From the NCBI RefSeq assembly GCF_036226405.1, contig NZ_CP108464.1, positions 1,054,001 to 1,118,000 of the forward strand: a stretch of 64,000 nt of DNA, given 5' to 3'. The translations under genes were made by a program, and so were the position numbers. A model generated the notes under the pieces. The model was given only the letters and a program-made list of their open reading frames with translations, was not told where the DNA came from and ran no database searches. Positions within the stretch are counted from its first letter, which is position 1, and every line of letters starts with the position of its first letter. This stretch comes from Streptomyces sp. NBC_01260 (GTDB lineage Bacteria > Actinomycetota > Actinomycetes > Streptomycetales > Streptomycetaceae). Positions 1 through 64,000 of the stretch are shown here, one piece after another.

Positions 1-1
1 G

Positions 2-3000
2 CGCGAGACGCTGACCGGCGAGGAGTTCCGGCAGCTGGCGGCCGAATGGTTCGTCGTCGTGCCCGTGGGCGTCCACGAGCCCGCCGACTCGCGGGCCGAG
101 GCCGAGCGCATCGTCGGGGAGATGACCGCAGACCCCGACATCGCCGAGGCGCTTCTCACCGGGGGCCGGCAGCTCCTCGTGGTGCCCCGTGACGTCCCGT
201 TCAGCGGCCTTGAGGCATTCCACGGCCTTCAGGGCGCCCCCGGCCGTTCCCTCGGCACCGAGCGCGGCGGCTTCGCCAGGGGCTACGCGGGCGTGCCCGA
301 GGAGAACCTGCTCGGCGAACCCGCCGCCGTCCACGGCGCGGGCACCTACGCGGACGGCTACTCCAGCGCCCGCCACGAGTGGGCGCACGCCGTCGAGTCC
401 GTGCTCGACCCGGCGGACCAGCAGTGGATCAAGGACGTCTACGAGGCGAAGCGGGCCGCCGAGGCGGCCGGCGAGACCGTGCCCTGGCCCGACGGCCGCT
501 TCCCCAACTACTCCTCCTCCGACGCGCACGAGTACTTCGCGCAGCTCACGACGGCCTACCACGCCGCGAACGCAGGGGTTGACGAGCTGTCCGGCTCCCG
601 GCGCAACAACGGCGCGGACTGGGTGGAGCAGCACGACCCCGCGCTGCTGCCGCTGCTCCACCGGCTCTACGGGCCGGGGCGCCCGGCCGCGCGCGACGGG
701 CTCGACAACCCCCTCGTGCTCACCGGCTTCCGGGCCTTCTGGGGCCGCGTGGAAGGCACCGCGGACACTTCCTCCACTCCCCTCGCCGAGCAGCCCGCCG
801 CCGCGTCGCGCGAGGACGGAGCGGCGGACGTGCGCCGGGACGGGGCGCCGGGACAGGCCGGGCAGGGGACCCCCGGGGAGCGGACCGCGCCCGGCACCGG
901 CGGGCAGCGGCTCGCCCCGCCCGCCGGGGAGGGCACCGCGACGCGCCCCGCCTTCGACCCCCGGCTCGTGGGTGTGCTGCGACGTGCCTTCGGTCCCGGC
1001 ATCGAGCAGACCGGCCAGTTTTCCGGGCTGTACGGCGCCCTGCACATGCTCGTCGGGGCGTACGGGGCCACCCCGCGCTTCAGCGGCGTTCCGTTCGACC
1101 TGGACACAGTGACCCGTCACGTCCTGCGGACGGACCCGGCCGAGGACATCACCCCGCAGCGGCGCATGGAGCTGTTCCAGACGATCTCCAGCGCCGCCCG
1201 GGCCGGTTGGGCGGGCGGGCTCCCCGGGCTCGTCGCCTACCGCGTGCGGCGGATGGGGGCGCTGGGCCCCGCCTCGGTCCTCACCGACGCCTCCGGCAAC
1301 TTCCTCGGCCGCAACCTCACCGGCCACGCCGGGCTGACGCTCGACGCCGGCCAGGTCCTGAGCCCCGGCGCGGACGGCAACCTGCGCTCCGCCCCCGCGC
1401 CTTGGCCGGGGAAGCCGCACGTCGTCGTCGCCGAGCGCGAGGAGGACACGGGCCGCGTCCGGGTGGCCGTCAACGGGGGCGGGACGGTCTCGCTCGACGA
1501 GGAGGAGTTCGCCGCGCTCGTCGCCCAGGACCCCGACCGGTCCCCCGAGGCGCCCGTCGCCGTGGGCGTCGGGCCCCGTCAGGGCGGTACGTCGGAGAGT
1601 CTGTCCCGGCTGATCGCGGACGGTACGGCCACCCGCGCCTGGGGCGTCACCCGCCCCTTCCGGCTCCAGCCGGCTCCCGGCGGGGCTCGCGTCTTCGCCT
1701 TCCCGCCGCCCGAGCCGGACGAGCAGCCCGTACCGGTCGGCTCGTGGTTCCCGAGCGACCCGGGCCTCGTACCGGCCGGGCCCGAGGGACGGGTGACGGC
1801 GAGCGACGGCTCCACGTACCCCGACTCGGACGTGCGCTCGTACCCCATCGTGACCTCGGACGGCCAGGAGCTCACCGGCCGTTCCTATCTCGACGAGGCC
1901 GACATCGCCCGCCGGGAGGAGGCGCTGCGGATGGTTTCCGAGATGACGCACTACTACAACGAGACCGAGGCGATTCCCGGCCTCTCCACCGCCCGGCGGG
2001 GCCCGTTGATGCTGCTGCCGCGCGGACTCGCGGACGCCTACGTCACCCTCGGGCACGGAGAGGGCGGCCGGGTCGTCCTGCCGATGCACAGCACCGGGCG
2101 CAACCACCAGGTCGCGCCCACGGAACTGGGCCGCGAGCTCCGCCGCCGCCCCAGCGTGCAGCGGCTGCGCCCGGAGGTGCCGCTGTGGCTCCTGTGGTGC
2201 GAGATCGCCATGGCGCGGCCCGGCTCGGACCCGCTCGTCCGCCCGGTGGCGGCGCAGGAGGTCTCCAACCAGACCCGGCGCCACGTAGTGGCCTCCGATG
2301 CGCTGGTCGCGCTCGACGAGGGCGACGAGCAGCACCCCGCGGGGCTCATCAAGACCGATGACCCCGACCGGCCCCGGTACGAGTGGCACCAGTTCCTGCC
2401 GGAACCCCTCGTGGACCGCCTCATCGCGCTCGCCGACCACGCCGGACTGCCCGGGGACGTGGCGCGGCGTACGACCCGGGTCCTGCGCTGGGTGCGCGCT
2501 CTGCGCCTGGCCTTCGGCTTCGACATCGACACGCGCGCCGATCGCCAGGAAGAATTTCTCGCCCTCATCTCGGACTTCGGCGCGCTGGAGCAGCAACGCC
2601 TGTGGCAGGGCGGCGCGGAGGGCGCCGAGCCGCTCACGTGGCGGGATCTGGAGGACCTTACGCAGGCCCACGCCCAGCAGTCGGGCCACACGGCGGGCCC
2701 GGTGACCGCCGGCACGCTGCACGGAATGCTCAGCGGGGCGGGCAACGGCACGCTGCGGCTCCCCGCACCGCGCGAAAGCGACGCGGTGCGCCAGGCGCCC
2801 CCGGCCCCGGGCGGCGCGACCCCCGGCCCCTCCTCCCGCGTCCTGCTCGCTCCGCCGACGCCCACCCCCACGGCTCCGGCCCCGGGACGGCAGGCGGCGC
2901 CCGGCCGCTCCCGCGTCGCCGAACTCGTCGGCAGGTACGAGGAGATGGCGCGGGCGTTCGACGACCACGAGCGGCGGGGCACACTGCCCGGACAGGAGCA

Positions 3001-6000
3001 GGAGACCCCCTCCCCCGCCTCCCTGGACGAGCACCGCGCTCCGGCTCCGGCAGAGGAAGTGCGTGCTCCGGTCCCCGTTCCGGCGGAGGAGGTGCGTGCT
3101 CCCGTGGCGGAGGTCCCCGTTTCCCCGGACGCCTACCTGGAGGAGCACGGCCTGACGCCGGTGCACATCCTGCCGGGCGGCGACACGCTCGCCCACCTGC
3201 TGACCGCCGCCGCCCCCGTCGAAACCGGCCGGCTCTCACGGGGCGAACGACCTGCCACACCCGGAGAGTTGCGCGAAAGGTTCGCGAGCGCGCTCGCCAC
3301 CGAGTTCGCCGTGCCCCCGGCGGAACGCACGCTCGGGCTGCCCGCGGAAGGCCCCCGGCCCGGCACCCCGCTCCTCCCGGCCGGTGAGCCGGACGCCCTC
3401 GTCCAGGGCGTGCGGACCGGCCAGGGACCCGGCGCGTCCGACTGGCTGACCCTCGCGGTCGCCGCCCCCGTACTGAACCTGCGTCTCAGCGTGCTGCTGC
3501 CGGACGGCAGGACATGGACCGCCGGTCCGCGCGAGGGCCGCGCGGCGGTGCTGCTCCACCAGGAGAACCCCCCTCCGCACACCTCGCCCTGGCTCGCGAC
3601 GGAGCCCGCCGACACCGCCGCCCAGGAGCCCGCGCGCACGGTCGCCGCCATGCCCCCCGTGCGTACGGCGGCGGCGCCCCCGCCCGGCCGTACGGCGCCC
3701 GAGGTCTTCTTCGGCGTCGAGACCCGCCCGGTCCGCGAGGACCCGCGCCCGGCCGAGACCGTCCCCACCCCGCCGCCCGCCCGCACGACGCTGCCCGAGC
3801 CCCGTACCGAAGCGGTCCCGCCCGTGGAGACCGGCACCACGACGGAGACGGTGGTCGACGACGAGACCACGACGGTGGTGCCGCCGGTCGAGGACGAGAC
3901 CACGACGGTCGCGCCGCTCGTCGCGACGGAGACGGTGCCCGCCTTCTCGCCGTACATCCAGACCTACGGTGCGCGGCACGACGGCTCGGTCGGCTTCGTG
4001 GCCTACGAGGTGCCCTCCGACGAGGTCCTGCACGGCCTGCGCGAGCAGGTCATGGCCGCGCTCGGTGTCGAGACGGGAAGCCCGCACGAGGAGGCGGTGC
4101 GCGCCCATCTCGACCGCGTGCTCGACTCCACCGAGATCGCCGGGAACCTCCCGGCGTTCCGCGGCCCCCGGGGCCACCGCGTCACGGTGCCCGTCGGTGG
4201 CGTGGAACGCACGGTGGACGTGCGCCTGCGGCTGACCGGGCCCGGCCCCGACGCGCGCACCGGCGTCAGCCGGTCCCTGCCCCGTACGCGGCGCCTCGAG
4301 CGGCAGAGCGAGGGCATCCAGGCCCTCACATCGGCGCAGAACTCCGGCACCGCGCGCACCGTGTCCCTGCCCTACCTCGCGCTCCCCGAGGCCGCCTCGG
4401 GACCGCTGCGCTGGGTCTCCGTCACGGTGGCGCCCAGCCTGACGCTCCGGCAGCGCTCGCTCAACATCGGCGTCAGCGAGAGCCTTTCCGTCAAGATCCT
4501 CCAGCGCGCGGGCGACGACGCCCGTTCGGTACGGTTCGACGGGGCCTGGCAGGTCCGCGCGGACGCCGAACCGGCTGCCGCCGACGGCTGGGACACCGAA
4601 CAGGTCCACGGCCCGCTGCACGTCTGGTTCCCCGGGAACCGGGTCGGCGCGGAAGGGGACGCCGCCGAACTGCCGCGCGCCGCCGGGCTCGACACCTTTC
4701 CCCTGTGGGGAGTCGAGGACATCCTCGACGCGGGCCTCCTGACACGACAGGTGCTCGACCACGAGGATCTTCCCGCGCAGCGCGACCTCGGTGCGGAGTC
4801 CCGGGCGGCTCTGGAGGACTTTCTGGACGAGCAGCTGACACGGGGCTCGCTGCACCTCCAGCGCGACCGGGGGGTCATGTCCCCGCTCCTCACAGACACC
4901 GACGGCACCGTCATCGGCTTCGTCCGCGTCCGCGCCGTCGTCACGCCCGGCACGCCCTACCACCGGACGGCCGACGGGGACAAGGCGCTGGAGGTCCGCT
5001 TCACGCACAGCTCCAGCACCGACCGCTCGGCCCGTGTCGTCAGCGGTGCCGGCCTCGGCGTCGCCATCGCCCCGATGTTCACCTCCCGGACGGAACAGGG
5101 TCACCCCGGTGCCGCCGACCACTGGGGCGGAAGGTTCCAGTTCAAGGGCGCGCCCTCCTGGCAGTCGGGCGACGCGCTGAACACCGGTGCCAAATCGGGC
5201 ATGATGCACGGCCTCACCACCTCCAACGGTCAGCTGCTGACGCCCGCCGACCTGACGTACGAGGTGACGTTCGTCCGGGCGGGCGGCGGGACGCAGGGCC
5301 CGGTCCGGATCGGGCGCGGCGAGGAGAGCGTCCAGCTGCGGCTGCTGCCCCACGACATCGTCGCGGGGGCGGCGCCCACGGAGGAGCGGCGCGGGCTGCC
5401 GCCCCACCTCGACAGCCTCTCCGCCATCGGGTACACCGCCGTCCCCCTCTCACTCGAAGGGGCCGACGAGGTCTTCGACCGGGCCGAGGCGCGGTTGCGA
5501 GCCCTCCACTACCTGCCGCCGCTGGAGCACCAGCCCTGGGAGAGCCGTATCCAGGGGCGGCGCGCCCGCGCCCAGTTGGCGAACCTCCAGCGGTTCGAGC
5601 AGTTGCGCTCCGGCATCGGCCAGGCGACCGCGCTCCCGGACGGCGTCGAGGGCGGCAGGCCCATCTGGCTGGACCTGCCCGGCCTGACGGGCGGCAGCGC
5701 GCGCGTCGAACTGCGCATGACCATCACCCGGGACCGCACCCCGCGCGCCGGGGAGACCGGACCGCCCGCCGCGACGCACGAGCTGCGGCTGGCGGACGTC
5801 GAGACCGTCGCCACCGGCTCCCACGAGGCGCGCGGCACCCGCGAGCGGTCCACCGCGCTAGGTCTCGACCTCAGCATCGGCGGAGGCCCGCGCCAGCCCG
5901 CCGGCAACTGGTCGGTGGACTACCTCGCCGACGGCACTTACGCCCGTACGTGGGCGCGCTCCGCCACCGCGGGCTCCGCCGTCGCGAGCGAGCAGGCCAA

Positions 6001-9000
6001 CACGAGCAAGAGCGGGGGGACGGAGATCTTCGCCGTGCCCGCCCGGCTCGCGCTCGACCTCTACCAGGGCACCTCGCAGGTGCCGGAGGCCCGCTTCGCC
6101 GAGCCCCCGGCGCCACCGCGCCCCGCGGCGGACACCGCCCCCCGGCCGGTGACCGCCGCCGGTACGGACACCGTCCCCGAGGTCCCGGACCTCGGGGACG
6201 TCCCGCCCGGCACCGGGATCTTCCCCCTCAGGGACCTCGCGCCGGGCACGGAGACCGCACCGCCCACGGACACCGAGCCCGGTACGGAGGACACCGACCC
6301 CGAGGCCGGGATCGTGCCTGCGCGGGGGGAGGCGCAGCCCGTCACGGCGCCCGTCGTGGTCCGGCTCGCCGTTTCGCACCACCGCACCCTGCCCCGCCCG
6401 GCGGACGCGGCGCCCGCAGAGGTCCCCGAGGCCCCGGGCTACACGATCCGCGCACCGCGCACCGGGACCGGCGCGGACAACGACCGCACGCTTCTCGGGC
6501 TCGTGGACGAGGAGGGGAACCCGCTGCCCGACGTCACCAAGCTCCTCGACGACTCCCACGCGGACCTCTTCCGGGCCGCGGAGGCGATCCAGGCCGCTCT
6601 GCGCCTCGTCGCCTCCGGCGACTACCCCGGTCGGCCGGACCGCGGCACCTTCGGCCAGTTGTCCGAGTGGGCCCGGCAGGCCGCCGCCCTGCCGGGCGTG
6701 CGCCCGGTGAGTGACCACCTGGTGGGCCAGGACCCGCGGGACAGGGGCACCTTCGCGAACGAGGCGGCCTTCCAGCAGACGCGGGTCGCCAGCCTCCTCG
6801 GCCGCGCGCACCAGATCCTCAACGGCGTCTACACCGTCGAGGGGATCGTCCTGCCGGGACTCGGCGCCGACCAGCACCTCGCCATGGACGTGGAGGGATA
6901 CCTCCACCACCCCACGCGCGACGCCGAGTTCGCCACGCACGGCCAGAACGACGTGAACGCCACGGACCTCGCCGCCGAGCGACGTACGAAGAGCAGCTCC
7001 ACCACCGGCGCCTTCGGGGTGACCGGCCTGCGGGGCGCGCCCAGGCCCACGCCCGAGGGCACCGTCGCCCGTATGGTCCGGGGCAACATCGCTGGTACGG
7101 GCTCCCGTACGCACCGCGGGGAGCACGTCGAGGACACGTCCTCCAGCAGCGCCACCGTGCGCGGCGGCACCGAGGGGGCCGCCCAGCACCTCATCACGGC
7201 CGACCTCACCCTCCTGCTCACCATCCGGCACGGCACGGCCAACGTCGTCGGCAACGCGGTCGGACTCGGCAGCGGGAGCGACATCACGCTCGCCATCGAC
7301 GTGCCGCGCGCCGTCCAGTTCCGGCTCTACCCGGGGCAGCTCATCCGCGAGGCGCGGTGGTTCAGCGGGATCGAAGGGCTCGTCGTGCCGACGGCACCGC
7401 CATACACGGTGTCGCTCCCGGACGACTTCGTCCGCACGCGCGAGCCGGGATTCGGCGCCGTCCTCTCGGTCACCCAGCTCGACGACCCGGTCACCCGCCG
7501 CCCGAGCCGCAACCGTATGTGGCACGAGGTGACCCGGCTCGTGGAGCGCGTGGCATCCGGCGTCACCCGGCCCGGGAACATCGCCCACCTCTCCGGGGTC
7601 GCCGCCCTCGTCGCCGACCAGACCTCGCCGACGCGTCTGCGGACGCTGCCGACACGCGGTTCGGTCAGCCTGTGGTTCCGGTACGGGGCCCGCGCCGACG
7701 CCCACCTCGTCGAGGTGACGCTGCGCGCCGATCCCGAGGCGCAGACCCCGGGCCTGCGCGAGATCCAGGGCCGCCCCGCCGGGGAGAAGACGGGCGTGGA
7801 GCAGCAGAGCACGCACGCCCCGGACAACAGGATGGAGAGCGACACCGTCTCCCGCACCGTCACGGGGCTCCTCGACCTCGGGCTGCGCGACCCGCGTCCG
7901 GGCACGTCCCGCTACACGGACCGCTGGTCCCTGCTGCCTTCGGCCGTCCAGGGGCGCGCCCTCACCCGGCGCTCCGACCGCACCGCCGACGACCGCTTCT
8001 GGCAGCGCTCCGACAACGTCGCGGACTTCGACCGCGTCGGCTACCGCTTCACCGTCTCGGTGCGCACCAGCCTCATCCCCGAATCGCTCTTCGACCTGGT
8101 CGGCGGCCTCCTGGGCCGGGGGCTCGCGTCGATGGCGGACCGGGGAGACCGCTACTGGCTCCCGGCCTTCCTGAGCGGCTTCTTCCACGGGGCACCCGCG
8201 CAGGAGGTGGTCGTCCCGGTCGACGTGGCGCTGCGCTTCGCAGGCTCCGACAGCGTCGCCCGGACCGACACGGGGCACACGGCGGACGGCGTCCGCGAGT
8301 GGACCCCGCTGTCCCCGCGGGTCAGGGAGAGCGACCCGCTGCTGCCCGCCGCCGACGAGGAGACCACCCCGGCCGGGGAGCGCACCCTGAGCGCGTACCC
8401 CCGGTTCGTGCCCACGAGCACCACGCCGCTGAGTCACTTCAACGCCTTCCCGGAGCTGGCCGAGGCGATCCGGGCGGTCTCGCCGGGCATCGAGGGGCAC
8501 TGGGGCCTGACGGCCGACGCACACCCCGACGCGGGCAACGCGCGCCTGACCGACCTCGCGCAGTCCGGGCGCCCGGCGGCGCTGACCGGACCGGCCACGG
8601 CGGCCGGTCTCCACCCCCGGATGCCCGGCGGCTGGCCCGTCCTCAGCGGCACCGGATCGCCCGTCACCCTCCAGGTGACCGTGCACGACCCGCGCCTCTT
8701 CGCACCGGGGGCGGCGGACATCGCGGCGGACGGCGCCAGGACCCGTACGCGCGTCGCCGTGAGCACCGCCACCAACAGCCGGGGCCTGGAGCTCGGGCAG
8801 CGCTTCGCCCTCAGTGCCACGCCGCGCAACGACCATCTGACCGGCGCCGGTCAGCCCTTGCTCTCCGCGCAGCCCGCCACCCGGGGCAGCGACAGCTCGG
8901 TGACCACCGGGAGCCAGAACCGGGTCAAGAACGGCACGACCTCGGCGGGCGACACATACACGTACCTGGCGCACGCCGATGTCGTCGTCACCGTGACCGG

Positions 9001-10291
9001 CCCCGAGGGGGTCCGGTACGTGACGGGCAGTGCCACCGTGCGGGCCGGGGAGCGCGACCTGCTCGGCTACGGCGTCGTCACCGCTCCGTCCGTGCCCTGG
9101 GCGTACGACCTGCCCTCGGTGGTCCGCGAACGCCGGGCCGCCGACGACCGCGCGCGGCACGCCGCGCCGGACGAGGGGATGGCCCCCGCGCCCGCCCGGA
9201 CCCCGGCGGACCCCGGCGCCTGGCGCACCGAGCCGGTCACCGAGCTGCCCGCCCTGCTCGCCTCCGGGATCGCCCCGGAGCAGGAGGCTGTGCAGTTCTG
9301 GCTCGACCTCGGCGCCGACCCGGACGCCTCCGCGCTCGCGCACGCGCTCTACGTGGGGACCCGCGTCGCCGCGATCTCCCACCGCCGCGTGGAGCTGGCC
9401 GTACGCGGCACCACGGGGCTGCGGTTCTGGCCCATCGAAGCCGACGGCTCCCTCGCGGACGTCACCCCGGCCACGAGCGGCGGCTGGGAGCAACTGCGCC
9501 GGGCCGTCGACGCGTACACCCGGGCGGTGGACCGGGAGGCCGCGGCCGTGGCGGCCCAGCAGCCGCTGGACGCACGCCTGCCGGACCTGCGCCAACAGGT
9601 CGCGGAGGCGGACGGGAACCGTCGGCAGCGGCAGCTCCGGATGGAGGAGGCGGAGGCGCTGCACACGGCCGCCCACGACACGCACACCGCCCTCGTCGCC
9701 GAGTGGAACACGCGACGGGAGGAACTGGAGCAGGCCGGACGCGACCGCACGGAGCGGAAGAACGAGGTGACCGCCGCGGAGCGCGACCTCGCGGCCGCCG
9801 ACGAGGTCGTGCGCGCGGCGACGCGGGCCGTCGTCCCCGCACCTGACGGCACGCCCGCCCCGGAGTCGGCCGCGCACGCCCTCCAACGCGCCGAGGCCAG
9901 GCAGCGCGACGCGGTGCGCGCGCTCGGCGCCAGGGAGGAGGGGGAGCGGACCGCGCGGCGCGAGGTCGACCGGCTCACCACTGAGGTCGGCGGCCTGGAC
10001 CACGCCCTCGCGAACGCCAAGCGCGTCATGGACGACAACCGGCAGGAACGCGACAGGGCCCGGGGCAGGCACCGGGACGCCGTCGCACGGTACGAGACCC
10101 GGGACGGCGAACGCGCGCAGGTGGAGGAGCGCTTGGAGGCCCTGCGCGGGGACCAGCAGGCCCACGCCCAGCAGGCACGCGACGCCTGGGCGAGCATGCC
10201 GGGCCCTGCCGGGCGGCTCAGCGCCGACCGCTGCGCCGAGCGGACCGGGGGCTCCGGCTTCCCGCTCACCTCGCGGCCGCGCGGGCGGTGA
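2..10291 (+). CDS. Giant multidomain protein with lethal-factor-like metallopeptidase segment (5' end missing)
   Basis: The frame is open from base 2, so the gene starts upstream; 3,429 codons are visible (first in-window GTG at 59, used for numbering). Order of segments: a zincin-like region (~60-180) with HEWAH at 106-110 and DAHEYFA with E158, the HExxH plus EYFA-type third ligand of anthrax lethal-factor-like peptidases; a Pro/Ala-rich linker; a segment with a Cys in WLLWCEI near residue 720 that faintly recalls Cys-peptidase folds; another linker; an OTU-like segment (~1035-1190) starting PGGDTLAHLL where the usual Cys is Thr; a Thr/Val/Glu/Pro linker; about 1,800 residues of recurring beta-rich modules with Ser/Thr/Gly-rich loops; and a charged coiled coil (~3150-3390). 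Polymorphic toxins and giant surface proteins have this architecture. No transmembrane segment is seen. The function is inferred and the true N-terminus is unknown. Confidence 0.85.
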   Translation, partial: RETLTGEEFRQLAAEWFVVVPVGVHEPADSRAEAERIVGEMTADPDIAEALLTGGRQLLVVPRDVPFSGLEAFHGLQGAPGRSLGTERGGFARGYAGVPEENLLGEPAAVHGAGTYADGYSSARHEWAHAVESVLDPADQQWIKDVYEAKRAAEAAGETVPWPDGRFPNYSSSDAHEYFAQLTTAYHAANAGVDELSGSRRNNGADWVEQHDPALLPLLHRLYGPGRPAARDGLDNPLVLTGFRAFWGRVEGTADTSSTPLAEQPAAASREDGAADVRRDGAPGQAGQGTPGERTAPGTGGQRLAPPAGEGTATRPAFDPRLVGVLRRAFGPGIEQTGQFSGLYGALHMLVGAYGATPRFSGVPFDLDTVTRHVLRTDPAEDITPQRRMELFQTISSAARAGWAGGLPGLVAYRVRRMGALGPASVLTDASGNFLGRNLTGHAGLTLDAGQVLSPGADGNLRSAPAPWPGKPHVVVAEREEDTGRVRVAVNGGGTVSLDEEEFAALVAQDPDRSPEAPVAVGVGPRQGGTSESLSRLIADGTATRAWGVTRPFRLQPAPGGARVFAFPPPEPDEQPVPVGSWFPSDPGLVPAGPEGRVTASDGSTYPDSDVRSYPIVTSDGQELTGRSYLDEADIARREEALRMVSEMTHYYNETEAIPGLSTARRGPLMLLPRGLADAYVTLGHGEGGRVVLPMHSTGRNHQVAPTELGRELRRRPSVQRLRPEVPLWLLWCEIAMARPGSDPLVRPVAAQEVSNQTRRHVVASDALVALDEGDEQHPAGLIKTDDPDRPRYEWHQFLPEPLVDRLIALADHAGLPGDVARRTTRVLRWVRALRLAFGFDIDTRADRQEEFLALISDFGALEQQRLWQGGAEGAEPLTWRDLEDLTQAHAQQSGHTAGPVTAGTLHGMLSGAGNGTLRLPAPRESDAVRQAPPAPGGATPGPSSRVLLAPPTPTPTAPAPGRQAAPGRSRVAELVGRYEEMARAFDDHERRGTLPGQEQETPSPASLDEHRAPAPAEEVRAPVPVPAEEVRAPVAEVPVSPDAYLEEHGLTPVHILPGGDTLAHLLTAAAPVETGRLSRGERPATPGELRERFASALATEFAVPPAERTLGLPAEGPRPGTPLLPAGEPDALVQGVRTGQGPGASDWLTLAVAAPVLNLRLSVLLPDGRTWTAGPREGRAAVLLHQENPPPHTSPWLATEPADTAAQEPARTVAAMPPVRTAAAPPPGRTAPEVFFGVETRPVREDPRPAETVPTPPPARTTLPEPRTEAVPPVETGTTTETVVDDETTTVVPPVEDETTTVAPLVATETVPAFSPYIQTYGARHDGSVGFVAYEVPSDEVLHGLREQVMAALGVETGSPHEEAVRAHLDRVLDSTEIAGNLPAFRGPRGHRVTVPVGGVERTVDVRLRLTGPGPDARTGVSRSLPRTRRLERQSEGIQALTSAQNSGTARTVSLPYLALPEAASGPLRWVSVTVAPSLTLRQRSLNIGVSESLSVKILQRAGDDARSVRFDGAWQVRADAEPAAADGWDTEQVHGPLHVWFPGNRVGAEGDAAELPRAAGLDTFPLWGVEDILDAGLLTRQVLDHEDLPAQRDLGAESRAALEDFLDEQLTRGSLHLQRDRGVMSPLLTDTDGTVIGFVRVRAVVTPGTPYHRTADGDKALEVRFTHSSSTDRSARVVSGAGLGVAIAPMFTSRTEQGHPGAADHWGGRFQFKGAPSWQSGDALNTGAKSGMMHGLTTSNGQLLTPADLTYEVTFVRAGGGTQGPVRIGRGEESVQLRLLPHDIVAGAAPTEERRGLPPHLDSLSAIGYTAVPLSLEGADEVFDRAEARLRALHYLPPLEHQPWESRIQGRRARAQLANLQRFEQLRSGIGQATALPDGVEGGRPIWLDLPGLTGGSARVELRMTITRDRTPRAGETGPPAATHELRLADVETVATGSHEARGTRERSTALGLDLSIGGGPRQPAGNWSVDYLADGTYARTWARSATAGSAVASEQANTSKSGGTEIFAVPARLALDLYQGTSQVPEARFAEPPAPPRPAADTAPRPVTAAGTDTVPEVPDLGDVPPGTGIFPLRDLAPGTETAPPTDTEPGTEDTDPEAGIVPARGEAQPVTAPVVVRLAVSHHRTLPRPADAAPAEVPEAPGYTIRAPRTGTGADNDRTLLGLVDEEGNPLPDVTKLLDDSHADLFRAAEAIQAALRLVASGDYPGRPDRGTFGQLSEWARQAAALPGVRPVSDHLVGQDPRDRGTFANEAAFQQTRVASLLGRAHQILNGVYTVEGIVLPGLGADQHLAMDVEGYLHHPTRDAEFATHGQNDVNATDLAAERRTKSSSTTGAFGVTGLRGAPRPTPEGTVARMVRGNIAGTGSRTHRGEHVEDTSSSSATVRGGTEGAAQHLITADLTLLLTIRHGTANVVGNAVGLGSGSDITLAIDVPRAVQFRLYPGQLIREARWFSGIEGLVVPTAPPYTVSLPDDFVRTREPGFGAVLSVTQLDDPVTRRPSRNRMWHEVTRLVERVASGVTRPGNIAHLSGVAALVADQTSPTRLRTLPTRGSVSLWFRYGARADAHLVEVTLRADPEAQTPGLREIQGRPAGEKTGVEQQSTHAPDNRMESDTVSRTVTGLLDLGLRDPRPGTSRYTDRWSLLPSAVQGRALTRRSDRTADDRFWQRSDNVADFDRVGYRFTVSVRTSLIPESLFDLVGGLLGRGLASMADRGDRYWLPAFLSGFFHGAPAQEVVVPVDVALRFAGSDSVARTDTGHTADGVREWTPLSPRVRESDPLLPAADEETTPAGERTLSAYPRFVPTSTTPLSHFNAFPELAEAIRAVSPGIEGHWGLTADAHPDAGNARLTDLAQSGRPAALTGPATAAGLHPRMPGGWPVLSGTGSPVTLQVTVHDPRLFAPGAADIAADGARTRTRVAVSTATNSRGLELGQRFALSATPRNDHLTGAGQPLLSAQPATRGSDSSVTTGSQNRVKNGTTSAGDTYTYLAHADVVVTVTGPEGVRYVTGSATVRAGERDLLGYGVVTAPSVPWAYDLPSVVRERRAADDRARHAAPDEGMAPAPARTPADPGAWRTEPVTELPALLASGIAPEQEAVQFWLDLGADPDASALAHALYVGTRVAAISHRRVELAVRGTTGLRFWPIEADGSLADVTPATSGGWEQLRRAVDAYTRAVDREAAAVAAQQPLDARLPDLRQQVAEADGNRRQRQLRMEEAEALHTAAHDTHTALVAEWNTRREELEQAGRDRTERKNEVTAAERDLAAADEVVRAATRAVVPAPDGTPAPESAAHALQRAEARQRDAVRALGAREEGERTARREVDRLTTEVGGLDHALANAKRVMDDNRQERDRARGRHRDAVARYETRDGERAQVEERLEALRGDQQAHAQQARDAWASMPGPAGRLSADRCAERTGGSGFPLTSRPRGR

Positions 10292-10350
10292 GCCGGGGCG
10301 GGCGGCCCCGGGGCCGGTGCGCCGCGCGGTCGGCACCCGGCGCGTCGCAC

Positions 10351-10390
10351 GCGAAGGCCCCGGCGGGAGGATCCCCGCCGGGGCCTTCGC
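10351..10390. terminator. Bidirectional terminator hairpin
   Basis: A perfect 17-bp stem (left arm GCGAAGGCCCCGGCGGG, loop AGGATC) lies between the convergent giant gene and the ricin-lectin gene. It is well placed to stop transcription from both sides. Confidence 0.85.
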
Positions 10391-10428
10391 GGCTGCCCGG
10401 GTGGTGAACCCGGGCCTATGCCGCCGGG

Positions 10429-11364
10429 TCAGCCGATCACGGTCCAGCGGCTGTCGGGATCCGTACCGCAGTCGTCGAGCTGGAGCTGCGTGGCACGGGC
10501 CATGGAGTCGTCCTTGACCTCCATGCACAGGTTGTTGCTCGCGGCGTTGCGCACGCGCACCGTGCCGTCCCCCACCGGGTCCAGCCACCACAGCTGGTTG
10601 TCCCGTGTCGAGCCGTCGCAGCGCGCCTCGATGAGCTTCGTCGCGGGCGGCTGCGCCCCGAACATCGGGACGTCCAGGCACAGGCCGTCCTTGACGTTGG
10701 CGAACAGCACGAGGTCGGCGCCGCCGGGCCCCTGGCCCGCGCCGCGCACCGACATGCTCCAGAGCTGGTTGTCCTTGTCGGTGCCGTCGCAGTAGTACTG
10801 CATGATCGGCTGGTCCACAGCGCCCTTGCCGTAGCCGGAGACGTCGGCACACATGCCGCTGTGCGCGTTCTTCAGCAGCACGCGGGAACGGCTCGAGTCC
10901 GCGAGCGTGCTCTGCTTCTTCTCGTTCGGCGCTTCCTTCTCCTTCTCCTTCTCCTTCTCTTCCTCCTTCTTCTCCGCCTCCGGAGAGGGGGAGGTGACGG
11001 TGCCCGCGCGGGGGAGGGCTGCGCCCGCCCCCGCTCCGGCGCCGGCGGGGTGCTCCGCCGGCGCCTTCTTCCCGGTCTCCCGGCCGCCGGTCGGTGAGGA
11101 GGAGACCGAGGGGCTGATCCGCCGCAGCTGGGCGGCCTCCTGCGCGGCCAGGTGCTGTTTCTTGCCGTCCTCGTCCGACTGGTAGCTGCGCCACGCGCCG
11201 AGGCCCAGGGTGGCGCCCGCGGCGAGCGCGAGCAGGGCCGTGGCCCCGGCGATCCTGGTGCCCACACGGGAGCGTTCGCCCGGTTGCTGGGCGGTCTTCG
11301 TCAGCGCCTCGACGAACCGGGCCCGCTGTCGTCGCTTTGCGTCGTCCTGCTCGGTGTCACTCAA
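10429..11364 (-). CDS. Membrane-anchored ricin B-type (beta-trefoil) lectin protein
   Basis: 311 residues from a TTG start preceded by GGGGAAG. I preferred this start because the longer frame upstream has no start with a ribosome site and an implausible Arg/Pro-rich composition. A cytoplasmic basic N-terminus (~40 residues) leads to one transmembrane helix (IAGATALLALAAGATLGLGAW), then a low-complexity Ala/Pro/Gly and Lys/Glu-rich stalk (EKKEEEKEKEKEKE) and a C-terminal beta-trefoil with two NQLW repeats and a final SRWTV, the QxW signature of ricin-type carbohydrate-binding domains. The lectin domain should face outside. The same architecture is common in Streptomyces; the ligand is unknown. 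Confidence 0.85.
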   Translation of the reverse strand: MSDTEQDDAKRRQRARFVEALTKTAQQPGERSRVGTRIAGATALLALAAGATLGLGAWRSYQSDEDGKKQHLAAQEAAQLRRISPSVSSSPTGGRETGKKAPAEHPAGAGAGAGAALPRAGTVTSPSPEAEKKEEEKEKEKEKEAPNEKKQSTLADSSRSRVLLKNAHSGMCADVSGYGKGAVDQPIMQYYCDGTDKDNQLWSMSVRGAGQGPGGADLVLFANVKDGLCLDVPMFGAQPPATKLIEARCDGSTRDNQLWWLDPVGDGTVRVRNAASNNLCMEVKDDSMARATQLQLDDCGTDPDSRWTVIG

Positions 11365-11658
11365 CGCTCTTCCCCAAGTCAACGATGGTCCAACTGTCGG
11401 CAGCCGGCCGCTTCCGCTTCCGTCACTGCCGCCCCGCCCCCGTCCGATCCGTGCGTCAGCCAACCACCGCGCCCGCCGCCCCGGGTGGCACGCCGGACGC
11501 GGTGGGCACGGGATGGGCACGACTCGGACAGGGCCCGCGCGGCACGCTCGCCCCGGGGGCGGGGCACGCGTCCTTCCGCGCGAATCCGCACGGGGAGATT
11601 CTTTCACGGACCGCGCCCCCGGCGCGGCCGGGCGGTGCCCGGTTCGGCCACCCCGCGT

Positions 11659-11811
11659 TCACCGCGCCGCCGTCCCGTACAGCTCCCGGTCCCGGAGCAG
11701 TTCGGCCGCCTTCGTCAGCGCCGCCGAGAGCCGCCGCCGGTAGGTGCTGAAGGGCAGTCGCGCCCGGCTCGCCGCCGCCTGCCGGCTGCGCGGCCCGCTC
11801 AGAAGCACGCC
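11659..11811 (-). pseudogene. C-terminal fragment of a regulatory or ATPase-type protein
   Basis: The last ~50 codons of this frame (FSTYRRRLSAALTKAAELLRDRELYG, split by me as FSTYRRRLSAALTK and AAELLRDRELYG) resemble the helical C-terminus of large Streptomyces ATP-binding/regulatory proteins. Similarity stops abruptly near 11811, where a different remnant (cas1) begins on the other strand. No start or upstream domain is present, so I call it a truncated remnant. The parent family is from memory and uncertain. Confidence 0.4.
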
Positions 11812-11993
11812 GTTCGTTCCGAAACGAACTGCGCCTCCTCCAACCACTCCCCCGCACCGTCGCCGACATCCAACAACTCCTCGACTCGAACCACACCGAC
11901 GAATGCCCCGACCCCGAAGAACAACTGGTCGCCCTTGGGGAGCCGGTCGTCGGCTCCGTACCCGCCGGCGTCAACGATGGAAACGCACCATGA
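11812..11993 (+). pseudogene. cas1: cas1e C-terminal remnant
   Basis: An open stretch ending in TGA at 11991 reads ...LPRTVADIQQLLDSNH...VPAGVNDGNAP. The closing VPAGVN-type tail and the position just upstream of a Cas2e frame suggest the end of a type I-E Cas1 integrase. The catalytic part of Cas1 is absent; the segment is joined to an unrelated fragment at about 11812. The assignment rests mainly on synteny with cas2 and the tail motif. Confidence 0.55.
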
Positions 11994-12027
11994 CTCACTC
12001 ACCGGAAAGGCACGGCCCATCTCCTCG

Positions 12028-12330
12028 ATGATCGTCATCTAAGGGCTGTCCCCGACCACCTACGCGGCGCCCTCACCCGTTGGCTCCTCGAAGTCACACC
12101 CGAGCTTTATGTCGGCACCGTCTCGGCCAAAGTCCGCGACGAGCTCTGGGCAGCCGTATCCGCCTGCGCCGAGGACGGCATCGCAGTCCTCGCCCATCCC
12201 GCAGACAACGAACAAGGCTTCCAGCTACGGACAGTTGGCGCCCGCCGCCGTGAGCCCGTCGATTTCGACGGCCTCACACTCATCGCCTTCCGGAGAGAAA
12301 GCCAAGAAATGGCAGTACCTGCCCATGCTC
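12028..12330 (+). pseudogene. cas2: cas2e (type I-E CRISPR adaptation protein), frameshifted
   Basis: ATG ATC GTC ATC is followed at once by TAA, but shifting one base at 12045 gives AVPDHLRGALTRWLLEV, then YVGTVSAKVRDELWAAV, DNEQGFQLRTVG and VDFDGLTLIAF, the full Cas2e fold order (compare PRLRGRLAIWLLEV, VYVGDVSAKIRE and PVDLDG in E. coli Cas2). A one-base deletion (or two-base insertion) between 12040 and 12045 therefore breaks the gene. The shifted frame stays open past the normal Cas2 end to a stop at 12477, running into the murJ 3' end. No cas3, cascade genes or repeats are nearby, so the locus is dead. Confidence 0.85.
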
Positions 12331-12432
12331 CCTTACCGGTCCAAATGAGTTGTGTGCATCGTGAAGTTGCCGGTAACGGGCTGGTGTGCGGGTGTCTTGC
12401 CGTGCTCGCGCTGGTCGGCCGGTGGGCGGCTC

Positions 12433-14181
12433 TCAGCTCCGCCGCAGCCGGCTCCGGACGGCCGCCAGCGCGGCGCTGACCTCCGTCAGCCGCAGCGGAC
12501 GGGCCAGCAGCGCCACCACCAGGAGGAGGACCGCGACCCCCGCGGCCGCCGCGCCGAAGTCCCCGAGCCCGGAACCCTCCGTGTCGACGGCACGGGCCGC
12601 CGCGTACGCCAGCAGCCCCGCGGGCACGCAGGCGGCCACCAGCCGCGCGTGCGCCCGCACTCCGGGCGAGCGCACCAGCGAGGGCCGGTCCACGCCGCTT
12701 CCGGAGACCCTTCGGTGCAGTACGTACGCGGTGACGGCGAAGCCGGCGAACAGCGCGACGGAGTACGCCCCGGCCATTCCCGTGACCGCCCAGCGCGGTG
12801 GCAGCACCAGGTACGCGGCGACCGCGAGGCCGGCGTTGAGCGCCGCGATGACCAGGTTCAGGAAGAACGGGGTTCGGGTGTCGCTCATCGCGTAGAACCC
12901 GCGGGAGAGCACGTACTGCCCGGAGTAGGCGATGAGCCCCGGTGCGAAGGCCGCCATCATGCCCGCCATCACGGTGATGTCGGCCGGGCCGGTCTCTCCG
13001 TGGCCGAACACCGCTCCCATCACCCACGGCGCGAGCGCGAGCAGCGCGGCGGCGGCCGGGATCACCGCCGCGGCCGAGGTCCGCAGCGCGTACGAGACGT
13101 CCCGCCGCACCCCGGACAGATCGCCCTCGGCCGCCGCCCTGCTCATCCGCGGCATCAGTGCCGTGACGAGGCTGACGGTCACGATGCCCTGCGGCACCAC
13201 CCACAGCTGGAAAGCGTAGGTGTACGCGGTGTAGCCCGCGCCGCCCGCCACGTTCTGGTCCACGGCGTGCTGGCCGGTCGCGGTGGAGAGCCGGGTCACC
13301 ACCCAGTAGGCGGCCTGGTTGGTCAGCACCAGCATGACGAGCCAGCCGGCCGCGCGCAGCGGCCGGGTGAGGCCGCTGCCGCGCCAGTCGAACCGCGGCC
13401 GCCAGCGGAACTTCGCGGCGCGCAGGGCGGGTACGAGCGCCAGGGTCTGCACAGCGATCCCGGCCGTGGTCCCCCAGCCGAGCAACTGGGCCTGCGCGGC
13501 GGTCAGACTGCCCTCCGAGCCCGCCGCGATCCAGAGGTAGAGCCCGAACACGCCGATGATCACGACGTTGTTGAGGACCGGGGTCCACATCATCGCCCCG
13601 AACCTGTTGCGGGCGTTGAGCACCTGCCCGAGCAGGGTGAAGAGTCCGTAGAAGAGGATCTGGGGCAGGCAGTAGCGGGCCAGGGCGATGGTGAGTTCGG
13701 CCTGGTCCCCGCGGTAGGTGGGGGCGTACAGGGAGATGATCAGCGGGGCGCCGACGACGGCGAGCGCGGTGAGGGCGAGGAGCCCGGCCGTGCAGAGGGT
13801 GAGGAGCCGGTCGGTGTACGCGGCCCCGCCGTCGGCGTGTTCCTTGGCGACCCGGACCAGTTCGGGGACGAATACGGCGTTCAGGGCGCCGCCGATCAGC
13901 AGCATGTAGAGGATGTTGGGCAGGGTGTTGGCGACCGTGTAGCCGTCGGCCGGCACTCCGGTGCCGAGCGCGGCGACGACGACCGCCGAGCGTATGAATC
14001 CCGTGGCCCGCGAGACGACGGACCCGGCGGCCATGACGGCACCGCTGCGCAGCACCGAGCCCGAGCCCGGCTGCTCGCGCTCCTGCGTGGCGACCCCGGT
14101 GCTCGCGTCCGCGGCCGTCACCGGTGCGCCGGGCAGGGCCGGAACGTCCGGTACGGGGTTGTGCCGGGCTGCTCCGCGCAC
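12433..14181 (-). CDS. murJ: Lipid II flippase MurJ (MviN family)
   Basis: 582 residues from a GTG start (14179-14181) preceded by GGGAG; upstream in-frame starts are possible. After a short cytoplasmic N-terminus comes SVLRSGAVMAAGSVVSRATG and about 14 hydrophobic segments, including GGALNAVFVPELVR, the MOP/MVF-family landmark. MurJ moves the peptidoglycan precursor lipid II across the membrane. Actinobacterial MurJ often sits beside the chromosome-end core genes with a long N-terminal extension and a kinase-like C-terminus; this copy lacks both and may be a second, shorter paralogue. Its 3' end abuts the CRISPR remnant. Confidence 0.85.
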   Translation of the reverse strand: MRGAARHNPVPDVPALPGAPVTAADASTGVATQEREQPGSGSVLRSGAVMAAGSVVSRATGFIRSAVVVAALGTGVPADGYTVANTLPNILYMLLIGGALNAVFVPELVRVAKEHADGGAAYTDRLLTLCTAGLLALTALAVVGAPLIISLYAPTYRGDQAELTIALARYCLPQILFYGLFTLLGQVLNARNRFGAMMWTPVLNNVVIIGVFGLYLWIAAGSEGSLTAAQAQLLGWGTTAGIAVQTLALVPALRAAKFRWRPRFDWRGSGLTRPLRAAGWLVMLVLTNQAAYWVVTRLSTATGQHAVDQNVAGGAGYTAYTYAFQLWVVPQGIVTVSLVTALMPRMSRAAAEGDLSGVRRDVSYALRTSAAAVIPAAAALLALAPWVMGAVFGHGETGPADITVMAGMMAAFAPGLIAYSGQYVLSRGFYAMSDTRTPFFLNLVIAALNAGLAVAAYLVLPPRWAVTGMAGAYSVALFAGFAVTAYVLHRRVSGSGVDRPSLVRSPGVRAHARLVAACVPAGLLAYAAARAVDTEGSGLGDFGAAAAGVAVLLLVVALLARPLRLTEVSAALAAVRSRLRRS

Positions 14182-14583
14182 CGATGTCTCCCACTCTCCG
14201 AAAGTCCCCACGGCCTCCTCGCCGGTGCCGGCTTGCGGCGCGGCGGTGCGACGGGGCGGTCGTCGGGATCGAAGGGGGGAGAATATCGGACGCGGAGAAC
14301 CCGGCTGTTCACCGGTGTGCACGAGCGGACCGTGGACCCGCCGGTGCGTTCCGGGCGGACGCCGGGCCGGCCGTTCCCCGTGGTTCCGGAGTTTTCCTCC
14401 GGCTCCCACGGCGACCCGGCCGGTCACCGACGCGCCCTGATAGCCGACATGGTCGGCCCGTTGCGCACCGAGCACAGCCCGGCCGGCTCACAGCTGACCT
14501 TCCCCTCGCCGGCGCGGACCGGCGTGCGGTCCGTGCCGTTGCGCGAGAAGTGATCACCGGCTGCTGCCGGGCGGGCACCGCTC
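14182..14583. other. Gene-free stretch upstream of murJ
   Basis: About 400 bases between the murJ start and the glu terminator. Reading frames here are short, Arg/Pro-rich shadows. The murJ promoter must lie here, but I could not pick convincing -35/-10 boxes. Confidence 0.5.
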
Positions 14584-14611
14584 CCGGGTACCGCCTCGCG
14601 GCGGTTCCCGG
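14584..14611 (-). terminator. Terminator of the gluABCD operon
   Basis: CCGGG-T-ACCGCC pairs with GGCGGT-T-CCCGG around a TCGC loop, immediately after the gluD stop. The stem has 11 pairs and one T/T mismatch. Confidence 0.7.
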
Positions 14612-15484
14612 CTACTGCGCTCCCGGCAGGAGCGTTCCTGGACCGGCCGGTGCGACGTCCACCGCCTCGGTCCTCGGATTGCGCCGCTGCCGCTTGGCCA
14701 CCCAGGTGGCGAACCAGGAGAGCAGCATGCACATCCCGATGTAGATCGGCGAGATCACCATCACCACGGGGATGAAGGGAAGATCGTAGTCGAGGTTGGA
14801 GGCGATGAGCTTCCCGGCATGGAGGAATTCCTCGTATGTGATCAGATAGCCGAGCGAGGTGTCCTTCAGCGCCACCACCAGCTGGCTGATGATGGTGGGC
14901 AGCATCGCGCGCACCGCCTGCGGGGCCAGGACGAAGGTCGTGACCTGCATCTTGCGCATGCCCAGGGCGAACGCCGCCTCGTGCTGGCCGCGTTCCACCG
15001 AGTTGATGCCGGTACGGAACACCTCGGCGAGCACCGAGCCGTTGTACAGGGTCAGCCCGGCGACCAGGGCCGGCAGCGGCTGCACCTTCAGCGCGACGAA
15101 GATGAAGAAGATCATCACCAGTACGGGCATGGCGCGGAAGAACTCGACGAGGACCGTGGCGGCCCAGCGCACCGGCCGGTGGTCGGAGAGCCGCCCGACG
15201 GCGAGGACGGCCCCGAGCGCCAGCGACAGCACCGCGGCGATCGCGAACGCCTTGAGGGTGTTGCCGAGGCCGCGCAGCAGCAGTTCCTGGATGCCCTTGT
15301 ACTCGAAGGGCGACCATTTGGCGCTGGTGAACTGGCCGGTGTCGAAGAGCAGGTAGATGACCCAGCCGACCAGGGCGAGGATCAGGACCGTCGAGACGAC
15401 CCCGTAGACGAGGTGCCGTCTGCGGCTCAGCGGTCCGGGGATGTCGTAGAGCGCGGTGGCGGAGGGTGCGGAGTGGGTGGTCAT
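14612..15484 (-). CDS. gluD: Glutamate ABC transporter permease GluD
   Basis: 290 residues; HisM-type inner-membrane permease with transmembrane helices starting at ~28-48 and the polar amino-acid transporter loop (LYNGSVLAEVFRTGINSVERGQ, the EAA-type ATPase-docking segment) near 160-185. The ATG overlaps the gluC stop by four bases, implying translational coupling. It forms the membrane channel with GluC for uptake of glutamate or a related amino acid. Confidence 0.9.
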   Translation of the reverse strand: MTTHSAPSATALYDIPGPLSRRRHLVYGVVSTVLILALVGWVIYLLFDTGQFTSAKWSPFEYKGIQELLLRGLGNTLKAFAIAAVLSLALGAVLAVGRLSDHRPVRWAATVLVEFFRAMPVLVMIFFIFVALKVQPLPALVAGLTLYNGSVLAEVFRTGINSVERGQHEAAFALGMRKMQVTTFVLAPQAVRAMLPTIISQLVVALKDTSLGYLITYEEFLHAGKLIASNLDYDLPFIPVVMVISPIYIGMCMLLSWFATWVAKRQRRNPRTEAVDVAPAGPGTLLPGAQ

Positions 15485-16125
15485 CGGGCGACTCCCCAGC
15501 GCTTCTCCATCACGTTGAACACCGCGCTGATGGACAGCGTGATGATCAGGTAGCCGACGGCGATCCAGACGAAGGTCCAGATGATGCTGTATCCCAGCTC
15601 GTTGAGGGTCTTGTAGGTGCCGAGCAGCTCGGTGACGCTGAACGCCCCGGCGATCGCCGAGTTCTTGGCCAGCGCGATGAGCGTCGAGCCGATCGGCGGG
15701 ATCACCGAGCGGAACGCCTGCGGGAGCACCACGTTGCCGAGCGTCTGCCCGAACGTCATACCGAGGCTGCGTGCCGCCTCGCCCTGGCCCTTGGGCACGG
15801 TGTTGATCCCGGAGCGCAGCACCTCGCAGATGAAAGCGGAGGTGTAGCAGCCGAGAGCCATGACCGCGAAGACCTTGAACGGCAGCACCAGGCCGAAGCG
15901 CGGCAGACCGAGCAGCACGGCGAAGAAGAGCAGGGTAAGCGGGGTGTTGCGCAGCACCGTGACCCAGACCGCGCCGAGCACCCGCAACGAGCCGACGGGC
16001 GCCACCCGGCAGGAGGCCATCACGAAGCCGATGACCATCGCCAGGATCGAGGCGTAGACGGTGAGTTCGAGGGTTCCGAGGAAGCCCTCGCCGTACAGCG
16101 CGAAGTTTTCGGTGAGTACGTCCAC
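15481..16125 (-). CDS. gluC: Glutamate ABC transporter permease GluC
   Basis: 214 residues, five predicted membrane segments, with the docking loop [21 protein letters not shown] motif near 110-130. Third gene of the operon, 16 bases after gluB and overlapping gluD by four bases. Length and order match the gluABCD operon of corynebacteria and streptomycetes. Confidence 0.9.
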
Positions 16126-16141
16126 GGTTCTGGTCGTCCTC

Positions 16142-17056
16142 TCAGGTCGCCGGGTAGCGGTCGATGGGCGGCGGCTTCGGTGCGGGCACCCCGGAGAGGC
16201 CGAGCGTGGCCTCGAAGGCCTTCTTCCAGTTGCCGTTCTTCTCGTTGGCCTCCAGCGCGTCGTTGAGCGCGAAGCGCAGCGCGTTGTCGCTGCGCGGGAC
16301 GCCGATGCCGTACGGCTCCCGGGAGAACGGCTTGCCGACGACCTTCATCTCGTCGGGCGCCTTGGCCGCGAAGCCCAGCAGGATCGCGTCGTCCGTGGTG
16401 ACGACGTCGACCTGGTAGGTCAGCAGGTTGTCGACGCAGATGGAGTACGTGTCGTAGGCGACCAGGTCGGCCTTCGGGTAGTCGGCGGCGATCCGCTGGT
16501 ACGGGGTCGAACCCGCCGCCGAGCAGACCGTCTTGCCCGCCAGGTCCTGTGGGCCGTGGATGTCGTTCTCGTCCGTGCGGACCAGCAGCCCCTGGCCGGC
16601 CATGTAGTAGGGGCCGGCGAATCCGACGAGCTTCTTGCGCATGGCGTTGATCGTGTAGGTGCCGACGTAGTAGTCGATCTGCCCGTTCTGCAACGCCGTC
16701 TCGCGGTTGGCCGAGGCGATCGTCTTGAACTGGATCGTCTTCGGGTCGAAGCCCAGCGAGGCCGACATCATCCGGGCGATCTCGATGTCGAAGCCGGAGT
16801 AGACCCCGGTGGCGGGGTCCTTCTCGCCCAGGTAGGGCTGGTCCTCCTTGGCACCCACCCGCAGGTATCCGCGTTTCTTCGCCGTCGTCCAGGTGCTGGA
16901 GTCCGGCAGCCGGAAGCCGGTGTCGACCTGGTAGACCGGCAGCGCTTCGGCCTTCGGCCCCTTCACCGGCGGGCTGCCTTCCTTGCCGCAGCCGGCGGCG
17001 AGAACGGCCAGCAGGAGGGCGGCACAGGCGGCCAGTACTTTCCTCGTACGCAACAC
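16142..17056 (-). CDS. gluB: Glutamate-binding lipoprotein GluB
   Basis: 304 residues. The N-terminus [18 protein letters not shown] runs into the lipobox LAAGC, so it is a lipoprotein tethered outside the membrane. The mature part is a family 3 solute-binding protein ([15 protein letters not shown]...[14 protein letters not shown]...[15 protein letters not shown]). It delivers substrate to GluC/GluD. It lies 11 bases after gluA. Confidence 0.9.
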
Positions 17057-17067
17057 AGGGCCTCCCG

Positions 17068-17811
<744 letters not shown>

Positions 17812-17967
17812 ACGCTGCCCTACCCACTTATCGCTTGGTCGAGGTCAGCGCAAACTATCCATCCCGGCAAGGGACTTCACACCCGACACGCGTAAATGGG
17901 GCATAAGGCGTTTTATCTCGTCGCAGCGCGGATCCGGGCGGGGACCACCCCGATCCGGACGGCCGCC

Positions 17968-18408
17968 TCAGCCCTCGGCCGACTCCGAGTAGATCTGGGA
18001 CAGCTCCGGGCTGCCCGACATCGCCCAGCCCAGACCGGCCTCCACCACATCGATCTCGCGTCCGGAGGCGAGCCGCACCACGGGCTGGCCGCTCGGCCAG
18101 ATGTGCCAGAGCGCGCCGGGAACGTTGCGCACCAGGACCGTTCCCAGGTAGAGCCCCGCGTCATTGCCCAGCCAGGGCAGCTCCTCCGGGTCGTCGCGCC
18201 AGCGCGGTGGCAGCTGGTCCAGTGCCGCCAACGAGGCCGGACTGTCGTCGAGTTCGAGCCCGCGCTCCCCGGCCCGGACGCGGAGCAGGTCACATTCGGC
18301 GAGCAGTTGGGCCACGCCTTCCGGATCGGCGTCGACGGCGGCGGCGAGCCCCGCCTCCCGCGTACCGTCGTGACGCTTACGCCAGTTGTCCAAGAAAGGG
18401 ATGTTCAT
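17968..18408 (-). CDS. DUF6278 family protein
   Basis: 146 residues starting MNIPFLDNWRKRHDG, a recognisable DUF6278 N-terminus; the in-frame extension upstream has no ribosome site. It is acidic and soluble with no signal peptide (PEELPWLGNDAGLYLGTVLVRNVPGALWHIW is the conserved-looking centre, here split: PEELPWLGNDAGLYLG then TVLVRNVPGALWHIW). Function unknown. It lies upstream of gluA in the same orientation but ~155 bases away, so it is probably a separate unit. Confidence 0.8.
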   Translation of the reverse strand: MNIPFLDNWRKRHDGTREAGLAAAVDADPEGVAQLLAECDLLRVRAGERGLELDDSPASLAALDQLPPRWRDDPEELPWLGNDAGLYLGTVLVRNVPGALWHIWPSGQPVVRLASGREIDVVEAGLGWAMSGSPELSQIYSESAEG

Positions 18409-18877
18409 ACCGCTCAGGGTCGCATCCCGGCCCTGATCCGCACCACAGGACGCGCGGTCTGTCGTTCGAGCACGGAACACCTGATGTACCTCGCACGTTC
18501 ACCCGGACACGTCCGGCGGCCTCGGACGCAGGCCGGGAAAAGGGGTGGTGACATCCCGCCGCGCACTGATAGGTTCACGATCATGTGCAGCCCCGAATCG
18601 GACAGAAGCTAGCCACCGGTCCCCGGTGGCCTCCCGACCGGCCGGACCCCGTCCGCCCAGGTCACACACGGTTGCCACCCCGGACCCATGCGGTTGCGGG
18701 TTGCGCTTCGGCGTACGCACAAGGGTGAAGATTCCCCGGCCGTCACAGCTCCGCCGATGTGCCGTGTCACGGCCACGATCACAGTGACCGTTCCGCCGCG
18801 TTGCCGCTCGTCATGCGAGCGGGTGCGGCCCGCATCCCCAACCGGTTCTGTCCATCAGCCGTCCATGGGGTTCCTTC
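18409..18877 (+). promoter_or_regulatory. Long leader upstream of the chloramphenicol-type exporter
   Basis: Gene-free stretch of ~470 bases. It holds a nine-codon ORF at 18583 (MCSPESDRS) followed directly by a short hairpin (CCACCGG/CCGGTGG, 18613-18629). The exporter ATG itself has only a weak ribosome site. A short ORF plus hairpin ahead of a drug-resistance gene would fit attenuation, but nothing here proves it. Confidence 0.25.
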
Positions 18878-20074
18878 ATGCCATTTTCCGTATACGCGCT
18901 CGGGCTCGCCGTCTTCGCCCAGGGCACTTCCGAGTTCATGCTGTCCGGCCTGCTGTCGGGCATCTCCGATGACCTGCATGTCTCCATCCCCGCCGCAGCC
19001 CTGCTGACCTCGGCGTTCGCCGTCGGGATCGTGATCGGGGCGCCGCTGATGGCGCTCCTGGGGCGCAATTGGCCCCGTCGGCGCGCCCTGTTGTTCTTCC
19101 TCTGCGTCTTCGCGGCCGTCCATGTCATCGGCGCGGTCACCAGCAGCTACGGTCTGCTGCTCGCGACGCGGGTCGTCGGCGCGCTGGCGAACGCCGGCTT
19201 CTGGGCGGTCGCCCTGGTGACCGCGGTCGCCCTGGCCGGGCCCGGGGCGCGGGCCCGTGCCACCTCCGTGGTGGTCGGGGGTGTCACCGTCGCCTGTGTG
19301 GCAGGGGTGCCGGCCGGGGCGTGGCTGGGCGCCCAGTGGGGGTGGCGGGCGGCCTTCTGGGCCGTCGCCCTCGTCTCACTCCCGGCGATCGCCGTCATCG
19401 CGGCGGCGATTCCGGCGGGGCGGCCCCCGTCCGCCCTGGCGAGCGCACACGCCGAGCTGCGGAGCCTGGCGGGGCGCGGGCTGCAGCTGACCCTGCTGAC
19501 GAGCGCACTCGTCCAGGGCGCGACCTTCTGCGCGTTCTCGTATCTCGAACCGATCGCCACACATGTCACCGGGTTCGGCGCCGCGTGGGTGCCCGCCCTG
19601 CTCGCCCTGTTCGGGGTCGGCTCGTTCATCGGGGTCGCCGTCTGCGGCCGGATCATCGATTCCCGGCCGGTCGCGCTGACCGCGGCCGGGCTGGTGTCGC
19701 TCGCCGTCGGCTGGGCCCTGTTCGCGTGGACGGCGGGGAGCCCCGCGGCGGTGTTCGTGCTCGTTCTCGTCCAGGGGATGCTGGCGTTCGGCACCGGCAC
19801 CGCGCTGATCTCGCACGTGTTCCGCCTGGCGGCCGGTGCGCCCACCCTGTCCGGTTCGTTCGCCACCGCGGCGTTCAATGTGGGCGGCGCGCTCGGCCCC
19901 TGGATCGGCGGGCTCGCGATCGATGCGGGGTTCGGCTTCCGGGCACCGCTCTGGGTGAGCGCGCTGCTGATGATCCTGGCGCTCGGCACCGCCGGAGCCG
20001 CGCGGGCCTGCCGCCCGGCCCCGGCACTAGGATCTGGCGCACACGCATACGAACAGGAGAGTCCGAGTGGCTGA
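18878..20074 (+). CDS. Cmx/CmrA-type chloramphenicol efflux MFS transporter
   Basis: 398 residues, 12 hydrophobic helices. The start MPFSVYALGLAVFAQGTSEFMLSGLL and the loop LGRNWPRRRALLF match the DHA1 drug-exporter group that contains Cmx/CmrA/CmlR. It should expel chloramphenicol-like drugs by proton antiport. The last eight bases overlap the glutaredoxin start, so the two genes share a transcript. Substrate assignment is by family only. Confidence 0.8.
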   Translation: MPFSVYALGLAVFAQGTSEFMLSGLLSGISDDLHVSIPAAALLTSAFAVGIVIGAPLMALLGRNWPRRRALLFFLCVFAAVHVIGAVTSSYGLLLATRVVGALANAGFWAVALVTAVALAGPGARARATSVVVGGVTVACVAGVPAGAWLGAQWGWRAAFWAVALVSLPAIAVIAAAIPAGRPPSALASAHAELRSLAGRGLQLTLLTSALVQGATFCAFSYLEPIATHVTGFGAAWVPALLALFGVGSFIGVAVCGRIIDSRPVALTAAGLVSLAVGWALFAWTAGSPAAVFVLVLVQGMLAFGTGTALISHVFRLAAGAPTLSGSFATAAFNVGGALGPWIGGLAIDAGFGFRAPLWVSALLMILALGTAGAARACRPAPALGSGAHAYEQESPSG

Positions 20075-20336
20075 GGACCGTGCCGGTGTGGTCGTCTACT
20101 GGCGGCCCGGCTGCCCGTACTGCATGAAGCTCCGGCTGCGCCTGCGGTTCACGAAGCTGGAATACACCGAGGTCAACATCTGGCGGGACCCCGAGGCTGC
20201 CGCGTTCGTCCGCTCCGTGGCGGACGGGAACGAGACCGTGCCGACGGTCACCGTGGGCGGGAAGGCCATGGTCAACCCGTCGAAACGCCAGGTGGTGGAG
20301 GCCGTACGGGCTCAGACGCCCGGGGCGGGCGCCTGA
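20067..20336 (+). CDS. Mycoredoxin-like glutaredoxin
   Basis: 89 residues with a thioredoxin fold: VVVYWRPGCPYCMKLR carries the CPYC redox centre, and ETVPTVTVGG is the cis-Pro loop. Length and sequence fit actinobacterial mycoredoxin-type proteins, which use mycothiol to reduce mixed disulfides in the cytoplasm. The start overlaps the exporter by eight bases. Confidence 0.88.
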   Translation: MAEDRAGVVVYWRPGCPYCMKLRLRLRFTKLEYTEVNIWRDPEAAAFVRSVADGNETVPTVTVGGKAMVNPSKRQVVEAVRAQTPGAGA

Positions 20337-20353
20337 GCACGGGCCGTGCTCAG
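20333..20353. terminator. Compact hairpin between convergent genes
   Basis: CTGAGCACGG is followed almost immediately by CCGTGCTCAG, spanning the stop codons of the glutaredoxin and exonuclease III genes. It probably terminates both. Confidence 0.6.
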
Positions 20354-21129
20354 AGGTCGAGGTCGACGACCACCGGGGCGTGGTCGGACGCGCCCTTTCC
20401 CTTGCGCTCCTCGCGGTCCACGTAGCTGTCCTTGACGGCGGCGGTGAACGGGGCGTTGCCGTAGACGAGGTCGATCCGCATGCCCTTGTTCTTCGGGAAG
20501 CGCAGCTCGCGGTAGTCCCAGAAGGTGTACGGGCGGTCGTACTTCAGGGGGCGCGGCATGACGTCGGCGAGGCCCTCCTCGCGCAGCGCCGCGAGGGCGG
20601 CCCGCTCGGCGGGGGTGACGTGGGTGGCGCCCTCGAAGAGGGCCGGGTCCCAGACGTCCTCGTCGGTCGGGGCCACATTGAAGTCGCCGATGACCGCGAA
20701 CGGCAGCGCCCCGGCGGTGTCCACCGCGACCGCCTTCCGCAGCGCCTCGAACCAGCGCAGCTTGTACGCGTAGTGCTCGTGCTCGACCTCCCGGCCGTTG
20801 GGCACGTACACCGACCAGAGGCGGACGGGGCCGCAGGTCGCACTGATCGCGCGGGGCTCCTGCACGGCGTCGTACTCGGGCCCGTCCGGCAGGCCCGTCA
20901 CGACGTCGGACAGGCCGGCCCGGGAGACGATCGCCACCCCGTTCCACCGGCCGGTCGCGTTGACCGCGGACTCGTAGCCGAGCTCGCGGAGCGCCGCCGC
21001 GGGGAACTGCTCGGCGGTGCACTTGGTCTCCTGGATGCACAGCACGTCCGTGCCGGTGCTCTCCAGCCAGGCGAGCAGCCTCGGCAGTCGGGCGGTGATC
21101 GAGTTGACGTTCCAGGTGGCGATGCGCAT
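20350..21129 (-). CDS. xth: Exodeoxyribonuclease III
   Basis: 259 residues from ATG at 21129 (MRIATWNVNSITARLPRLL). Motifs of the EEP nuclease family are complete: WNVNS near the start, IQETK (catalytic Glu), the GDFN metal/phosphate motif, RIDLVY and the C-terminal SDHAPV catalytic His. It acts as 3'-5' exonuclease and AP endonuclease in base excision repair. Confidence 0.93.
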   Translation of the reverse strand: MRIATWNVNSITARLPRLLAWLESTGTDVLCIQETKCTAEQFPAAALRELGYESAVNATGRWNGVAIVSRAGLSDVVTGLPDGPEYDAVQEPRAISATCGPVRLWSVYVPNGREVEHEHYAYKLRWFEALRKAVAVDTAGALPFAVIGDFNVAPTDEDVWDPALFEGATHVTPAERAALAALREEGLADVMPRPLKYDRPYTFWDYRELRFPKNKGMRIDLVYGNAPFTAAVKDSYVDREERKGKGASDHAPVVVDLDL

Positions 21130-21176
21130 GTACGTAAACCTAGCGGCTGCCACTGACAGCCGCCGGGCGCCGTCCC

Positions 21177-21839
21177 TCATACACCCATCGAGTCCCCCGG
21201 TGCCAGCCGTCCGTGGTCGGTACCGCCGAGGTCGCCGATCTGGGTGTCGTAGATCGGGCGGGCGAGATCGGTGAGCAGCGCGTCGTGGATGTCGATGGCG
21301 CGGCGCGGCTTGACCTCGCGGACGTAGTCGATAACCTCCGAGATCTTGTTCCACGGAGCCATCACCGGAAGCATCAGGGTGTCGACCGGGCGGTCGGGCA
21401 CCGTGAGTGCGTCGCCGGGGTGGAAGAGCGAGTCGTCCACCAGGAAGCCAATGTTGGTGATCCTCGGGATGTCCGGGTGGATCACCGCGTGGAGTTCGCC
21501 GTGCACCTGGACGTCGAACCCGGCGGCCGTGAAGGTGTCGCCGTGGCCGACGGTGTGGACGCGCCCCGGGAACGCCGCCCCGAGCTGCCCGGCCACGCTG
21601 CGCAGGGTCCAGATCTCGGCGGCCGGGTTGGCCTCCAGACCGGCCCGGAGGCGCTCCTCGTTGAAGTGGTCGGGGTGCTCGTGCGTCACCAGGATCGCCT
21701 CGGCACCGACCGCGGCGTCCTGCTCCGAGAAGCCGCCCGGGTCGATGACGAGCGTGCGCCCGGCCTTCTCCAGACGGATGCAGGAGTGGGACTTCTTGGT
21801 CAGCGTGAGCGCGAACGGCTCGGGATTCACAGCGTTCAT
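21177..21839 (-). CDS. MBL-fold metallohydrolase
   Basis: 220 residues if started at the second ATG (MNAVNPEPF), which has AGGATGGGAG in front; a start nine bases upstream is possible. The metal motif is VTHEHPDHF (HxHxDH), with later ligands in HGELHAVIH, FHPGDAL and DIHDALLTD. It belongs to the UlaG-like beta-lactamase-fold group (L-ascorbate-6-phosphate lactonase relatives). The substrate is unknown. It lies 47 bases from xth in the same direction. Confidence 0.85.
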   Translation of the reverse strand: MNAVNPEPFALTLTKKSHSCIRLEKAGRTLVIDPGGFSEQDAAVGAEAILVTHEHPDHFNEERLRAGLEANPAAEIWTLRSVAGQLGAAFPGRVHTVGHGDTFTAAGFDVQVHGELHAVIHPDIPRITNIGFLVDDSLFHPGDALTVPDRPVDTLMLPVMAPWNKISEVIDYVREVKPRRAIDIHDALLTDLARPIYDTQIGDLGGTDHGRLAPGDSMGV

Positions 21840-21852
21840 GTCTCCCATCCTG

Positions 21853-23130
21853 CTACGCGGGCGGTGTCGTTTCGGCCTGAATCACCGACTGCGCGATCGT
21901 GAAGGCCGCGCCCGCGGCCGGAATCCCGCAGTACACGGCCGTCTGCAGCAGGACCTCCCGGATCTCGGCCGGGGTGAGGCCGTTGCGCAGGGCCGCGCTG
22001 ACGTGCGCGGCCAGGCCCTCCAGATGTCCGGAGGCGACCAGCGCGGTGAGCGTGACGGTGCTGCGCGTGCGCCGGTCCAGCCCCTCCCTGCTCCACACCT
22101 CGCCCCAGGCGTAGCGGGTGACGAGCTCCTGGAAGCCGTCGGTGAAGTCGTCGGAGGCGGCCATGACGCCGTCCACATGGGCGTCCCCGAGGACCTCGCG
22201 GCGGATCCTCATGCCCGGCTGATACGGGTCGGCGCGCCCCTCGGAGGGTGCCGCGGGCTGCGCGGTCGCCGCGGTGATCTCCGCTACGGGCAGCACGGGC
22301 GCGGAGAGCTGCGGGGCGACGGGGAGCACCGGGATGGCCGCCTGGGTGTCCTGCCAGGCCGCGGAGAAGTGGGTGAGCAGGAGGTCGGTGACGGCTCCGG
22401 GCTGCTCGACCGGGGCCAGGTGGGAGGCACCGGGGACCAGGGCGAGCCGGGCGTCGGGTATCCCCGCGACCAGGGTGCGGGCGTCGCCGGGGCCGGTGAC
22501 CTTGTCCTCGGCGCCGACCAGGACGAGCGTGGGGACGCCGATGCGGCCCAGTTCCGTACGGATGTCGAAGGCGGCGAGGGCTTCGCAGGCGGCGATGTAG
22601 CAGCCCGGGTCGGTGGTGCGGACCATCTGGACGGCCCACTCGACGATGGCGGGCTGCGCGGCTGCGAACCCCGAGGTGAACCACCGCTCCGGAGCGGTGC
22701 GGGCCATCGGTTCCAGCCCGTTGGTCCGGACGATCACCCCGCGCTGGCGGAATTCGTCGGCGCTGCCGAACCGGGCCGAGGAGGCCACCAGAGCCAGCGA
22801 GGCGACCCGGTGCGGGTGGCGGAGCGCGAGGTCGGCGCCGATCGCGCCGCCGATGGAGCAGCCCGCGTAGCCGAAGCGCTGGACACCGAGGCCGTCGAGG
22901 GTGGCGAGCAGCCGGTCGGTGAGTTCACCGACGGAGGTGGCCGGGTGGGCGGGTGCGCCGCCGTGGCCCGGGAGGTCGAAACGGAAGACTCTCCAGTGCT
23001 GGGTGAGCTCGGCTATCTGCCGGTCCCACATGTGCCATGTAGTACCCAGCGAGGGGCCGATCACCAGGGCCGGCGCGTCTTCTGGCCCGTCAAAGCGGTA
23101 TTGCAGGTTCTCTGCCGTCGTCTCACTCAC
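21853..23130 (-). CDS. pcaL: Fused 3-oxoadipate enol-lactonase / 4-carboxymuconolactone decarboxylase
   Basis: 425 residues from GTG at 23130 (VSETTAENLQYRF). Residues ~1-255 are an alpha/beta hydrolase (PcaD): GCSIGGA is the nucleophile elbow and PGASHLAPVEQP carries the catalytic His. After an Ala/Pro linker, ~300-425 is a CMD/AhpD-fold decarboxylase (PcaC). The fusion, PcaL, is known in Rhodococcus and Streptomyces and catalyses two successive steps of the protocatechuate branch of the beta-ketoadipate pathway. No other pca genes are near, so it is an orphan here. Confidence 0.88.
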   Translation of the reverse strand: MSETTAENLQYRFDGPEDAPALVIGPSLGTTWHMWDRQIAELTQHWRVFRFDLPGHGGAPAHPATSVGELTDRLLATLDGLGVQRFGYAGCSIGGAIGADLALRHPHRVASLALVASSARFGSADEFRQRGVIVRTNGLEPMARTAPERWFTSGFAAAQPAIVEWAVQMVRTTDPGCYIAACEALAAFDIRTELGRIGVPTLVLVGAEDKVTGPGDARTLVAGIPDARLALVPGASHLAPVEQPGAVTDLLLTHFSAAWQDTQAAIPVLPVAPQLSAPVLPVAEITAATAQPAAPSEGRADPYQPGMRIRREVLGDAHVDGVMAASDDFTDGFQELVTRYAWGEVWSREGLDRRTRSTVTLTALVASGHLEGLAAHVSAALRNGLTPAEIREVLLQTAVYCGIPAAGAAFTIAQSVIQAETTPPA

Positions 23131-23203
23131 CCGTTCAGACTCCCATCTCTCACAATCTCTCACGACCGCGCGGTATGTCCCTCACCCGGCCCATGCAGCC
23201 GCC

Positions 23204-23602
23204 TCACACTGTGGCAGCGTCACGTAGATCCTCCACACCCGGCTTGACGTACCACTTTCTTCGTGGTTTTGACGTTCGTGTGCCCCGCCCGGCGAGCCGG
23301 CAGATGGTCCGGTACACCCTTGCCGGCGAGGTACGTGAAGCAGGACGCCCGAGCGTCGTGCAGGCGCACCTGGCGGAGCCCAGGCAGTTCCATGATCCGG
23401 TAAGCGCGAAGGGCGAAGTTGCTTGATGTTCCGAGCCTCCCCTGTCTCGTCCACCAGGACGTAGCCGGAGTCGAGGCAGTCCGGACCGAGGGCCAGCTTT
23501 TCCTTGGCCTGGAGAGACTTGAATGAACGGAGCGCATCCCACACCGGTACCGGCAGGGGAAGCTCTCGCTCTCCGGCCATCGACGTAGTACTGAAAGGAC
23601 AC
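23204..23602 (-). pseudogene. Broken tyrosine recombinase (integrase), C-terminal half
   Basis: Three frames must be joined. One encodes RELPLPVPVWDALRSFKSLQ and SGYVLVDETGEARNIKQL; a second LHDARASCFTYLAGKGVPDHL with the HxxR box and AGHTNVKTTKK; the third WYVKPGVEDLRDAATV with the nucleophile Tyr. Together they form the catalytic domain of a phage/ICE-type integrase. At least two frameshifts and loss of the N-terminus make it inactive. It marks an old integration event; no matching att repeats or tRNA gene were found. Confidence 0.75.
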
Positions 23603-23699
23603 TCCGTGATGTTCCCGGCGTTTGTAGTGGCTGATGCGGGCCCGTGCTTGGCTTCTCGTCGAGGGGAGCTACCAGCGGGCCGTGGACTGCGCCCACACT

Positions 23700-23809
23700 C
23701 GGCCGAGCAGCGGATCGAGTGGACGGAGAAGCTGACGGAAATGCGGTCCGCGGCCCAGGCCGGCGTGACGGCGCTCGAACGAGTGGAAGCGCTGATCCTG
23801 CAGGTCTGA
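23700..23809 (+). pseudogene. C-terminal fragment of an unidentified helical protein
   Basis: The last ~36 codons (AEQRIEWTEKLTEMRS then AAQAGVTALERVEALILQV) have strong GC3 bias and a heptad-like pattern, unlike the Arg/Pro-rich sequence upstream in the same frame. It looks like the tail of a real coding gene whose front is lost. No family recognised. Confidence 0.35.
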
Positions 23810-24248
23810 TCTCACCGGGCCGGCCCCGGCTCGTGCACGCGGCAGCCGCACCCGTCACTGCCCCGGCCCCGTCGACGGCGCGGTGCAGAAAGAAGTAGCG
23901 CTTGCTGCACGACAGTTTCGGGCCGCATCAGGCGGCATCCAGGACGTGGCCGTGAGCGGGGGCGCGGCCGGCCAGATCGCTGACAGGCGCCCGCAGCCTC
24001 GGGAGCGAACCCGGATGGCACGCCGGACAGCAGCCGAACTGCCTTAACCCATAAGGCAACTTATGACCGCTATACGCGGTGGCAGAGCGTGGCGGGATCC
24101 TCACTCCCGCAACTCGGCCGGTTTGATCTCCCCTGCCCGGCAACCTATATGCTCCGCGAATATGCCGCCCGGCACGGCCAGACCTGCTGGGCGTTCCATA
24201 CGTCTGAGTGCAGTGTCCTCACACCGATCGTTCGCTCCGAAGGATTCA
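23810..24248 (+). promoter_or_regulatory. Gene-free region upstream of the conservon
   Basis: No convincing gene. At 24042-24065 two overlapping inverted repeats occur: GCCTTA/TAAGGC and CATAAG-GCAA-CTTATG. They sit ~185 bases before cvnA and could be an operator or part of its promoter region. Confidence 0.3.
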
Positions 24249-25910
24249 ATGGAAATCTCCACTCCGCCTACGGCGGCGAGGGCCCCCATCGCCTGGTACA
24301 GCTGGTGGCTGATGCCACTGGGTCTGGGAGGCGGAACCGTCGCCGCCACGTTCATGAGTTCAGAGCGGATATCCGTTGCGGTCGCCGGTGCAGCGGCGAC
24401 GTCCGCCGGCGCGTTGTGCGTGCAACTCCTTCTGCGCGCCCGCGCGCAACTGCGCCAGGCCAAGTCGGCTCACCAGACAGAACGAGACAGGCAGGCGCAC
24501 GACTCGCAGCGGCAAATGGCCGAACTTCAGACGAGGTTCACCGCCCAGAGCACCACTCGCGAGGGGCATCACGCCGAGCAGACGAAGGCCCTCACCAAGC
24601 AACTGTCCGACCAGAATGGCGCGTTCGAGTCCCGACTCGAAGAGCGCGATGGTGCCTGGGAGGAACGGCTGAATCAGTTCCTGTCCGCGGTGACGCTGCT
24701 CGCCGACGAGCAACTGCCTTCGGGCATCGGACGGTTGCGCGCCGGTGATTCCATCGAAGATATTCTGCCGGCCTCGGATCAGCACAGCGGTGCTGACGAC
24801 CAACTGCAGGCCGTTCTCACCAAGGTACTGCGCACCGCGCTGACGGGCGTCGAGGCGGAGCTGAACCGCTCCACGTCCGCCGAGCAAGCTGTCATCGGTG
24901 TCGGCAACCGCATCCAGGTGCTGACCAGCCAGCTCCGTGGGCGGCTCCACGAAATGCAGGGCGAGCACGACCGGTCCCCCGCTGTCGCTCAGAGCCTCAT
25001 GGAACTCGACCAGGCCGTCGGCCCCGCTGACTGTCTGGCGGCCAGCCTCGTCGTACTCGGTGGTTCTGATCGGCCTGGCCGCCAGTGGCAGGAGCCCCAG
25101 CACCTGCGGAGCGTCGTGCGCGGCGGCATCGGCCGCGTCAAGGACTTCCGCCGTGTACAGGTGGATCAGCTGCCCGACCTCGGCGTGGACGGTGGCCTGG
25201 TGGATCACCTCACGCTGCTTCTCGCCCACCTGCTCGACAATGCCGCACGCTACTCGCCCCCCAGCGAGCTGGTCACCATCTCGGGCAAGGAGGTGCCCAA
25301 CGGCGTCGGCATCCAGATCCAGGACCTGGGCAAGGGCCTGAGTGAGGAGAAGAAGCGCGAGACCGAACACGCGCTGGCGGGCACCTCGCCCGGAGCCGGT
25401 ATCGGTGGCATCTCCGAGGACGCCAACGTCGGGCTGCGTGTCGTGGGCCGTCTCGCCCGCCGCTATGGAATCCGGGTCACGTTCGCCGACTCGCCGTGGC
25501 TGGGTACCTCCGTCGTGGTCGTTATCCCCCACAAGTACTTCAGCACGCTGCCCGGCCCTTCATCCGCCCCAGCTCCGGTGCCTGCCGTTCCCGCACCGAA
25601 GAGCCCCTCGGTGACGGACGTGGTCCGGCCTGCCGGCGAAGGCGCGGTGGAGACCACGCCAGGCGGTCTGCCCCGTCGCCGGCGCCGCAGTGACCCGACT
25701 CTCCAGTCTCCGCCGGCAGGGCCCACTGGGCGGACCGCTGACTCGGCCGTTCCCCCCGATTCCTCGTTCGCCGGCATGGCCGCCTTCGCCAACGCCGCGC
25801 GAGCACACACCACGGCCGCCACGTCCTCGGAACCCGAGGCCGCCGGTGTCTCCGGTTCGACCGCCGGTGGTACGTCCGCCGAGCACCGCACGGAAGAGAG
25901 CGACAAGTGA
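24249..25910 (+). CDS. cvnA: Conservon histidine-kinase-like protein CvnA
   Basis: 553 residues from ATG at 24249 (GAAGGA six bases before). Two membrane helices (~15-65, WYSWWLMPLGLGGGTVAATF and the next) are followed by a long Gln/Glu/Arg coiled coil, then an HATPase domain: LLAHLLDNAARYSPP (N box), VGIQIQDLGKGLS (G1-like) and NVGLRVVGRLARRYG. There is no canonical H-box His, as is usual for conservon sensors (nitrate-sensor-like). A Pro/Ala-rich tail closes the protein. It is thought to act as membrane sensor/scaffold for CvnB-CvnC-CvnD. Confidence 0.9.
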   Translation: MEISTPPTAARAPIAWYSWWLMPLGLGGGTVAATFMSSERISVAVAGAAATSAGALCVQLLLRARAQLRQAKSAHQTERDRQAHDSQRQMAELQTRFTAQSTTREGHHAEQTKALTKQLSDQNGAFESRLEERDGAWEERLNQFLSAVTLLADEQLPSGIGRLRAGDSIEDILPASDQHSGADDQLQAVLTKVLRTALTGVEAELNRSTSAEQAVIGVGNRIQVLTSQLRGRLHEMQGEHDRSPAVAQSLMELDQAVGPADCLAASLVVLGGSDRPGRQWQEPQHLRSVVRGGIGRVKDFRRVQVDQLPDLGVDGGLVDHLTLLLAHLLDNAARYSPPSELVTISGKEVPNGVGIQIQDLGKGLSEEKKRETEHALAGTSPGAGIGGISEDANVGLRVVGRLARRYGIRVTFADSPWLGTSVVVVIPHKYFSTLPGPSSAPAPVPAVPAPKSPSVTDVVRPAGEGAVETTPGGLPRRRRRSDPTLQSPPAGPTGRTADSAVPPDSSFAGMAAFANAARAHTTAATSSEPEAAGVSGSTAGGTSAEHRTEESDK

Positions 25911-26314
25911 CAACCACCAACGACGTGAGCTGGGCGCTCCGCGACTTCGTCGAGAGCATCAGCGAGATCCATTTCGCCATCGTCGCCTCCAGCGACGGCA
26001 AGGCCATCACCTCCTACGGCCATGATGACCGCGATGAGGTGGACCGGCTCGCCGCGGTGGTGGCCGGGCTCCAGTCGCTGGCGGGGCCGGTGTCGGAGCA
26101 CTTCGAGAAGGACGCCGGGGGGTTGCGGCTGGCGATGATCGAAGTCGACGGCGGGTACCTGTTCGTCGTCCGTGCCGGCCTGGAGACGTATCTAGGTGTC
26201 GTCGCGCGGGAGGGCCTGGACCAGGGAGTTCTCGGGCACCAGATGAACGACCTCGCTCGCCGAATGGGTGAACTCCTCGGCACCACGCCGCGTCTGGAGG
26301 AGCACTCTGGATGA
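25907..26314 (+). CDS. cvnB: Conservon roadblock/LC7 protein CvnB
   Basis: 135 residues; overlaps cvnA by four bases. Roadblock/LC7 fold: ALRDFVESISEIHFAIVASSDGKAITSYG and DRLAAVVAGLQSLA (quoted parts of one conserved block) are typical. Such proteins act as GTPase-activating or scaffolding partners for MglA-like GTPases, here CvnD. Confidence 0.92.
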   Translation: MTTTNDVSWALRDFVESISEIHFAIVASSDGKAITSYGHDDRDEVDRLAAVVAGLQSLAGPVSEHFEKDAGGLRLAMIEVDGGYLFVVRAGLETYLGVVAREGLDQGVLGHQMNDLARRMGELLGTTPRLEEHSG

Positions 26315-26679
26315 GTGCTGCCCGTGGGACCGACCCGTCCGGTCTGGAGCGCTTCTACGTCGTGACCGGAGGGCGCAGCAAGCCGGGCGATGTGGCGTCG
26401 ACCCTCGATGTGGCGACCCTCGTGCTCTCACGTGCCGCCGCGTCCCAAGGTATGCAGTACGAGCACGAGGAGATCATCCGGCGCTGCCGTGAGCCACTGT
26501 CGGTGGCCGAGCTCGGGGCCCATCTCCACCTGCCGTTCAACGTTCTCGCGGTGCTGCTGTCCGACCTGTTGCAGGCGGGTCGCGTCGAGGCCCGCGACCC
26601 TATCTCGGCGCATGACGCCGCTCGCGGGCCCGACCTCGCGCTCCTGGAGGAAGTACTCAGTGGACTCCAACGGCTTTGA
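26311..26679 (+). CDS. cvnC: Conservon DUF742 protein CvnC
   Basis: 122 residues; overlaps cvnB by four bases. RFYVVTGGRSKPG-type start and the winged-helix-like core VAELGAHLHLPFNVLAVLLSDLLQAG are diagnostic of DUF742. It is the invariant third conservon member, with a role in the CvnA-D complex that is not well defined. Confidence 0.92.
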   Translation: MSAARGTDPSGLERFYVVTGGRSKPGDVASTLDVATLVLSRAAASQGMQYEHEEIIRRCREPLSVAELGAHLHLPFNVLAVLLSDLLQAGRVEARDPISAHDAARGPDLALLEEVLSGLQRL

Positions 26680-27268
26680 CCAATCAGGGCAGCAGCTTGC
26701 GGCTGCGGGCGCCCGCTCGGTGAAGGTGATGATTGCCGGGGGTTTCGGTACGGGCAAGACCACCATGGTTCGCTCGGTCAGTGACATCAGGCCACTGACC
26801 ACCGAGGAAACGCTCACGCAGGCCAGCGCCGACGTCGATCACCTCATCGGTGTAGCCGACAAGACGCAGACAACCGTCAGCCTCGACTTCGGCAGGATCA
26901 GCCTCAACGACACGTTGATGCTGTATCTGTTCGGAACGCCCGGCCAGGAGCGGTTCTGGTTCCTGTGGAACGGTCTGTTCAAGGGCGCACTCGGTGCCGT
27001 CGTCCTCGTGGACACCCGGCGGCTGGATTCCAGTTTCCGGGCGATCGAGGAAATGGAGCGGCAGAAGGTACCTTTTGTCATCGCGCTGAACGTCTTCCCT
27101 GACTCCCAGGCCTACCCGGCCGAGGAGATTCGGGACGCGCTGGACATCCCCGCGCACACTCCGGTCGTCCGCTTCGACGCCCGAAGCCGATCGGCGAGCC
27201 GTGATGTCCTGGTCACCCTGATCCGGCACCTGAAAGAGCACTCGGCGGCCGCCCTGGAGGGCCGATGA
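26660..27268 (+). CDS. cvnD: Conservon Ras-like GTPase CvnD
   Basis: 202 residues from GTG at 26660, which overlaps cvnC by 20 bases. P-loop GGFGTGKTTM, DxxG equivalent LFGTPGQERFWFLW and an ALNVF (N/TKxD-like) segment place it in the ATP/GTP-binding CvnD family. It is expected to cycle between GDP and GTP states under CvnB control and signal to the downstream P450 or to development, as in S. coelicolor cvn9. Confidence 0.92.
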   Translation: MDSNGFDQSGQQLAAAGARSVKVMIAGGFGTGKTTMVRSVSDIRPLTTEETLTQASADVDHLIGVADKTQTTVSLDFGRISLNDTLMLYLFGTPGQERFWFLWNGLFKGALGAVVLVDTRRLDSSFRAIEEMERQKVPFVIALNVFPDSQAYPAEEIRDALDIPAHTPVVRFDARSRSASRDVLVTLIRHLKEHSAAALEGR

Positions 27269-28500
27269 ACGACCAGAGCTGGGCCCAGGGCGGCTGTCCC
27301 GTCGTCCACGGTGGGGACACCACCCGCCTCTACGGCCCCGATGCGGCGACTGATCCCCACACCATCTACGCGCAGTTGAGGCAGGACCACGGCTCGGTCG
27401 CGCCTGTACTGCTGGAGGGCGACGTCCCCGCCTGGCTGGTCCTCGGCTACCGGGAGGTCCGGCGTGTGCTGGACAACCCCTCCCACTTCAGCCGCGACTC
27501 GCGGATCTGGCGGGACTTCAACAAGGGCCTTGTCGATGCCACATCGCCCCTGATGCAGATGGTCGGGTGGCGCCCGGACTGCGTTTCGCAGGACGGCGAA
27601 CCGCACCGGCGGCTGCGCGGCGCGGTGACGGACAACCTGTACGCCGTGGCCGGCCGGGGCATCCGCCGGCACGCCACTCACTTCGCGAATCAGCAGATCG
27701 ACGCGTTCGCCGAGGCGGGCCGGGCTGACCTGGTCGAGGATTTCGCCGAGTACCTCCCGATGCTGGCACTGACCCGTGTTTTCGGGCTGGCGGCGAGAGA
27801 TGGAAGGTCTTTGGCGGAGTCCAGCAAGCAGGTCATCAAGGGTGGTGCGGACGCGCTCACCCATAACGAGCACATCATGACCATCCTGGGCGAACTTGCC
27901 GCCCGTAAACGTGCAAACCCCGGATCCGATTTCACCTCCGGTCTCATCGAGCACCACTCCGGTCTCGATGAGGACGAGGTCGTCAACCACCTCCGCCTCG
28001 TGCTGATCACCGCCCACACCACGACCAGCAACGTGCTGGCCAGGACTCTCCAGCTGATCCTCACGGACACCGACTGGCTGTCCGGGCTGATCAGCGGGCG
28101 ACTCAATCTGTCCACCGTGGTGGAGGAAGTGATGTGGAACTCTCCCCCACTCGCGGTACTCCCCGGGCGGTTCGCCACCGCCGACACAGAGCTCGGGGGC
28201 TGCCCGGTCAAGGAAGGCGATCTGCTTGTCCTGGGCCTCGCGGCCGGAAACCACGATCCGGAGATCCGCCCGGACGCCGGTGTCTCAGTCCGGGACAACG
28301 CCTCACACCTGGCCTTCAGCGCCGGCCCGCACGAATGCCCTGCGCAGAACATCGGTGCGGCCATCATCGAGACAGCGGTGGACGTCCTGCTCCACCGGCT
28401 GCCGGGGCTACGGCTGGCCGTGCCGCCGCAGCAGTTGACCTCCACAGCCTCGACCTGGGAGTCACGACTGGACTGCCTACCGGTCGAATTCCCCATCTGA
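27265..28500 (+). CDS. Conservon cytochrome P450 (CYP157-like) with ExxW
   Basis: 411 residues, four-base overlap with cvnD. Heme loop FSAGPHECPAQ with Cys358; I-helix LITAHTTTSN. The K-helix ExxR motif is replaced by E288-V-M-W291. Loss of ExxR is a known peculiarity of the CYP157 family found in Streptomyces conservons, so this is family-typical rather than damage. The gene closes the conservon and faces a terpene synthase across a shared terminator, so oxidation of the terpene product is possible but unproven. Confidence 0.88.
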   Translation: MNDQSWAQGGCPVVHGGDTTRLYGPDAATDPHTIYAQLRQDHGSVAPVLLEGDVPAWLVLGYREVRRVLDNPSHFSRDSRIWRDFNKGLVDATSPLMQMVGWRPDCVSQDGEPHRRLRGAVTDNLYAVAGRGIRRHATHFANQQIDAFAEAGRADLVEDFAEYLPMLALTRVFGLAARDGRSLAESSKQVIKGGADALTHNEHIMTILGELAARKRANPGSDFTSGLIEHHSGLDEDEVVNHLRLVLITAHTTTSNVLARTLQLILTDTDWLSGLISGRLNLSTVVEEVMWNSPPLAVLPGRFATADTELGGCPVKEGDLLVLGLAAGNHDPEIRPDAGVSVRDNASHLAFSAGPHECPAQNIGAAIIETAVDVLLHRLPGLRLAVPPQQLTSTASTWESRLDCLPVEFPI

Positions 28501-28503
28501 CGC

Positions 28504-28538
28504 GAGTGCCCGGCCGGGACCGACCCGGCCGGGCACTC
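28504..28538. terminator. Strong bidirectional terminator
   Basis: A perfect 15-bp stem (GAGTGCCCGGCCGGG, loop ACCGA) fits exactly in the 40-base gap between the convergent P450 and terpene synthase genes. Confidence 0.9.
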
Positions 28539-28540
28539 CT

Positions 28541-29569
28541 TCAAATGGTCAGCAGATCGTCCACTGACCCACGCCCGGCCAGCTCAGCCGTGGCCACCGC
28601 GCCTTCCTTGTCGGCGTACCTGCCGGACGTCAGCGCCCACTCGTAATTGCCGTTGATCCAGTGCTGAATGGCCTCCACCCCCATCTCCACCCGTGATCGC
28701 TCGCCCGCATCGAGCCCGAGCTCGTCACACATCTGAGGAATCCGGGCCTCAAGCACGAGGTACTCCTCCAGGCACCGGGTCGTCATGCGGTGCGCCTCGT
28801 CGATGGCCTCCTGCCATGAGCAGTTCCGCTCCCGCTGCAGGACAGCAATGAGGTTGTGCCCGTCCCCCCGGCGCCGCTCGCGCTCGAAGGAGTGGACATC
28901 GTTCATGAACCCGATGGTGTCCGCCGCCAGGTCACGCATCCGTTCCATCAGCGGATGCGCCATCGCGGCCGGCGGCACCTCGAACGCGCGACTGCGCTCA
29001 CCCGCGTCGATGCTGTGATGGATACCGACCGTCCGGCGCCGCAAGGCGGTGTATGCCTCAAGCCCGAGCGTCCCGGCACGCCCCTGGCCCGCGAGGTCCA
29101 CCTCCTCGCAATGCGCCACCAGGAAGCGCCCCCAGGACGCGGCGAACCGCGTCTGCCAGGTCAGTGACATCCCCTGCGAGAGGTCTTCCCACACTTCGGC
29201 CCAGGCCACGGTGATGGGACACACCACCCGCGGCGCCGTGCCTGCGGGACGCAGCGGAGTGACGATCAGTTCCCGCGCTACCTCGGCTATTCGGTCCATC
29301 CGGTCCGGCCGCACGACGTCGAACTGATCATCGAAGAGGAAGGCCAACGAGAACCAGTTCATCAGGGTGCTCAAGTCCGCTGCCGAGGCGTGCGGGTAGG
29401 TGCGCGCCGCAGCCTGCGCAAGGTCCCAGGACCGGTACTCCTCGAATCCGGCCTGACTGCGTACCAGGCCCCTGTCCCGTACCCACCGCAGATGGCGCTC
29501 TCGGGCACATGCCAGATGCGGGCTGACCGGGGTGTTGAAGGGAAGGTCGAACCGCACGTCCTGAGGCAT
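28541..29569 (-). CDS. Class I sesquiterpene synthase (resembles 7-epi-alpha-eudesmol synthase)
   Basis: 342 residues, ATG with AAAGGA seven bases ahead. The metal motif D80-D-Q-F-D84 and the NSE triad N223-D-V-H-S227-F-E-R-E231 are intact, as are the pyrophosphate-sensing Arg near 178 and the C-terminal RY (SGRY). It should ionise farnesyl diphosphate and cyclise it in the cytoplasm. From memory the sequence is closest to the characterised 7-epi-alpha-eudesmol synthase of S. viridochromogenes; the product needs testing. A monocistronic unit, with a promoter in 29570-29690. Confidence 0.9.
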   Translation of the reverse strand: MPQDVRFDLPFNTPVSPHLACARERHLRWVRDRGLVRSQAGFEEYRSWDLAQAAARTYPHASAADLSTLMNWFSLAFLFDDQFDVVRPDRMDRIAEVARELIVTPLRPAGTAPRVVCPITVAWAEVWEDLSQGMSLTWQTRFAASWGRFLVAHCEEVDLAGQGRAGTLGLEAYTALRRRTVGIHHSIDAGERSRAFEVPPAAMAHPLMERMRDLAADTIGFMNDVHSFERERRRGDGHNLIAVLQRERNCSWQEAIDEAHRMTTRCLEEYLVLEARIPQMCDELGLDAGERSRVEMGVEAIQHWINGNYEWALTSGRYADKEGAVATAELAGRGSVDDLLTI

Positions 29570-29687
29570 GTTGTGTCCTTTCAGATGATGAGACCTCGCG
29601 GCAGAGAAACCGGGGCCACCGCCGTCTCGAGTACAGCCGGCCCGGCCACCTTGTGAGAACGTCGAAGTGGATCAGGCAAGGCATCCA

Positions 29688-30058
29688 CCACCGTAAATGA
29701 TCTACAGTGCGGCCACTCGGCGAATGCGCCTACGCCCACCCGTTTTTGGTGGGGCGGCCTGACTGTCGCCCGGCCGGTGGCTACGCCGAAGCGTTACGCC
29801 ACCAAAGGTGCCTGGGCCTGTTTCACAGGTGGATCTTTCGAGGTGCCACTGGCGGTAGCCCGCCATCGGTTCGCAGAGCGAATGGCTGAACGTCACCCGG
29901 TACATCCCGAGCGCCTTGGCGGCTTCAGCGGGGACTGGGCGTTGCGGTCCCGTAGTGCGGAGCCGCTCGGGTTCGGTATCGTCCACCGCGTGGACACCAC
30001 CCGGCCGGTCGACATTCCGACTCTGCTGGCGTCACTCACAACCACACATTTACGGTGG
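29688..30058. repeat. 371-bp segment bounded by a 12-bp perfect inverted repeat
   Basis: CCACCGTAAATG at 29688-29699 recurs as its reverse complement at 30047-30058. Between them no intact gene is visible; GC content is slightly lower than around and frames are broken. The right end touches the IS3 remnant. It may be a decayed non-autonomous element or a cut-down IS. No clear target-site duplication was found. Confidence 0.4.
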
Positions 30059-30372
30059 CCCCGTAGCAAACGGGCCTTGACCCCAGATCCGGCCATGGCG
30101 AAGGCCCCGGACCTCGTCGGCCGGGACTCCACCGCCACCGAGGCGAACACGAAGTACGTCGGTGACATCACTTATCTCCCGCTGGACGGCGGGAAGTTCC
30201 TCTACCTGGCCACCGTCATCGACCTCGCCTCACGCCGCCTGACCAACTGGGCCCTGGCCGATCGCATGCGCACCGATCTCGTCACCGACGCCCTGGCCGC
30301 CGCCGAGCGCTGCCGCGGCAGCCTGGCGGAGCGGTCCTGCACACCGACCACGGCGCCCAGGGCGGATTCAAC
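30059..30372 (+). pseudogene. IS3-family transposase (OrfB) remnant
   Basis: NTKYVGDITYLP carries the first Asp of the DDE catalytic domain, followed by LYLATVIDLASRRLTNWALADRM-type sequence (rve integrase core, cited in parts). After codon ~95 a one-base shift is needed to reach AVLHTDHGAQ with the second Asp, then a stop. The N-terminus, the third acidic residue and the partner OrfA are missing. A dead IS fragment. Confidence 0.8.
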
Positions 30373-30533
30373 TGATCGTCGCAACACCTCGTAGCCGGAG
30401 GTGGAGTGATGGGTGTCGGCCCGCAGCAGCGCAGGGTTCGTGGGTATCGAGGACAGATGCCGTCGCCGGGTCGACCGACCCATCTATCCTGATCATCCCG
30501 ACCGCCCCGGAACCACCGTGCCCTGGAGCTGAC

Positions 30534-31088
30534 ATGGCTGACATGATCGTGCCCGACCCCGTCACGCGCGACATTCTCGCGGCCTTCGAAAACGTACGAT
30601 TCCGGCTGTTCGAGCGCCTGGAGGGCCTGACCGACGCCGAGTACCACTGGGAGCCGGTCAGCGACTGCATCAGCATCCGCCCCGGCGACGACGGTGTCTT
30701 CCGCGTCGCCACGCTGTTTCCGGAATCGAGTCCGGAGGCACCGGACCCCTTCACGACGATCGCCTGGCGCATCTGGCACATCGGCAGCCTCTGCCTGCGC
30801 GGCTATGTGATCCACTTCTTCGAGGACGTTCCCGAGCTCGGCGACCTCCACGAGTGGCCGGGCACCGCGAAAGAGGGCGTCCAGGCACTCGCCGAGGACT
30901 GGGAGCACTTCATCTCCCGTATCGCAGCACTCGGCGACGAGCGCCTCCTTGCGCCGATAGGCATGGGCCCAGGCGGTTGGGCCGATGAGACCTATCTGAA
31001 GCTCGCGCTGCACGCTCTGAAAGAGGTCACACATCACGGCGGCGAGATCGGCCTGCTGCGCGACCTGTACCTGCGCGAAGGCGTCTGA
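30534..31088 (+). CDS. DinB/DUF664-like superfamily protein
   Basis: 184 residues. A four-helix-bundle DinB fold is suggested by LFERLEGLTDAEYHW, the metal-ligand candidates in WRIWHIGSL and EVTHHGGEIGLLRDLY. Members are Zn/Ni-binding and include thiol-dependent (mycothiol/bacillithiol) transferases; this one is of the Streptomyces DinB_2 type with no assigned substrate. It stands alone among IS debris. Confidence 0.8.
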   Translation: MADMIVPDPVTRDILAAFENVRFRLFERLEGLTDAEYHWEPVSDCISIRPGDDGVFRVATLFPESSPEAPDPFTTIAWRIWHIGSLCLRGYVIHFFEDVPELGDLHEWPGTAKEGVQALAEDWEHFISRIAALGDERLLAPIGMGPGGWADETYLKLALHALKEVTHHGGEIGLLRDLYLREGV

Positions 31089-31299
31089 TTTGGCGGTGGG
31101 CGACCTTGTCCGGCGGCCGGGGTGCGGATGGCCAGATCGTCGATCCGGTGGCGCTCGTCGAGATCGATGGCGTCGTGGGTCACCGGGTGCCCTGGGCGCT
31201 GTGGCGTCCGGCGAACTGAGCACGTTCGTCTGTACCCGGCTGGGAAGCAGGACGCGTACCCCCGACACCTTGCCGCTTTCACGTGACCTTCGGCGATTT

Positions 31300-32160
31300 C
31301 TACAGACCGTCCAGTCGCCTGGTCACTGTGTCGAGTGTCGGCCAAGGAGGACCCTCGCGCAGCAAGCGCAGGAATTCCTCTCCGAATCGCCTCCCATTCG
31401 GAAACTGGTCGCCAAGCTCCCAACGCCACGCGGCGACCATCGCGATAACGAGCTGCCGACACTCGTCCAGCAGCCCTTGGTCAACACTTGGGTAGTGCTC
31501 GCAGACCGCCTCGGGAACATGGGCGAGATCGAACTCGACGGGTCCACGGCAGCACGTCTCAAGGTCGATGAACAACGGGCCGTTCTTCGTGCTGAGCACG
31601 TTGCCTGGATGCGGCTCGCCGTGGAGCAGCTGCTCCACGGCGCCGCGGTCGTCGATCGCTCGTCGCAGGCTTGCCAGCCTGCCGCTGAGAAACACGCGGT
31701 CCACATCGGTGAGCTCCGGCGAGCGATCCGGGTCGGCGACAACTTCTTCCGCCTCCGTGATCCGGTCCGTGAACCTCGGGCTCGGCACATCGGCCTTGCG
31801 CATGCCGGCGTGCAGTTGCTCCAGCGCCTTGGCGTAGTCGACTGGTGAGGTGTGACGTGTCACGGGCTCGTAGTAGGTCCACAGCGTCACTGCGAAGCCA
31901 TCGCGCGTGTACACACGCGGGTCCGCCCGAGGCTCCAAAGGACACACCGGGCACCCGACCTCGGCGAGCCGCTGAGCGAGATCGACTTCGAACTGTGCAA
32001 CCTCTTGTCCCACAGGGGCGACCCGGGCAAAGACATCGCATGGCGTCAGCCGCAGTGCCAGCTTGTTCGAGTTGTGGAGAACGATTGCATCGTTCGCTGG
32101 CAGGTCGAGCGATGCGGCGACCGAAGTCGCAGCCGCGATCGCACGCGTGACGTCGGTCAT
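31300..32160 (-). CDS. Aminoglycoside phosphotransferase (APH)-family kinase
   Basis: 286 residues from ATG at 32160 (MTDVTRAIAAATSVA); longer upstream frame lacks a ribosome site. The catalytic loop LLHGEPHPGNVLS contains the HGxxHxxN Brenner motif and FIDLETCC the metal-binding Asp. The nucleotide-binding N-lobe is present. Substrate could be an antibiotic or a metabolite; sequence does not tell. Monocistronic, convergent with the DinB gene. Confidence 0.85.
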   Translation of the reverse strand: MTDVTRAIAAATSVAASLDLPANDAIVLHNSNKLALRLTPCDVFARVAPVGQEVAQFEVDLAQRLAEVGCPVCPLEPRADPRVYTRDGFAVTLWTYYEPVTRHTSPVDYAKALEQLHAGMRKADVPSPRFTDRITEAEEVVADPDRSPELTDVDRVFLSGRLASLRRAIDDRGAVEQLLHGEPHPGNVLSTKNGPLFIDLETCCRGPVEFDLAHVPEAVCEHYPSVDQGLLDECRQLVIAMVAAWRWELGDQFPNGRRFGEEFLRLLREGPPWPTLDTVTRRLDGL

Positions 32161-32199
32161 ATCCACCCTCGAATCTTGGCATAGATGAGCGAGGGGCGA

Positions 32200-32330
32200 T
32201 GCCAACCAGCGTGGCCAGGCGCCAACTATCGTGGCTCGGCACAACGTCGCCCCAACTTCACTGGCACCAACTACGCAGTGATCCATCTTCAGTGGCACAA
32301 AAAGCCGTTGGCTCAACTTCGGTGGCAAGC
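32200..32330. repeat. Five phased imperfect repeats, likely end of an IS21-type element
   Basis: Copies of (C/T)CAACTTCnGTGGCAc begin near 32202, 32222, 32252, 32283 and 32313. The last four are spaced 30-31 bases, about three helical turns. Multiple terminal repeats of this kind bind transposase at the ends of IS21-family elements. No istA/istB genes remain in the window. Confidence 0.5.
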
Positions 32331-32748
32331 CGTCCACCTTTGCTGTCACAGGTCAGTTCCGCCGGCACCGCTACAACACCCGGCGCTGCCGAGCGCGGTG
32401 CAACACCCGAGTGCAACGCACCCTCTGTTGCGGGAACGGGAGCGAGCGGAGGAACTGTTCGAGGCGGACCCAACAGAATCGGGAGCTCGCCCCCTGGCAC
32501 GGACACGATTCTCACTGGTCTGCAGTCGAAGTCGACAACGCCGAAGCAGTCCACACCACCACCCGCTTCCAGGGCCAAGGGCTGGGTACCGACGTGGAGA
32601 GCGACTCCACTTGCTGCTGCGCCCCTCCAGGACACAGTCTGTCCACGGCTCCGACCAGGACCGTGGAAGGTCTACGTCGTCAAGGCCGACGGCGCAAGCT
32701 GCACCTGCGGCAGCTGAGCGCGTGCTGCGAGGCGATCGCAGCACGGTG
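32331..32748. other. Gene-free, debris-like stretch
   Basis: About 420 bases with only short Cys/Arg/Thr-rich frames on both strands and no start with a ribosome site. I see no recognisable gene; codon bias is poor in every frame. Confidence 0.5.
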
Positions 32749-33267
32749 TCAGCCGCGATCGGGGTGGGCGGTGGCGGAGTAGCCGTCGTGCCAGGCGGCT
32801 TTGGCCCCGGAGTCGCCGATCCTGTACACCTGCACTCCCGCGCCGACACCGACGACGAGGGAGAGTGCCGCAGCGGCGATGCGCGTCGGCGTGGCCACCG
32901 TGCCGCTGGTGGCTCCGGCTGCGTCGGGCGAGCGACGGGCGGCACGGCGGTAGAACCACCACACCGCCGCGGCCGCCAGGAAGAGCGCGATGACCCAGGG
33001 AAGCAGTTCGTCGCCGAGCTCGGTGTGCTTGCGGACCAGGGCGTTGCTGTCCACGTGGCGCTCCAGCCACTCGCCTGCGTGTGTGGTCAGGGGCACGCTG
33101 ATCAGGGCCACCAGCGCGAGAGCCGGGAGGATGAGCCCGAATCGGCTCATGACCGAGGGCCAGATGGCGCAGAGGACGAGCGCCAGTGCGGTCAGCGGCA
33201 CGAGAACCACGACAACGTGCACGAACAGGACGTGCGCGGGGATGTCGTTGACCAGGACGGGTCCCAT
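32749..33267 (-). CDS. Four-helix membrane protein (DUF2231-like)
   Basis: 172 residues from ATG at 33267 with GAAGGAG ahead (MGPVLVNDIPAHVLFVHVVVV). Four transmembrane helices, HVLFVHVVVVLVPLTALALV first, with a pair of His residues in helix 1. The extracytoplasmic loop is charged. This matches small DUF2231-type membrane proteins often found near heme/redox genes. It lies 125 bases after apbE in the same direction and may belong to the redox operon. Confidence 0.75.
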   Translation of the reverse strand: MGPVLVNDIPAHVLFVHVVVVLVPLTALALVLCAIWPSVMSRFGLILPALALVALISVPLTTHAGEWLERHVDSNALVRKHTELGDELLPWVIALFLAAAAVWWFYRRAARRSPDAAGATSGTVATPTRIAAAALSLVVGVGAGVQVYRIGDSGAKAAWHDGYSATAHPDRG

Positions 33268-33392
33268 GAAAGGCTCCTTCGGGGTATGCGTTGAACGCTT
33301 GACGTGGTGTGGGGCAGCCTGGTGAGGCGGCACGTGCGCTGAGGGGCAGTCCGCGTCCTCGCGGGCAGGCGGGGCACGGGTCCGCTTCATGA

Positions 33393-34154
33393 TCAGTACT
33401 GGCTGAATCCTGGTGTCCGCCATTCCTCGCCGTCCGGCAGCACGGCGAGGCCTTCGTAGCCGTCCAGGGTCTCCAGCCAGTCGCGGGCGCCGTCGCCTCG
33501 GGCGAAGGCGGCGGTGGCGTAGGCGTCGGTCATGGTCAGTCGTGGGCCGATGACGGTGAGGGAGGCGAACGGGGTGACGGGGGTGCCGTGATGCGGGTGG
33601 AAGATATGGGTGCCGCGTTCGGCGGTGCCGGAGGTGGCGACGGCCAGGTCGTGATGGGCTGTGACGACGGTGGCGAGCTCACCTGGACGTAGCGGGTGGG
33701 CGACGCCGATGCTCCACGGGACGCCGGGGGCCGCCTGGCCGCGGAGTTGCAGGTCGCCGCCGCCGTTGACGCAGGTGTGGTGGGCGCCGGCGTCGTAGAG
33801 GAGTTGCGACGCGGCTTCGGTGGCCCAGCCTTTGACGAGGCCCGAGGGGTCGAGGGCGCCCGCCGGAGCGATGCTGAACCAGCCGTCGCTGTCGCGAGTG
33901 GCCAGGGCACAGAGGGACAGGACTTCGTGGACCTCGGGTGGGCAGTCGGCCAGACGGATCTCACCCCGGTCGAGTCGGCTGATGTGGCTGTCGGGCCGGT
34001 AGGTGGAGAAGGCCGCGTCGACGTGGTGAAGGTGTCCTACTGCCTCGGCAAGGGCGCCGTGGATGGCGGCCGTGGGCTCGTCCCGGATATCGAAGGAGAA
34101 GACCGTGCCCATCACGTGCTCGACGTGACGCAGGCCGCGTGCGGCGTCAGGCAT
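33393..34154 (-). CDS. apbE: FAD:protein FMN transferase (ApbE)
   Basis: 253 residues if started at ATG 34154, which overlaps the FMN-binding gene by eight bases (ATGCCTGA); an ATG at 34172 is possible. Family motifs: HVEHVMGTVFSFDIR at the start, GALDPSGLVKGWA, CVNGGGDLQLRG and TMTDAYATAAF (Mg2+/FAD binding). ApbE covalently attaches FMN to Thr/Ser of partner proteins; the gene just upstream encodes exactly such a partner. No signal peptide is evident. Confidence 0.9.
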   Translation of the reverse strand: MPDAARGLRHVEHVMGTVFSFDIRDEPTAAIHGALAEAVGHLHHVDAAFSTYRPDSHISRLDRGEIRLADCPPEVHEVLSLCALATRDSDGWFSIAPAGALDPSGLVKGWATEAASQLLYDAGAHHTCVNGGGDLQLRGQAAPGVPWSIGVAHPLRPGELATVVTAHHDLAVATSGTAERGTHIFHPHHGTPVTPFASLTVIGPRLTMTDAYATAAFARGDGARDWLETLDGYEGLAVLPDGEEWRTPGFSQY

Positions 34155-34590
34155 GGGCCTGGTCCAGGGCACTCTGCAGGGACTGCGTGTAGCCCTGGCT
34201 GGTGTAGCTGGCGCCTGAGACGGAGTCGATGTGCGCGCTCTGCGCGCCGATCGCCTCCTGGGTGAGGCGGGGCAGCGCGTACGCGGCGATCTGCTGATCC
34301 CGGCCGTTCTGGTCCGGTGCCCGGAGGACCTTCACCTCGATGATCTTTCCCTTGGTGAGGGTGACGGCGACCTGCACCGTTCCGTACTGGGTGTCGACGG
34401 GATTGCCGGTGAATGTGCCCGTCCCTGGGGACGGCCCCGGCGAGCTGCCGGTGGGGGCGTGGGGGGCGGACGAGGCCGCGGGCGGCTGCGGCGCGCTGCC
34501 GGCGAGGACGGGGAGCTGGTGCGGTTTGAGAGAGAGCAGCGCGACGACCAGGGTGCTGATCCCGCTGGTGACGAGGACGGCTCGGCGCAT
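34147..34590 (-). CDS. Extracytoplasmic FMN-binding domain protein
   Basis: 147 residues: N-terminal membrane anchor/signal (RAVLVTSGISTLVVALLSL), Pro/Ser/Ala-rich spacer, then an FMN_bind domain with DTQYGTVQVAVTLTKGKI and the flavinylation motif SVSGASYTSQGY, in which the Thr is the expected FMN acceptor for ApbE. It is sandwiched between a ferric-reductase-like gene (11-base gap) and apbE (8-base overlap), so it likely relays electrons outside the membrane. Confidence 0.9.
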   Translation of the reverse strand: MRRAVLVTSGISTLVVALLSLKPHQLPVLAGSAPQPPAASSAPHAPTGSSPGPSPGTGTFTGNPVDTQYGTVQVAVTLTKGKIIEVKVLRAPDQNGRDQQIAAYALPRLTQEAIGAQSAHIDSVSGASYTSQGYTQSLQSALDQAHA

Positions 34591-34601
34591 GACGGTTCTC
34601 C

Positions 34602-35966
34602 TCAGAACGCGAACGACTCGTGGTGGATACGCCGTGCCGGGACGCCGCCTTCCCGCAGGGCGTCGGTGGCGGCCTGTGTCATGCCGGGTGGGCCGCACAG
34701 GTACACGTCGTGCGCGGCCAGGTCGGGGACCAGGGTGCTCAGACCCCGCGCGGTCAGTGGTGAGGTGTAGCCGGCGGGTTCGTCGACGACGTAGTGGACC
34801 GTGGCCCGTCGGTGGGCCGCTATCGCGTCGATCTCGGCGCGCAGGGCGAGGTCGTCACTCCGGCGGGCCCGGTAGACGAGCGTCACTTCGCCCGGCAACG
34901 TCTCGAAGAGCGTGCGCAGAGGGGTGATGCCGACGCCGCCTGCCAGGAGGAGCACCTTGGGTGCGGTGCGCCGGTTCGCCGTGAAGCCGCCGTAGGGCCC
35001 CTCGGCCCACACCCTGGTGCCCGGCGTCAGATGGGCGAGGGCGGCACTGTGGCCTCCGGCGGTCTTCACGGTGATGCGCAGATTGTGTGGGTGCGCCGGG
35101 GCGGAGAGGGAGTACGGATTGGCGGTCCACCAGAGCCCCGGGGCCAGGAAGCGCCAACGCAGGAACTGTCCCGGCTCGCCCCCCAGCTCGTCCAGATGTT
35201 CGCCGGTGAGGTGGACGGAGACCACGCCTGGAGCCTCGGGACGGACCGCGATGACCCGCATGTGGTGGCGCAGTCCGCGCCGCACGGGAACGGCGAACCG
35301 GTACCAGCCCAGCAGGGCGGCAACGCCGAGGAAGAGCGTGTACCAGGCGATCTGGGCCGGGCGGTTGCCGACGAAGTCGGCTCCGTTGGAGAGCTGGTGT
35401 CCGAACGTGAGGAAGACGGCCAGATATGTGGCGAAGTGCAGATAGTGCCAGGTCTCGTAACTCATTCTGTGGCGGGCGGCGCGGGCCGAGAGGACTCCGG
35501 TGGCCAGGAACAGCAGGAAGCCGATCGTGCCCTTGAGCAGGTCGGGGTAGTGGAGGACGAGGGTGGACGTCTGGCCGACCACGTCCGTATGAGAGGCGAG
35601 TGAGTAGCCCCAGATGATGAGCAGGGTGTGGGCGAGGGCGAGCGAGATCATGCAGCGTCCGCCCAGAGCGTGCCGGCGGGCGAGCCGGTCCGTGCCGACC
35701 GTGTGGTCCAGGAGCGGGATGCGGGCCATCAGGGCCAGCAGTACCGCGCAGGCGTAGCCGGCCAGCAGTCCGGTGATACGTCCCGCGCCGGTGAGCCAGC
35801 CCGCCGGGCCGACCACCGCCGTCGTGTCGCTCCACCACAGGGCCAGCACCCCTGCGGCACCGGCCCAGATCACCAGCGGTAGCAGGAACGGCACGACGCT
35901 GCGGCGGGGCCGCCGGTGACGCATTCCGCGGCTCGCACACGCGGTACTGGTGGACTTGGTGATCAC
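34602..35966 (-). CDS. Ferric-reductase-like transmembrane flavocytochrome
   Basis: 454 residues from GTG at 35966 preceded by GGGAGGT. The N-terminal ~220 residues hold six membrane helices with the paired heme-ligand His (LALAHTLLIIWG, ETWHYLHFATYLAVFLTFGHQL); then an FAD domain (NPYSLSAPAH) and an NAD(P)H domain (LLLAGGVGITPLRTLFE, VYLCGPPGMT). It should move electrons from cytoplasmic NAD(P)H through heme to an outside acceptor, presumably the FMN protein encoded next. Confidence 0.9.
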   Translation of the reverse strand: MITKSTSTACASRGMRHRRPRRSVVPFLLPLVIWAGAAGVLALWWSDTTAVVGPAGWLTGAGRITGLLAGYACAVLLALMARIPLLDHTVGTDRLARRHALGGRCMISLALAHTLLIIWGYSLASHTDVVGQTSTLVLHYPDLLKGTIGFLLFLATGVLSARAARHRMSYETWHYLHFATYLAVFLTFGHQLSNGADFVGNRPAQIAWYTLFLGVAALLGWYRFAVPVRRGLRHHMRVIAVRPEAPGVVSVHLTGEHLDELGGEPGQFLRWRFLAPGLWWTANPYSLSAPAHPHNLRITVKTAGGHSAALAHLTPGTRVWAEGPYGGFTANRRTAPKVLLLAGGVGITPLRTLFETLPGEVTLVYRARRSDDLALRAEIDAIAAHRRATVHYVVDEPAGYTSPLTARGLSTLVPDLAAHDVYLCGPPGMTQAATDALREGGVPARRIHHESFAF

Positions 35967-36023
35967 GCGGCACCTCCCTGTGGGGATCGCTTCGGGCAAC
36001 GGGCGGCCAGCCTCACAGTCCAA

Positions 36024-36093
36024 CCTCTGTGAACCCTCTGAAACAGCCCCTCACCGGCCGAGCTCAGAGAAGATTCAGAGGAAACTCAGAGGT
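36024..36093. promoter_or_regulatory. Cluster of 11-bp-phased response-regulator sites in a divergent promoter
   Basis: Between the reductase operon and the response-regulator gene, yTCAGAG occurs at 36063, 36074 and 36085 (exactly 11 bases apart), and its complement CCTCTG at 36024 and 36035 (again 11 apart). Tandem 11-bp direct repeats are the classic binding layout for OmpR/PhoB dimers. It probably mediates autoregulation and control of the redox operon. Confidence 0.75.
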
Positions 36094-36139
36094 GCGGCCC
36101 GCCCGCGCGTCGGCCCGCAAGGGGGATGCTGAAGGAACC

Positions 36140-36874
36140 ATGGACGCGCCGCACCCGACATCTCAGCTGCACCGCCCCGACGGCGAACCCGTTCGAGTCC
36201 TCGTCGTCGACGACGAACCCGACGTCATCGACGTCCTGGCCGGCGTGATGAGCGGCGAGGGCTGGCTGGTCCGCACCGCCGCGGACGGCGCAAGTGCGCT
36301 CGCGACCGCCCGAGATTTCCATCCCGACGCGGTGGTCCTGGACTGGATGCTGCCCGACCTCGACGGCCTGCAGGTCCTGCGCGCCCTCAGACGCGAGGCA
36401 CCTCGCGTGTGTGTGCTGTTCCTGACCGCCCGCGACGCGGTCGAGGACCGCATCGCCGGCATCACCGCCGGCGGCGACGACTACGTCACCAAGCCGTACA
36501 GCCTGGAAGAGGTCCTGGCCCGGTTGCGCGGGCTCCTGCGGCGGGCCGGCATGCCGGCCGAGCCGGGCACGCACTGGCTCAGCGTCGGGGACCTCACCAT
36601 GGACGAGGAGGCCAGGGAAGTCTGCCGCGCGGGATCCACCGTGGAGCTTTCGCGCACCGAGTTCGAACTTCTGCGGTTCTTGATGCGCAACCCGCGCCGG
36701 GTGCTCTCGAAGGACCAGATCCTCGACCGGGTCTGGGCCTACGACTTCGGCGGACGCGCCCACATCGTCGAGCTCTACATCAGCTACCTGCGCAAGAAGA
36801 TCGACGCCGGGCGCACCCCGATGATCCACACGGTGCGCGGTGTCGGGTACGTCCTCAAGCCGGAGTCCCCGTGA
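36140..36874 (+). CDS. OmpR-family response regulator
   Basis: 244 residues, ATG with GAAGGA three bases ahead. Receiver domain: VLVVDDEPDVIDVL acidic pocket, phospho-acceptor Asp in AVVLDWMLPDLDG, Thr in LFLTARDA, Lys in VTKPYS. C-terminal winged helix: LSRTEFELLRFLMRNPRRVLSK and YISYLRKKID with GVGYVL. It overlaps its kinase by four bases and likely binds the phased repeats upstream. Confidence 0.93.
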   Translation: MDAPHPTSQLHRPDGEPVRVLVVDDEPDVIDVLAGVMSGEGWLVRTAADGASALATARDFHPDAVVLDWMLPDLDGLQVLRALRREAPRVCVLFLTARDAVEDRIAGITAGGDDYVTKPYSLEEVLARLRGLLRRAGMPAEPGTHWLSVGDLTMDEEAREVCRAGSTVELSRTEFELLRFLMRNPRRVLSKDQILDRVWAYDFGGRAHIVELYISYLRKKIDAGRTPMIHTVRGVGYVLKPESP

Positions 36875-38295
36875 GGCGCATGCCGCCTCGCACCCTGCGT
36901 GGCCAGCTCACCGCCGGACTCGTCATCCTGCTCGCCCTCGCCTGCATTGCCGTCGGAGTCACCACCGCCCTCGCTCTGCGGGGATTCCTGTTGGGGCGCC
37001 TGGACGAGCAGCTCACCGCATCCGGCGGCCGGTTCTCCGCCAGCCTGGAACACGAAGTCGAACCCGACGCCGACAACCGCCCCGACACCCGAGGACAGGC
37101 GGACTCCACCTTCGGAGCCCGCCTCCTGAACGGCACCGTCACCCAGGCCGCCGTCGTCGATGACACGGCCGACCGCTCCCTCCCCCTGACCGCCGACGAT
37201 CGCCGCTCGCTGGCAGACATCCCTTCCGACGGTCACGGCCGCAGTATCCACCTCTCCGCGCTGGGCGCCTACCGCGTCGTGGCAGTGCGGGGCGATGACC
37301 AGGACGTCCTGATCACCGGCCTGCCCCTGCACCCGGTCGAGGCGACCGTCCACCGCCTCGAAGCAGTCGAAGCCGCACTGTTCGGTGCCGCTCTCGTCAT
37401 CACCGGTATTGCAGGAGCCCTGTGGGTACGGATCTCCCTGCGCCCGCTCCGACGGGTCACCGCCCGCGCGGCGGAAGTAGCCGGACTGCCGCTCGCCAGT
37501 GGCGAGATCGCCATGCCAGGACCGCTTGCCGACACCGACGCGCGCACCGAGGTCGGCCAGGTCGGCGACGCCCTCAACCACATGCTCGGCCACGTCGAGG
37601 ACGCCCTCACCCGGCGTCAGGCCAGCGAGGAGCGACTCCGCCACTTCGCCGCCGACGCCAGCCACGAACTGCGCACCCCCGTCGCCAACATCCGCGGCCA
37701 CGCCGAACTCGCCCTACGCCACCACGGCCCCGTTCCTGGAGAAGTACGTCATGCTCTGGTGCGCATCGACGGCGAATCGCAGCGCATGACACGCCTCGTC
37801 GACGACCTGCTCCTCCTCGCCCGCCTGGACGCCGGCCGGCCGCTCGAACACCAGCCGGTCGATCTGACCCTGCTGATCCTCAACGCGACGGACGGCGCAC
37901 GCGCTGCCGGCCCGGCCCACCGCTGGCTCCTCGACCTGCCCGAGGAACCCGTCACCGTCACCGGCGACGCCCACCGGCTGCAGCAGGCCATCGGCAACCT
38001 CCTCGCCAACGCCCGCACCCACACTCCGCCGGGCAGTGAAGTCACCATCAGGCTCACATCCGACGAGACCCATGTGTCCCTCAGCGTGAGCGACAACGGG
38101 CCAGGCATCCCCGAAGACCTTCAGCAAGAGGTCTTCGGCCGCTTCGTCCGCGCCGATCACGCCCGCTCCCGCAGCACCGGGAGCACCGGACTCGGCCTCG
38201 CCATCGTCCACGCCGTCATCACCGCCCACGGCGGAACCATCACGGTCACCAGCAGCCCCGGACACACCACCTTCCACCTGGAACTCCCCCACTGA
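36871..38295 (+). CDS. Sensor histidine kinase
   Basis: 474 residues from GTG at 36871 (GTGA overlap with the regulator). Two transmembrane helices (~14-36 and ~165-187) flank an extracellular sensor of ~130 residues. HAMP domain follows, then HisKA with DASHELRTPVANIRGHAEL (phospho-His), N box IGNLLANARTHTPPG, and DNGPGIP, FGRFVRADHARS, GLGLAIVHAVI of the HATPase domain. The stimulus is unknown; the neighbouring reductase operon suggests redox or metal stress. Confidence 0.93.
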   Translation: MRRMPPRTLRGQLTAGLVILLALACIAVGVTTALALRGFLLGRLDEQLTASGGRFSASLEHEVEPDADNRPDTRGQADSTFGARLLNGTVTQAAVVDDTADRSLPLTADDRRSLADIPSDGHGRSIHLSALGAYRVVAVRGDDQDVLITGLPLHPVEATVHRLEAVEAALFGAALVITGIAGALWVRISLRPLRRVTARAAEVAGLPLASGEIAMPGPLADTDARTEVGQVGDALNHMLGHVEDALTRRQASEERLRHFAADASHELRTPVANIRGHAELALRHHGPVPGEVRHALVRIDGESQRMTRLVDDLLLLARLDAGRPLEHQPVDLTLLILNATDGARAAGPAHRWLLDLPEEPVTVTGDAHRLQQAIGNLLANARTHTPPGSEVTIRLTSDETHVSLSVSDNGPGIPEDLQQEVFGRFVRADHARSRSTGSTGLGLAIVHAVITAHGGTITVTSSPGHTTFHLELPH

Positions 38296-38704
38296 CGGCG
38301 CTTGGCCGGCCGCAGCTCCCCGGGCACCAGTCGTGGATGCACGGCTCAAGCCGTAGCCTGATCCGCCGAGCGTGGACCACTCACCACAGGGAGGGCCGCC
38401 CCGCCGCCGCCCGTAACGGACCGGCAGGCGCCCACGCCTACCCGGTGGGTCGCGTCCTTGCCGCCGCAGCGCGGGTGCCCCGCGAAATTCTCGTCACTGC
38501 CGCAACTCGTTCCTCTATGGCTGCTCCAGCGATCTGAGCAAGCCCCGAACCCCTTCATCTCGTCGGCCAGGCGTACAGCCACTCCGTTCGCGACAAACCC
38601 CGGGACATCACAGAGCGTGACAACTACATGATCGCCCAGGACTCTTCGCACGCGCCGACAGCTGACAGCTGACAGCCAGACACAAGGTGCTGAGCTGGTC
38701 CGCG
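38296..38704. other. Gene-free stretch between the kinase and arsR-type gene
   Basis: About 400 bases with no supportable gene. A small hairpin ACGGCT-CA-AGCCGT at 38341-38354 could end kinase transcription. Confidence 0.4.
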
Positions 38705-39088
38705 CTACGCCGTCGAGGCTGATGCTTCTGCGCTGGGCATGTCCCGCAGCCCCAGGCGGAGGTGCTCGACGTGGAAGAGGGCCTGGTCGAGGAGTTCCGC
38801 GACGTGGTGGTCGTACAGGGCATAGACGATCGAGCGGCCGTTGCGTTCGCCGGTGACCAGGCCGAGGTTGCGCAGTAGGCGTAGCTGGTGGGAGCAGGCG
38901 GAGGCTTCCATGCCGACGGCTTCGGCGAGGTCGCCGACCGCGCAGGGGCCTTCCTGGAGACGGGCGAGGATCCGCAAGCGGGAGGGGGTGGCCAGGGCCT
39001 GGAGGGTCGCCGCGACGTCGGTGGCACCCACGACGTCCAGGCGCTCGCGGGTGGTGGCGGTGTTCTTGGCATCGGCTCCGTGACCCAT
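38705..39088 (-). CDS. ArsR/SmtB-family metal sensor, NmtR/CzrA type
   Basis: 127 residues from ATG at 39088. Winged-helix core LATPSRLRILARLQEGPCAVGDLAEA and ASACSHQLRLLRNLGLV. The last helix reads YDHHVAELLDQALFHVEH: Asp-x-His-(10)-His-xx-His at offsets 0, 2, 13 and 16, the alpha-5 metal site of CzrA/NmtR (Zn, Co or Ni). It is divergent from a P1B-4 ATPase and should repress it until metal binds. Confidence 0.9.
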   Translation of the reverse strand: MGHGADAKNTATTRERLDVVGATDVAATLQALATPSRLRILARLQEGPCAVGDLAEAVGMEASACSHQLRLLRNLGLVTGERNGRSIVYALYDHHVAELLDQALFHVEHLRLGLRDMPSAEASASTA

Positions 39089-39110
39089 GATCCCATCATA
39101 CTGGCGACAC

Positions 39111-39126
39111 CTGAAGACCTGTTCAG
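39111..39126. promoter_or_regulatory. ArsR-type operator
   Basis: CTGAA-GACCTG-TTCAG, a TGAA-N6-TTCA palindrome as bound by SmtB/CzrA repressors, sits 23 bases from the sensor start and 57 before the ATPase start, in the divergent promoter. Confidence 0.75.
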
Positions 39127-39182
39127 ATGATCCTGTACGGTGAATGTGTCGCCACCCTCTGCCCGCGAAGGGTTGTTTTGTC

Positions 39183-41174
39183 ATGCCTTCTGTCCTGCTC
39201 CAGCATCCCCAAGCGGCCACTCCGACCGCATCGGGTGCGGCGCCGCGACGCCGCACCCGAGTGTTCGCGCTGGCCGAGGCCCGATGGGCCGCGGCCTCGC
39301 TGGTGCTGTTCCTGATCGCGCTGCCGCTGCAACTGAGCGGCGCCCCGGCCTGGGCGTGGGGCCCGCTGTACGCGGCGGCCTACGTCACCGGCGGCTGGGA
39401 GCCGGCCTGGGCCGGCCTTACGGCGCTGCGGGAGAAGACCCTGGATGTGGACCTGTTGATGATCGTGGCCGCGATCGGCGCGGCGTCGATCGGGCAGGTG
39501 ATGGACGGCGCGCTGCTGATCGTCATCTTCGCCACCTCCGGCGCCCTGGAGGCGCTGGCCACCGCCCGCACCCAGGACGCGGTCCGCGGTCTGCTCGACC
39601 TCGCCCCCTCTACGGCGACCCGCCTGGCTGACGACGGGAGCGAGGAGACGGTCGTCACCGAGGACCTCGCCGTCGGCGACACCATTCTCATCCGCCCCGG
39701 CGAGCGGGTCGGCGCCGACGGCCGAGTGCTGGAGGGGTCCAGCGAGGTCGACCAGGCCACCATCACCGGCGAGCCGCTGCCGGTGGCGAAGGAAGCCGGC
39801 GATGAAGTATTCGCCGGAACCCTGAACGGCACCGGGGCCATGCGAGTGAAGGTCGAGCGGGACGCCTCCGACTCGGTGATCGCCCGGATCGTCGCCATGG
39901 TCGAGGAAGCCTCCGGGACCAAGGCGCCGACCCAGCTGTTCATCGAGAAGGTCGAGCAGCGGTACAGCCTCGGCATGGTCTTCGCGACCCTCACGGTCTT
40001 CCTGGTGCCGCTGGGCTTCGGCGCGGACCTCACCGGATCGCTGCTGCGGGCCATGACCTTCATGATCGTCGCCTCGCCGTGCGCCGTGGTGCTGGCGACC
40101 ATGCCGCCGCTGCTCTCCGCCATCGCGAACGCCGGACGCCACGGCGTCCTCGTCAAGTCCGCCGTCGTCATGGAACGCCTCGGCCAGATCGACGCGGTCG
40201 CCCTGGACAAGACAGGCACCCTGACCGAAGGCACCCCCCAGATCACCGACATCCGCCCGCTGGCCGGCTCCGGCCTGCACGAGAACGCCCTCCTGGCGCT
40301 TGCCGCCGGCGCGGAGCACCCCAGCGAGCACCCGCTGGCCCGCGCAGTCGTCGACGCCGCCCGCGCCCGCGGCCTGGCCATCCCGGACATGGAGGACTTC
40401 ACGTCCGCCCCCGGGACCGGAGTCACCGCCACCGTCGACGGCCACACCATCGCGGTCGGCGCCCCCGCCCGCCTCCTCAGTGACACGGACGCGGCTTCCG
40501 CCGAGGCCGCGGCTGTCGCCGAGAACCTGGAACATGAGGGCCGCACGGCCGTCCTCGTCCAGCGTGCCGGCGCGCCCGTGGGTGTCCTGGGCGTCGCCGA
40601 CCGGCTGCGGCCCGACGCCACCGCTACCGTCGCCGCCTTGACCACGCTGACCGGCAGCGCCCCGATGCTGCTGACCGGTGACAACCCGCGCGCCGCCGCC
40701 CTGCTGGCCGATGAGGTAGGCATCAGCGACGTCCGCGCAGGGCTGCTTCCCCAGGACAAGGTCACCGCGGTCCAGGAACTGGAGAAGGCCGGCGCCAAGG
40801 TGCTGGTCATCGGTGACGGTGTCAACGACGCCCCCGCGCTGGCCGCCGCCCACACCGGCATCGCCATGGGGCGGGCCGGATCAGACCTCGCCCTGGAGAC
40901 ATCCGACGCGGTCATCGTCCGCGACGAACTCGCCACCGTTCCCACCGTCGTGAGCCTGTCCCGCGCCGCCCGGCGCCTGGTGGTGCAGAACCTGGTGATC
41001 GCCGCAGTATTCATCTCCGGTCTGGTCATCTGGGATCTTGCCGGGCACCTGCCGCTCCCACTCGGGGTCCTGGGGCACGAGGGATCGACCGTGATCGTCG
41101 GCCTCAACGGACTGCGGCTCCTGCGCGACGCCGCCTGGCTCCGGGCCGCCGCACCCGCCCGGAGCCGGCGTTGA
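39183..41174 (+). CDS. P1B-4-type metal-exporting ATPase (CtpD/CoaT-like)
   Basis: 663 residues from ATG at 39183 (GAAGGG ahead; an ATG at 39144 is possible). No N-terminal metal-binding domain. TGEPLPV of the actuator, metal-site S298-P-C300 in helix 4, phosphorylation motif D342-KTGTLTE, GDGVNDAPAL hinge, and HEGSTVIVGLNGLRLL in the last helices. SPC plus HEGxT defines subgroup P1B-4, which exports Co2+ and Fe2+/Ni2+. Divergent from its likely repressor. Confidence 0.92.
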   Translation: MPSVLLQHPQAATPTASGAAPRRRTRVFALAEARWAAASLVLFLIALPLQLSGAPAWAWGPLYAAAYVTGGWEPAWAGLTALREKTLDVDLLMIVAAIGAASIGQVMDGALLIVIFATSGALEALATARTQDAVRGLLDLAPSTATRLADDGSEETVVTEDLAVGDTILIRPGERVGADGRVLEGSSEVDQATITGEPLPVAKEAGDEVFAGTLNGTGAMRVKVERDASDSVIARIVAMVEEASGTKAPTQLFIEKVEQRYSLGMVFATLTVFLVPLGFGADLTGSLLRAMTFMIVASPCAVVLATMPPLLSAIANAGRHGVLVKSAVVMERLGQIDAVALDKTGTLTEGTPQITDIRPLAGSGLHENALLALAAGAEHPSEHPLARAVVDAARARGLAIPDMEDFTSAPGTGVTATVDGHTIAVGAPARLLSDTDAASAEAAAVAENLEHEGRTAVLVQRAGAPVGVLGVADRLRPDATATVAALTTLTGSAPMLLTGDNPRAAALLADEVGISDVRAGLLPQDKVTAVQELEKAGAKVLVIGDGVNDAPALAAAHTGIAMGRAGSDLALETSDAVIVRDELATVPTVVSLSRAARRLVVQNLVIAAVFISGLVIWDLAGHLPLPLGVLGHEGSTVIVGLNGLRLLRDAAWLRAAAPARSRR

Positions 41175-41269
41175 GCCGCCGCAGCAAGAAGGAGGCCCCG
41201 CCCCGGGGGCGGTGCGTCGCCATGGGTGATGCCGGCGCCGCAGTGGGCGTCGGCGGTCTGCCGGACGGT

Positions 41270-41376
41270 GCAGACGGACTGGAGTGCTCCTCGCCATACA
41301 TGCCGGAATGAACGACGTAGGTGTGCCGCCAGTGCCGCCGCTGCTCGTCCGCCAGCTCCTGGTCGCCGTCCGTCAT
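41270..41376 (-). pseudogene. N-terminal fragment of a SAM-dependent methyltransferase
   Basis: MTDGDQELADEQRRHW then RHTYVVHSGMYGEEHS matches the first ~35 residues of a class I methyltransferase type common near Streptomyces metal genes (…MYGEEPS…). The SAM-binding motif that should follow is absent; the frame becomes low-complexity. A truncated remnant. Confidence 0.5.
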
Positions 41377-41622
41377 CGTCCGCCCAGCCCCACTTGCCCA
41401 CCCGGCTGTGCCGGGTACCGGCCCAGCCCAGACGCGGTGGCCGGCGAGAGGACGGTCGGCTCACACCGGTCACCGGCAGCTGCCACTGAGGTGCGGGCAA
41501 GGGGCCTCGGCGATGGCCTGGGAGACGGCTCGACGCGGCGGCGAGGATTCTTCGGCCGGACCTTCGGCGGGTCGAACTCGACCGATTGTGACTTTGAGTG
41601 CTCGACAGGATACATTGCGTGC

Positions 41623-42045
41623 ATGATCGGTGCGATGGCGCCCTCCTCGGCGCATCACCGCGCGTGGGACAGCGGCGTGCTCGTCGTCCTGATCTGGGTG
41701 GCATTCCACCTCCTTGGCTGCGTGCACAGCCATGGCCCGGGGTTCGAGAGCCAGCACTATCCGCTGAACGCGCTACCCGTGGCTGCCGCTCCCGTCGCCG
41801 CATCCGGCGCGGCCACTGCTTCCCTTCCCCAGCGCGCACCGTGCTGCCCCGAGACGGGCGATCACGTGGTGGACCGGATCCGCGGCGACGTCCCCACCCC
41901 GCCGGCGCTCGGCGGGGCACTGCCGGTCGATGCCCGGCCGGATGCGCCCGCCGCGCTGACCGGTGCCGGAGCCGCGAGGGCCCCCAACCACAGTGCCGTT
42001 GGCGGGCGCTGCATTCTCACGGCCCTGTGCGTGGCGCGGACCTGA
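41623..42045 (+). CDS. Small Cys/His-containing membrane-anchored protein, unknown
   Basis: 140 residues from ATG at 41623 (a second ATG four codons later is possible). One hydrophobic segment (SGVLVVLIWVAFHLLGCVHS) is followed by a Pro/Ala-rich, probably external tail with a CC pair and several His (SQHYP, CCPETGDH). I recognise no domain. Its place between a metal ATPase and an ars-like group, and its potential metal ligands, suggest a metal-related role, but that is inference. Confidence 0.55.
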   Translation: MIGAMAPSSAHHRAWDSGVLVVLIWVAFHLLGCVHSHGPGFESQHYPLNALPVAAAPVAASGAATASLPQRAPCCPETGDHVVDRIRGDVPTPPALGGALPVDARPDAPAALTGAGAARAPNHSAVGGRCILTALCVART

Positions 42046-42183
42046 CCGCTCCCGCACAGCCGCCTTCCACCTCACCCTGTCCGGCACAGCCGGGCGGAGC
42101 CTTGACGGCTGTGTGTCCGCGCCCTGATCCGCCGATGCCCCGAGCCGGCCGATGTCCGGCCGGGGCCGAGGAGCCGTGACACC

Positions 42184-43302
42184 GTGATGGACAGCCACAC
42201 TCACACCTACGCCCCTGCCCCCGCCTCCGCCCGCCGACCGTCCGATCTGGTCGGCCACACCCCGGTCCTGTGGATCGGTGCACCCCTCGCCGGTGCCGGC
42301 CGCGGTTTCTGGGCGAAGCTCGAAGGCCACAACCCGGGTGGCATCAAGGACCGACCCGCCCTGCACATGGTCGCTCGCGCCCGTACCCGCGGGGAGCTGG
42401 CCGATGGCGCGCCGATCATCGAATCCTCCAGCGGCACCCTCGGGCTGGGCCTGGCCCTGGCCGGCATCACCTTCGGACACCCGGTGACCGTAGTCACCGA
42501 CCCCGGCCTTGAGCCCGCGATCGGCCGGGCCCTGGCCGCCTACGGTGCCGACGTCGAGACCGTTACCGTCGCCCACCCGACCGGTGGCTGGCAGCAAGCA
42601 CGGCGAGAGAAGGTGGACGAGCTACTGGCCGCACAGCCGGGCGCGTGGTGCCCGGACCAGTACAACAACCCCGACAACGCCGCCGCCTACACACCGCTGG
42701 CCGCCGAGCTCATCGCCCAACTGGGACGCATCGACGTCCTGGTCGCCTCCGTCGGCACCGGCGGCCACTCGGCGGGCATCTCCACCGCGCTGCGCCGGAC
42801 ATTCCCGGACCTAGCGCTGATCGGGGTGGACGCGACCGGATCGACGATCTTCGGGCAGCCCGCCGGACAGCGGCTGATGCGCGGCCTGGGCTCCAGCATC
42901 CACCCCGGCAACGTCGCCTACGAGGCCTTCACCGAAGTCCACTGGGTCGCCCCCGCCGAAGCGGTGCACTCCTGCCGCGCACTGGCCCGCCACCACTACG
43001 CCTCGGGCGGCTGGAGCGTGGGGGCGGTCGCCCTGGTCGCGGGATGGGCCGCGCGCACCTACCCCGCCGGAACGAGGATCGCCGCGATCTTCCCCGACGG
43101 TCCCCACCGCTACCTCGACACGATCTACAACGACGGCTGGTGCCACGACCACCACCTGCTCAACACCCCGGCAGGGCTGCCGGAGGAGCCCGACGAGATC
43201 ACCGGCCCGGGCGAGCGGACGGTGACGTCCTGGACGCGCTGCACCTCGGTCGCCGACCCGGCGCCGGCCGCCGTCCGCGCCGTGCTGGCCGGTGCCCGGT
43301 GA
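42184..43302 (+). CDS. PLP-dependent cysteine synthase-like enzyme
   Basis: 372 residues, GTG at 42184 with GAGGAG ahead. Fold-type II PLP enzyme: [12 protein letters not shown] has the Schiff-base Lys, [13 protein letters not shown] is the substrate loop, and [10 protein letters not shown] the phosphate-binding Gly loop. It is longer than CysK/CysM (~310), with a C-terminal extension. Its GTGA overlap with the MFS gene suggests the two act together, perhaps making and exporting a metal- or metalloid-related amino acid conjugate. The precise substrate is unknown. Confidence 0.82.
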
Positions 43303-44576
43303 GGCGGCTGCGCGCCCAGCTGCGCTCCTTCGACTCCAGTCTGCAACTGCTGATGGTCAACCAGTTCGGCATCAACCTCGGCTTCTACATGCTCATGCCC
43401 TACCTGGCCGACCACCTCGCCCACGGCCTCGGCTTGGCAGCCTGGGCGGTCGGCCTGGTGCTGGGCGTACGCAACCTGTCCCAGCAGGGCATGTTCTGGC
43501 TCGGCGGCACCCTGGCCGACCGGGTCGGCTACAAGCCGATGATCCTGGCCGGCTGCGGCCTCAGGACGGCTGCGTTCGTGCTGCTGGCCGTCGCCGACAC
43601 GCTGCCCGCGCTCATCATCGCCTCGGCTGTCACCGGGTTCGCCGGAGCGCTGTTCAACCCGGCGGTCCGCGCCTACATCGCGGACGGCGCCGGGGAGCGC
43701 CGGGTGGAGGCGTTCTCCTGTTTCAACATCTTCTACCAGGCAGGCATCCTGCTCGGCCCCCTCGCCGGACTCGCCCTGCTCGCCTTCGACTTCCGCCTCG
43801 TCTGCGCGGTCTCGGCGACCGTGTTCGGGGCGCTGGCCATCGTCCAGGCCCGCGCCCTGCCTGCCCGGCATCCGGCACCGGACCCGCAGCGCACGAACGG
43901 CTGGCGGGGAATCGCCGCGGACTGGCGAGCGATTGCCCGCAACCGGCCCTTCGTGCTGTTCTCCGCCGCGATGGCCGGCTCCTACCTGCTGGCCTTCCAG
44001 ACCTACCTCGCCCTGCCCCTCCGGGCCCGCGCCCTGGTGGGCGATTCCAGCGGCACCGCGATGGGCGTCGTCTTCGCCGTCTCCGCCCTGGTGGCCGTCG
44101 CCGGACAGCTCCGGCTCACCGACTGGGCCAGGAAACGCCTGGACGCGCCGAAGGCCATCGCGATCGGCCTGGCGGTGATGGGAGCGGCGTTCCTGGTCAT
44201 GCTGCCCGGCCCCCACCACACCGCCCACGGCTTGGGCGCGGTCCTTGGCCTCGCCGGCCTAGTGGCCTGCGCGGCACTGCTGGCCGCCGGCTCCGCGCTG
44301 CTGTACCCGTTCGAGATGGACACCCTGGTCCGCCTCTCGGGCGAACGTCTGGTGGCCACCTACTACGGCGCCTACAGCACGGTGGCCGGCATCGCCGTCG
44401 CCGGAGGGAATCTCGCGGTGGGCGCTGTGTTCGACCTCGCCGCCCGCACCCACACTCCGTGGCTTCCCTGGGCGGCACTGACCGCCCTCGGGCTCGGCTG
44501 CGCCACCGCCCTGACCAGCCTGCGCCGCACCGGACACCTCCACCCCGCTCCGGCCGCAGCACCGGCCCCAGCCTGA
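43299..44576 (+). CDS. MFS transporter coupled to the CysK-like gene
   Basis: 425 residues, 12 helices; GTG overlaps the preceding stop by four bases. [26 protein letters not shown] holds the MFS motif A region (quoted: [12 protein letters not shown]). DHA1-like exporter; no substrate can be assigned. The coupling to the PLP enzyme is the main clue. Confidence 0.82.
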
Positions 44577-44599
44577 GAACAAGTGGCCGGGCACGTCCT

Positions 44600-44932
44600 T
44601 CACGCGTGGGGTGCGCGCCCGGTCAGCCGGTGGTCGGCCACATCGAGCGCTTCCGGGACGAGGCGCCGCAGGTGTCCGTCGGTCAGCGCGTAGATCACCG
44701 GGCGGCCTTCCTTACGAGTGGTCACCAGACCCGGCATTCTCAGCCGGGCCAGATGCCGGCTCACCGCCGGTCGTGCCGCGTCCACGCTCTCGGCCAGTGA
44801 TGCGACGTCCGCCATGTGGTGCCCCGCGCCCAGCCCGCCGCGCCGTACCGCGTAGGTGCGACGTGTCGGTGGGGCCCGTGCCGTGCTCTTCTCGTAAGGC
44901 TTCCGGGATGATCCACGCCGTACTGCACGCAC
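44600..44932 (-). CDS. ArsR-family regulator, N-terminus uncertain or degraded
   Basis: The C-terminal ~75 residues are a good ArsR wing: MADVASLAESVDAARPAVSR, HLARLRMPGLVTTRKEGRPV and IYALTDGHLRRLVPEALDVAD. Upstream, APPTRRTYAVRRGGLGAGHH looks like a distorted version of the usual ADPTRRAVLR helix, and no start has a ribosome site; the first ATG (44932) overlaps the divergent permease start. Either a noncanonical start or an N-terminal lesion. Convergent with the MFS gene, divergent from the permease it may control. Confidence 0.55.
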   Translation of the reverse strand: MRAVRRGSSRKPYEKSTARAPPTRRTYAVRRGGLGAGHHMADVASLAESVDAARPAVSRHLARLRMPGLVTTRKEGRPVIYALTDGHLRRLVPEALDVADHRLTGRAPHA

Positions 44933-46122
44933 TGTCGATCGCCGGTTCCATGACCTGGGAGATCACCTGGGCCCTGATCCTGGGCTTCGCCCTGTCCGCC
45001 GTCGTGCAGGCCGTCGTCCGTAAGTCCACCGTCGTCTCCCTGCTCGGCGACGACCTCCCCCGCACCCTGGCCATTGCCGCCGGTCTCGGCGCCGCCTCGT
45101 CCTCGTGCTCCTACGCGGCTGTGGCCCTGGCCCGCTCGCTGTTCCGCAAGGGCGCGAACTTCACCGCCGCGATGGCCTTCGAGATCGCCTCCACCAACCT
45201 CGTCGTCGAACTCGGTGTCATCCTGGCTCTGCTGATGGGCTGGCAGTTCACCGCGGCGGAGTTCGTCGGCGGCCCCATCATGATCGTCGTGCTGGCAGTG
45301 CTGTTCCGGCTCTTCCTGCGCGACAAGCTCCTGCGCCAGGCCCGCGAACAGGCAGCACGCGGGCTCGCCGGCTCGATGGAGGGTCACGCGGCGATGGACA
45401 TGTCCGTCCAGCGGGAGGGCTCCTTCGCCCGCCGGCTGTTCTCTCGCGAGGGCTTCACCTCCACGAGCCAAGTCTTCGTCATGGAGTGGGCGGCGATCCT
45501 GCGCGACCTGGTGATCGGCCTGCTCATCGCCGGCGCCATCGCCGCGTGGGTGCCGGACTCCTTCTGGCGCACGTTCTTCTTCGACGGCCACCCGCTGGCA
45601 TCCAAGCTGTGGGGCCCGCTGATCGGCCCGCTGGTCGCGATCGCCTCGTTCGTCTGCTCGATCGGCAACGTGCCGCTCGCGGTCGTCCTGTGGAAGGGCG
45701 GCATCAGCTTCGGCGGAGTCGTCGCGTTCGTCTTCGCCGACCTGCTGATCCTGCCGATCCTCAACATCTACCGGAAGTACTACGGCACAAAGATGACGCT
45801 CTTCCTCCTCGGCACGTTCTACCTCTCCATGGTCGTCGCCGGCTACATCGTGGAGTTCACCTTCGGCGGCCTGGGCCTCATCCCCGACCGGGCCGACGCC
45901 GTGATCCCCATGGAGGGCGTCACCTGGAACTACACGACCTGGCTCAACATCGCCTTTCTCATCCTGGCTGCCGCCCTCCTCACCCGGTTCTTCCGCAGCG
46001 GCGGCATCTCGATGCTCCGCATGATGGGAGGCTCCCCCACCACAGAACACGACCACTCAGCCCACCAGCACACCGGCCCGCGCCAGGGCCCCGGAGGACC
46101 GCACGGGGGCCACCGCCGCTGA
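44908..46122 (+). CDS. ArsP/DUF318-type permease with His-rich tail
   Basis: 404 residues from ATG at 44908 (AAGG eight bases ahead). Permease family PF03773: two bundles of helices with LLGDDLPRTLAIAAGLGAAS and SSSCSYAAVALARSLFRKG in the first and FVCSIGNVPLAVVLWKGGIS in the second, each with one Cys in the S-C motif. ArsP-type members export trivalent organoarsenicals. The C-terminus ends in a Gly/His tail (EHDHSAHQH, GGPHGGHRR) able to bind metal. Confidence 0.82.
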   Translation: MIHAVLHALSIAGSMTWEITWALILGFALSAVVQAVVRKSTVVSLLGDDLPRTLAIAAGLGAASSSCSYAAVALARSLFRKGANFTAAMAFEIASTNLVVELGVILALLMGWQFTAAEFVGGPIMIVVLAVLFRLFLRDKLLRQAREQAARGLAGSMEGHAAMDMSVQREGSFARRLFSREGFTSTSQVFVMEWAAILRDLVIGLLIAGAIAAWVPDSFWRTFFFDGHPLASKLWGPLIGPLVAIASFVCSIGNVPLAVVLWKGGISFGGVVAFVFADLLILPILNIYRKYYGTKMTLFLLGTFYLSMVVAGYIVEFTFGGLGLIPDRADAVIPMEGVTWNYTTWLNIAFLILAAALLTRFFRSGGISMLRMMGGSPTTEHDHSAHQHTGPRQGPGGPHGGHRR

Positions 46123-46212
46123 CCACCACCCGCACTCTCCACCCGGGGGTGGATCCGGTGCTCCGTCCCCGGGCCGATCCGCCCGCGCCCCCACCATGCT
46201 CAACTGATCCCC

Positions 46213-46836
46213 GTGACTGCCACATTGCCCCGGATCCTGCCCAGCCCGGACGGCAAGCCGCTCCCACCCGAGGGAACGGCGACCGCCTTCCGCGCCTTCA
46301 CGCCCGAACTGGCCGCCGGCCGACGCGCCTGGACGGCCGCCGGAGCTGCCTTCCTTGCCGGACTGTTCGACCAGCTCGCCCCCGATCGGGACACCACCCA
46401 GGCAACCGGCCGCGACGACCCGGTACGCGACGCCCTCACCTGCGGCGGCCCCCTGCACCACAGCACCTGCCTGGAACTGGGCTCCGGTGCCGGCACCGGC
46501 ACCGGCGCCGGCCAGTTCACCCGCCTTCTCGCGTCCGTCTTCCCGACCGTGATCAGCCTCGACCTCTCCGAGCAGATGCTCCGCCAGGCCGCCGGCCGCT
46601 CCGCGGCAGGCGTCCGCGCGGACGCCGGCGCCCTGGCCGTCGCCGATGCCTCCATCCCTACCGTCGCCGCCATCGACGTGCTCCTGTTCCCCACCGAAAC
46701 AGCCCGGGTCCAGGCCCCGGACGACGTACTGCTGTGGATCAACCAACTCGCCGTCGAGACGATCCGCCCGGTCCGGGAGGAGATCGAACGGCGCATCCGC
46801 GGACTGCTCGCCGAACTCGGCATCGAGACGGCATGA
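46213..46836 (+). CDS. Methyltransferase-like protein with an arsenate-reductase-like tail
   Basis: 207 residues from GTG at 46213 (weak ribosome site). CLELGSGAGTGTGAGQFTRL is SAM motif I and VISLDLSEQMLRQA motif II; IDVLLFPTETARV resembles motif IV/V. The last ~32 residues (VETIRPVREEIERRIRGLLA then ELGIETA) no longer look like a methyltransferase but like the C-terminal helix of LMW-phosphatase-type arsenate reductases (…VR.IRDEIE.RVRALLAELG). It may be a chimera formed by deletion. It overlaps the acetyltransferase by four bases. Confidence 0.6.
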   Translation: MTATLPRILPSPDGKPLPPEGTATAFRAFTPELAAGRRAWTAAGAAFLAGLFDQLAPDRDTTQATGRDDPVRDALTCGGPLHHSTCLELGSGAGTGTGAGQFTRLLASVFPTVISLDLSEQMLRQAAGRSAAGVRADAGALAVADASIPTVAAIDVLLFPTETARVQAPDDVLLWINQLAVETIRPVREEIERRIRGLLAELGIETA

Positions 46837-47348
46837 CCAGCGCCGCGCCGGCGACAGGCGGGCGCATCACGGCGATGCGGCCCGAGCATGCCGAACAGGT
46901 CTTGGCGATCTATCAGCTCGGCATCGACGAGTGCAACGCCACCTTCGAGACCACCGCCCCGGACTGGAAGGAGTTCGACGCGGCCAAGCTGCCCGAGCAC
47001 CGCCTGGTCGCCCTCAACGAGCAGGCACGCGTCCTGGGCTGGGCCGCCGTGGTCCCGGTCTCCGACCGCTGCGCGTACGCCGGAGTGGTCGAGCACTCCG
47101 TCTACACCAGCCCCGAAGCCCGCGGACGCGGCGTGGGATTCGCATTGCTGACCGCCCTGCTGGCTTCAACCGATGCGAGCGGGATCTGGACGGTGCAGTC
47201 CGGGATCTTCCCCGAGAACACAGCCAGCCTCGCACTGCACGCAAAGGCCGGGTTCCGCGTCATCGGCACCCGCGAACGCATCGGCCTCCACCAAGGCCAG
47301 TGGCGCGATGTCGTTCTCGTCGAACGCCGCAGTCCGGCGATCAGCTGA
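46833..47348 (+). CDS. GNAT acetyltransferase (ArsN/phosphinothricin-type)
   Basis: 171 residues, ATGA overlap with the preceding gene. GIDECNATFET is the substrate-side signature of the phosphinothricin/arsinothricin acetyltransferase group, and VYTSPEARGRGVGFALLTAL is the acetyl-CoA loop (RGxGxA). ArsN1 enzymes detoxify arsinothricin by N-acetylation. The ars-like neighbours support that reading; other amine substrates are possible. Confidence 0.8.
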   Translation: MTSAAPATGGRITAMRPEHAEQVLAIYQLGIDECNATFETTAPDWKEFDAAKLPEHRLVALNEQARVLGWAAVVPVSDRCAYAGVVEHSVYTSPEARGRGVGFALLTALLASTDASGIWTVQSGIFPENTASLALHAKAGFRVIGTRERIGLHQGQWRDVVLVERRSPAIS

Positions 47349-48016
47349 GCGCCCGGCCGCGATCACGAGGTTTCGGCCGACAGGACCTCGTCCCCGCCCG
47401 GTGCCGGCCGACGACCGCTCCGGCAACGTTCCTGTCGCCCCCTGACGGCCGCCCGCCCGCCCCGTGCGCAACGGGACGACCCGCTGGTGAGCCTGTCACG
47501 CGCCCCGGCGGACCCGGCCATCGTCGGCGTGCAGGACAGAGTTGGCCCCTCAGGTGGTTGCTCGCAGGCTTGTTCGCCGGACTCCCGCAGCAAGGTCGGC
47601 ATGAAGGAACCCTTCGAGGCCGGCCCTCTGCCGGTACCCCGCGCGGCGGGGCCTTGCGGGTGGCGGCGAGCCCCTCTTCGCCGTCACCGACCTGTGCGGG
47701 CTCCACGACGGCACCGTCATCGCCGGCCGCGTACGGCGACATCCCTCCCCGAGGCCGCTGCAGGACCGGTAGCCGGATGCGCCGGCGCCGAACGGAGTTC
47801 AAGACAAGAGGAGTTGGGGGACTGGTAGGAAAGTTTACTGTTCGCTAGCATTCCGGGCGGCGGCTTGGCGCGATGCCTGACTCCCGTGGGCATGACGCGC
47901 TCAGTGAGAGCTCTGGCCCGGCCGCCGTGACGCCGCCCCTGCCCGCACGCGGGTGGGGACACGACGTCACGCACCGATGCCCAGCTCTCGCCACCCCCAA
48001 GGCCAGGAGTCCAGGG
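47349..48016 (+). promoter_or_regulatory. Gene-poor region with a palindromic operator-like site
   Basis: About 670 bases without a supportable gene. At 47827-47839 AGGAAA-G-TTTACT forms a near-palindrome (one mismatch), ~180 bases upstream of the secreted phosphoesterase. AGGAAA-n-TTTCCT-like boxes are known upstream of Streptomyces secreted hydrolase genes, so this may be an operator. Confidence 0.35.
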
Positions 48017-49363
48017 ATGCACCCGAATGGCTCAGCTTTGCTCCTCACGCCCACGCGGCGCCGCACGGTGGGCGTGGTCATCGCCGCCGTACTCCTGCTC
48101 GTCGGCAGCTTGTTGCTCGCCTACCCCGACCGGGCCGGTGCCGCCGCCGACCCTCTCATTTCGCGTGGCAAGCCCGCCACCGCGTCTTCCAGCGAAGAAT
48201 CCGGCTTCGGCCCGCAGAACGCCTTCGACGGCGACCCGGCCACCCGCTGGGCGAGCGCCGAGGGCAAGGACCCGCAGTGGATTGGCGTCGACCTCGGTGC
48301 CACCGCCGACGTCACGCGGGTGAAGCTGAGTTGGGAGGCCGCGTACGCCAAGGCGTACCGGATCGAGATCTCCTCAGACGGCACCACCTGGTCGCGGCTC
48401 GCCGACGAGACGGCCGGCAACGGCGGCTCCGACGACTGGTCCGCCCTCTCGGGCAAGGGTCGCTATCTGCGCGTGTACGGCACCGCGCGCGGCACCTCCT
48501 ACGGTTACTCGCTGTACGAGGCCGAGGTGTACGGCACCCTCGACGGCGGACCCCCGTCCACCGGCGCCTTCACCGTGGTCGCGGCAGGTGACATCGCCGC
48601 CCAGTGCACCGCGTCCGACAGCAACTGCGCCCACCCCAAGACCGCCGCACTGGCCCAGAAGCTCAACCCGAAGTTCTATCTGACGATGGGCGACAACCAG
48701 TACGACGACGCCCGGATCGCCGACTTCCGCGCCTACTACGACAAGACCTGGGGCGCCTTCAAGGACAAGACGCACCCGGTGCCGGGCAACCACGAGACAT
48801 ACGACCCGGCCGGATCGCTGGTCGGCTACAAGACGTACTTCGGGGCGATCGCCTACCCGCAGGGGAAGAGCTACTACAGCTTCGACGAGGGCAATTGGCA
48901 CTTCATCGCCCTCGACTCCAACTCCTTGGACCAGAGCGCCCAGACCGACTGGCTGAAGGCCGACCTCGCCAAGAACAGCAAGGCGTGCATCGCCGCCTAC
49001 TGGCACCACCCGCTGTACTCCTCTGGCGGTCACGGCAACGACCCGGTCAGCAGGCCGGTCTGGAAGATCCTGTACGGGGCCAAGGCCGACCTCGTGCTCA
49101 ACGGGCACGACCACCACTACGAGCGGTTCGCCCCGCAGAACCCCGACGGGAAGGCCACCGCCGACGGAATCACCGAGATAGTCGGCGGCATGGGCGGCGC
49201 CGAGCCGTACCCCATCGAGAACGTCCAGCCCAACAGTCAGAAGCGGATCAGCGGTGAATACGGCGTTCTGAAACTGGACTTCACCGACTCCGGCTACAGC
49301 TGGAGCTACGTCGGCACCGACGGCAAGGCCAAGGACACCAGCCCGAAGTACGCCTGCCACTGA
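48017..49363 (+). CDS. Secreted discoidin-domain metallophosphoesterase
   Basis: 448 residues from ATG at 48017. Signal peptide RRTVGVVIAAVLLLVGSLLL with a likely cleavage after AGAAA. Residues ~45-165: F5/8 type C (discoidin) carbohydrate-binding domain (GKPATASSSEE, NAFDGDPATRWAS, WIGVDLGA). Residues ~185-440: calcineurin-like phosphoesterase with MGDNQYDD, VPGNHETYD, AAYWHHPLYSSG and NGHDHHYERFAP, the dinuclear metal site. It likely cleaves phosphoesters outside the cell. It is followed without a gap by an MFS gene. Confidence 0.9.
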   Translation: MHPNGSALLLTPTRRRTVGVVIAAVLLLVGSLLLAYPDRAGAAADPLISRGKPATASSSEESGFGPQNAFDGDPATRWASAEGKDPQWIGVDLGATADVTRVKLSWEAAYAKAYRIEISSDGTTWSRLADETAGNGGSDDWSALSGKGRYLRVYGTARGTSYGYSLYEAEVYGTLDGGPPSTGAFTVVAAGDIAAQCTASDSNCAHPKTAALAQKLNPKFYLTMGDNQYDDARIADFRAYYDKTWGAFKDKTHPVPGNHETYDPAGSLVGYKTYFGAIAYPQGKSYYSFDEGNWHFIALDSNSLDQSAQTDWLKADLAKNSKACIAAYWHHPLYSSGGHGNDPVSRPVWKILYGAKADLVLNGHDHHYERFAPQNPDGKATADGITEIVGGMGGAEPYPIENVQPNSQKRISGEYGVLKLDFTDSGYSWSYVGTDGKAKDTSPKYACH

Positions 49364-50661
49364 TGTATCTGGCGACCACAGGCCGCCGGGACGCGTCGGC
49401 CCCGCCCCGCACCGGCGGGGCGGTCCGACGCGTCCCCGGCACCGTCCTGGCACTCGGCACGGTCAGCCTCGTCACCGACATCTCCTCCGAGATGGTCACC
49501 GCGGTGCTGCCGCTCTACCTCGTCCTCGGACTCGGTCTCTCACCTCTCCAATTCGGCTTCCTGGACGGCATGTTCAACGGCGCCGCCTCCGTCGTGCGGC
49601 TGCTCGGCGGACAGGCCGCCGACCGTGGCCACCGGCACAAACGGGTCGCCGGGATCGGCTACGCCCTCTCCGCCTGTTCCCGGCTCGGCCTGCTGCTCGC
49701 GGGCGGCGCCACCGCCGGGATCGCGGCTGCCCTCGCCACCGACCGGGTCGGCAAAGGTATCCGTACGGCGCCCCGTGACGCGCTGATCACCCTGAGCAGC
49801 CGGCCCGAGGCGCTCGGCCGGTCCTTCGGCGTGCACCGGGCGATGGACACCACCGGCGCCCTGCTCGGCCCGCTCGCCGCGTTCGCGCTGCTCTGGGCGA
49901 CCGCCGACGCCTACGACGCCGTGTTCGTCGCCAGTTTCTGCGTCGGCCTGCTCGGGGTACTGCTCCTCGTCCTGTACGTTCCCGGGCACCACCCGGCACC
50001 ACCCACGAAATCAATTCAGCCCAAACGCAACGTATTTGGCGCACTCCGTGATCGCGACTTCCGGCGGATCCTCGGAGCCGCCACCCTGCTCGGTGCCGCC
50101 ACCGTCGGTGACGCCTTCGTCTACCTGCTGCTCCAACGCTGCCTCGGTCTCCCTGTCGGCTGGTTCCCGCTGCTGCCGCTCGGCGCGGCGGCGTGCTATC
50201 TGCTGCTCGCGGTCCCGGCGGGCCGGATCGCGGACCGGGTCGGCCGACGGCTGCCGTTCCTGTACGGCCACGTCGCGCTGCTCGGCGTGTACGCCACGCT
50301 CCTCGCCCCGACCGGCGGCCCGGCCCCGCTCCTGCTTGCTCTCGTCCTCGCGCTGCTCGGCGTCTTCTACGCAACCACCGACGGGGTACTGATGGCCCTC
50401 GCCGGACCGGTGCTGCCCGCCTACGGCAGGGCGGGCGGACTCGCCCTGCTCCAGACCGGCCAGGCGCTGGCTCGGATGCTCGCCGCGGCGGGCTTCGGCG
50501 CCGCGTGGACTGTGTGGGGGCCGCGCGCCGCGCTGTGGGCCGCGATATCGGCCCTGCTCGCCGCGCTCGCGGGCGGCTGGGCGCTGCTGCCGCGCAACCC
50601 GTCCGGCACCCCGGCCCACGAGGGGCCGGGAGCCCCGATCCCCGAGAGGCGGACCGCATGA
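49363..50661 (+). CDS. MFS transporter
   Basis: 432 residues; start and preceding stop share one base (TGATG). 12 helices; TDISSEMVTAVLPLYLVLGL in helix 1 and DRVGKGIRTAPRDALI in the first half are typical of the MFS group near YfcJ/fosmidomycin-type exporters. Coupled to a secreted phosphoesterase and a propeller protein, it may import the product of the former or export a compound they act on. Confidence 0.8.
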   Translation: MYLATTGRRDASAPPRTGGAVRRVPGTVLALGTVSLVTDISSEMVTAVLPLYLVLGLGLSPLQFGFLDGMFNGAASVVRLLGGQAADRGHRHKRVAGIGYALSACSRLGLLLAGGATAGIAAALATDRVGKGIRTAPRDALITLSSRPEALGRSFGVHRAMDTTGALLGPLAAFALLWATADAYDAVFVASFCVGLLGVLLLVLYVPGHHPAPPTKSIQPKRNVFGALRDRDFRRILGAATLLGAATVGDAFVYLLLQRCLGLPVGWFPLLPLGAAACYLLLAVPAGRIADRVGRRLPFLYGHVALLGVYATLLAPTGGPAPLLLALVLALLGVFYATTDGVLMALAGPVLPAYGRAGGLALLQTGQALARMLAAAGFGAAWTVWGPRAALWAAISALLAALAGGWALLPRNPSGTPAHEGPGAPIPERRTA

Positions 50662-51674
50662 GTGTCAGGTTCCCGAGACCCGCGACCCCGATGGGCCCCC
50701 GGGCCCGTATCGCCGTCGTGGTGGCCGCGGTGCTGCTCCTCACGGGCGGCTCCGTCGGGTACGCCCTGCATGCGAGCCACCGATCGGCGCGGCAACAAGC
50801 GGACGCCGACGCCTCGTTCACTCTCCACGGGCCCGCGCTGTACTTCCGGGACACGGCCACAGGACGCGTCGCGCACAAGCCGCTCGCCGGAACCCCCGGC
50901 GCCCGCACCCCCGGCGGCCCCGCCTGCGACCGGTTCTACGCCTCAGGTGATACCGCGCTCTGCCTGCGCGCCAAGCCGGGGGTGCTGCCGAAGACATACG
51001 CAATCGTTCTCGACCGGCGACTGCGCGAGATGCGCCGGATCACCGTGCCGGGCGTTCCCACCCGCGCCCGCGTCTCCGCCTCCGGACAGATACTGTCCTG
51101 GACGGTGTTCGCCACCGGCGACTCGTACGCCACCACCGCCTTCTCCACGCGGACCGCCGTCCTCGACCTGCGCACCGGCTACCTCATCAAGTCCATGGAG
51201 GAGATCCCTCTCACCATCGACGGTGTCCGCTACCACGCCCCCGATGTCAACTACTGGGGGGTGACCTTCGCCCGCGACGACAAGCGCTTCTACGCGACCG
51301 TCTCCACCAAGGGCCGTACCTACCTCGTCGAGGGGAACATGGAGGACTGGTCGGCGAAGGCGCTGCGGCAGAACGCCGAGTGTCCCTCACTGTCTCCGGA
51401 CAACACCCGGATCGCCTTCAAGAAGAAAGTTTCCGACGACCCGGCCGCGCCCTGGCGGCTGTACGTCCTCGATCTGCGGACCATGCGCGAGACGCCGCTC
51501 GCCGAGACACGCAGCGTCGATGATCAGGCGGCCTGGCTGGACGACGGCACGGTCGCCTACGCGTTGCCGGGCGCGGCCGGCCGGGCGAGCGACATCTGGA
51601 CCGTCCCCGCAGACGGTACCGGGGCACCCCATGTGGCCGTGACGGGCGGGTCGTCACCGGTGGTGGTGGGCTGA
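50658..51674 (+). CDS. Membrane-anchored TolB/PD40-like beta-propeller protein
   Basis: 338 residues, ATGA overlap with the MFS gene. One N-terminal transmembrane helix or signal (RIAVVVAAVLLLTGGSVGYAL), then beta-propeller blades: PSLSPDNTRIAFKKKV with RLYVLDLRTMRETPL is a clear PD40 repeat, and AWLDDGTVAYALPG another. Likely faces the outside. Third gene of the operon; role unknown. Confidence 0.75.
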   Translation: MSVRFPRPATPMGPRARIAVVVAAVLLLTGGSVGYALHASHRSARQQADADASFTLHGPALYFRDTATGRVAHKPLAGTPGARTPGGPACDRFYASGDTALCLRAKPGVLPKTYAIVLDRRLREMRRITVPGVPTRARVSASGQILSWTVFATGDSYATTAFSTRTAVLDLRTGYLIKSMEEIPLTIDGVRYHAPDVNYWGVTFARDDKRFYATVSTKGRTYLVEGNMEDWSAKALRQNAECPSLSPDNTRIAFKKKVSDDPAAPWRLYVLDLRTMRETPLAETRSVDDQAAWLDDGTVAYALPGAAGRASDIWTVPADGTGAPHVAVTGGSSPVVVG

Positions 51675-51754
51675 GCGAGGTGGCCCGGGGCGGGAGCGGC
51701 CCACCCGGCAGGCGGCCATCGTCCCTGCCGAGCGGTGGGCCGGAGGCGTGGTAC

Positions 51755-51780
51755 GAGGGGCCGGCAGGCGCCGGCCCCTC
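51755..51780 (+). terminator. Terminator hairpin of the phosphoesterase operon
   Basis: Perfect 11-bp stem (GAGGGGCCGGC, loop AGGC) about 80 bases after the propeller gene stop. It could also serve the convergent gene on the other strand. Confidence 0.75.
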
Positions 51781-51804
51781 ACCTCACCTCACCTCACCTC
51801 ACCT
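51778..51804. repeat. Pentanucleotide tandem repeat (CTCAC)5
   Basis: Five uninterrupted copies of CTCAC starting within the terminator right arm. A simple slippage-prone repeat in non-coding DNA. Confidence 0.9.
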
Positions 51805-51824
51805 GGAAGAGTCCCGCTTTCGGC

Positions 51825-52139
51825 TCAGGCGCTGTGCCGTGTGTGGGTGAGGAGGGCAGCGCGTGCCGCAGGACCGACACCGTCGGCGATCAGATTGTCG
51901 AGGGTGAGCAGGAGCTGCTGCGGGATCGGGCTGGGTTGCGGGTAGGCGGCGTGGATCTGCAGGCCGGCCGACAGGCCCTGGTCGGTCTCCGACATCTTCC
52001 CGAAGACCGAGCATCGTACGCTCTTTGTGTCCTTCTCCACGACAGTGCGGTTGCCTATCAGGGTCCGCGTGTTGGCGATGCACATGCGGCCGCATCGTGC
52101 AACGGAGAGCCCGCAGCCCTCCGCCGGGCGAAGGCCCAT
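51825..52139 (-). CDS. Hypothetical protein, possibly the C-terminal part of a larger gene
   Basis: 104 residues with good GC3 bias in the second half: RTLIGNRTVVEKDTKSVRC, SVFGKMSETDQGLSAGLQIH and LLLTLDNLIADGVGPAARAA. No domain recognised, no signal peptide. The N-terminal ~20 residues are Cys/Arg-rich and may not be coding; a start at the internal ATG (MCIANTR) is plausible. It follows the LysR gene on the same strand with a 63-base gap. Confidence 0.4.
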   Translation of the reverse strand: MGLRPAEGCGLSVARCGRMCIANTRTLIGNRTVVEKDTKSVRCSVFGKMSETDQGLSAGLQIHAAYPQPSPIPQQLLLTLDNLIADGVGPAARAALLTHTRHSA

Positions 52140-52202
52140 CAGGGAAAGCAGCAGGTGCGCGTACAGGGCGGTGACCGGACATTGACCTGGACGCGGCGAC
52201 GC

Positions 52203-53111
52203 TCAGCTCCGATACCCGAGCGGACGGGCCGATGCGACAGCTGTGGCGAGCCGGTCGAGGAGGGGCGTCGCGCAGGGATGGGGATCGCGGAGCGGTCCGA
52301 TCGCGTAGATACCCCGGGTCGGGGGATCGACGAGGCCCACGGTGGTGACGTCGCTGCGCAGTGCGCACGTCAGCACCCCGGGGATCAGTGCGATGGCGTG
52401 ACCGGTTGCGACCAGGGCCAGCTTGCCGGGCAGATCGGCCGCGGCGAGGTCGATGCGGGCGCCGACCCCGGCGCGGGCGGCGTGCCGGCGCAGAAGCGCC
52501 GCCGAGCCGTCGTTGTCCTCGACCCAGGTCTGGTCGGCCAGCGTCTGGATGTGCACGGGACCGCGCCCGGCGTGCGGATGGTCGACTGGTAGTGCGACGA
52601 CCATGTCATCCAGCCCGAGGAACCGCCGGTCGATCCGCGGGTCATGGGGAACCCCGGGTGGTGCGTCGGTGACGACAGCGATGTCGAGATCGCCCGTGAT
52701 CACGCGCTGGTGCAGCTGCTCGCTCAGGCCGGGCAGCAGGCTCCACCGGATGGATCCGGTGTGCTTCAACAGGTCCCTGATCGCCTCGGGGACGATCCCT
52801 GCGGCCAGTGAAGGTGTCGCACCGACGGCCAGTGGTCGGCCGAACGCCCCGTCGCGAACGTCCCGTACGGCGCGAACGGCGCGGTCGGCCTCGTTGAGCG
52901 TGACCAGGGCGTGGCGCCGGAACACCTCACCGGCCGGTGTCGGGCGCACACCGCGTGCATGGCGCTCCAGCAGGGGCACGCCGAGTTGCCGCTCCAGGCC
53001 GGCGATCTGCCGGGAGACGGCCGACTGCGTGTGGTTCAGCTCGGCAGCCGCCGCCGACAGAGACCCGAGACGGCACACCGTCACGAAACTTCGCCACACC
53101 GTCAGATCCAT
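52203..53111 (-). CDS. LysR-family transcriptional regulator
   Basis: 302 residues. N-terminal HTH: VWRSFVTVCRLGSLSAAAAE and LNHTQSAVSRQIAGLERQLG; the rest is a type 2 periplasmic-binding-like effector domain. Divergent from the oxidoreductase gene 95 bases away, with a perfect palindrome between them, so it probably controls that gene and itself. Confidence 0.9.
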   Translation of the reverse strand: MDLTVWRSFVTVCRLGSLSAAAAELNHTQSAVSRQIAGLERQLGVPLLERHARGVRPTPAGEVFRRHALVTLNEADRAVRAVRDVRDGAFGRPLAVGATPSLAAGIVPEAIRDLLKHTGSIRWSLLPGLSEQLHQRVITGDLDIAVVTDAPPGVPHDPRIDRRFLGLDDMVVALPVDHPHAGRGPVHIQTLADQTWVEDNDGSAALLRRHAARAGVGARIDLAAADLPGKLALVATGHAIALIPGVLTCALRSDVTTVGLVDPPTRGIYAIGPLRDPHPCATPLLDRLATAVASARPLGYRS

Positions 53112-53139
53112 GGCGCCAGTATGACCTGGTGGTATGCGT

Positions 53140-53164
53140 ATGCCGCAGGGGTGCCCTGCGGCAT
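53140..53164. promoter_or_regulatory. Perfect 25-bp palindrome, likely LysR operator
   Basis: ATGCCGCAGGG, three-base centre GTG, then the exact reverse complement CCCTGCGGCAT. It lies 29 bases from the lysR start and 43 from the oxidoreductase start. Confidence 0.8.
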
Positions 53165-53206
53165 CTGCGCTTGTCGCAGGTGTCGCGGCCTACCACTGTG
53201 GCGTGC

Positions 53207-54364
53207 ATGACCACATCACACACGATCGCCGTCCTCGGCCTGGGGCGCATGGGCGGTGCGATCGCGGCACGACTTGCCGCCCAGGGCCGGGATGTTGTGG
53301 GCTGGACCCGTTCAGGGCGCACGCCGGGAGCCGTCAGGACGACCAGCGACCCGAACGACGCTGTGGCGAAGGCCGGCCTGGTGCTCCTGGCACTGTTCGA
53401 CGGCCCGGCCTGCCGGCAGGTCCTCGACGACGTCCGCGACTCGCTGCAGGCCGGCACCCTCGTGCTGAACACCAGCACCATCGCCCCCGCCGAAGCGGCG
53501 GAGCTGGCCCGGCAACTCGGCCCGTCCTACGTCCACGCGCCCGTCCTCGGCTCCGTTCCGGCTGTCGCCGCCGGTGCCCTGCAGATTCTTGCTGCCGCCG
53601 ACCAGGACACGCTCGACCGAGTCCGGCCGGTCCTGGAATCGCTGGGCACCGTGCGGCACGTCGATGACGCCTGCACCGCCGCCGCCCTCAAGCTGATCGC
53701 CAACAGCAGCCTCACCGGCGCCGTCCTCGCACTGCGTGACTCACTGCGGCAGGCCGACGCCCTCGGCCTGTCCCGTGCCCAGGTGCTGGACGTCCTCGAA
53801 TTCGGCCAGCTCGGCGGCCTCGTGACCCGCAAACGCCCCTTCCTCGCTGACCAGCCGGGTACTGCCACGGCCGAATTCACCATCGGTGCGCTGGCCAAGG
53901 ACATGGCTCTGCTGGCCGCCGCGTCCCACACCCCCCTGCGCAGCGCAGTCGGCCTGACCGACACCCCAGCCGCCCAGGAGGCAGACATCGCGGTTGCCGC
54001 CACGGTCCCCGCCGTGGAGGACGCCGTGCTCGAACCGCTTCGCGCCTACATCCGCGGACATGCCACCGGCGACCCCTCCCACTTCCGTGACGCGTTCCTG
54101 CCCACCGCCCACATCGAGGGAGTCCGGGACGGCGCTCTCGTCTCCTGGCCCGTTGACGAATACTGCACCCTCTTCCAAGGCCGGCCGGCCCCGGACGAAC
54201 CGACCCGCTCCCGCCGCATCGATGCCATCGACGTCCACGGCACCGTGGCGACCGCAACCCTGACGCTCTCGCACGGCGCGGACACCTTCACCGACATCTT
54301 CCTGCTGGTTCGCGTCCACGACAGCTGGCGCATTGCCAACAAGGCTTATCACCGGCACTCCTGA
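53207..54364 (+). CDS. NAD(P)-dependent beta-hydroxyacid-dehydrogenase-like oxidoreductase fused to an NTF2-like domain
   Basis: 385 residues from ATG at 53207. Residues ~1-165: Rossmann fold IAVLGLGRMGGAIAARLAAQ (GxGxxG) with NTSTIAPAEAAEL, as in 6-phosphogluconate/3-hydroxyisobutyrate dehydrogenases; ~166-275: helical domain with the catalytic-Lys region AALKLIANSSLTGAVLA. Residues ~275-385 are an NTF2-like (lumazine-binding/SnoaL-type) domain: AFLPTAHIEGVRDGALVSWP and WRIANKAYH. The fusion is unusual. Regulated by the adjacent LysR. Confidence 0.85.
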   Translation: MTTSHTIAVLGLGRMGGAIAARLAAQGRDVVGWTRSGRTPGAVRTTSDPNDAVAKAGLVLLALFDGPACRQVLDDVRDSLQAGTLVLNTSTIAPAEAAELARQLGPSYVHAPVLGSVPAVAAGALQILAAADQDTLDRVRPVLESLGTVRHVDDACTAAALKLIANSSLTGAVLALRDSLRQADALGLSRAQVLDVLEFGQLGGLVTRKRPFLADQPGTATAEFTIGALAKDMALLAAASHTPLRSAVGLTDTPAAQEADIAVAATVPAVEDAVLEPLRAYIRGHATGDPSHFRDAFLPTAHIEGVRDGALVSWPVDEYCTLFQGRPAPDEPTRSRRIDAIDVHGTVATATLTLSHGADTFTDIFLLVRVHDSWRIANKAYHRHS

Positions 54365-54548
54365 GCGGGCCGGAAGCAGCCTTCGAAGGGAGTTCCCGCT
54401 TGATTCTGTCGGGGATCTTGTAGTAATCGAGGTCAGTCGCTGGCGTTCCGCCAGGGCTTCGGCCGGGGGATGCTGTGTTGGCCCAGGAAGTGGCGGAGGA
54501 GAACCGGCGTTCTGGATCGGTGGCAGTCGCTGTCCTGATGACCTCCAG

Positions 54549-55037
54549 TTACTGAGGTGTCCCGCGCCACTCCTTCTCCTCGTCGCCGGCGTCCAAGAGG
54601 AGACGGAGCGCCCGGCCCAAGGCGAACACGGTTGTCCGGATGTCGATCAGCGATCCGCGCACGAACTCCTCTGGTGCCATGCAGCGCGTCGACCCGGGCA
54701 GCCGGTCCGCCTCCCGAGCGAAGGGCCCCACCCGGTATTCGTCCAAGTCGCACAGCACCATGCGGTGCTCGTTGAGGTCGTACAACATGCATCTGTCATA
54801 GAAGCCGACTGCGACAAATCCGGCTTCCTCCACGGCCGGATGGGCAGAGAGGACGGATTCCAGCGCGGCATGATTCGGGGAAGGGGCTGGGCCCTGAACC
54901 GTGCCATCGGGCTGTCAGGAGCTGCCCGACCTCCATGGTGTGAGCGAGTCGGGTGGTAGAGAACCTCGCCGCTCATCCATGGGTAGACCAGTACGAGGCC
55001 GTCGTCTGTGGTGAAGGAGTGCCGCATCCGAGCGGCT
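54549..55037 (-). pseudogene. Protein-kinase-fold gene remnant, frameshifted and truncated
   Basis: One frame gives RHSFTTDDGLVLVYPWMSGE then SPMARFRAQPLPRIM; a shift near 54870 leads to AALESVLSAHPAVEEAGFVA, MLYDLNEHRMVLCDLDEY (catalytic-loop and metal Asp region), MAPEEFVRGSLIDIRT and a normal stop. This is the C-lobe of a small Ser/Thr-kinase or phosphotransferase-like protein. The N-lobe is missing. Confidence 0.6.
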
Positions 55038-55039
55038 CG

Positions 55040-55209
55040 GGGATGAGCGGTGGAGTCGGCTCCTGGCTTTCTCCAGTGGTGGGCAGGGCACCGTGGTGAA
55101 GCAGACCGCCATCCGCGACGGCAGCGTGCTGCTGGCCGTCTCCGGCTCCCCGGCCCTCGTCGACCGGCACCTCGACAAGGCCCTCGCTAAAGTGACAACG
55201 GCCGGCTGA
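55040..55209 (+). pseudogene. C-terminal fragment of a sensor-domain or lipoprotein gene
   Basis: The frame ending TGA at 55207 reads GQGTVVKQTAIRDGSVLLAV then SGSPALVDRHLDKALAKV. Composition and GC3 bias are those of a true gene end, reminiscent of PknH-like extracellular domain proteins. No start upstream; it is fused to kinase debris on the other strand. Confidence 0.4.
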
Positions 55210-55224
55210 CCGGCTCCGGAAACA

Positions 55225-55259
55225 CTTCTGCCCCCGACTGCTGTGGTCGAGGGCAGAAG
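55225..55259 (+). terminator. Terminator hairpin
   Basis: CTTCTGCCCCCGAC pairs with GTCGAGGGCAGAAG (one mismatch) around a seven-base loop, directly after the fragment ending at 55209. It probably served the lost gene. Confidence 0.65.
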
Positions 55260-55420
55260 CACTGCGTGACGCGCGCCGCCACACAGTCCGGCAGATGCCT
55301 GATGACGCGGGTGGTCGGCCGAGAGCTGAGCGTGACCGGCCGCGCCCGGTGCGGCAGCAGGGCCCCGGTACGGGGGCAGGGCCCTGCCCCCGTGAGGTGC
55401 CGCCCTGCGGCGGCGGTGCG

Positions 55421-55636
55421 TCAGCTCTGGGCGGTGTCGTCGCCCGTCTGCCCGGCGTCCTCGGCTGCGCCTGTCTTCTCGCGCATCTTGCGCACCAGCT
55501 CCGCCTTCTGGTCGGCGGCGCCCTGGCGGTCGAGATTGCGGTGCGGACCGTTGTTCTGCCGCTCGGCGCGGGACAGCCTCTTGCGCTGGCCGCCGCCCAT
55601 GCCCACGGGGTTGTTGATGTTCTTGCTCACGGTCAC
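55421..55636 (-). CDS. DUF6243 family small basic protein
   Basis: 71 residues: MTVSKNINNPVGMGGGQRKR then LSRAERQNNGPHRNLDRQGA, a strongly conserved Streptomyces DUF6243 sequence. Soluble, charged, no motif of known function. Intact gene in a region of debris. Confidence 0.88.
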   Translation of the reverse strand: MTVSKNINNPVGMGGGQRKRLSRAERQNNGPHRNLDRQGAADQKAELVRKMREKTGAAEDAGQTGDDTAQS

Positions 55637-55708
55637 GGGTTCTCCCGGAATGAAGTGGAGTGATCTACGGATTCATCGGTGAGGGACGGGCGGCGACGTC
55701 GAAGGACG

Positions 55709-56834
55709 TCAGCAGGGGCCCATCACGCGCTCACTCGTAAATCGGGGTCTGGAAGAACATGCCCAAGACGTTACCCGGTTCCGTCGGCCCCGCGCACCAA
55801 GCTCCTCGCCACCCCGGCGTCGGCCGAGCCATCGGCGAGCACCCGGGGTCGGCCGTTTCCCTCCAGGAATCCCAGCACCGGCAGCATCCCGGATCCTCCT
55901 CAGACCTTCACGGCCCATACGTCCCCTGCTGAGCCCGTCGCCGTCGATGTCGTCGGCACCGACGAGCTGGTTGTGGATGCCGAAGCCGTGGCCGACCTTC
56001 ACGTGCGGCTTGAACAGCTTCGCGGTGTCGCCTGTGCCGGCGTAGAAGTACAGGTCACCGGCCGGGGTACGGGCGAAGACGTCACCGATTCCGTCGCCGT
56101 TGACATCGTTGGCACCGACGATCTGGTCGTACCGGTGCCAGTTCCTGTCAGGAGCTTCGGCATACTTCTTGAAGGGCGTGGAGCCGACGTTGCCGGTCCC
56201 CTTGTACGTGGAGAGGCCGCCCCAGGTCGTGCGCGCCAGCAGGTCGCCGATGCCGTCGCCGTCCAGGTCGCCGGGCGAGAAGACCTTGCTGTAGACCTGC
56301 CAGCCGTTACCGGACCAGGAGACGTGGCCGGTACCCTCCGGGCCCTGGCTCTGGTGAAGAGAGAGCTTGCCCGACGCCGACAGCGTGAGGACCTCGGGCT
56401 TCCCGCTGCCGTCGAGGTCGCCCGGCGTGATGATGTCCTTGAACATCTCGTTCCGGTCGCTGCTGTTGATCGTGTACGGGTGAGCGCCGGACGAGTCCGC
56501 GTTGACGTACAGGACGCCGTCCAGGCCCCGGTACATGAGGTCGCTGTAGCCGTCGCCGTTCACATCGAGGCGCGGCTTGGCGGGAATGACCGCCGCCTTC
56601 GCACCTTCGACACCCTTGGCGCCCGACTTCTTCGCGGGGCGCTCGGGGAGTGTGAGGGTCGGCTGGGCGCCGGCCTCGGGTGCGGTGCCGACCGGCGCGG
56701 GCGACTGGCCGTCGGCCGAGGCCCGGGGCGGCCAGCACCATGCCGGCGGAGAGAACGAGTGCGGTGCAGGCCGCGAGCCGGCGTGCGCGTTTGGCGCGTG
56801 CGGGCATTGCGCGGCCGGGTTCCACAGAAGACAA
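55709..56834 (-). pseudogene. Secreted FG-GAP (VCBS) repeat protein, broken by frameshifts
   Basis: The signal peptide (RLAACTALVLSAGMVLAAPG) is in one frame; a one-base shift near 56730 is required to enter GAQPTLTLPERPAKK and the FG-GAP repeats: DVNGDGYSDLMYRGLDG, PGDLDGSGKPEVL, PGDLDGDGIGDLLA, ANDVNGDGIGDVFAR and ADDIDGDG. A second lesion after DGDGLS (near 55940) destroys the C-terminus, which turns into Arg/Gly-rich nonsense. The intact ancestor was a beta-propeller secreted protein with Ca-binding DxDxDG loops. Confidence 0.8.
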
Positions 56835-56987
56835 CGCCCCCAGGGGTACGTGGTGGAACCGGGAGAAACGCCTTCTCGGGTGCGCTACATGCGCGGTGAG
56901 GCATTCCCGGGATGTTCACAGACTCTACAACGCGGCTCCCCACCACCGGAGTTCCGGGGACGGGGCGCCGCGGGACCGGCGGGACTC

Positions 56988-57045
56988 TCAGCACGTGTTG
57001 TTGTAGATGTCCCAGCCGTAGCCGACCTCCACGCCCTTGTCGACC
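56988..57045 (-). pseudogene. C-terminal tail of a second FG-GAP-like gene
   Basis: Reads KVDKGVEVGYGWDIYNNTC then stop; GWDIYN is the blade-start motif of Streptomyces FG-GAP proteins. Only ~19 codons survive before a junction with DUF317 sequence on the other strand. Confidence 0.4.
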
Positions 57046-57372
57046 TTGCTCAACGCGTTCCTGGACACGCACCGCACCTGGCAGAAGTGGCGAACCCGGT
57101 CCGACGAGACCACCCACACAATTCACGAAGACCAGACCCTGCGCATCGAGCCCGTCCACGAGGCCCCCGCCCGCGAAACCGCCTGGCCCGTGGCCGCCTA
57201 CGAGATCCCCGTCTCCGACCGCGCACGGGTCCTCACCGCGACCGGCGCCACACCGGCCCCCGTGCTGCAGGAACTCCTGGATCACCTCACCTGCGGAGAC
57301 GGGTGGGATCCGACCGACGTCACCACGGTGGACGAGAAGGCCGAGCGCAGAGCCTCCCAGACGACCTCGTAG
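57046..57372 (+). pseudogene. DUF317 domain fragment
   Basis: LLNAFLDTHRTWQKWRTRSD, RETAWPVAAYEIPVSDRARV and TGATPAPVLQELLDHL are typical of the DUF317 repeat proteins of Streptomyces plasmids and integrative elements. It starts at a junction with the FG-GAP tail, has no own start or ribosome site, and loses frame after VTTVDEKA, continuing in another frame as LPDDLVEAEREWRAAYRA. Confidence 0.6.
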
Positions 57373-57478
57373 AGGCCGAGCGCGAGTGGCGCGCTGCCTA
57401 CCGAGCGTTCGCGCGATTCAGAACGCCTTTGAGCCATGCGCGGCTCATATCAGACCCGACGCCCCTCCTCGGAGACAC

Positions 57479-57619
57479 GAGCTACGACTCCAACCCCTGC
57501 TCCACCACGTCAGACGCCCCGCAGTCCGCCGGCACCGCCGCACCGAACTCCACGACGCCTTCATCTCCCTCGCCTGCAGCCTCATCTGCTGGCGACGCCT
57601 CAAGAAAACCCGTCCGTGA
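57479..57619 (+). pseudogene. IS5-type transposase C-terminal remnant
   Basis: RRHRRTELHDAFISLACSLI then CWRRLKKTRP and stop: the closing helix of Streptomyces IS5-like transposases. The DDE catalytic part is gone. Confidence 0.6.
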
Positions 57620-57660
57620 TCGTGGTGCGAGCTCCATGGGAGTAGGCGGATGCAAAGCAA

Positions 57661-57693
57661 GTGCCCCGCACCAGATGTTCGGGTGCGGGGCAC
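57661..57693 (-). terminator. Terminator of the secreted repeat protein gene
   Basis: Perfect 12-bp stem (GTGCCCCGCACC) with a nine-base loop, 55 bases beyond the stop of the 57748-60024 gene. Confidence 0.85.
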
Positions 57694-57747
57694 GAGATGA
57701 GTAGCCGTGAGGCAGAGCTCCCTGACCGTCAGGGTTCCTGCTGGCCG

Positions 57748-60024
57748 TCAGAGTTGCTTCAGGCTGTCCGTTCCGTCCTGGCCATAGGACTTCTTGTGCG
57801 GAGGCTTCTTGTGCGGGGGCTTGTGGTGCGGGGGCTTGTGGTGCGGGGGCCGCGCGTTGCTGAGGGTGATGGTGACCGTTGCCGGCTCGCTGGCGATCTG
57901 GTTGCCCTGCGGGTCGGTTCCCGCCGCGACCGCGACGTTGGTGACGGCGCAGCCCTTGCCGCTGCCGCCTGCCCTGGTCTTCTTGCACGCGTTGGCGTCA
58001 GCCTGGCTGATCGTGTACGTACCGTGGCAGGTCGTACTGGCACCGGGTGCCAGCGTGGTCGCGTCACAGGTGACGTTGGCGACCCGGTCGTCGCTGACCA
58101 GCACGTCGTGCAGGGCGGTGCTGCCGGTGTTGGTGACGGTGTAGGAGTACTGCACCTTCGTCCCGACCTTGTACGGGCCGGGCGTGATGACCCGCTTCTT
58201 CAGCTTGATGTGCGGCGCGCCGACCGGGAGCGTCAGCTGCGTCTGGGGAGAGGTGATCGTCTGCCCGTCCGCGGTACCGGCCGCCGTGGCGGTGTTGGTG
58301 ACGGAGCCGGCCGTACCGTCGGCAGCGGTGATCGTGTACGTGCCGCTGCACGTGGTGCTGTCGCCCGGGCTCTCTGCCGGAGCCAGGGTGGTCGAGTCAC
58401 AGGTGATGCCGTCGACGTGATCGTCGATCACGTGGACGTCGGTCAGCTCCGCGCCACCGGTGTTACTGACGTCGTAGGTGAAGGTGACTGTCTGGCCGAC
58501 CGAGTAGGGGCCCGGTGTCTGCGCCTTCTTCTCCACGGTGATGCCGGCCGGCCGTTCGATCGGCACGCTCTGGGAGGACGGTGGTGAGGTGACGGTCTGG
58601 CCGTTCGAGGTGCCCGTCGCGGTGGCCGTGTTGTCGATGGAACCGTGGGTCACGTCGGCGGCCGTCACGGTGTAGGTGGCGGTGCAGGTGACCGTGTGAC
58701 CGCTCGCGAGCGTGGTCGTGGGGCACGAGACCGGGCCGACCTTGGGGTCGGTGACGGCGAGACCGGTGATGTTGGTCGTCCCGGAGTTGGTGACCACGAA
58801 GTCGTAGGGCACCTGTGATCCGGCCACCAGATCACCGGGCAACGGCTGCCTGACCTGCTTGACGAGGTTCAGCTGCGGAAGGGGCTGGTTGCTGGAGACG
58901 ACCACGTTGCGAATGAGGTGGACGTCGGTGAACCCGCCCGTGGAGCCGGCGAATCCGAACTTGTAGGTGGGGGGCACGGGCTGCGGAGCGGGCGTGCTGA
59001 GCACCTCGTGTGAGCCGGTGCCGTCGTTGAAGTCGACCGACACGGTGAGCACCGGGCTCGGTGACGGAGTGAGCTCCACATGGACCCGCCGACGCGAGGG
59101 TTCGAGGGCGGCCTCGGCCTGGGCCGGGGTGGCCCCGGGGGGCAGCGCGGTCAGCGGCCCCTGCAACTGTCCGGGAAGCGTGGACGGCCACGGCCCGGTA
59201 GTGGTGAAGTTGCTGGTGGTCGCGGTCAGGAAGCAGTAGCCCTCGGTCCCGTCGCCGGGGCCGCGCACCGTGACCATGTTGGCGCCGGGACCGGGGACGC
59301 GGAACCCTGTCCCTGCCGGCGAGCGGGTGGCGCAGCCGTTGCCACGGTGCTCCCAGTCGCCGAAGTAGTTCCCGAGGACATCGAGGCCCACGCCCAGGTA
59401 GCCACGGTCCACGCCGGGCAGAAACGTGGCGGTGGGGTCGTCGTCGGGAAGCTTCTGCGCATAGCCGAGGCTCCCGCCGAAGGCGCCCGGGTGGGTCAGC
59501 GCACCGTCGCCGTTCACGAGGAAGAACGAGATGCCGTCGGCGGGGTGGGCCGGGGTCGTACTGCCGTACTGCCACTGGTCGAACGTCACGTCGATGCCCT
59601 GGTTGGCGGGCAGCGCGTTGTTGTAGAGGACGGCCCCGGACTGGTCGTTGGACGCGTCCGTCAGCCGGAGGTATCCGTGCGGTGCACCGTTGGGAGGCGG
59701 CACCGGGCCCACGCCTTCGGGGCAGCCACCCAGCGGGTGATCCCCCGGGCCGGGCAGGGCAGCGGCCGGCGCGCCGGTGAGGCAGGCCGACCCCACACCC
59801 GTGAAGTCCGGAGCCGTGGCCTGCGTGAACGTCTCATTGACCAGCGGCGAGCCCGCGGCACGGGGCTGAGCCTGCGCGCCGACGTCCAGCGCCAGGAAAG
59901 CCCCCGTGCTGACGACAAGGGCCATGGCCCCTGCTGCCAGTCGGGCAGTGCGTGCACGCGGCGCGCGCTGTCTGGGCGAGGCGGGATGCGATCTGGGGTA
60001 CATGCCCACATACGTAGCAGTCAC
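57748..60024 (-). CDS. Secreted lectin-like/DUF11-type repeat protein with basic His/Pro tail
   Basis: 758 residues (first start GTG; an ATG seven codons later is possible). A signal peptide (LAAGAMALVVSTGAFLALDV) is followed at ~60-360 by an L-type-lectin-like beta-sandwich (LTDASNDQSGAVLYNNALPA, ADGISFFLVNGDG, GGSLGYAQ, GYLGVGLDVLGNYFGDW). Three ~115-residue conserved-repeat (DUF11/DUF7507-like) domains follow, each with VT(Y/F)T.. VTNTG and a C-x(n)-C pair (T.TCxxTTLAPG…TCxGTYT). The end is PPHHKPPHHK and PPHKKPPHKK, a positively charged tail that could bind wall polymers. A cell-surface adhesin-like protein; no sortase motif. Confidence 0.85.
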   Translation of the reverse strand: MTATYVGMYPRSHPASPRQRAPRARTARLAAGAMALVVSTGAFLALDVGAQAQPRAAGSPLVNETFTQATAPDFTGVGSACLTGAPAAALPGPGDHPLGGCPEGVGPVPPPNGAPHGYLRLTDASNDQSGAVLYNNALPANQGIDVTFDQWQYGSTTPAHPADGISFFLVNGDGALTHPGAFGGSLGYAQKLPDDDPTATFLPGVDRGYLGVGLDVLGNYFGDWEHRGNGCATRSPAGTGFRVPGPGANMVTVRGPGDGTEGYCFLTATTSNFTTTGPWPSTLPGQLQGPLTALPPGATPAQAEAALEPSRRRVHVELTPSPSPVLTVSVDFNDGTGSHEVLSTPAPQPVPPTYKFGFAGSTGGFTDVHLIRNVVVSSNQPLPQLNLVKQVRQPLPGDLVAGSQVPYDFVVTNSGTTNITGLAVTDPKVGPVSCPTTTLASGHTVTCTATYTVTAADVTHGSIDNTATATGTSNGQTVTSPPSSQSVPIERPAGITVEKKAQTPGPYSVGQTVTFTYDVSNTGGAELTDVHVIDDHVDGITCDSTTLAPAESPGDSTTCSGTYTITAADGTAGSVTNTATAAGTADGQTITSPQTQLTLPVGAPHIKLKKRVITPGPYKVGTKVQYSYTVTNTGSTALHDVLVSDDRVANVTCDATTLAPGASTTCHGTYTISQADANACKKTRAGGSGKGCAVTNVAVAAGTDPQGNQIASEPATVTITLSNARPPHHKPPHHKPPHKKPPHKKSYGQDGTDSLKQL

Positions 60025-60420
60025 GCCCAGTAGTCCGCCGTCGGCATAACGTGACGCGCTTCCAATGGTCGTGGCCGCTTACCTGACCGGCGTAGTCGTC
60101 AGACGAACTTACCGAAACGTCCTGGTTGACCGCGTCGGGTGCGAGAAGTCGGCCGCCGGGGCGGTGGCACAACCGGCCGTGATCGTGGACGACGACTTGC
60201 GGGCGCCGATCGGACCACAGCCGGCCCGGCGGCCGGAGAGGACGCCGGTCCGGGCCACGACGACCACGTGCAGCCACCCGTCGGCCGCGGCATGCCCGTC
60301 AGCCACCCGCTCCACGCCCCCGCTCCGCCATACCGAGAAGAGCCAGGTCACCCCGTACGACCTGATCCGTCACACCAGCCCCAGCGAGGTGACGCCGCGT
60401 CAAAGCGGCGAGGGCCCACG
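60025..60420. other. Gene-free region upstream of the peptide cluster
   Basis: About 400 bases in which all frames are short and compositionally shadow-like. I see no gene. It includes the promoter side of the secreted repeat protein gene. Confidence 0.45.
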
Positions 60421-60442
60421 CGAAACGTTAGCGAAACGTTAG
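60421..60442 (+). promoter_or_regulatory. Tandem 11-bp repeat with AACGTT cores
   Basis: CGAAACGTTAG occurs twice back to back, so two AACGTT palindromes lie exactly 11 bases apart, on one face of the helix, ~117 bases before the peptide start. A GTTAGGAGG follows. A hairpin CCCCC-GGT-GGGGG (60476-60488) lies further down the leader. Likely operator and leader of the RiPP-like operon. Confidence 0.5.
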
Positions 60443-60559
60443 GAGGACGTAAGCGTCAGCTGAAATGGTGCTGATCCCCCGGTGGGGGAAGACAGCCTCT
60501 TTCGATTATGGCACGGGCGCGATTCCGGTCTCGCCCGTAATCCAGGAAATGGAGTAGTC

Positions 60560-60643
60560 ATGAAGAAGATCAAGGCACTTGTGAGGAAGTTCAAGAAGGA
60601 CGAGGACCTCGCCAACCACGCGTGGGTTCTGCACGTCATCTAA
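60560..60643 (+). CDS. Candidate RiPP precursor peptide (27 residues)
   Basis: ATG with GGAG five bases ahead, a strong site. The peptide starts with a Lys/Arg-rich helix (MKKIKALVRKFKK), continues DEDLANH and ends in the hydrophobic/aromatic AWVLHVI before TAA. The size, basic leader, acidic hinge and aromatic C-terminal core are those of precursors processed by cytochrome P450s, especially atropopeptide-type ones; Trp and His in the core are possible crosslink sites. The next gene downstream is a P450, then a JmjC-type oxygenase. Too short for standard gene finders. Its role as precursor is inference. Confidence 0.75.
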   Translation: MKKIKALVRKFKKDEDLANHAWVLHVI

Positions 60644-60864
60644 TTCACCTTTCGTTGGCGGGGGGAAGCGACCATGTCGTTTCCCCCCGCCAACGCTTGG
60701 GTGTATCTCCGGTTTTCGCGGTCCGTGGCGGCCGAGACCGTATCAGGTCCTGCCGCAGGCCGGGCCGCGGCACAACGCACGGTCCCGCCCGCTCAATGTC
60801 TGGAATTCTCCGCCCGCCGCGGGGAACCCATTTAATTGCCATTTTCAATGGAGGCGCGATTCTC

Positions 60865-61920
60865 GTGGAAGAAGCGGCACCGGCGGAAGTTCGCGGCCAT
60901 TCCATCGTGTACGCCCCGCGGATTCAGGACCTGCTGGCCAGGGAAGAGAAAGTGTTCCGGATCGACGCGACCACGGTCGGCGTCTCCGACTGCGACCTGA
61001 TGGCCGAAGTCGTCGCGGCGCGCCCTGTCCTGTCAACGGAGCGCTCGGTCTACAAGCCCGCGGCGGGAGTCGAGATTCCCCATGACAGCGCGACACGGAC
61101 GATCCGTGCTCTGGGGCAGGACGTCATGGAGGGCATCCGCACTCCGCCGCCCCCGGCGCGAGGGCTGAACGGCGCCTGGCCCTACGCGGCCACCTCCTAC
61201 CTGCGCCAGTGGCTCTTCGCGTCCGACCCCCTGCCGGTCTCCCTGTTGTCGAAACGTCGCGTCACGCGCTCCCACACGCTCTCTCGGATCGTCGACCGTG
61301 CCATCACCGTCTGGCCGGAGCACGGAGGCGGGCACGAGCGCACCGCGCTGGCCGAGCAGATCCGCAGCGCTTCCGACACCCAAGAGCGCAGGCAGGCCAT
61401 CGCCATGTACCGGCGAGCGACAGCCACCCTCTGCGACGGCGTGGCCGCACTGGCCGGCAACGCACTGTGGCTCCTGGGGCCGGCGCGGGAACAAGAGGAA
61501 GCCCGCGGCGACCTCACTGCCGTTCTGTGGGAGACGCTGCGGCTGCTCCCGCCCGCGTGGATGCTGTACCGGACGGGCGGGGAGGCGTACACCGGACTGC
61601 ACCCCGAGATCCGCCCCGAGGACAACGTCGCGCTCTTCCCCCTCTTGATGCATCGTCACCCGGGTTACTGGTCCGATCCGATGGAGTTCCGGCCCGAGCG
61701 GTGGGCCGGGGTGGCGGATCCCGAGAAGACGCCCGCGTTCATGCCGTTCGGGTTCGACGGTGCCCGCTGCTGGGCCAAGCACCTGGTTGTACCCCTGGCC
61801 GAACGCCTGCTGACCGTCGCTTTCGACAACCGGCTCGTCATTCGCGGCCTGCAGCAGGAGACCCACGTCCCCCTGCGCTCCCTGCTCTCCGTGCGGTTCG
61901 ACGCGGAAACCGGGGCATGA
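60865..61920 (+). CDS. Divergent cytochrome P450, likely peptide-modifying
   Basis: 351 residues from GTG at 60865 (GGAGG ten bases ahead; ATG at 60796 possible). K-helix E223-T-L-R226 and a heme loop PFGFDGARCWAKH with Cys302. The loop differs from the usual FxxGxxxC: Asp stands where the conserved Gly is. The I-helix region (TLCDGVAALAGNALWLL) lacks the common (A/G)Gx(D/E)T acid-alcohol pair. Both fit P450s that couple aromatic residues in peptides rather than hydroxylate. The ~222-base gap after the peptide leaves room for a weak terminator, and the stop overlaps a small ORF. Confidence 0.85.
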   Translation: MEEAAPAEVRGHSIVYAPRIQDLLAREEKVFRIDATTVGVSDCDLMAEVVAARPVLSTERSVYKPAAGVEIPHDSATRTIRALGQDVMEGIRTPPPPARGLNGAWPYAATSYLRQWLFASDPLPVSLLSKRRVTRSHTLSRIVDRAITVWPEHGGGHERTALAEQIRSASDTQERRQAIAMYRRATATLCDGVAALAGNALWLLGPAREQEEARGDLTAVLWETLRLLPPAWMLYRTGGEAYTGLHPEIRPEDNVALFPLLMHRHPGYWSDPMEFRPERWAGVADPEKTPAFMPFGFDGARCWAKHLVVPLAERLLTVAFDNRLVIRGLQQETHVPLRSLLSVRFDAETGA

Positions 61921-62060
61921 CCCGGCGCGACGTCCTGGCGCCGCCCACAGATGCCGGCAAGGGCAACGCGGCCACCGCGCAGGACCGCTCCCGCCGGGGA
62001 GCCCGCACCCGCCCTCGTTCCGGACGGACGCCGCCGGCCCGCGAGTACCGAACACCCTGA
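61917..62060 (+). CDS. Small basic ORF coupled to the P450
   Basis: 47 residues (MTRRDVLAPPTDAGKGN…), ATG overlapping the P450 stop by four bases. Rich in Arg, Pro, Ala; no recognised domain. It could be a genuine small protein or simply GC-rich spacer with a chance start. Confidence 0.3.
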   Translation: MTRRDVLAPPTDAGKGNAATAQDRSRRGARTRPRSGRTPPAREYRTP

Positions 62061-62076
62061 CACCACGGGAAACGCC

Positions 62077-63084
62077 ATGGAATCGCCCACGCTGGCCGAC
62101 TGGGTCGGCGACGTCAAGAGTTTCACCAGCCACCAGTGGCAGCGCGAGCCCGCGGTCTTCACGCCGCAGACACTCGCCTCGCCGTTCGACCTCGACGAGT
62201 TGGACGCCGCCTTCGACTCAGGGCTGCTGCGCACGCCCTACCTGGAGATGGTCCGCTCCAACAAGGTCACCGTCCCGGCCGATGCGTACACCACGTCCCG
62301 CGTGGTGAACGGCACAACGCACCACGGCTTCGCCGACCGCGCGAAGGTCGTCGCACTCCTGCGCGCCGGGGCGACGCTGCTGCTGCGACATGTCGACCAG
62401 TGGCACCGCCCCACGGGCGACCTGGTGACGCGGCTGTCCGGGGAACTCGACCGGCGCGTGGAGGCGTTCTTCTTCGTCACACCCGCTGACGGTCAGGGCC
62501 TCGCAATACACCGTGACGACGCCGACGTGTTCGCCCTCCAAGTGGCCGGACGCAAGACCTGGTACGTCCACGGCGCGCCGACGACGGCGGACTGGTCGTT
62601 GGGCGAGCTGCCGGACGACGAGCACTCGCCCCAACTCCTGCACAGCGTCCTCGAGCCCGGCAACGTGCTCTATATCCCGCGGGGCTTCGCCCACCGCGCG
62701 GTGGGCGAAGCCGGACTCTCCGCCCACCTGTCGCTGACGATCCGCGACCTCTCCCTGCAGGACCTGCGGACAGCCCTGGAACGGTGCTTGACCGATGGGC
62801 TGGACGTCCCTGCGCGCCCGCTGGGGGAAGCCGCGATCGCAGACGCCTGCGCCACACTGCTCAGCCATGTCCGGGCGAAGCTCGCCACGGTCGAACCAGG
62901 GGACCTGCGACTCGCCGCGCGGGCAGCACAGGCACGGCAACAGGTCCAGGCGACACGGGCGGAGACATTCGCCGGGACGGCCCGGGACTGGGAGGCCGGC
63001 GCACTCGGCGCCAAGCGCGCCGGACTGGCGTCCGTCGTACGCACATGGCGCAGACTGCGCGACGCGGCACGCACCGCGGACTGA
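62077..63084 (+). CDS. JmjC/cupin-type 2-oxoglutarate Fe(II) oxygenase (RoxA-like)
   Basis: 335 residues from ATG at 62077. The double-stranded beta-helix core has H145-R-D147 (HxD) in LAIHRDDADVFALQVAGRKT, and the distal His206 in YIPRGFAHRAV, completing the iron triad; LSLTIRDL follows. The C-terminal ~110 residues are helical, as in the winged-helix end of RoxA/MINA-type enzymes, which hydroxylate His or Arg of proteins. Next to a His-containing peptide core, hydroxylation of the peptide is a reasonable guess. Confidence 0.85.
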   Translation: MESPTLADWVGDVKSFTSHQWQREPAVFTPQTLASPFDLDELDAAFDSGLLRTPYLEMVRSNKVTVPADAYTTSRVVNGTTHHGFADRAKVVALLRAGATLLLRHVDQWHRPTGDLVTRLSGELDRRVEAFFFVTPADGQGLAIHRDDADVFALQVAGRKTWYVHGAPTTADWSLGELPDDEHSPQLLHSVLEPGNVLYIPRGFAHRAVGEAGLSAHLSLTIRDLSLQDLRTALERCLTDGLDVPARPLGEAAIADACATLLSHVRAKLATVEPGDLRLAARAAQARQQVQATRAETFAGTARDWEAGALGAKRAGLASVVRTWRRLRDAARTAD

Positions 63085-63194
63085 CGCGAAGCCACGACGT
63101 TCGGGCCGTTGTCGGCTCGTCCGTTGTCCTTCACGTGCAGCCACCCGCCGCGCGCCTACCTGCGACGCCACGGAATTCGCTGCACCATCCCGGA

Positions 63195-63292
63195 CTAAGG
63201 GCGTGCCGGTAAACAACTTGCTGTCGAACACCCTGCTTGAGCAGCGGTGTCAAGGGCTACAACACGCAAGTTAATGCTCTGCACGCCCTTAG
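63195..63292. mobile_element. 98-bp MITE-like element
   Basis: Perfect 12-bp ends CTAAGGGCGTGC and GCACGCCCTTAG, with an inner AACTTGC/GCAAGTT pair. Each end includes a TA, so it can be read as 9-10-bp terminal repeats flanked by a duplicated TA target, as in IS630/Tc1-type elements and some IS5-type. No coding capacity. Confidence 0.6.
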
Positions 63293-63430
63293 ATGATCGA
63301 TTCCAAGGGGTCAGTGGCTGCAGGCACTGAGTGAGCGAAGATCGGGTTGTCGGTCTGGTCGTTACGCCACATGACGGCCCGCAGCGCGAGAATTCGCTGC
63401 CGGACGCGGGCGATAGCGCCGCCGGGTGCA
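63289..63430 (-). pseudogene. Transposase C-terminal remnant
   Basis: Reads AIARVRQRILALRAVMWRND then QTDNPIFAHSVPA, ending in TAA formed inside the MITE-like right repeat. VRQRILAL..A..W.ND/H is the closing helix of several Streptomyces transposase families (IS982/IS5-like). The rest is missing. Confidence 0.5.
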
Positions 63431-63526
63431 CGTCCTCAGCCGATGCCCCCGCCGAATCGCGCCGCCGGCACCTTGGACCGATCACCTTTTGACCTCAACC
63501 GCGCTTGAGCCAGCACCGTGGTTCAC

Positions 63527-63929
63527 ATGAACACGGAATCCACGGCGCACGCCGCAGACGTCGAAGCCATCGGACAGGTCGTAGCCACCGTCGAGCACTC
63601 ACAGCAGCACAAGAACCCCGATGAGTTCCTTGCCCTCTTCCACCCCGACGCGGTCTGGACGACGGGCGGCGGCAAGGTTCTCATAGGGCTCGGCGCGATC
63701 TCGGAGTTCACCCGCAAGGTCCTCCCGGCGACGAACTGGGACGGCAAGGTCACCTACGAGGTGGTCCACGTGTTCTTCATTCGCCCGGACGTCGCGGCGG
63801 TCAAGGTTCGGCAGCTCTACCTGGCCCCGGGCGACGAGAGAGGGGGCTCCGCTGTACGTGATGTCCAAGCATGATGACGGCCGCTGGTTGCTGACCGCCT
63901 GCCAGAACACGGAGGTCGCCGCCGACTGA
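63527..63929 (+). pseudogene. SgcJ/EcaC-type NTF2-like protein, frameshifted
   Basis: MNTESTAHAADVEAIGQVVA, FLALFHPDAVWTTGGGKVL and VKVRQLYLAPGDE are the SnoaL/SgcJ-like fold; a one-base shift near 63835 restores PLYVMSKHDDGRWLLTAC and QNTEVAAD with a stop at 63927, the normal end of this family (~130 residues). As given, the frame stops early at 63872. Either a recent lesion or a sequence error. Confidence 0.75.
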
Positions 63930-64000
63930 TCGATTTCAGGGACCGGCTGCACGCATGGGGCGAGGGCGTCCAACGTCAGTGTGTGAAGACAGAGCTGGAC

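Follow-up and report, generated by a model that had tools for sequence, protein, structure and literature searches.

The 27-residue open reading frame (ORF) at positions 60560-60643 of the window (the whole stretch of DNA analysed here, 64,000 nucleotides long) opens a three-gene RiPP cassette—a precursor gene, a cytochrome P450 gene and a gene for a JmjC-type oxygenase. The cassette is marked by the genes themselves, by their conservation, by a core identical to that of Streptomyces roseoverticillatus and by the metal- and cofactor-binding residues of the JmjC protein. Very probably, it encodes a pathway of the roseovertin (cyptide) type, with precursor, P450 and a predicted Trp-His crosslink. 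Judged from these sequences, the ORF is thus a real precursor gene whose probable product can be named and whose crosslinking chemistry is known. The interest that remains lies in the conserved JmjC gene, which suggests that the natural product is modified further. The features of the locus are as follows.

60550..60554, + strand: Shine-Dalgarno-like TGGAG of the precursor gene (read from the sequence; an AATGGAG-like block runs across 20 aligned upstream regions)
60560..60643, + strand: predicted RiPP precursor gene, 27 aa, MKKIKALVRKFKKDEDLANHAWVLHVI (counterpart in 20/20 named loci)
60620..60640, + strand: predicted core AWVLHVI, with Trp22 as i and His25 as i+3 (identical to the S. roseoverticillatus core, L033; SroB pattern of Trp i/His i+3)
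60653..60695, + strand: 20-bp hairpin between the precursor and P450 genes (fold -48.6 kcal/mol, z -8.2; covariation)
60865..61920, + strand: cytochrome P450, 351 aa, GTG start, predicted crosslinking enzyme and probable SroB orthologue (PF00067, 6.1e-13)
62077..63084, + strand: JmjC_2 (PF08007) Fe(II)/2-oxoglutarate oxygenase, 335 aa, predicted peptide hydroxylase (PF08007, 1.9e-19)

Conservation of the precursor gene

The gene reads as the initial annotation had described it, with its 27 residues, ribosome site, leader, DEDLANH hinge and AWVLHVI core. An ATG, 27 codons and a TAA make up the ORF, TGGAG (60550-60554) stands five bases before the ATG, and the product, MKKIKALVRKFKKDEDLANHAWVLHVI, has its core Trp at i and a His at i+3 (W22-V-L-H25). 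No Pfam family matched this product at E 0.01, and the one NCBIfam match, to NusA, was weak (E 0.048) and far below the cut-off. The same annotation had placed the gene directly ahead of a P450 and an oxygenase. That order holds, with the amendment that the P450 starts 221 bases 3' of the precursor gene, beyond a strong hairpin, and that the oxygenase is a JmjC protein of PF08007.

A pattern scan of one genome per species (84,980 species), which detects only P450s carrying one of two short patterns, yielded 20 distinct named loci in Streptomyces, Kitasatospora, Streptacidiphilus, Actinacidiphila and, once, Streptosporangium. A 27-residue ATG ORF with a related leader and a W-x-x-H core lies 5' of the P450 in all 20, and a 27-aa precursor likewise precedes the close P450 in 19/19 loci from 297 family genomes, the window's own included. 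Precursors are also present at L115-L118; these repeat the precursors of L031, L033, L035 and L036 letter for letter and probably represent the same species again, and the three locus sets (named loci, family sample and L115-L118) overlap. Because 27-codon counterparts of similar leader and core recur at 20/20 and 19/19 loci, the ORF at 60560-60643 is, on sequence grounds, a real RiPP precursor gene and not a chance ORF. The proposal of a P450-crosslinked RiPP precursor, in which Trp and His would be joined, staked in the initial annotation on conservation of the small ORF beside homologous P450 genes, is borne out by its presence next to the P450 in both sets.

Among the 20 named loci, the core is AWVLHVI in 14, AWILHVI in three, and SWILHVI, SWIAHVI and AWPLHVI in one each; one family-sample locus (L013) has AWENHLI. 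Trp and a His three residues later are kept in every core of the named loci and family sample, and the cores end in Val-Ile or Leu-Ile. The core Trp and His are constant across the 20 named loci while the leader varies, and pairwise differences between the 20 precursor genes number 713/428/781 at codon positions 1, 2 and 3, with the minimum at position 2. About 120 bases 5' of the precursor gene, at 60420-60441, we also noted a direct repeat, GCGAAACGTTA GCGAAACGTTA, that is not conserved as such; a GGTTAGGGTCC-like block sits near this position in many relatives.

The P450 and its relation to roseovertin

The ExxR motif of the P450 is invariant and the heme-Cys motif largely conserved among 20 aligned relatives. 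Its family is sharply bounded: within the best 120 of 186 database matches, 85 are at least 61% identical, followed by a drop to 41%. A close P450 (≥76% identity) occurs in 19/297 family genomes, where the next full-length match is at 42%; in 5/392 genus genomes at E≤1e-90, the window's genome and a conspecific one among them; and, among 394 genomes of the class sample at E≤1e-75, in the window's own genome alone. These searches, like the matching JmjC search of the family genomes, scored 5 to 7 candidates per genome, so that counts of weaker relatives are minimum values.

According to the reviews of this field, SroB (WP_157848581.1) links C7 of Trp(i) to N-tau of His(i+3) through a C-N bond and also places a hydroxyl on Trp C6 (PMC11002830); roseovertin, which carries a Trp C7'-His N-tau link, was made in E. 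coli from precursor and P450 (PMC12299652); and SroB is the roseovertin P450 (PMC12352619). For roseovertin/SroA-SroB (cyptides), these reviews cite Nam et al. 2023, JACS 145:22047. P450-made Trp-His crosslinking is therefore chemistry already known and published in 2023.

The genome of S. roseoverticillatus NRRL B-3500 (L033) ties the window to this product. Its precursor, MKMVKAFVKRFKKDEDLANHAWVLHVI, has the core AWVLHVI, identical to that of the window, and a single P450 in that genome matches the window P450 at E≤1e-5 (25/25 candidates scored), with 86-87% identity. We examined the upstream regions of 30 of its 32 other Pfam P450s for ORFs of ≤60 aa with a Shine-Dalgarno sequence and both Trp and His in the last 12 residues, and found none; the same scan recovers the true S. 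roseoverticillatus precursor and 18/20 known precursors overall. When the Shine-Dalgarno demand was dropped, short ORFs that hold Trp and His close to the C-terminus turned up at 8/30 P450s; none is leader-like, and the one at L068 happens to contain WxxH. From the species name, the core and the crosslink spacing, we infer that this P450 is SroB and that Sro stands for S. roseoverticillatus. Since the sole family P450 of S. roseoverticillatus lies beside the same AWVLHVI core, with its Trp(i)-His(i+3) spacing, we assign the window to the roseovertin pathway with high confidence. The suggestion in the initial annotation that a Trp-His crosslink would be new consequently falls, given the SroB/roseovertin link described in the reviews and the AWVLHVI core of S. 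roseoverticillatus.

Separation from atropopeptides and biarylitides

Atropopeptides (tryptorubin, amyxirubin and scabrirubin) are defined in the literature by a KSLK-type leader motif and a WxxW/WxxY core (PMC11450843, PMC12352619). The window shares with them a homologous P450, a short precursor, a conserved core Trp and the precursor-P450 nucleus in the same gene order, and the full-length P450 matches of the sister clade are 36-42% identical to the window P450—features in keeping with a true member of the tryptorubin family bearing an unusual core. That reading is nevertheless very improbable, as it contradicts the published definition: a KSLK-type motif occurs in 0/20 and a WxxW or WxxY core in 0/20 named-locus precursors, which have WxxH instead, whereas 10/11 sister loci combine an SLK motif (8 KSLK, 2 QSLK) with a WxxW core; the ATG scan found no precursor at the remaining one, L029. 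Moreover, the two P450 groups separate at 100/100 support in a maximum-likelihood tree of 45 rows, in which 21 and 11 rows were labelled for the two groups and L029 was left out. Atropopeptide membership is thus rejected on leader motif, core and P450 clade. Biarylitides are likewise rejected, their precursors being five residues long (PMC13417212) against the 27 aa found here.

The same genome carries, outside the window, a second locus (L053; G000:C1:1386316-1387320) in which MKFLFQLKEKMTPEKSLKAYAWYLWY lies 5' of a P450 that is ~39% identical to the window's. With its core AWYLWY, L053 is a canonical atropopeptide locus, and the genome therefore holds one locus of the roseovertin type and one atropopeptide locus. 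Around L053 and L020-L030, flanks of 1.5 kb yielded no JmjC match.

The conserved JmjC oxygenase gene

The JmjC gene begins 156 bases past the P450 stop and lies 3' of the P450 in 20/20 named loci. Close copies (≥72% identity) occur in exactly those 19/297 family genomes that have a close P450, and coordinates place the two genes next to each other in 19/19. P450 and JmjC distances correlate as well (Spearman 0.81, 190 pairs), which shared descent would also explain. Because roseovertin was reportedly obtained in E. coli from precursor and P450 (PMC12299652), the JmjC protein is not needed for the crosslink; given a third, strictly linked oxygenase gene at the locus, roseovertin as described may be an intermediate.

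An alternative is that the product is the published roseovertin and that the JmjC protein has another task, for instance with a ribosomal protein or some other host molecule as its substrate. The sufficiency of precursor and P450 in E. coli speaks for this, as do the ribosomal oxygenases among PF08007 proteins and the JmjC relatives of ≤51% identity in at least 67 further family-sample genomes that have no close P450. Against it stand the restriction of close copies to the 19 close-P450 genomes, always adjoining, their presence in 20/20 named loci, and BipG and PbsQ, JmjC/cupin enzymes described as proven RiPP tailoring hydroxylases of the biphenomycin pathway (PMC12707348, PMC12257519). We consider such a separate task improbable and judge that the JmjC protein probably hydroxylates the precursor peptide.

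In the JmjC protein, the residues H145, D147 and H206 (the HxD...H metal triad) and K160 (the 2-oxoglutarate Lys) align to NO66 and are invariant in 38/38 sequences—the window's own plus 37 selected from the best 120 of 279 matches. Among proteins of solved structure, the JmjC protein is most closely related to the histidyl hydroxylase NO66. In the same alignment, Tyr328 and Ser421 of NO66, which hold the target His, correspond to Phe133 (38/38) and Thr221 (38/38). Among other relatives, MINA53 does not rank clearly above the arginine hydroxylase YcfD (1.1e-11 vs 3.5e-11; 18.1-24.2 vs 19.7-20.3). A histidine target for the JmjC protein, made attractive at first by the likeness to NO66, seems doubtful in view of these changed target-holding residues and this ranking, and we lowered our estimate for it slightly. 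The leader His20 is an unlikely target on sequence grounds, since it is not invariant, being replaced by Asn in L048 and L049 and by Tyr in L013. NO66-type histidyl hydroxylases have a C-terminal winged-helix domain; the model of the window protein has a mean pLDDT of ~38-55 per block from residue 291 onward.

More distant PF08007 relatives, ~50% identical, were seen in other Streptomycetaceae (L105, L107, L108, L109 and L111), beside what we take, among the neighbours listed, to be LanC-like genes (L109, L111) and genes with acyl-adenylating motifs (L105, L107, L108). In G144, G140, G185, G257 and other genomes, two relatives of the window's JmjC gene stand side by side; an in-frame TGA interrupts several of these matches, perhaps only because the match runs past the gene end.

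The intergenic hairpin and the wider locus

A strong hairpin occupies the same place in 19/20 loci; it is absent from L035, which has a repetitive stretch instead. Both-side changes were found at 10/14 consensus pairs, and 89.6% of cells are paired—far above slid controls. Against single-base shuffles, the 19 loci give z-scores between -6.6 and only -1.8, a modest range owed to the very high GC content of the region, and covariation is therefore the better evidence. The hairpin is probably a stabiliser of the precursor message or an attenuator that reduces read-through towards the P450 and JmjC genes. We also considered an ordinary intrinsic terminator 3' of the precursor gene, a reading weakened by the lack of a T run after most hairpin copies, as judged by eye.

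A covarying hairpin immediately 3' of the ORF in 19/20 loci would also suit a small ORF whose product regulates the P450 operon as a leader peptide (attenuator). The ORF does not, however, contain the single-amino-acid run that a sensing leader needs, its core Trp and His stay fixed while the leader varies, and its core pattern has been published for the substrate of a P450 of this kind (PMC11002830), which together make regulation by this peptide exceedingly improbable compared with its role as a RiPP precursor.

Beyond the P450 and JmjC genes, we found no wider conserved cluster among ORFs of ≥90 aa in flanks of up to 6 kb (some shorter) at the 20 loci: P450/JmjC clusters and their shadow frames alone reach 20/20, and other clusters at most 12. 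In the loci searched, the SnoaL-like gene at 63518 had zero matches and the DUF7507 protein upstream a single one, in L031. A large gene ~4-7 kb 3' of the P450 in L034, L037, L043 and L047, presumably resembling a class II lanthipeptide synthetase, probably belongs to a separate cluster.

Proposed pathway

By analogy with the published enzyme, the 27-aa precursor would bind the P450 through its basic leader and so present its C-terminal core. The P450 of the window strain would then join Trp22 C7 to His25 N-tau and hydroxylate Trp C6, as SroB does. Before or after this step, the JmjC protein would hydroxylate a core residue with Fe(II) and 2-oxoglutarate, and a host protease would free the core. 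Tentatively, and with slightly less than even confidence, we propose that the natural product is a further hydroxylated roseovertin, in which the JmjC protein acts on the Trp-His macrocycle—in the boldest form, at the His beta-carbon. If true, this would establish a RiPP class built by two oxygenases (P450 and JmjC) and a bacterial small-molecule counterpart of human NO66; at stake is whether JmjC enzymes akin to the ribosomal oxygenases serve as tailors of aromatic peptide macrocycles. Among the papers listed by our literature search, none links a JmjC enzyme to a Trp-His peptide crosslinked by a P450; the primary roseovertin paper lay outside that search, and an earlier mention is possible.

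Comparison with known systems

The window resembles roseovertin/SroA-SroB in its Trp(i)-His(i+3) core and in a small precursor adjoining a P450, and differs from the S. roseoverticillatus locus in strain and leader. The JmjC gene is present in both the window and S. roseoverticillatus, yet goes without mention in the roseovertin passages of the reviews. Compared with the ribosomal histidyl hydroxylases NO66 and MINA53 (~460 aa), the JmjC protein is shorter, at 335 aa, and the precursor has NHAW rather than NHXH. A functional parallel is offered by BipG and PbsQ: as described for these JmjC/cupin enzymes, a hydroxylase (predicted in our case) works on a RiPP precursor in which an aromatic crosslink is formed as well, a biaryl in the BipG/PbsQ peptide. 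BipG and PbsQ hydroxylate ornithine, however, and their crosslink is made by a B12 radical SAM enzyme, whereas the window core contains neither Arg nor Orn.
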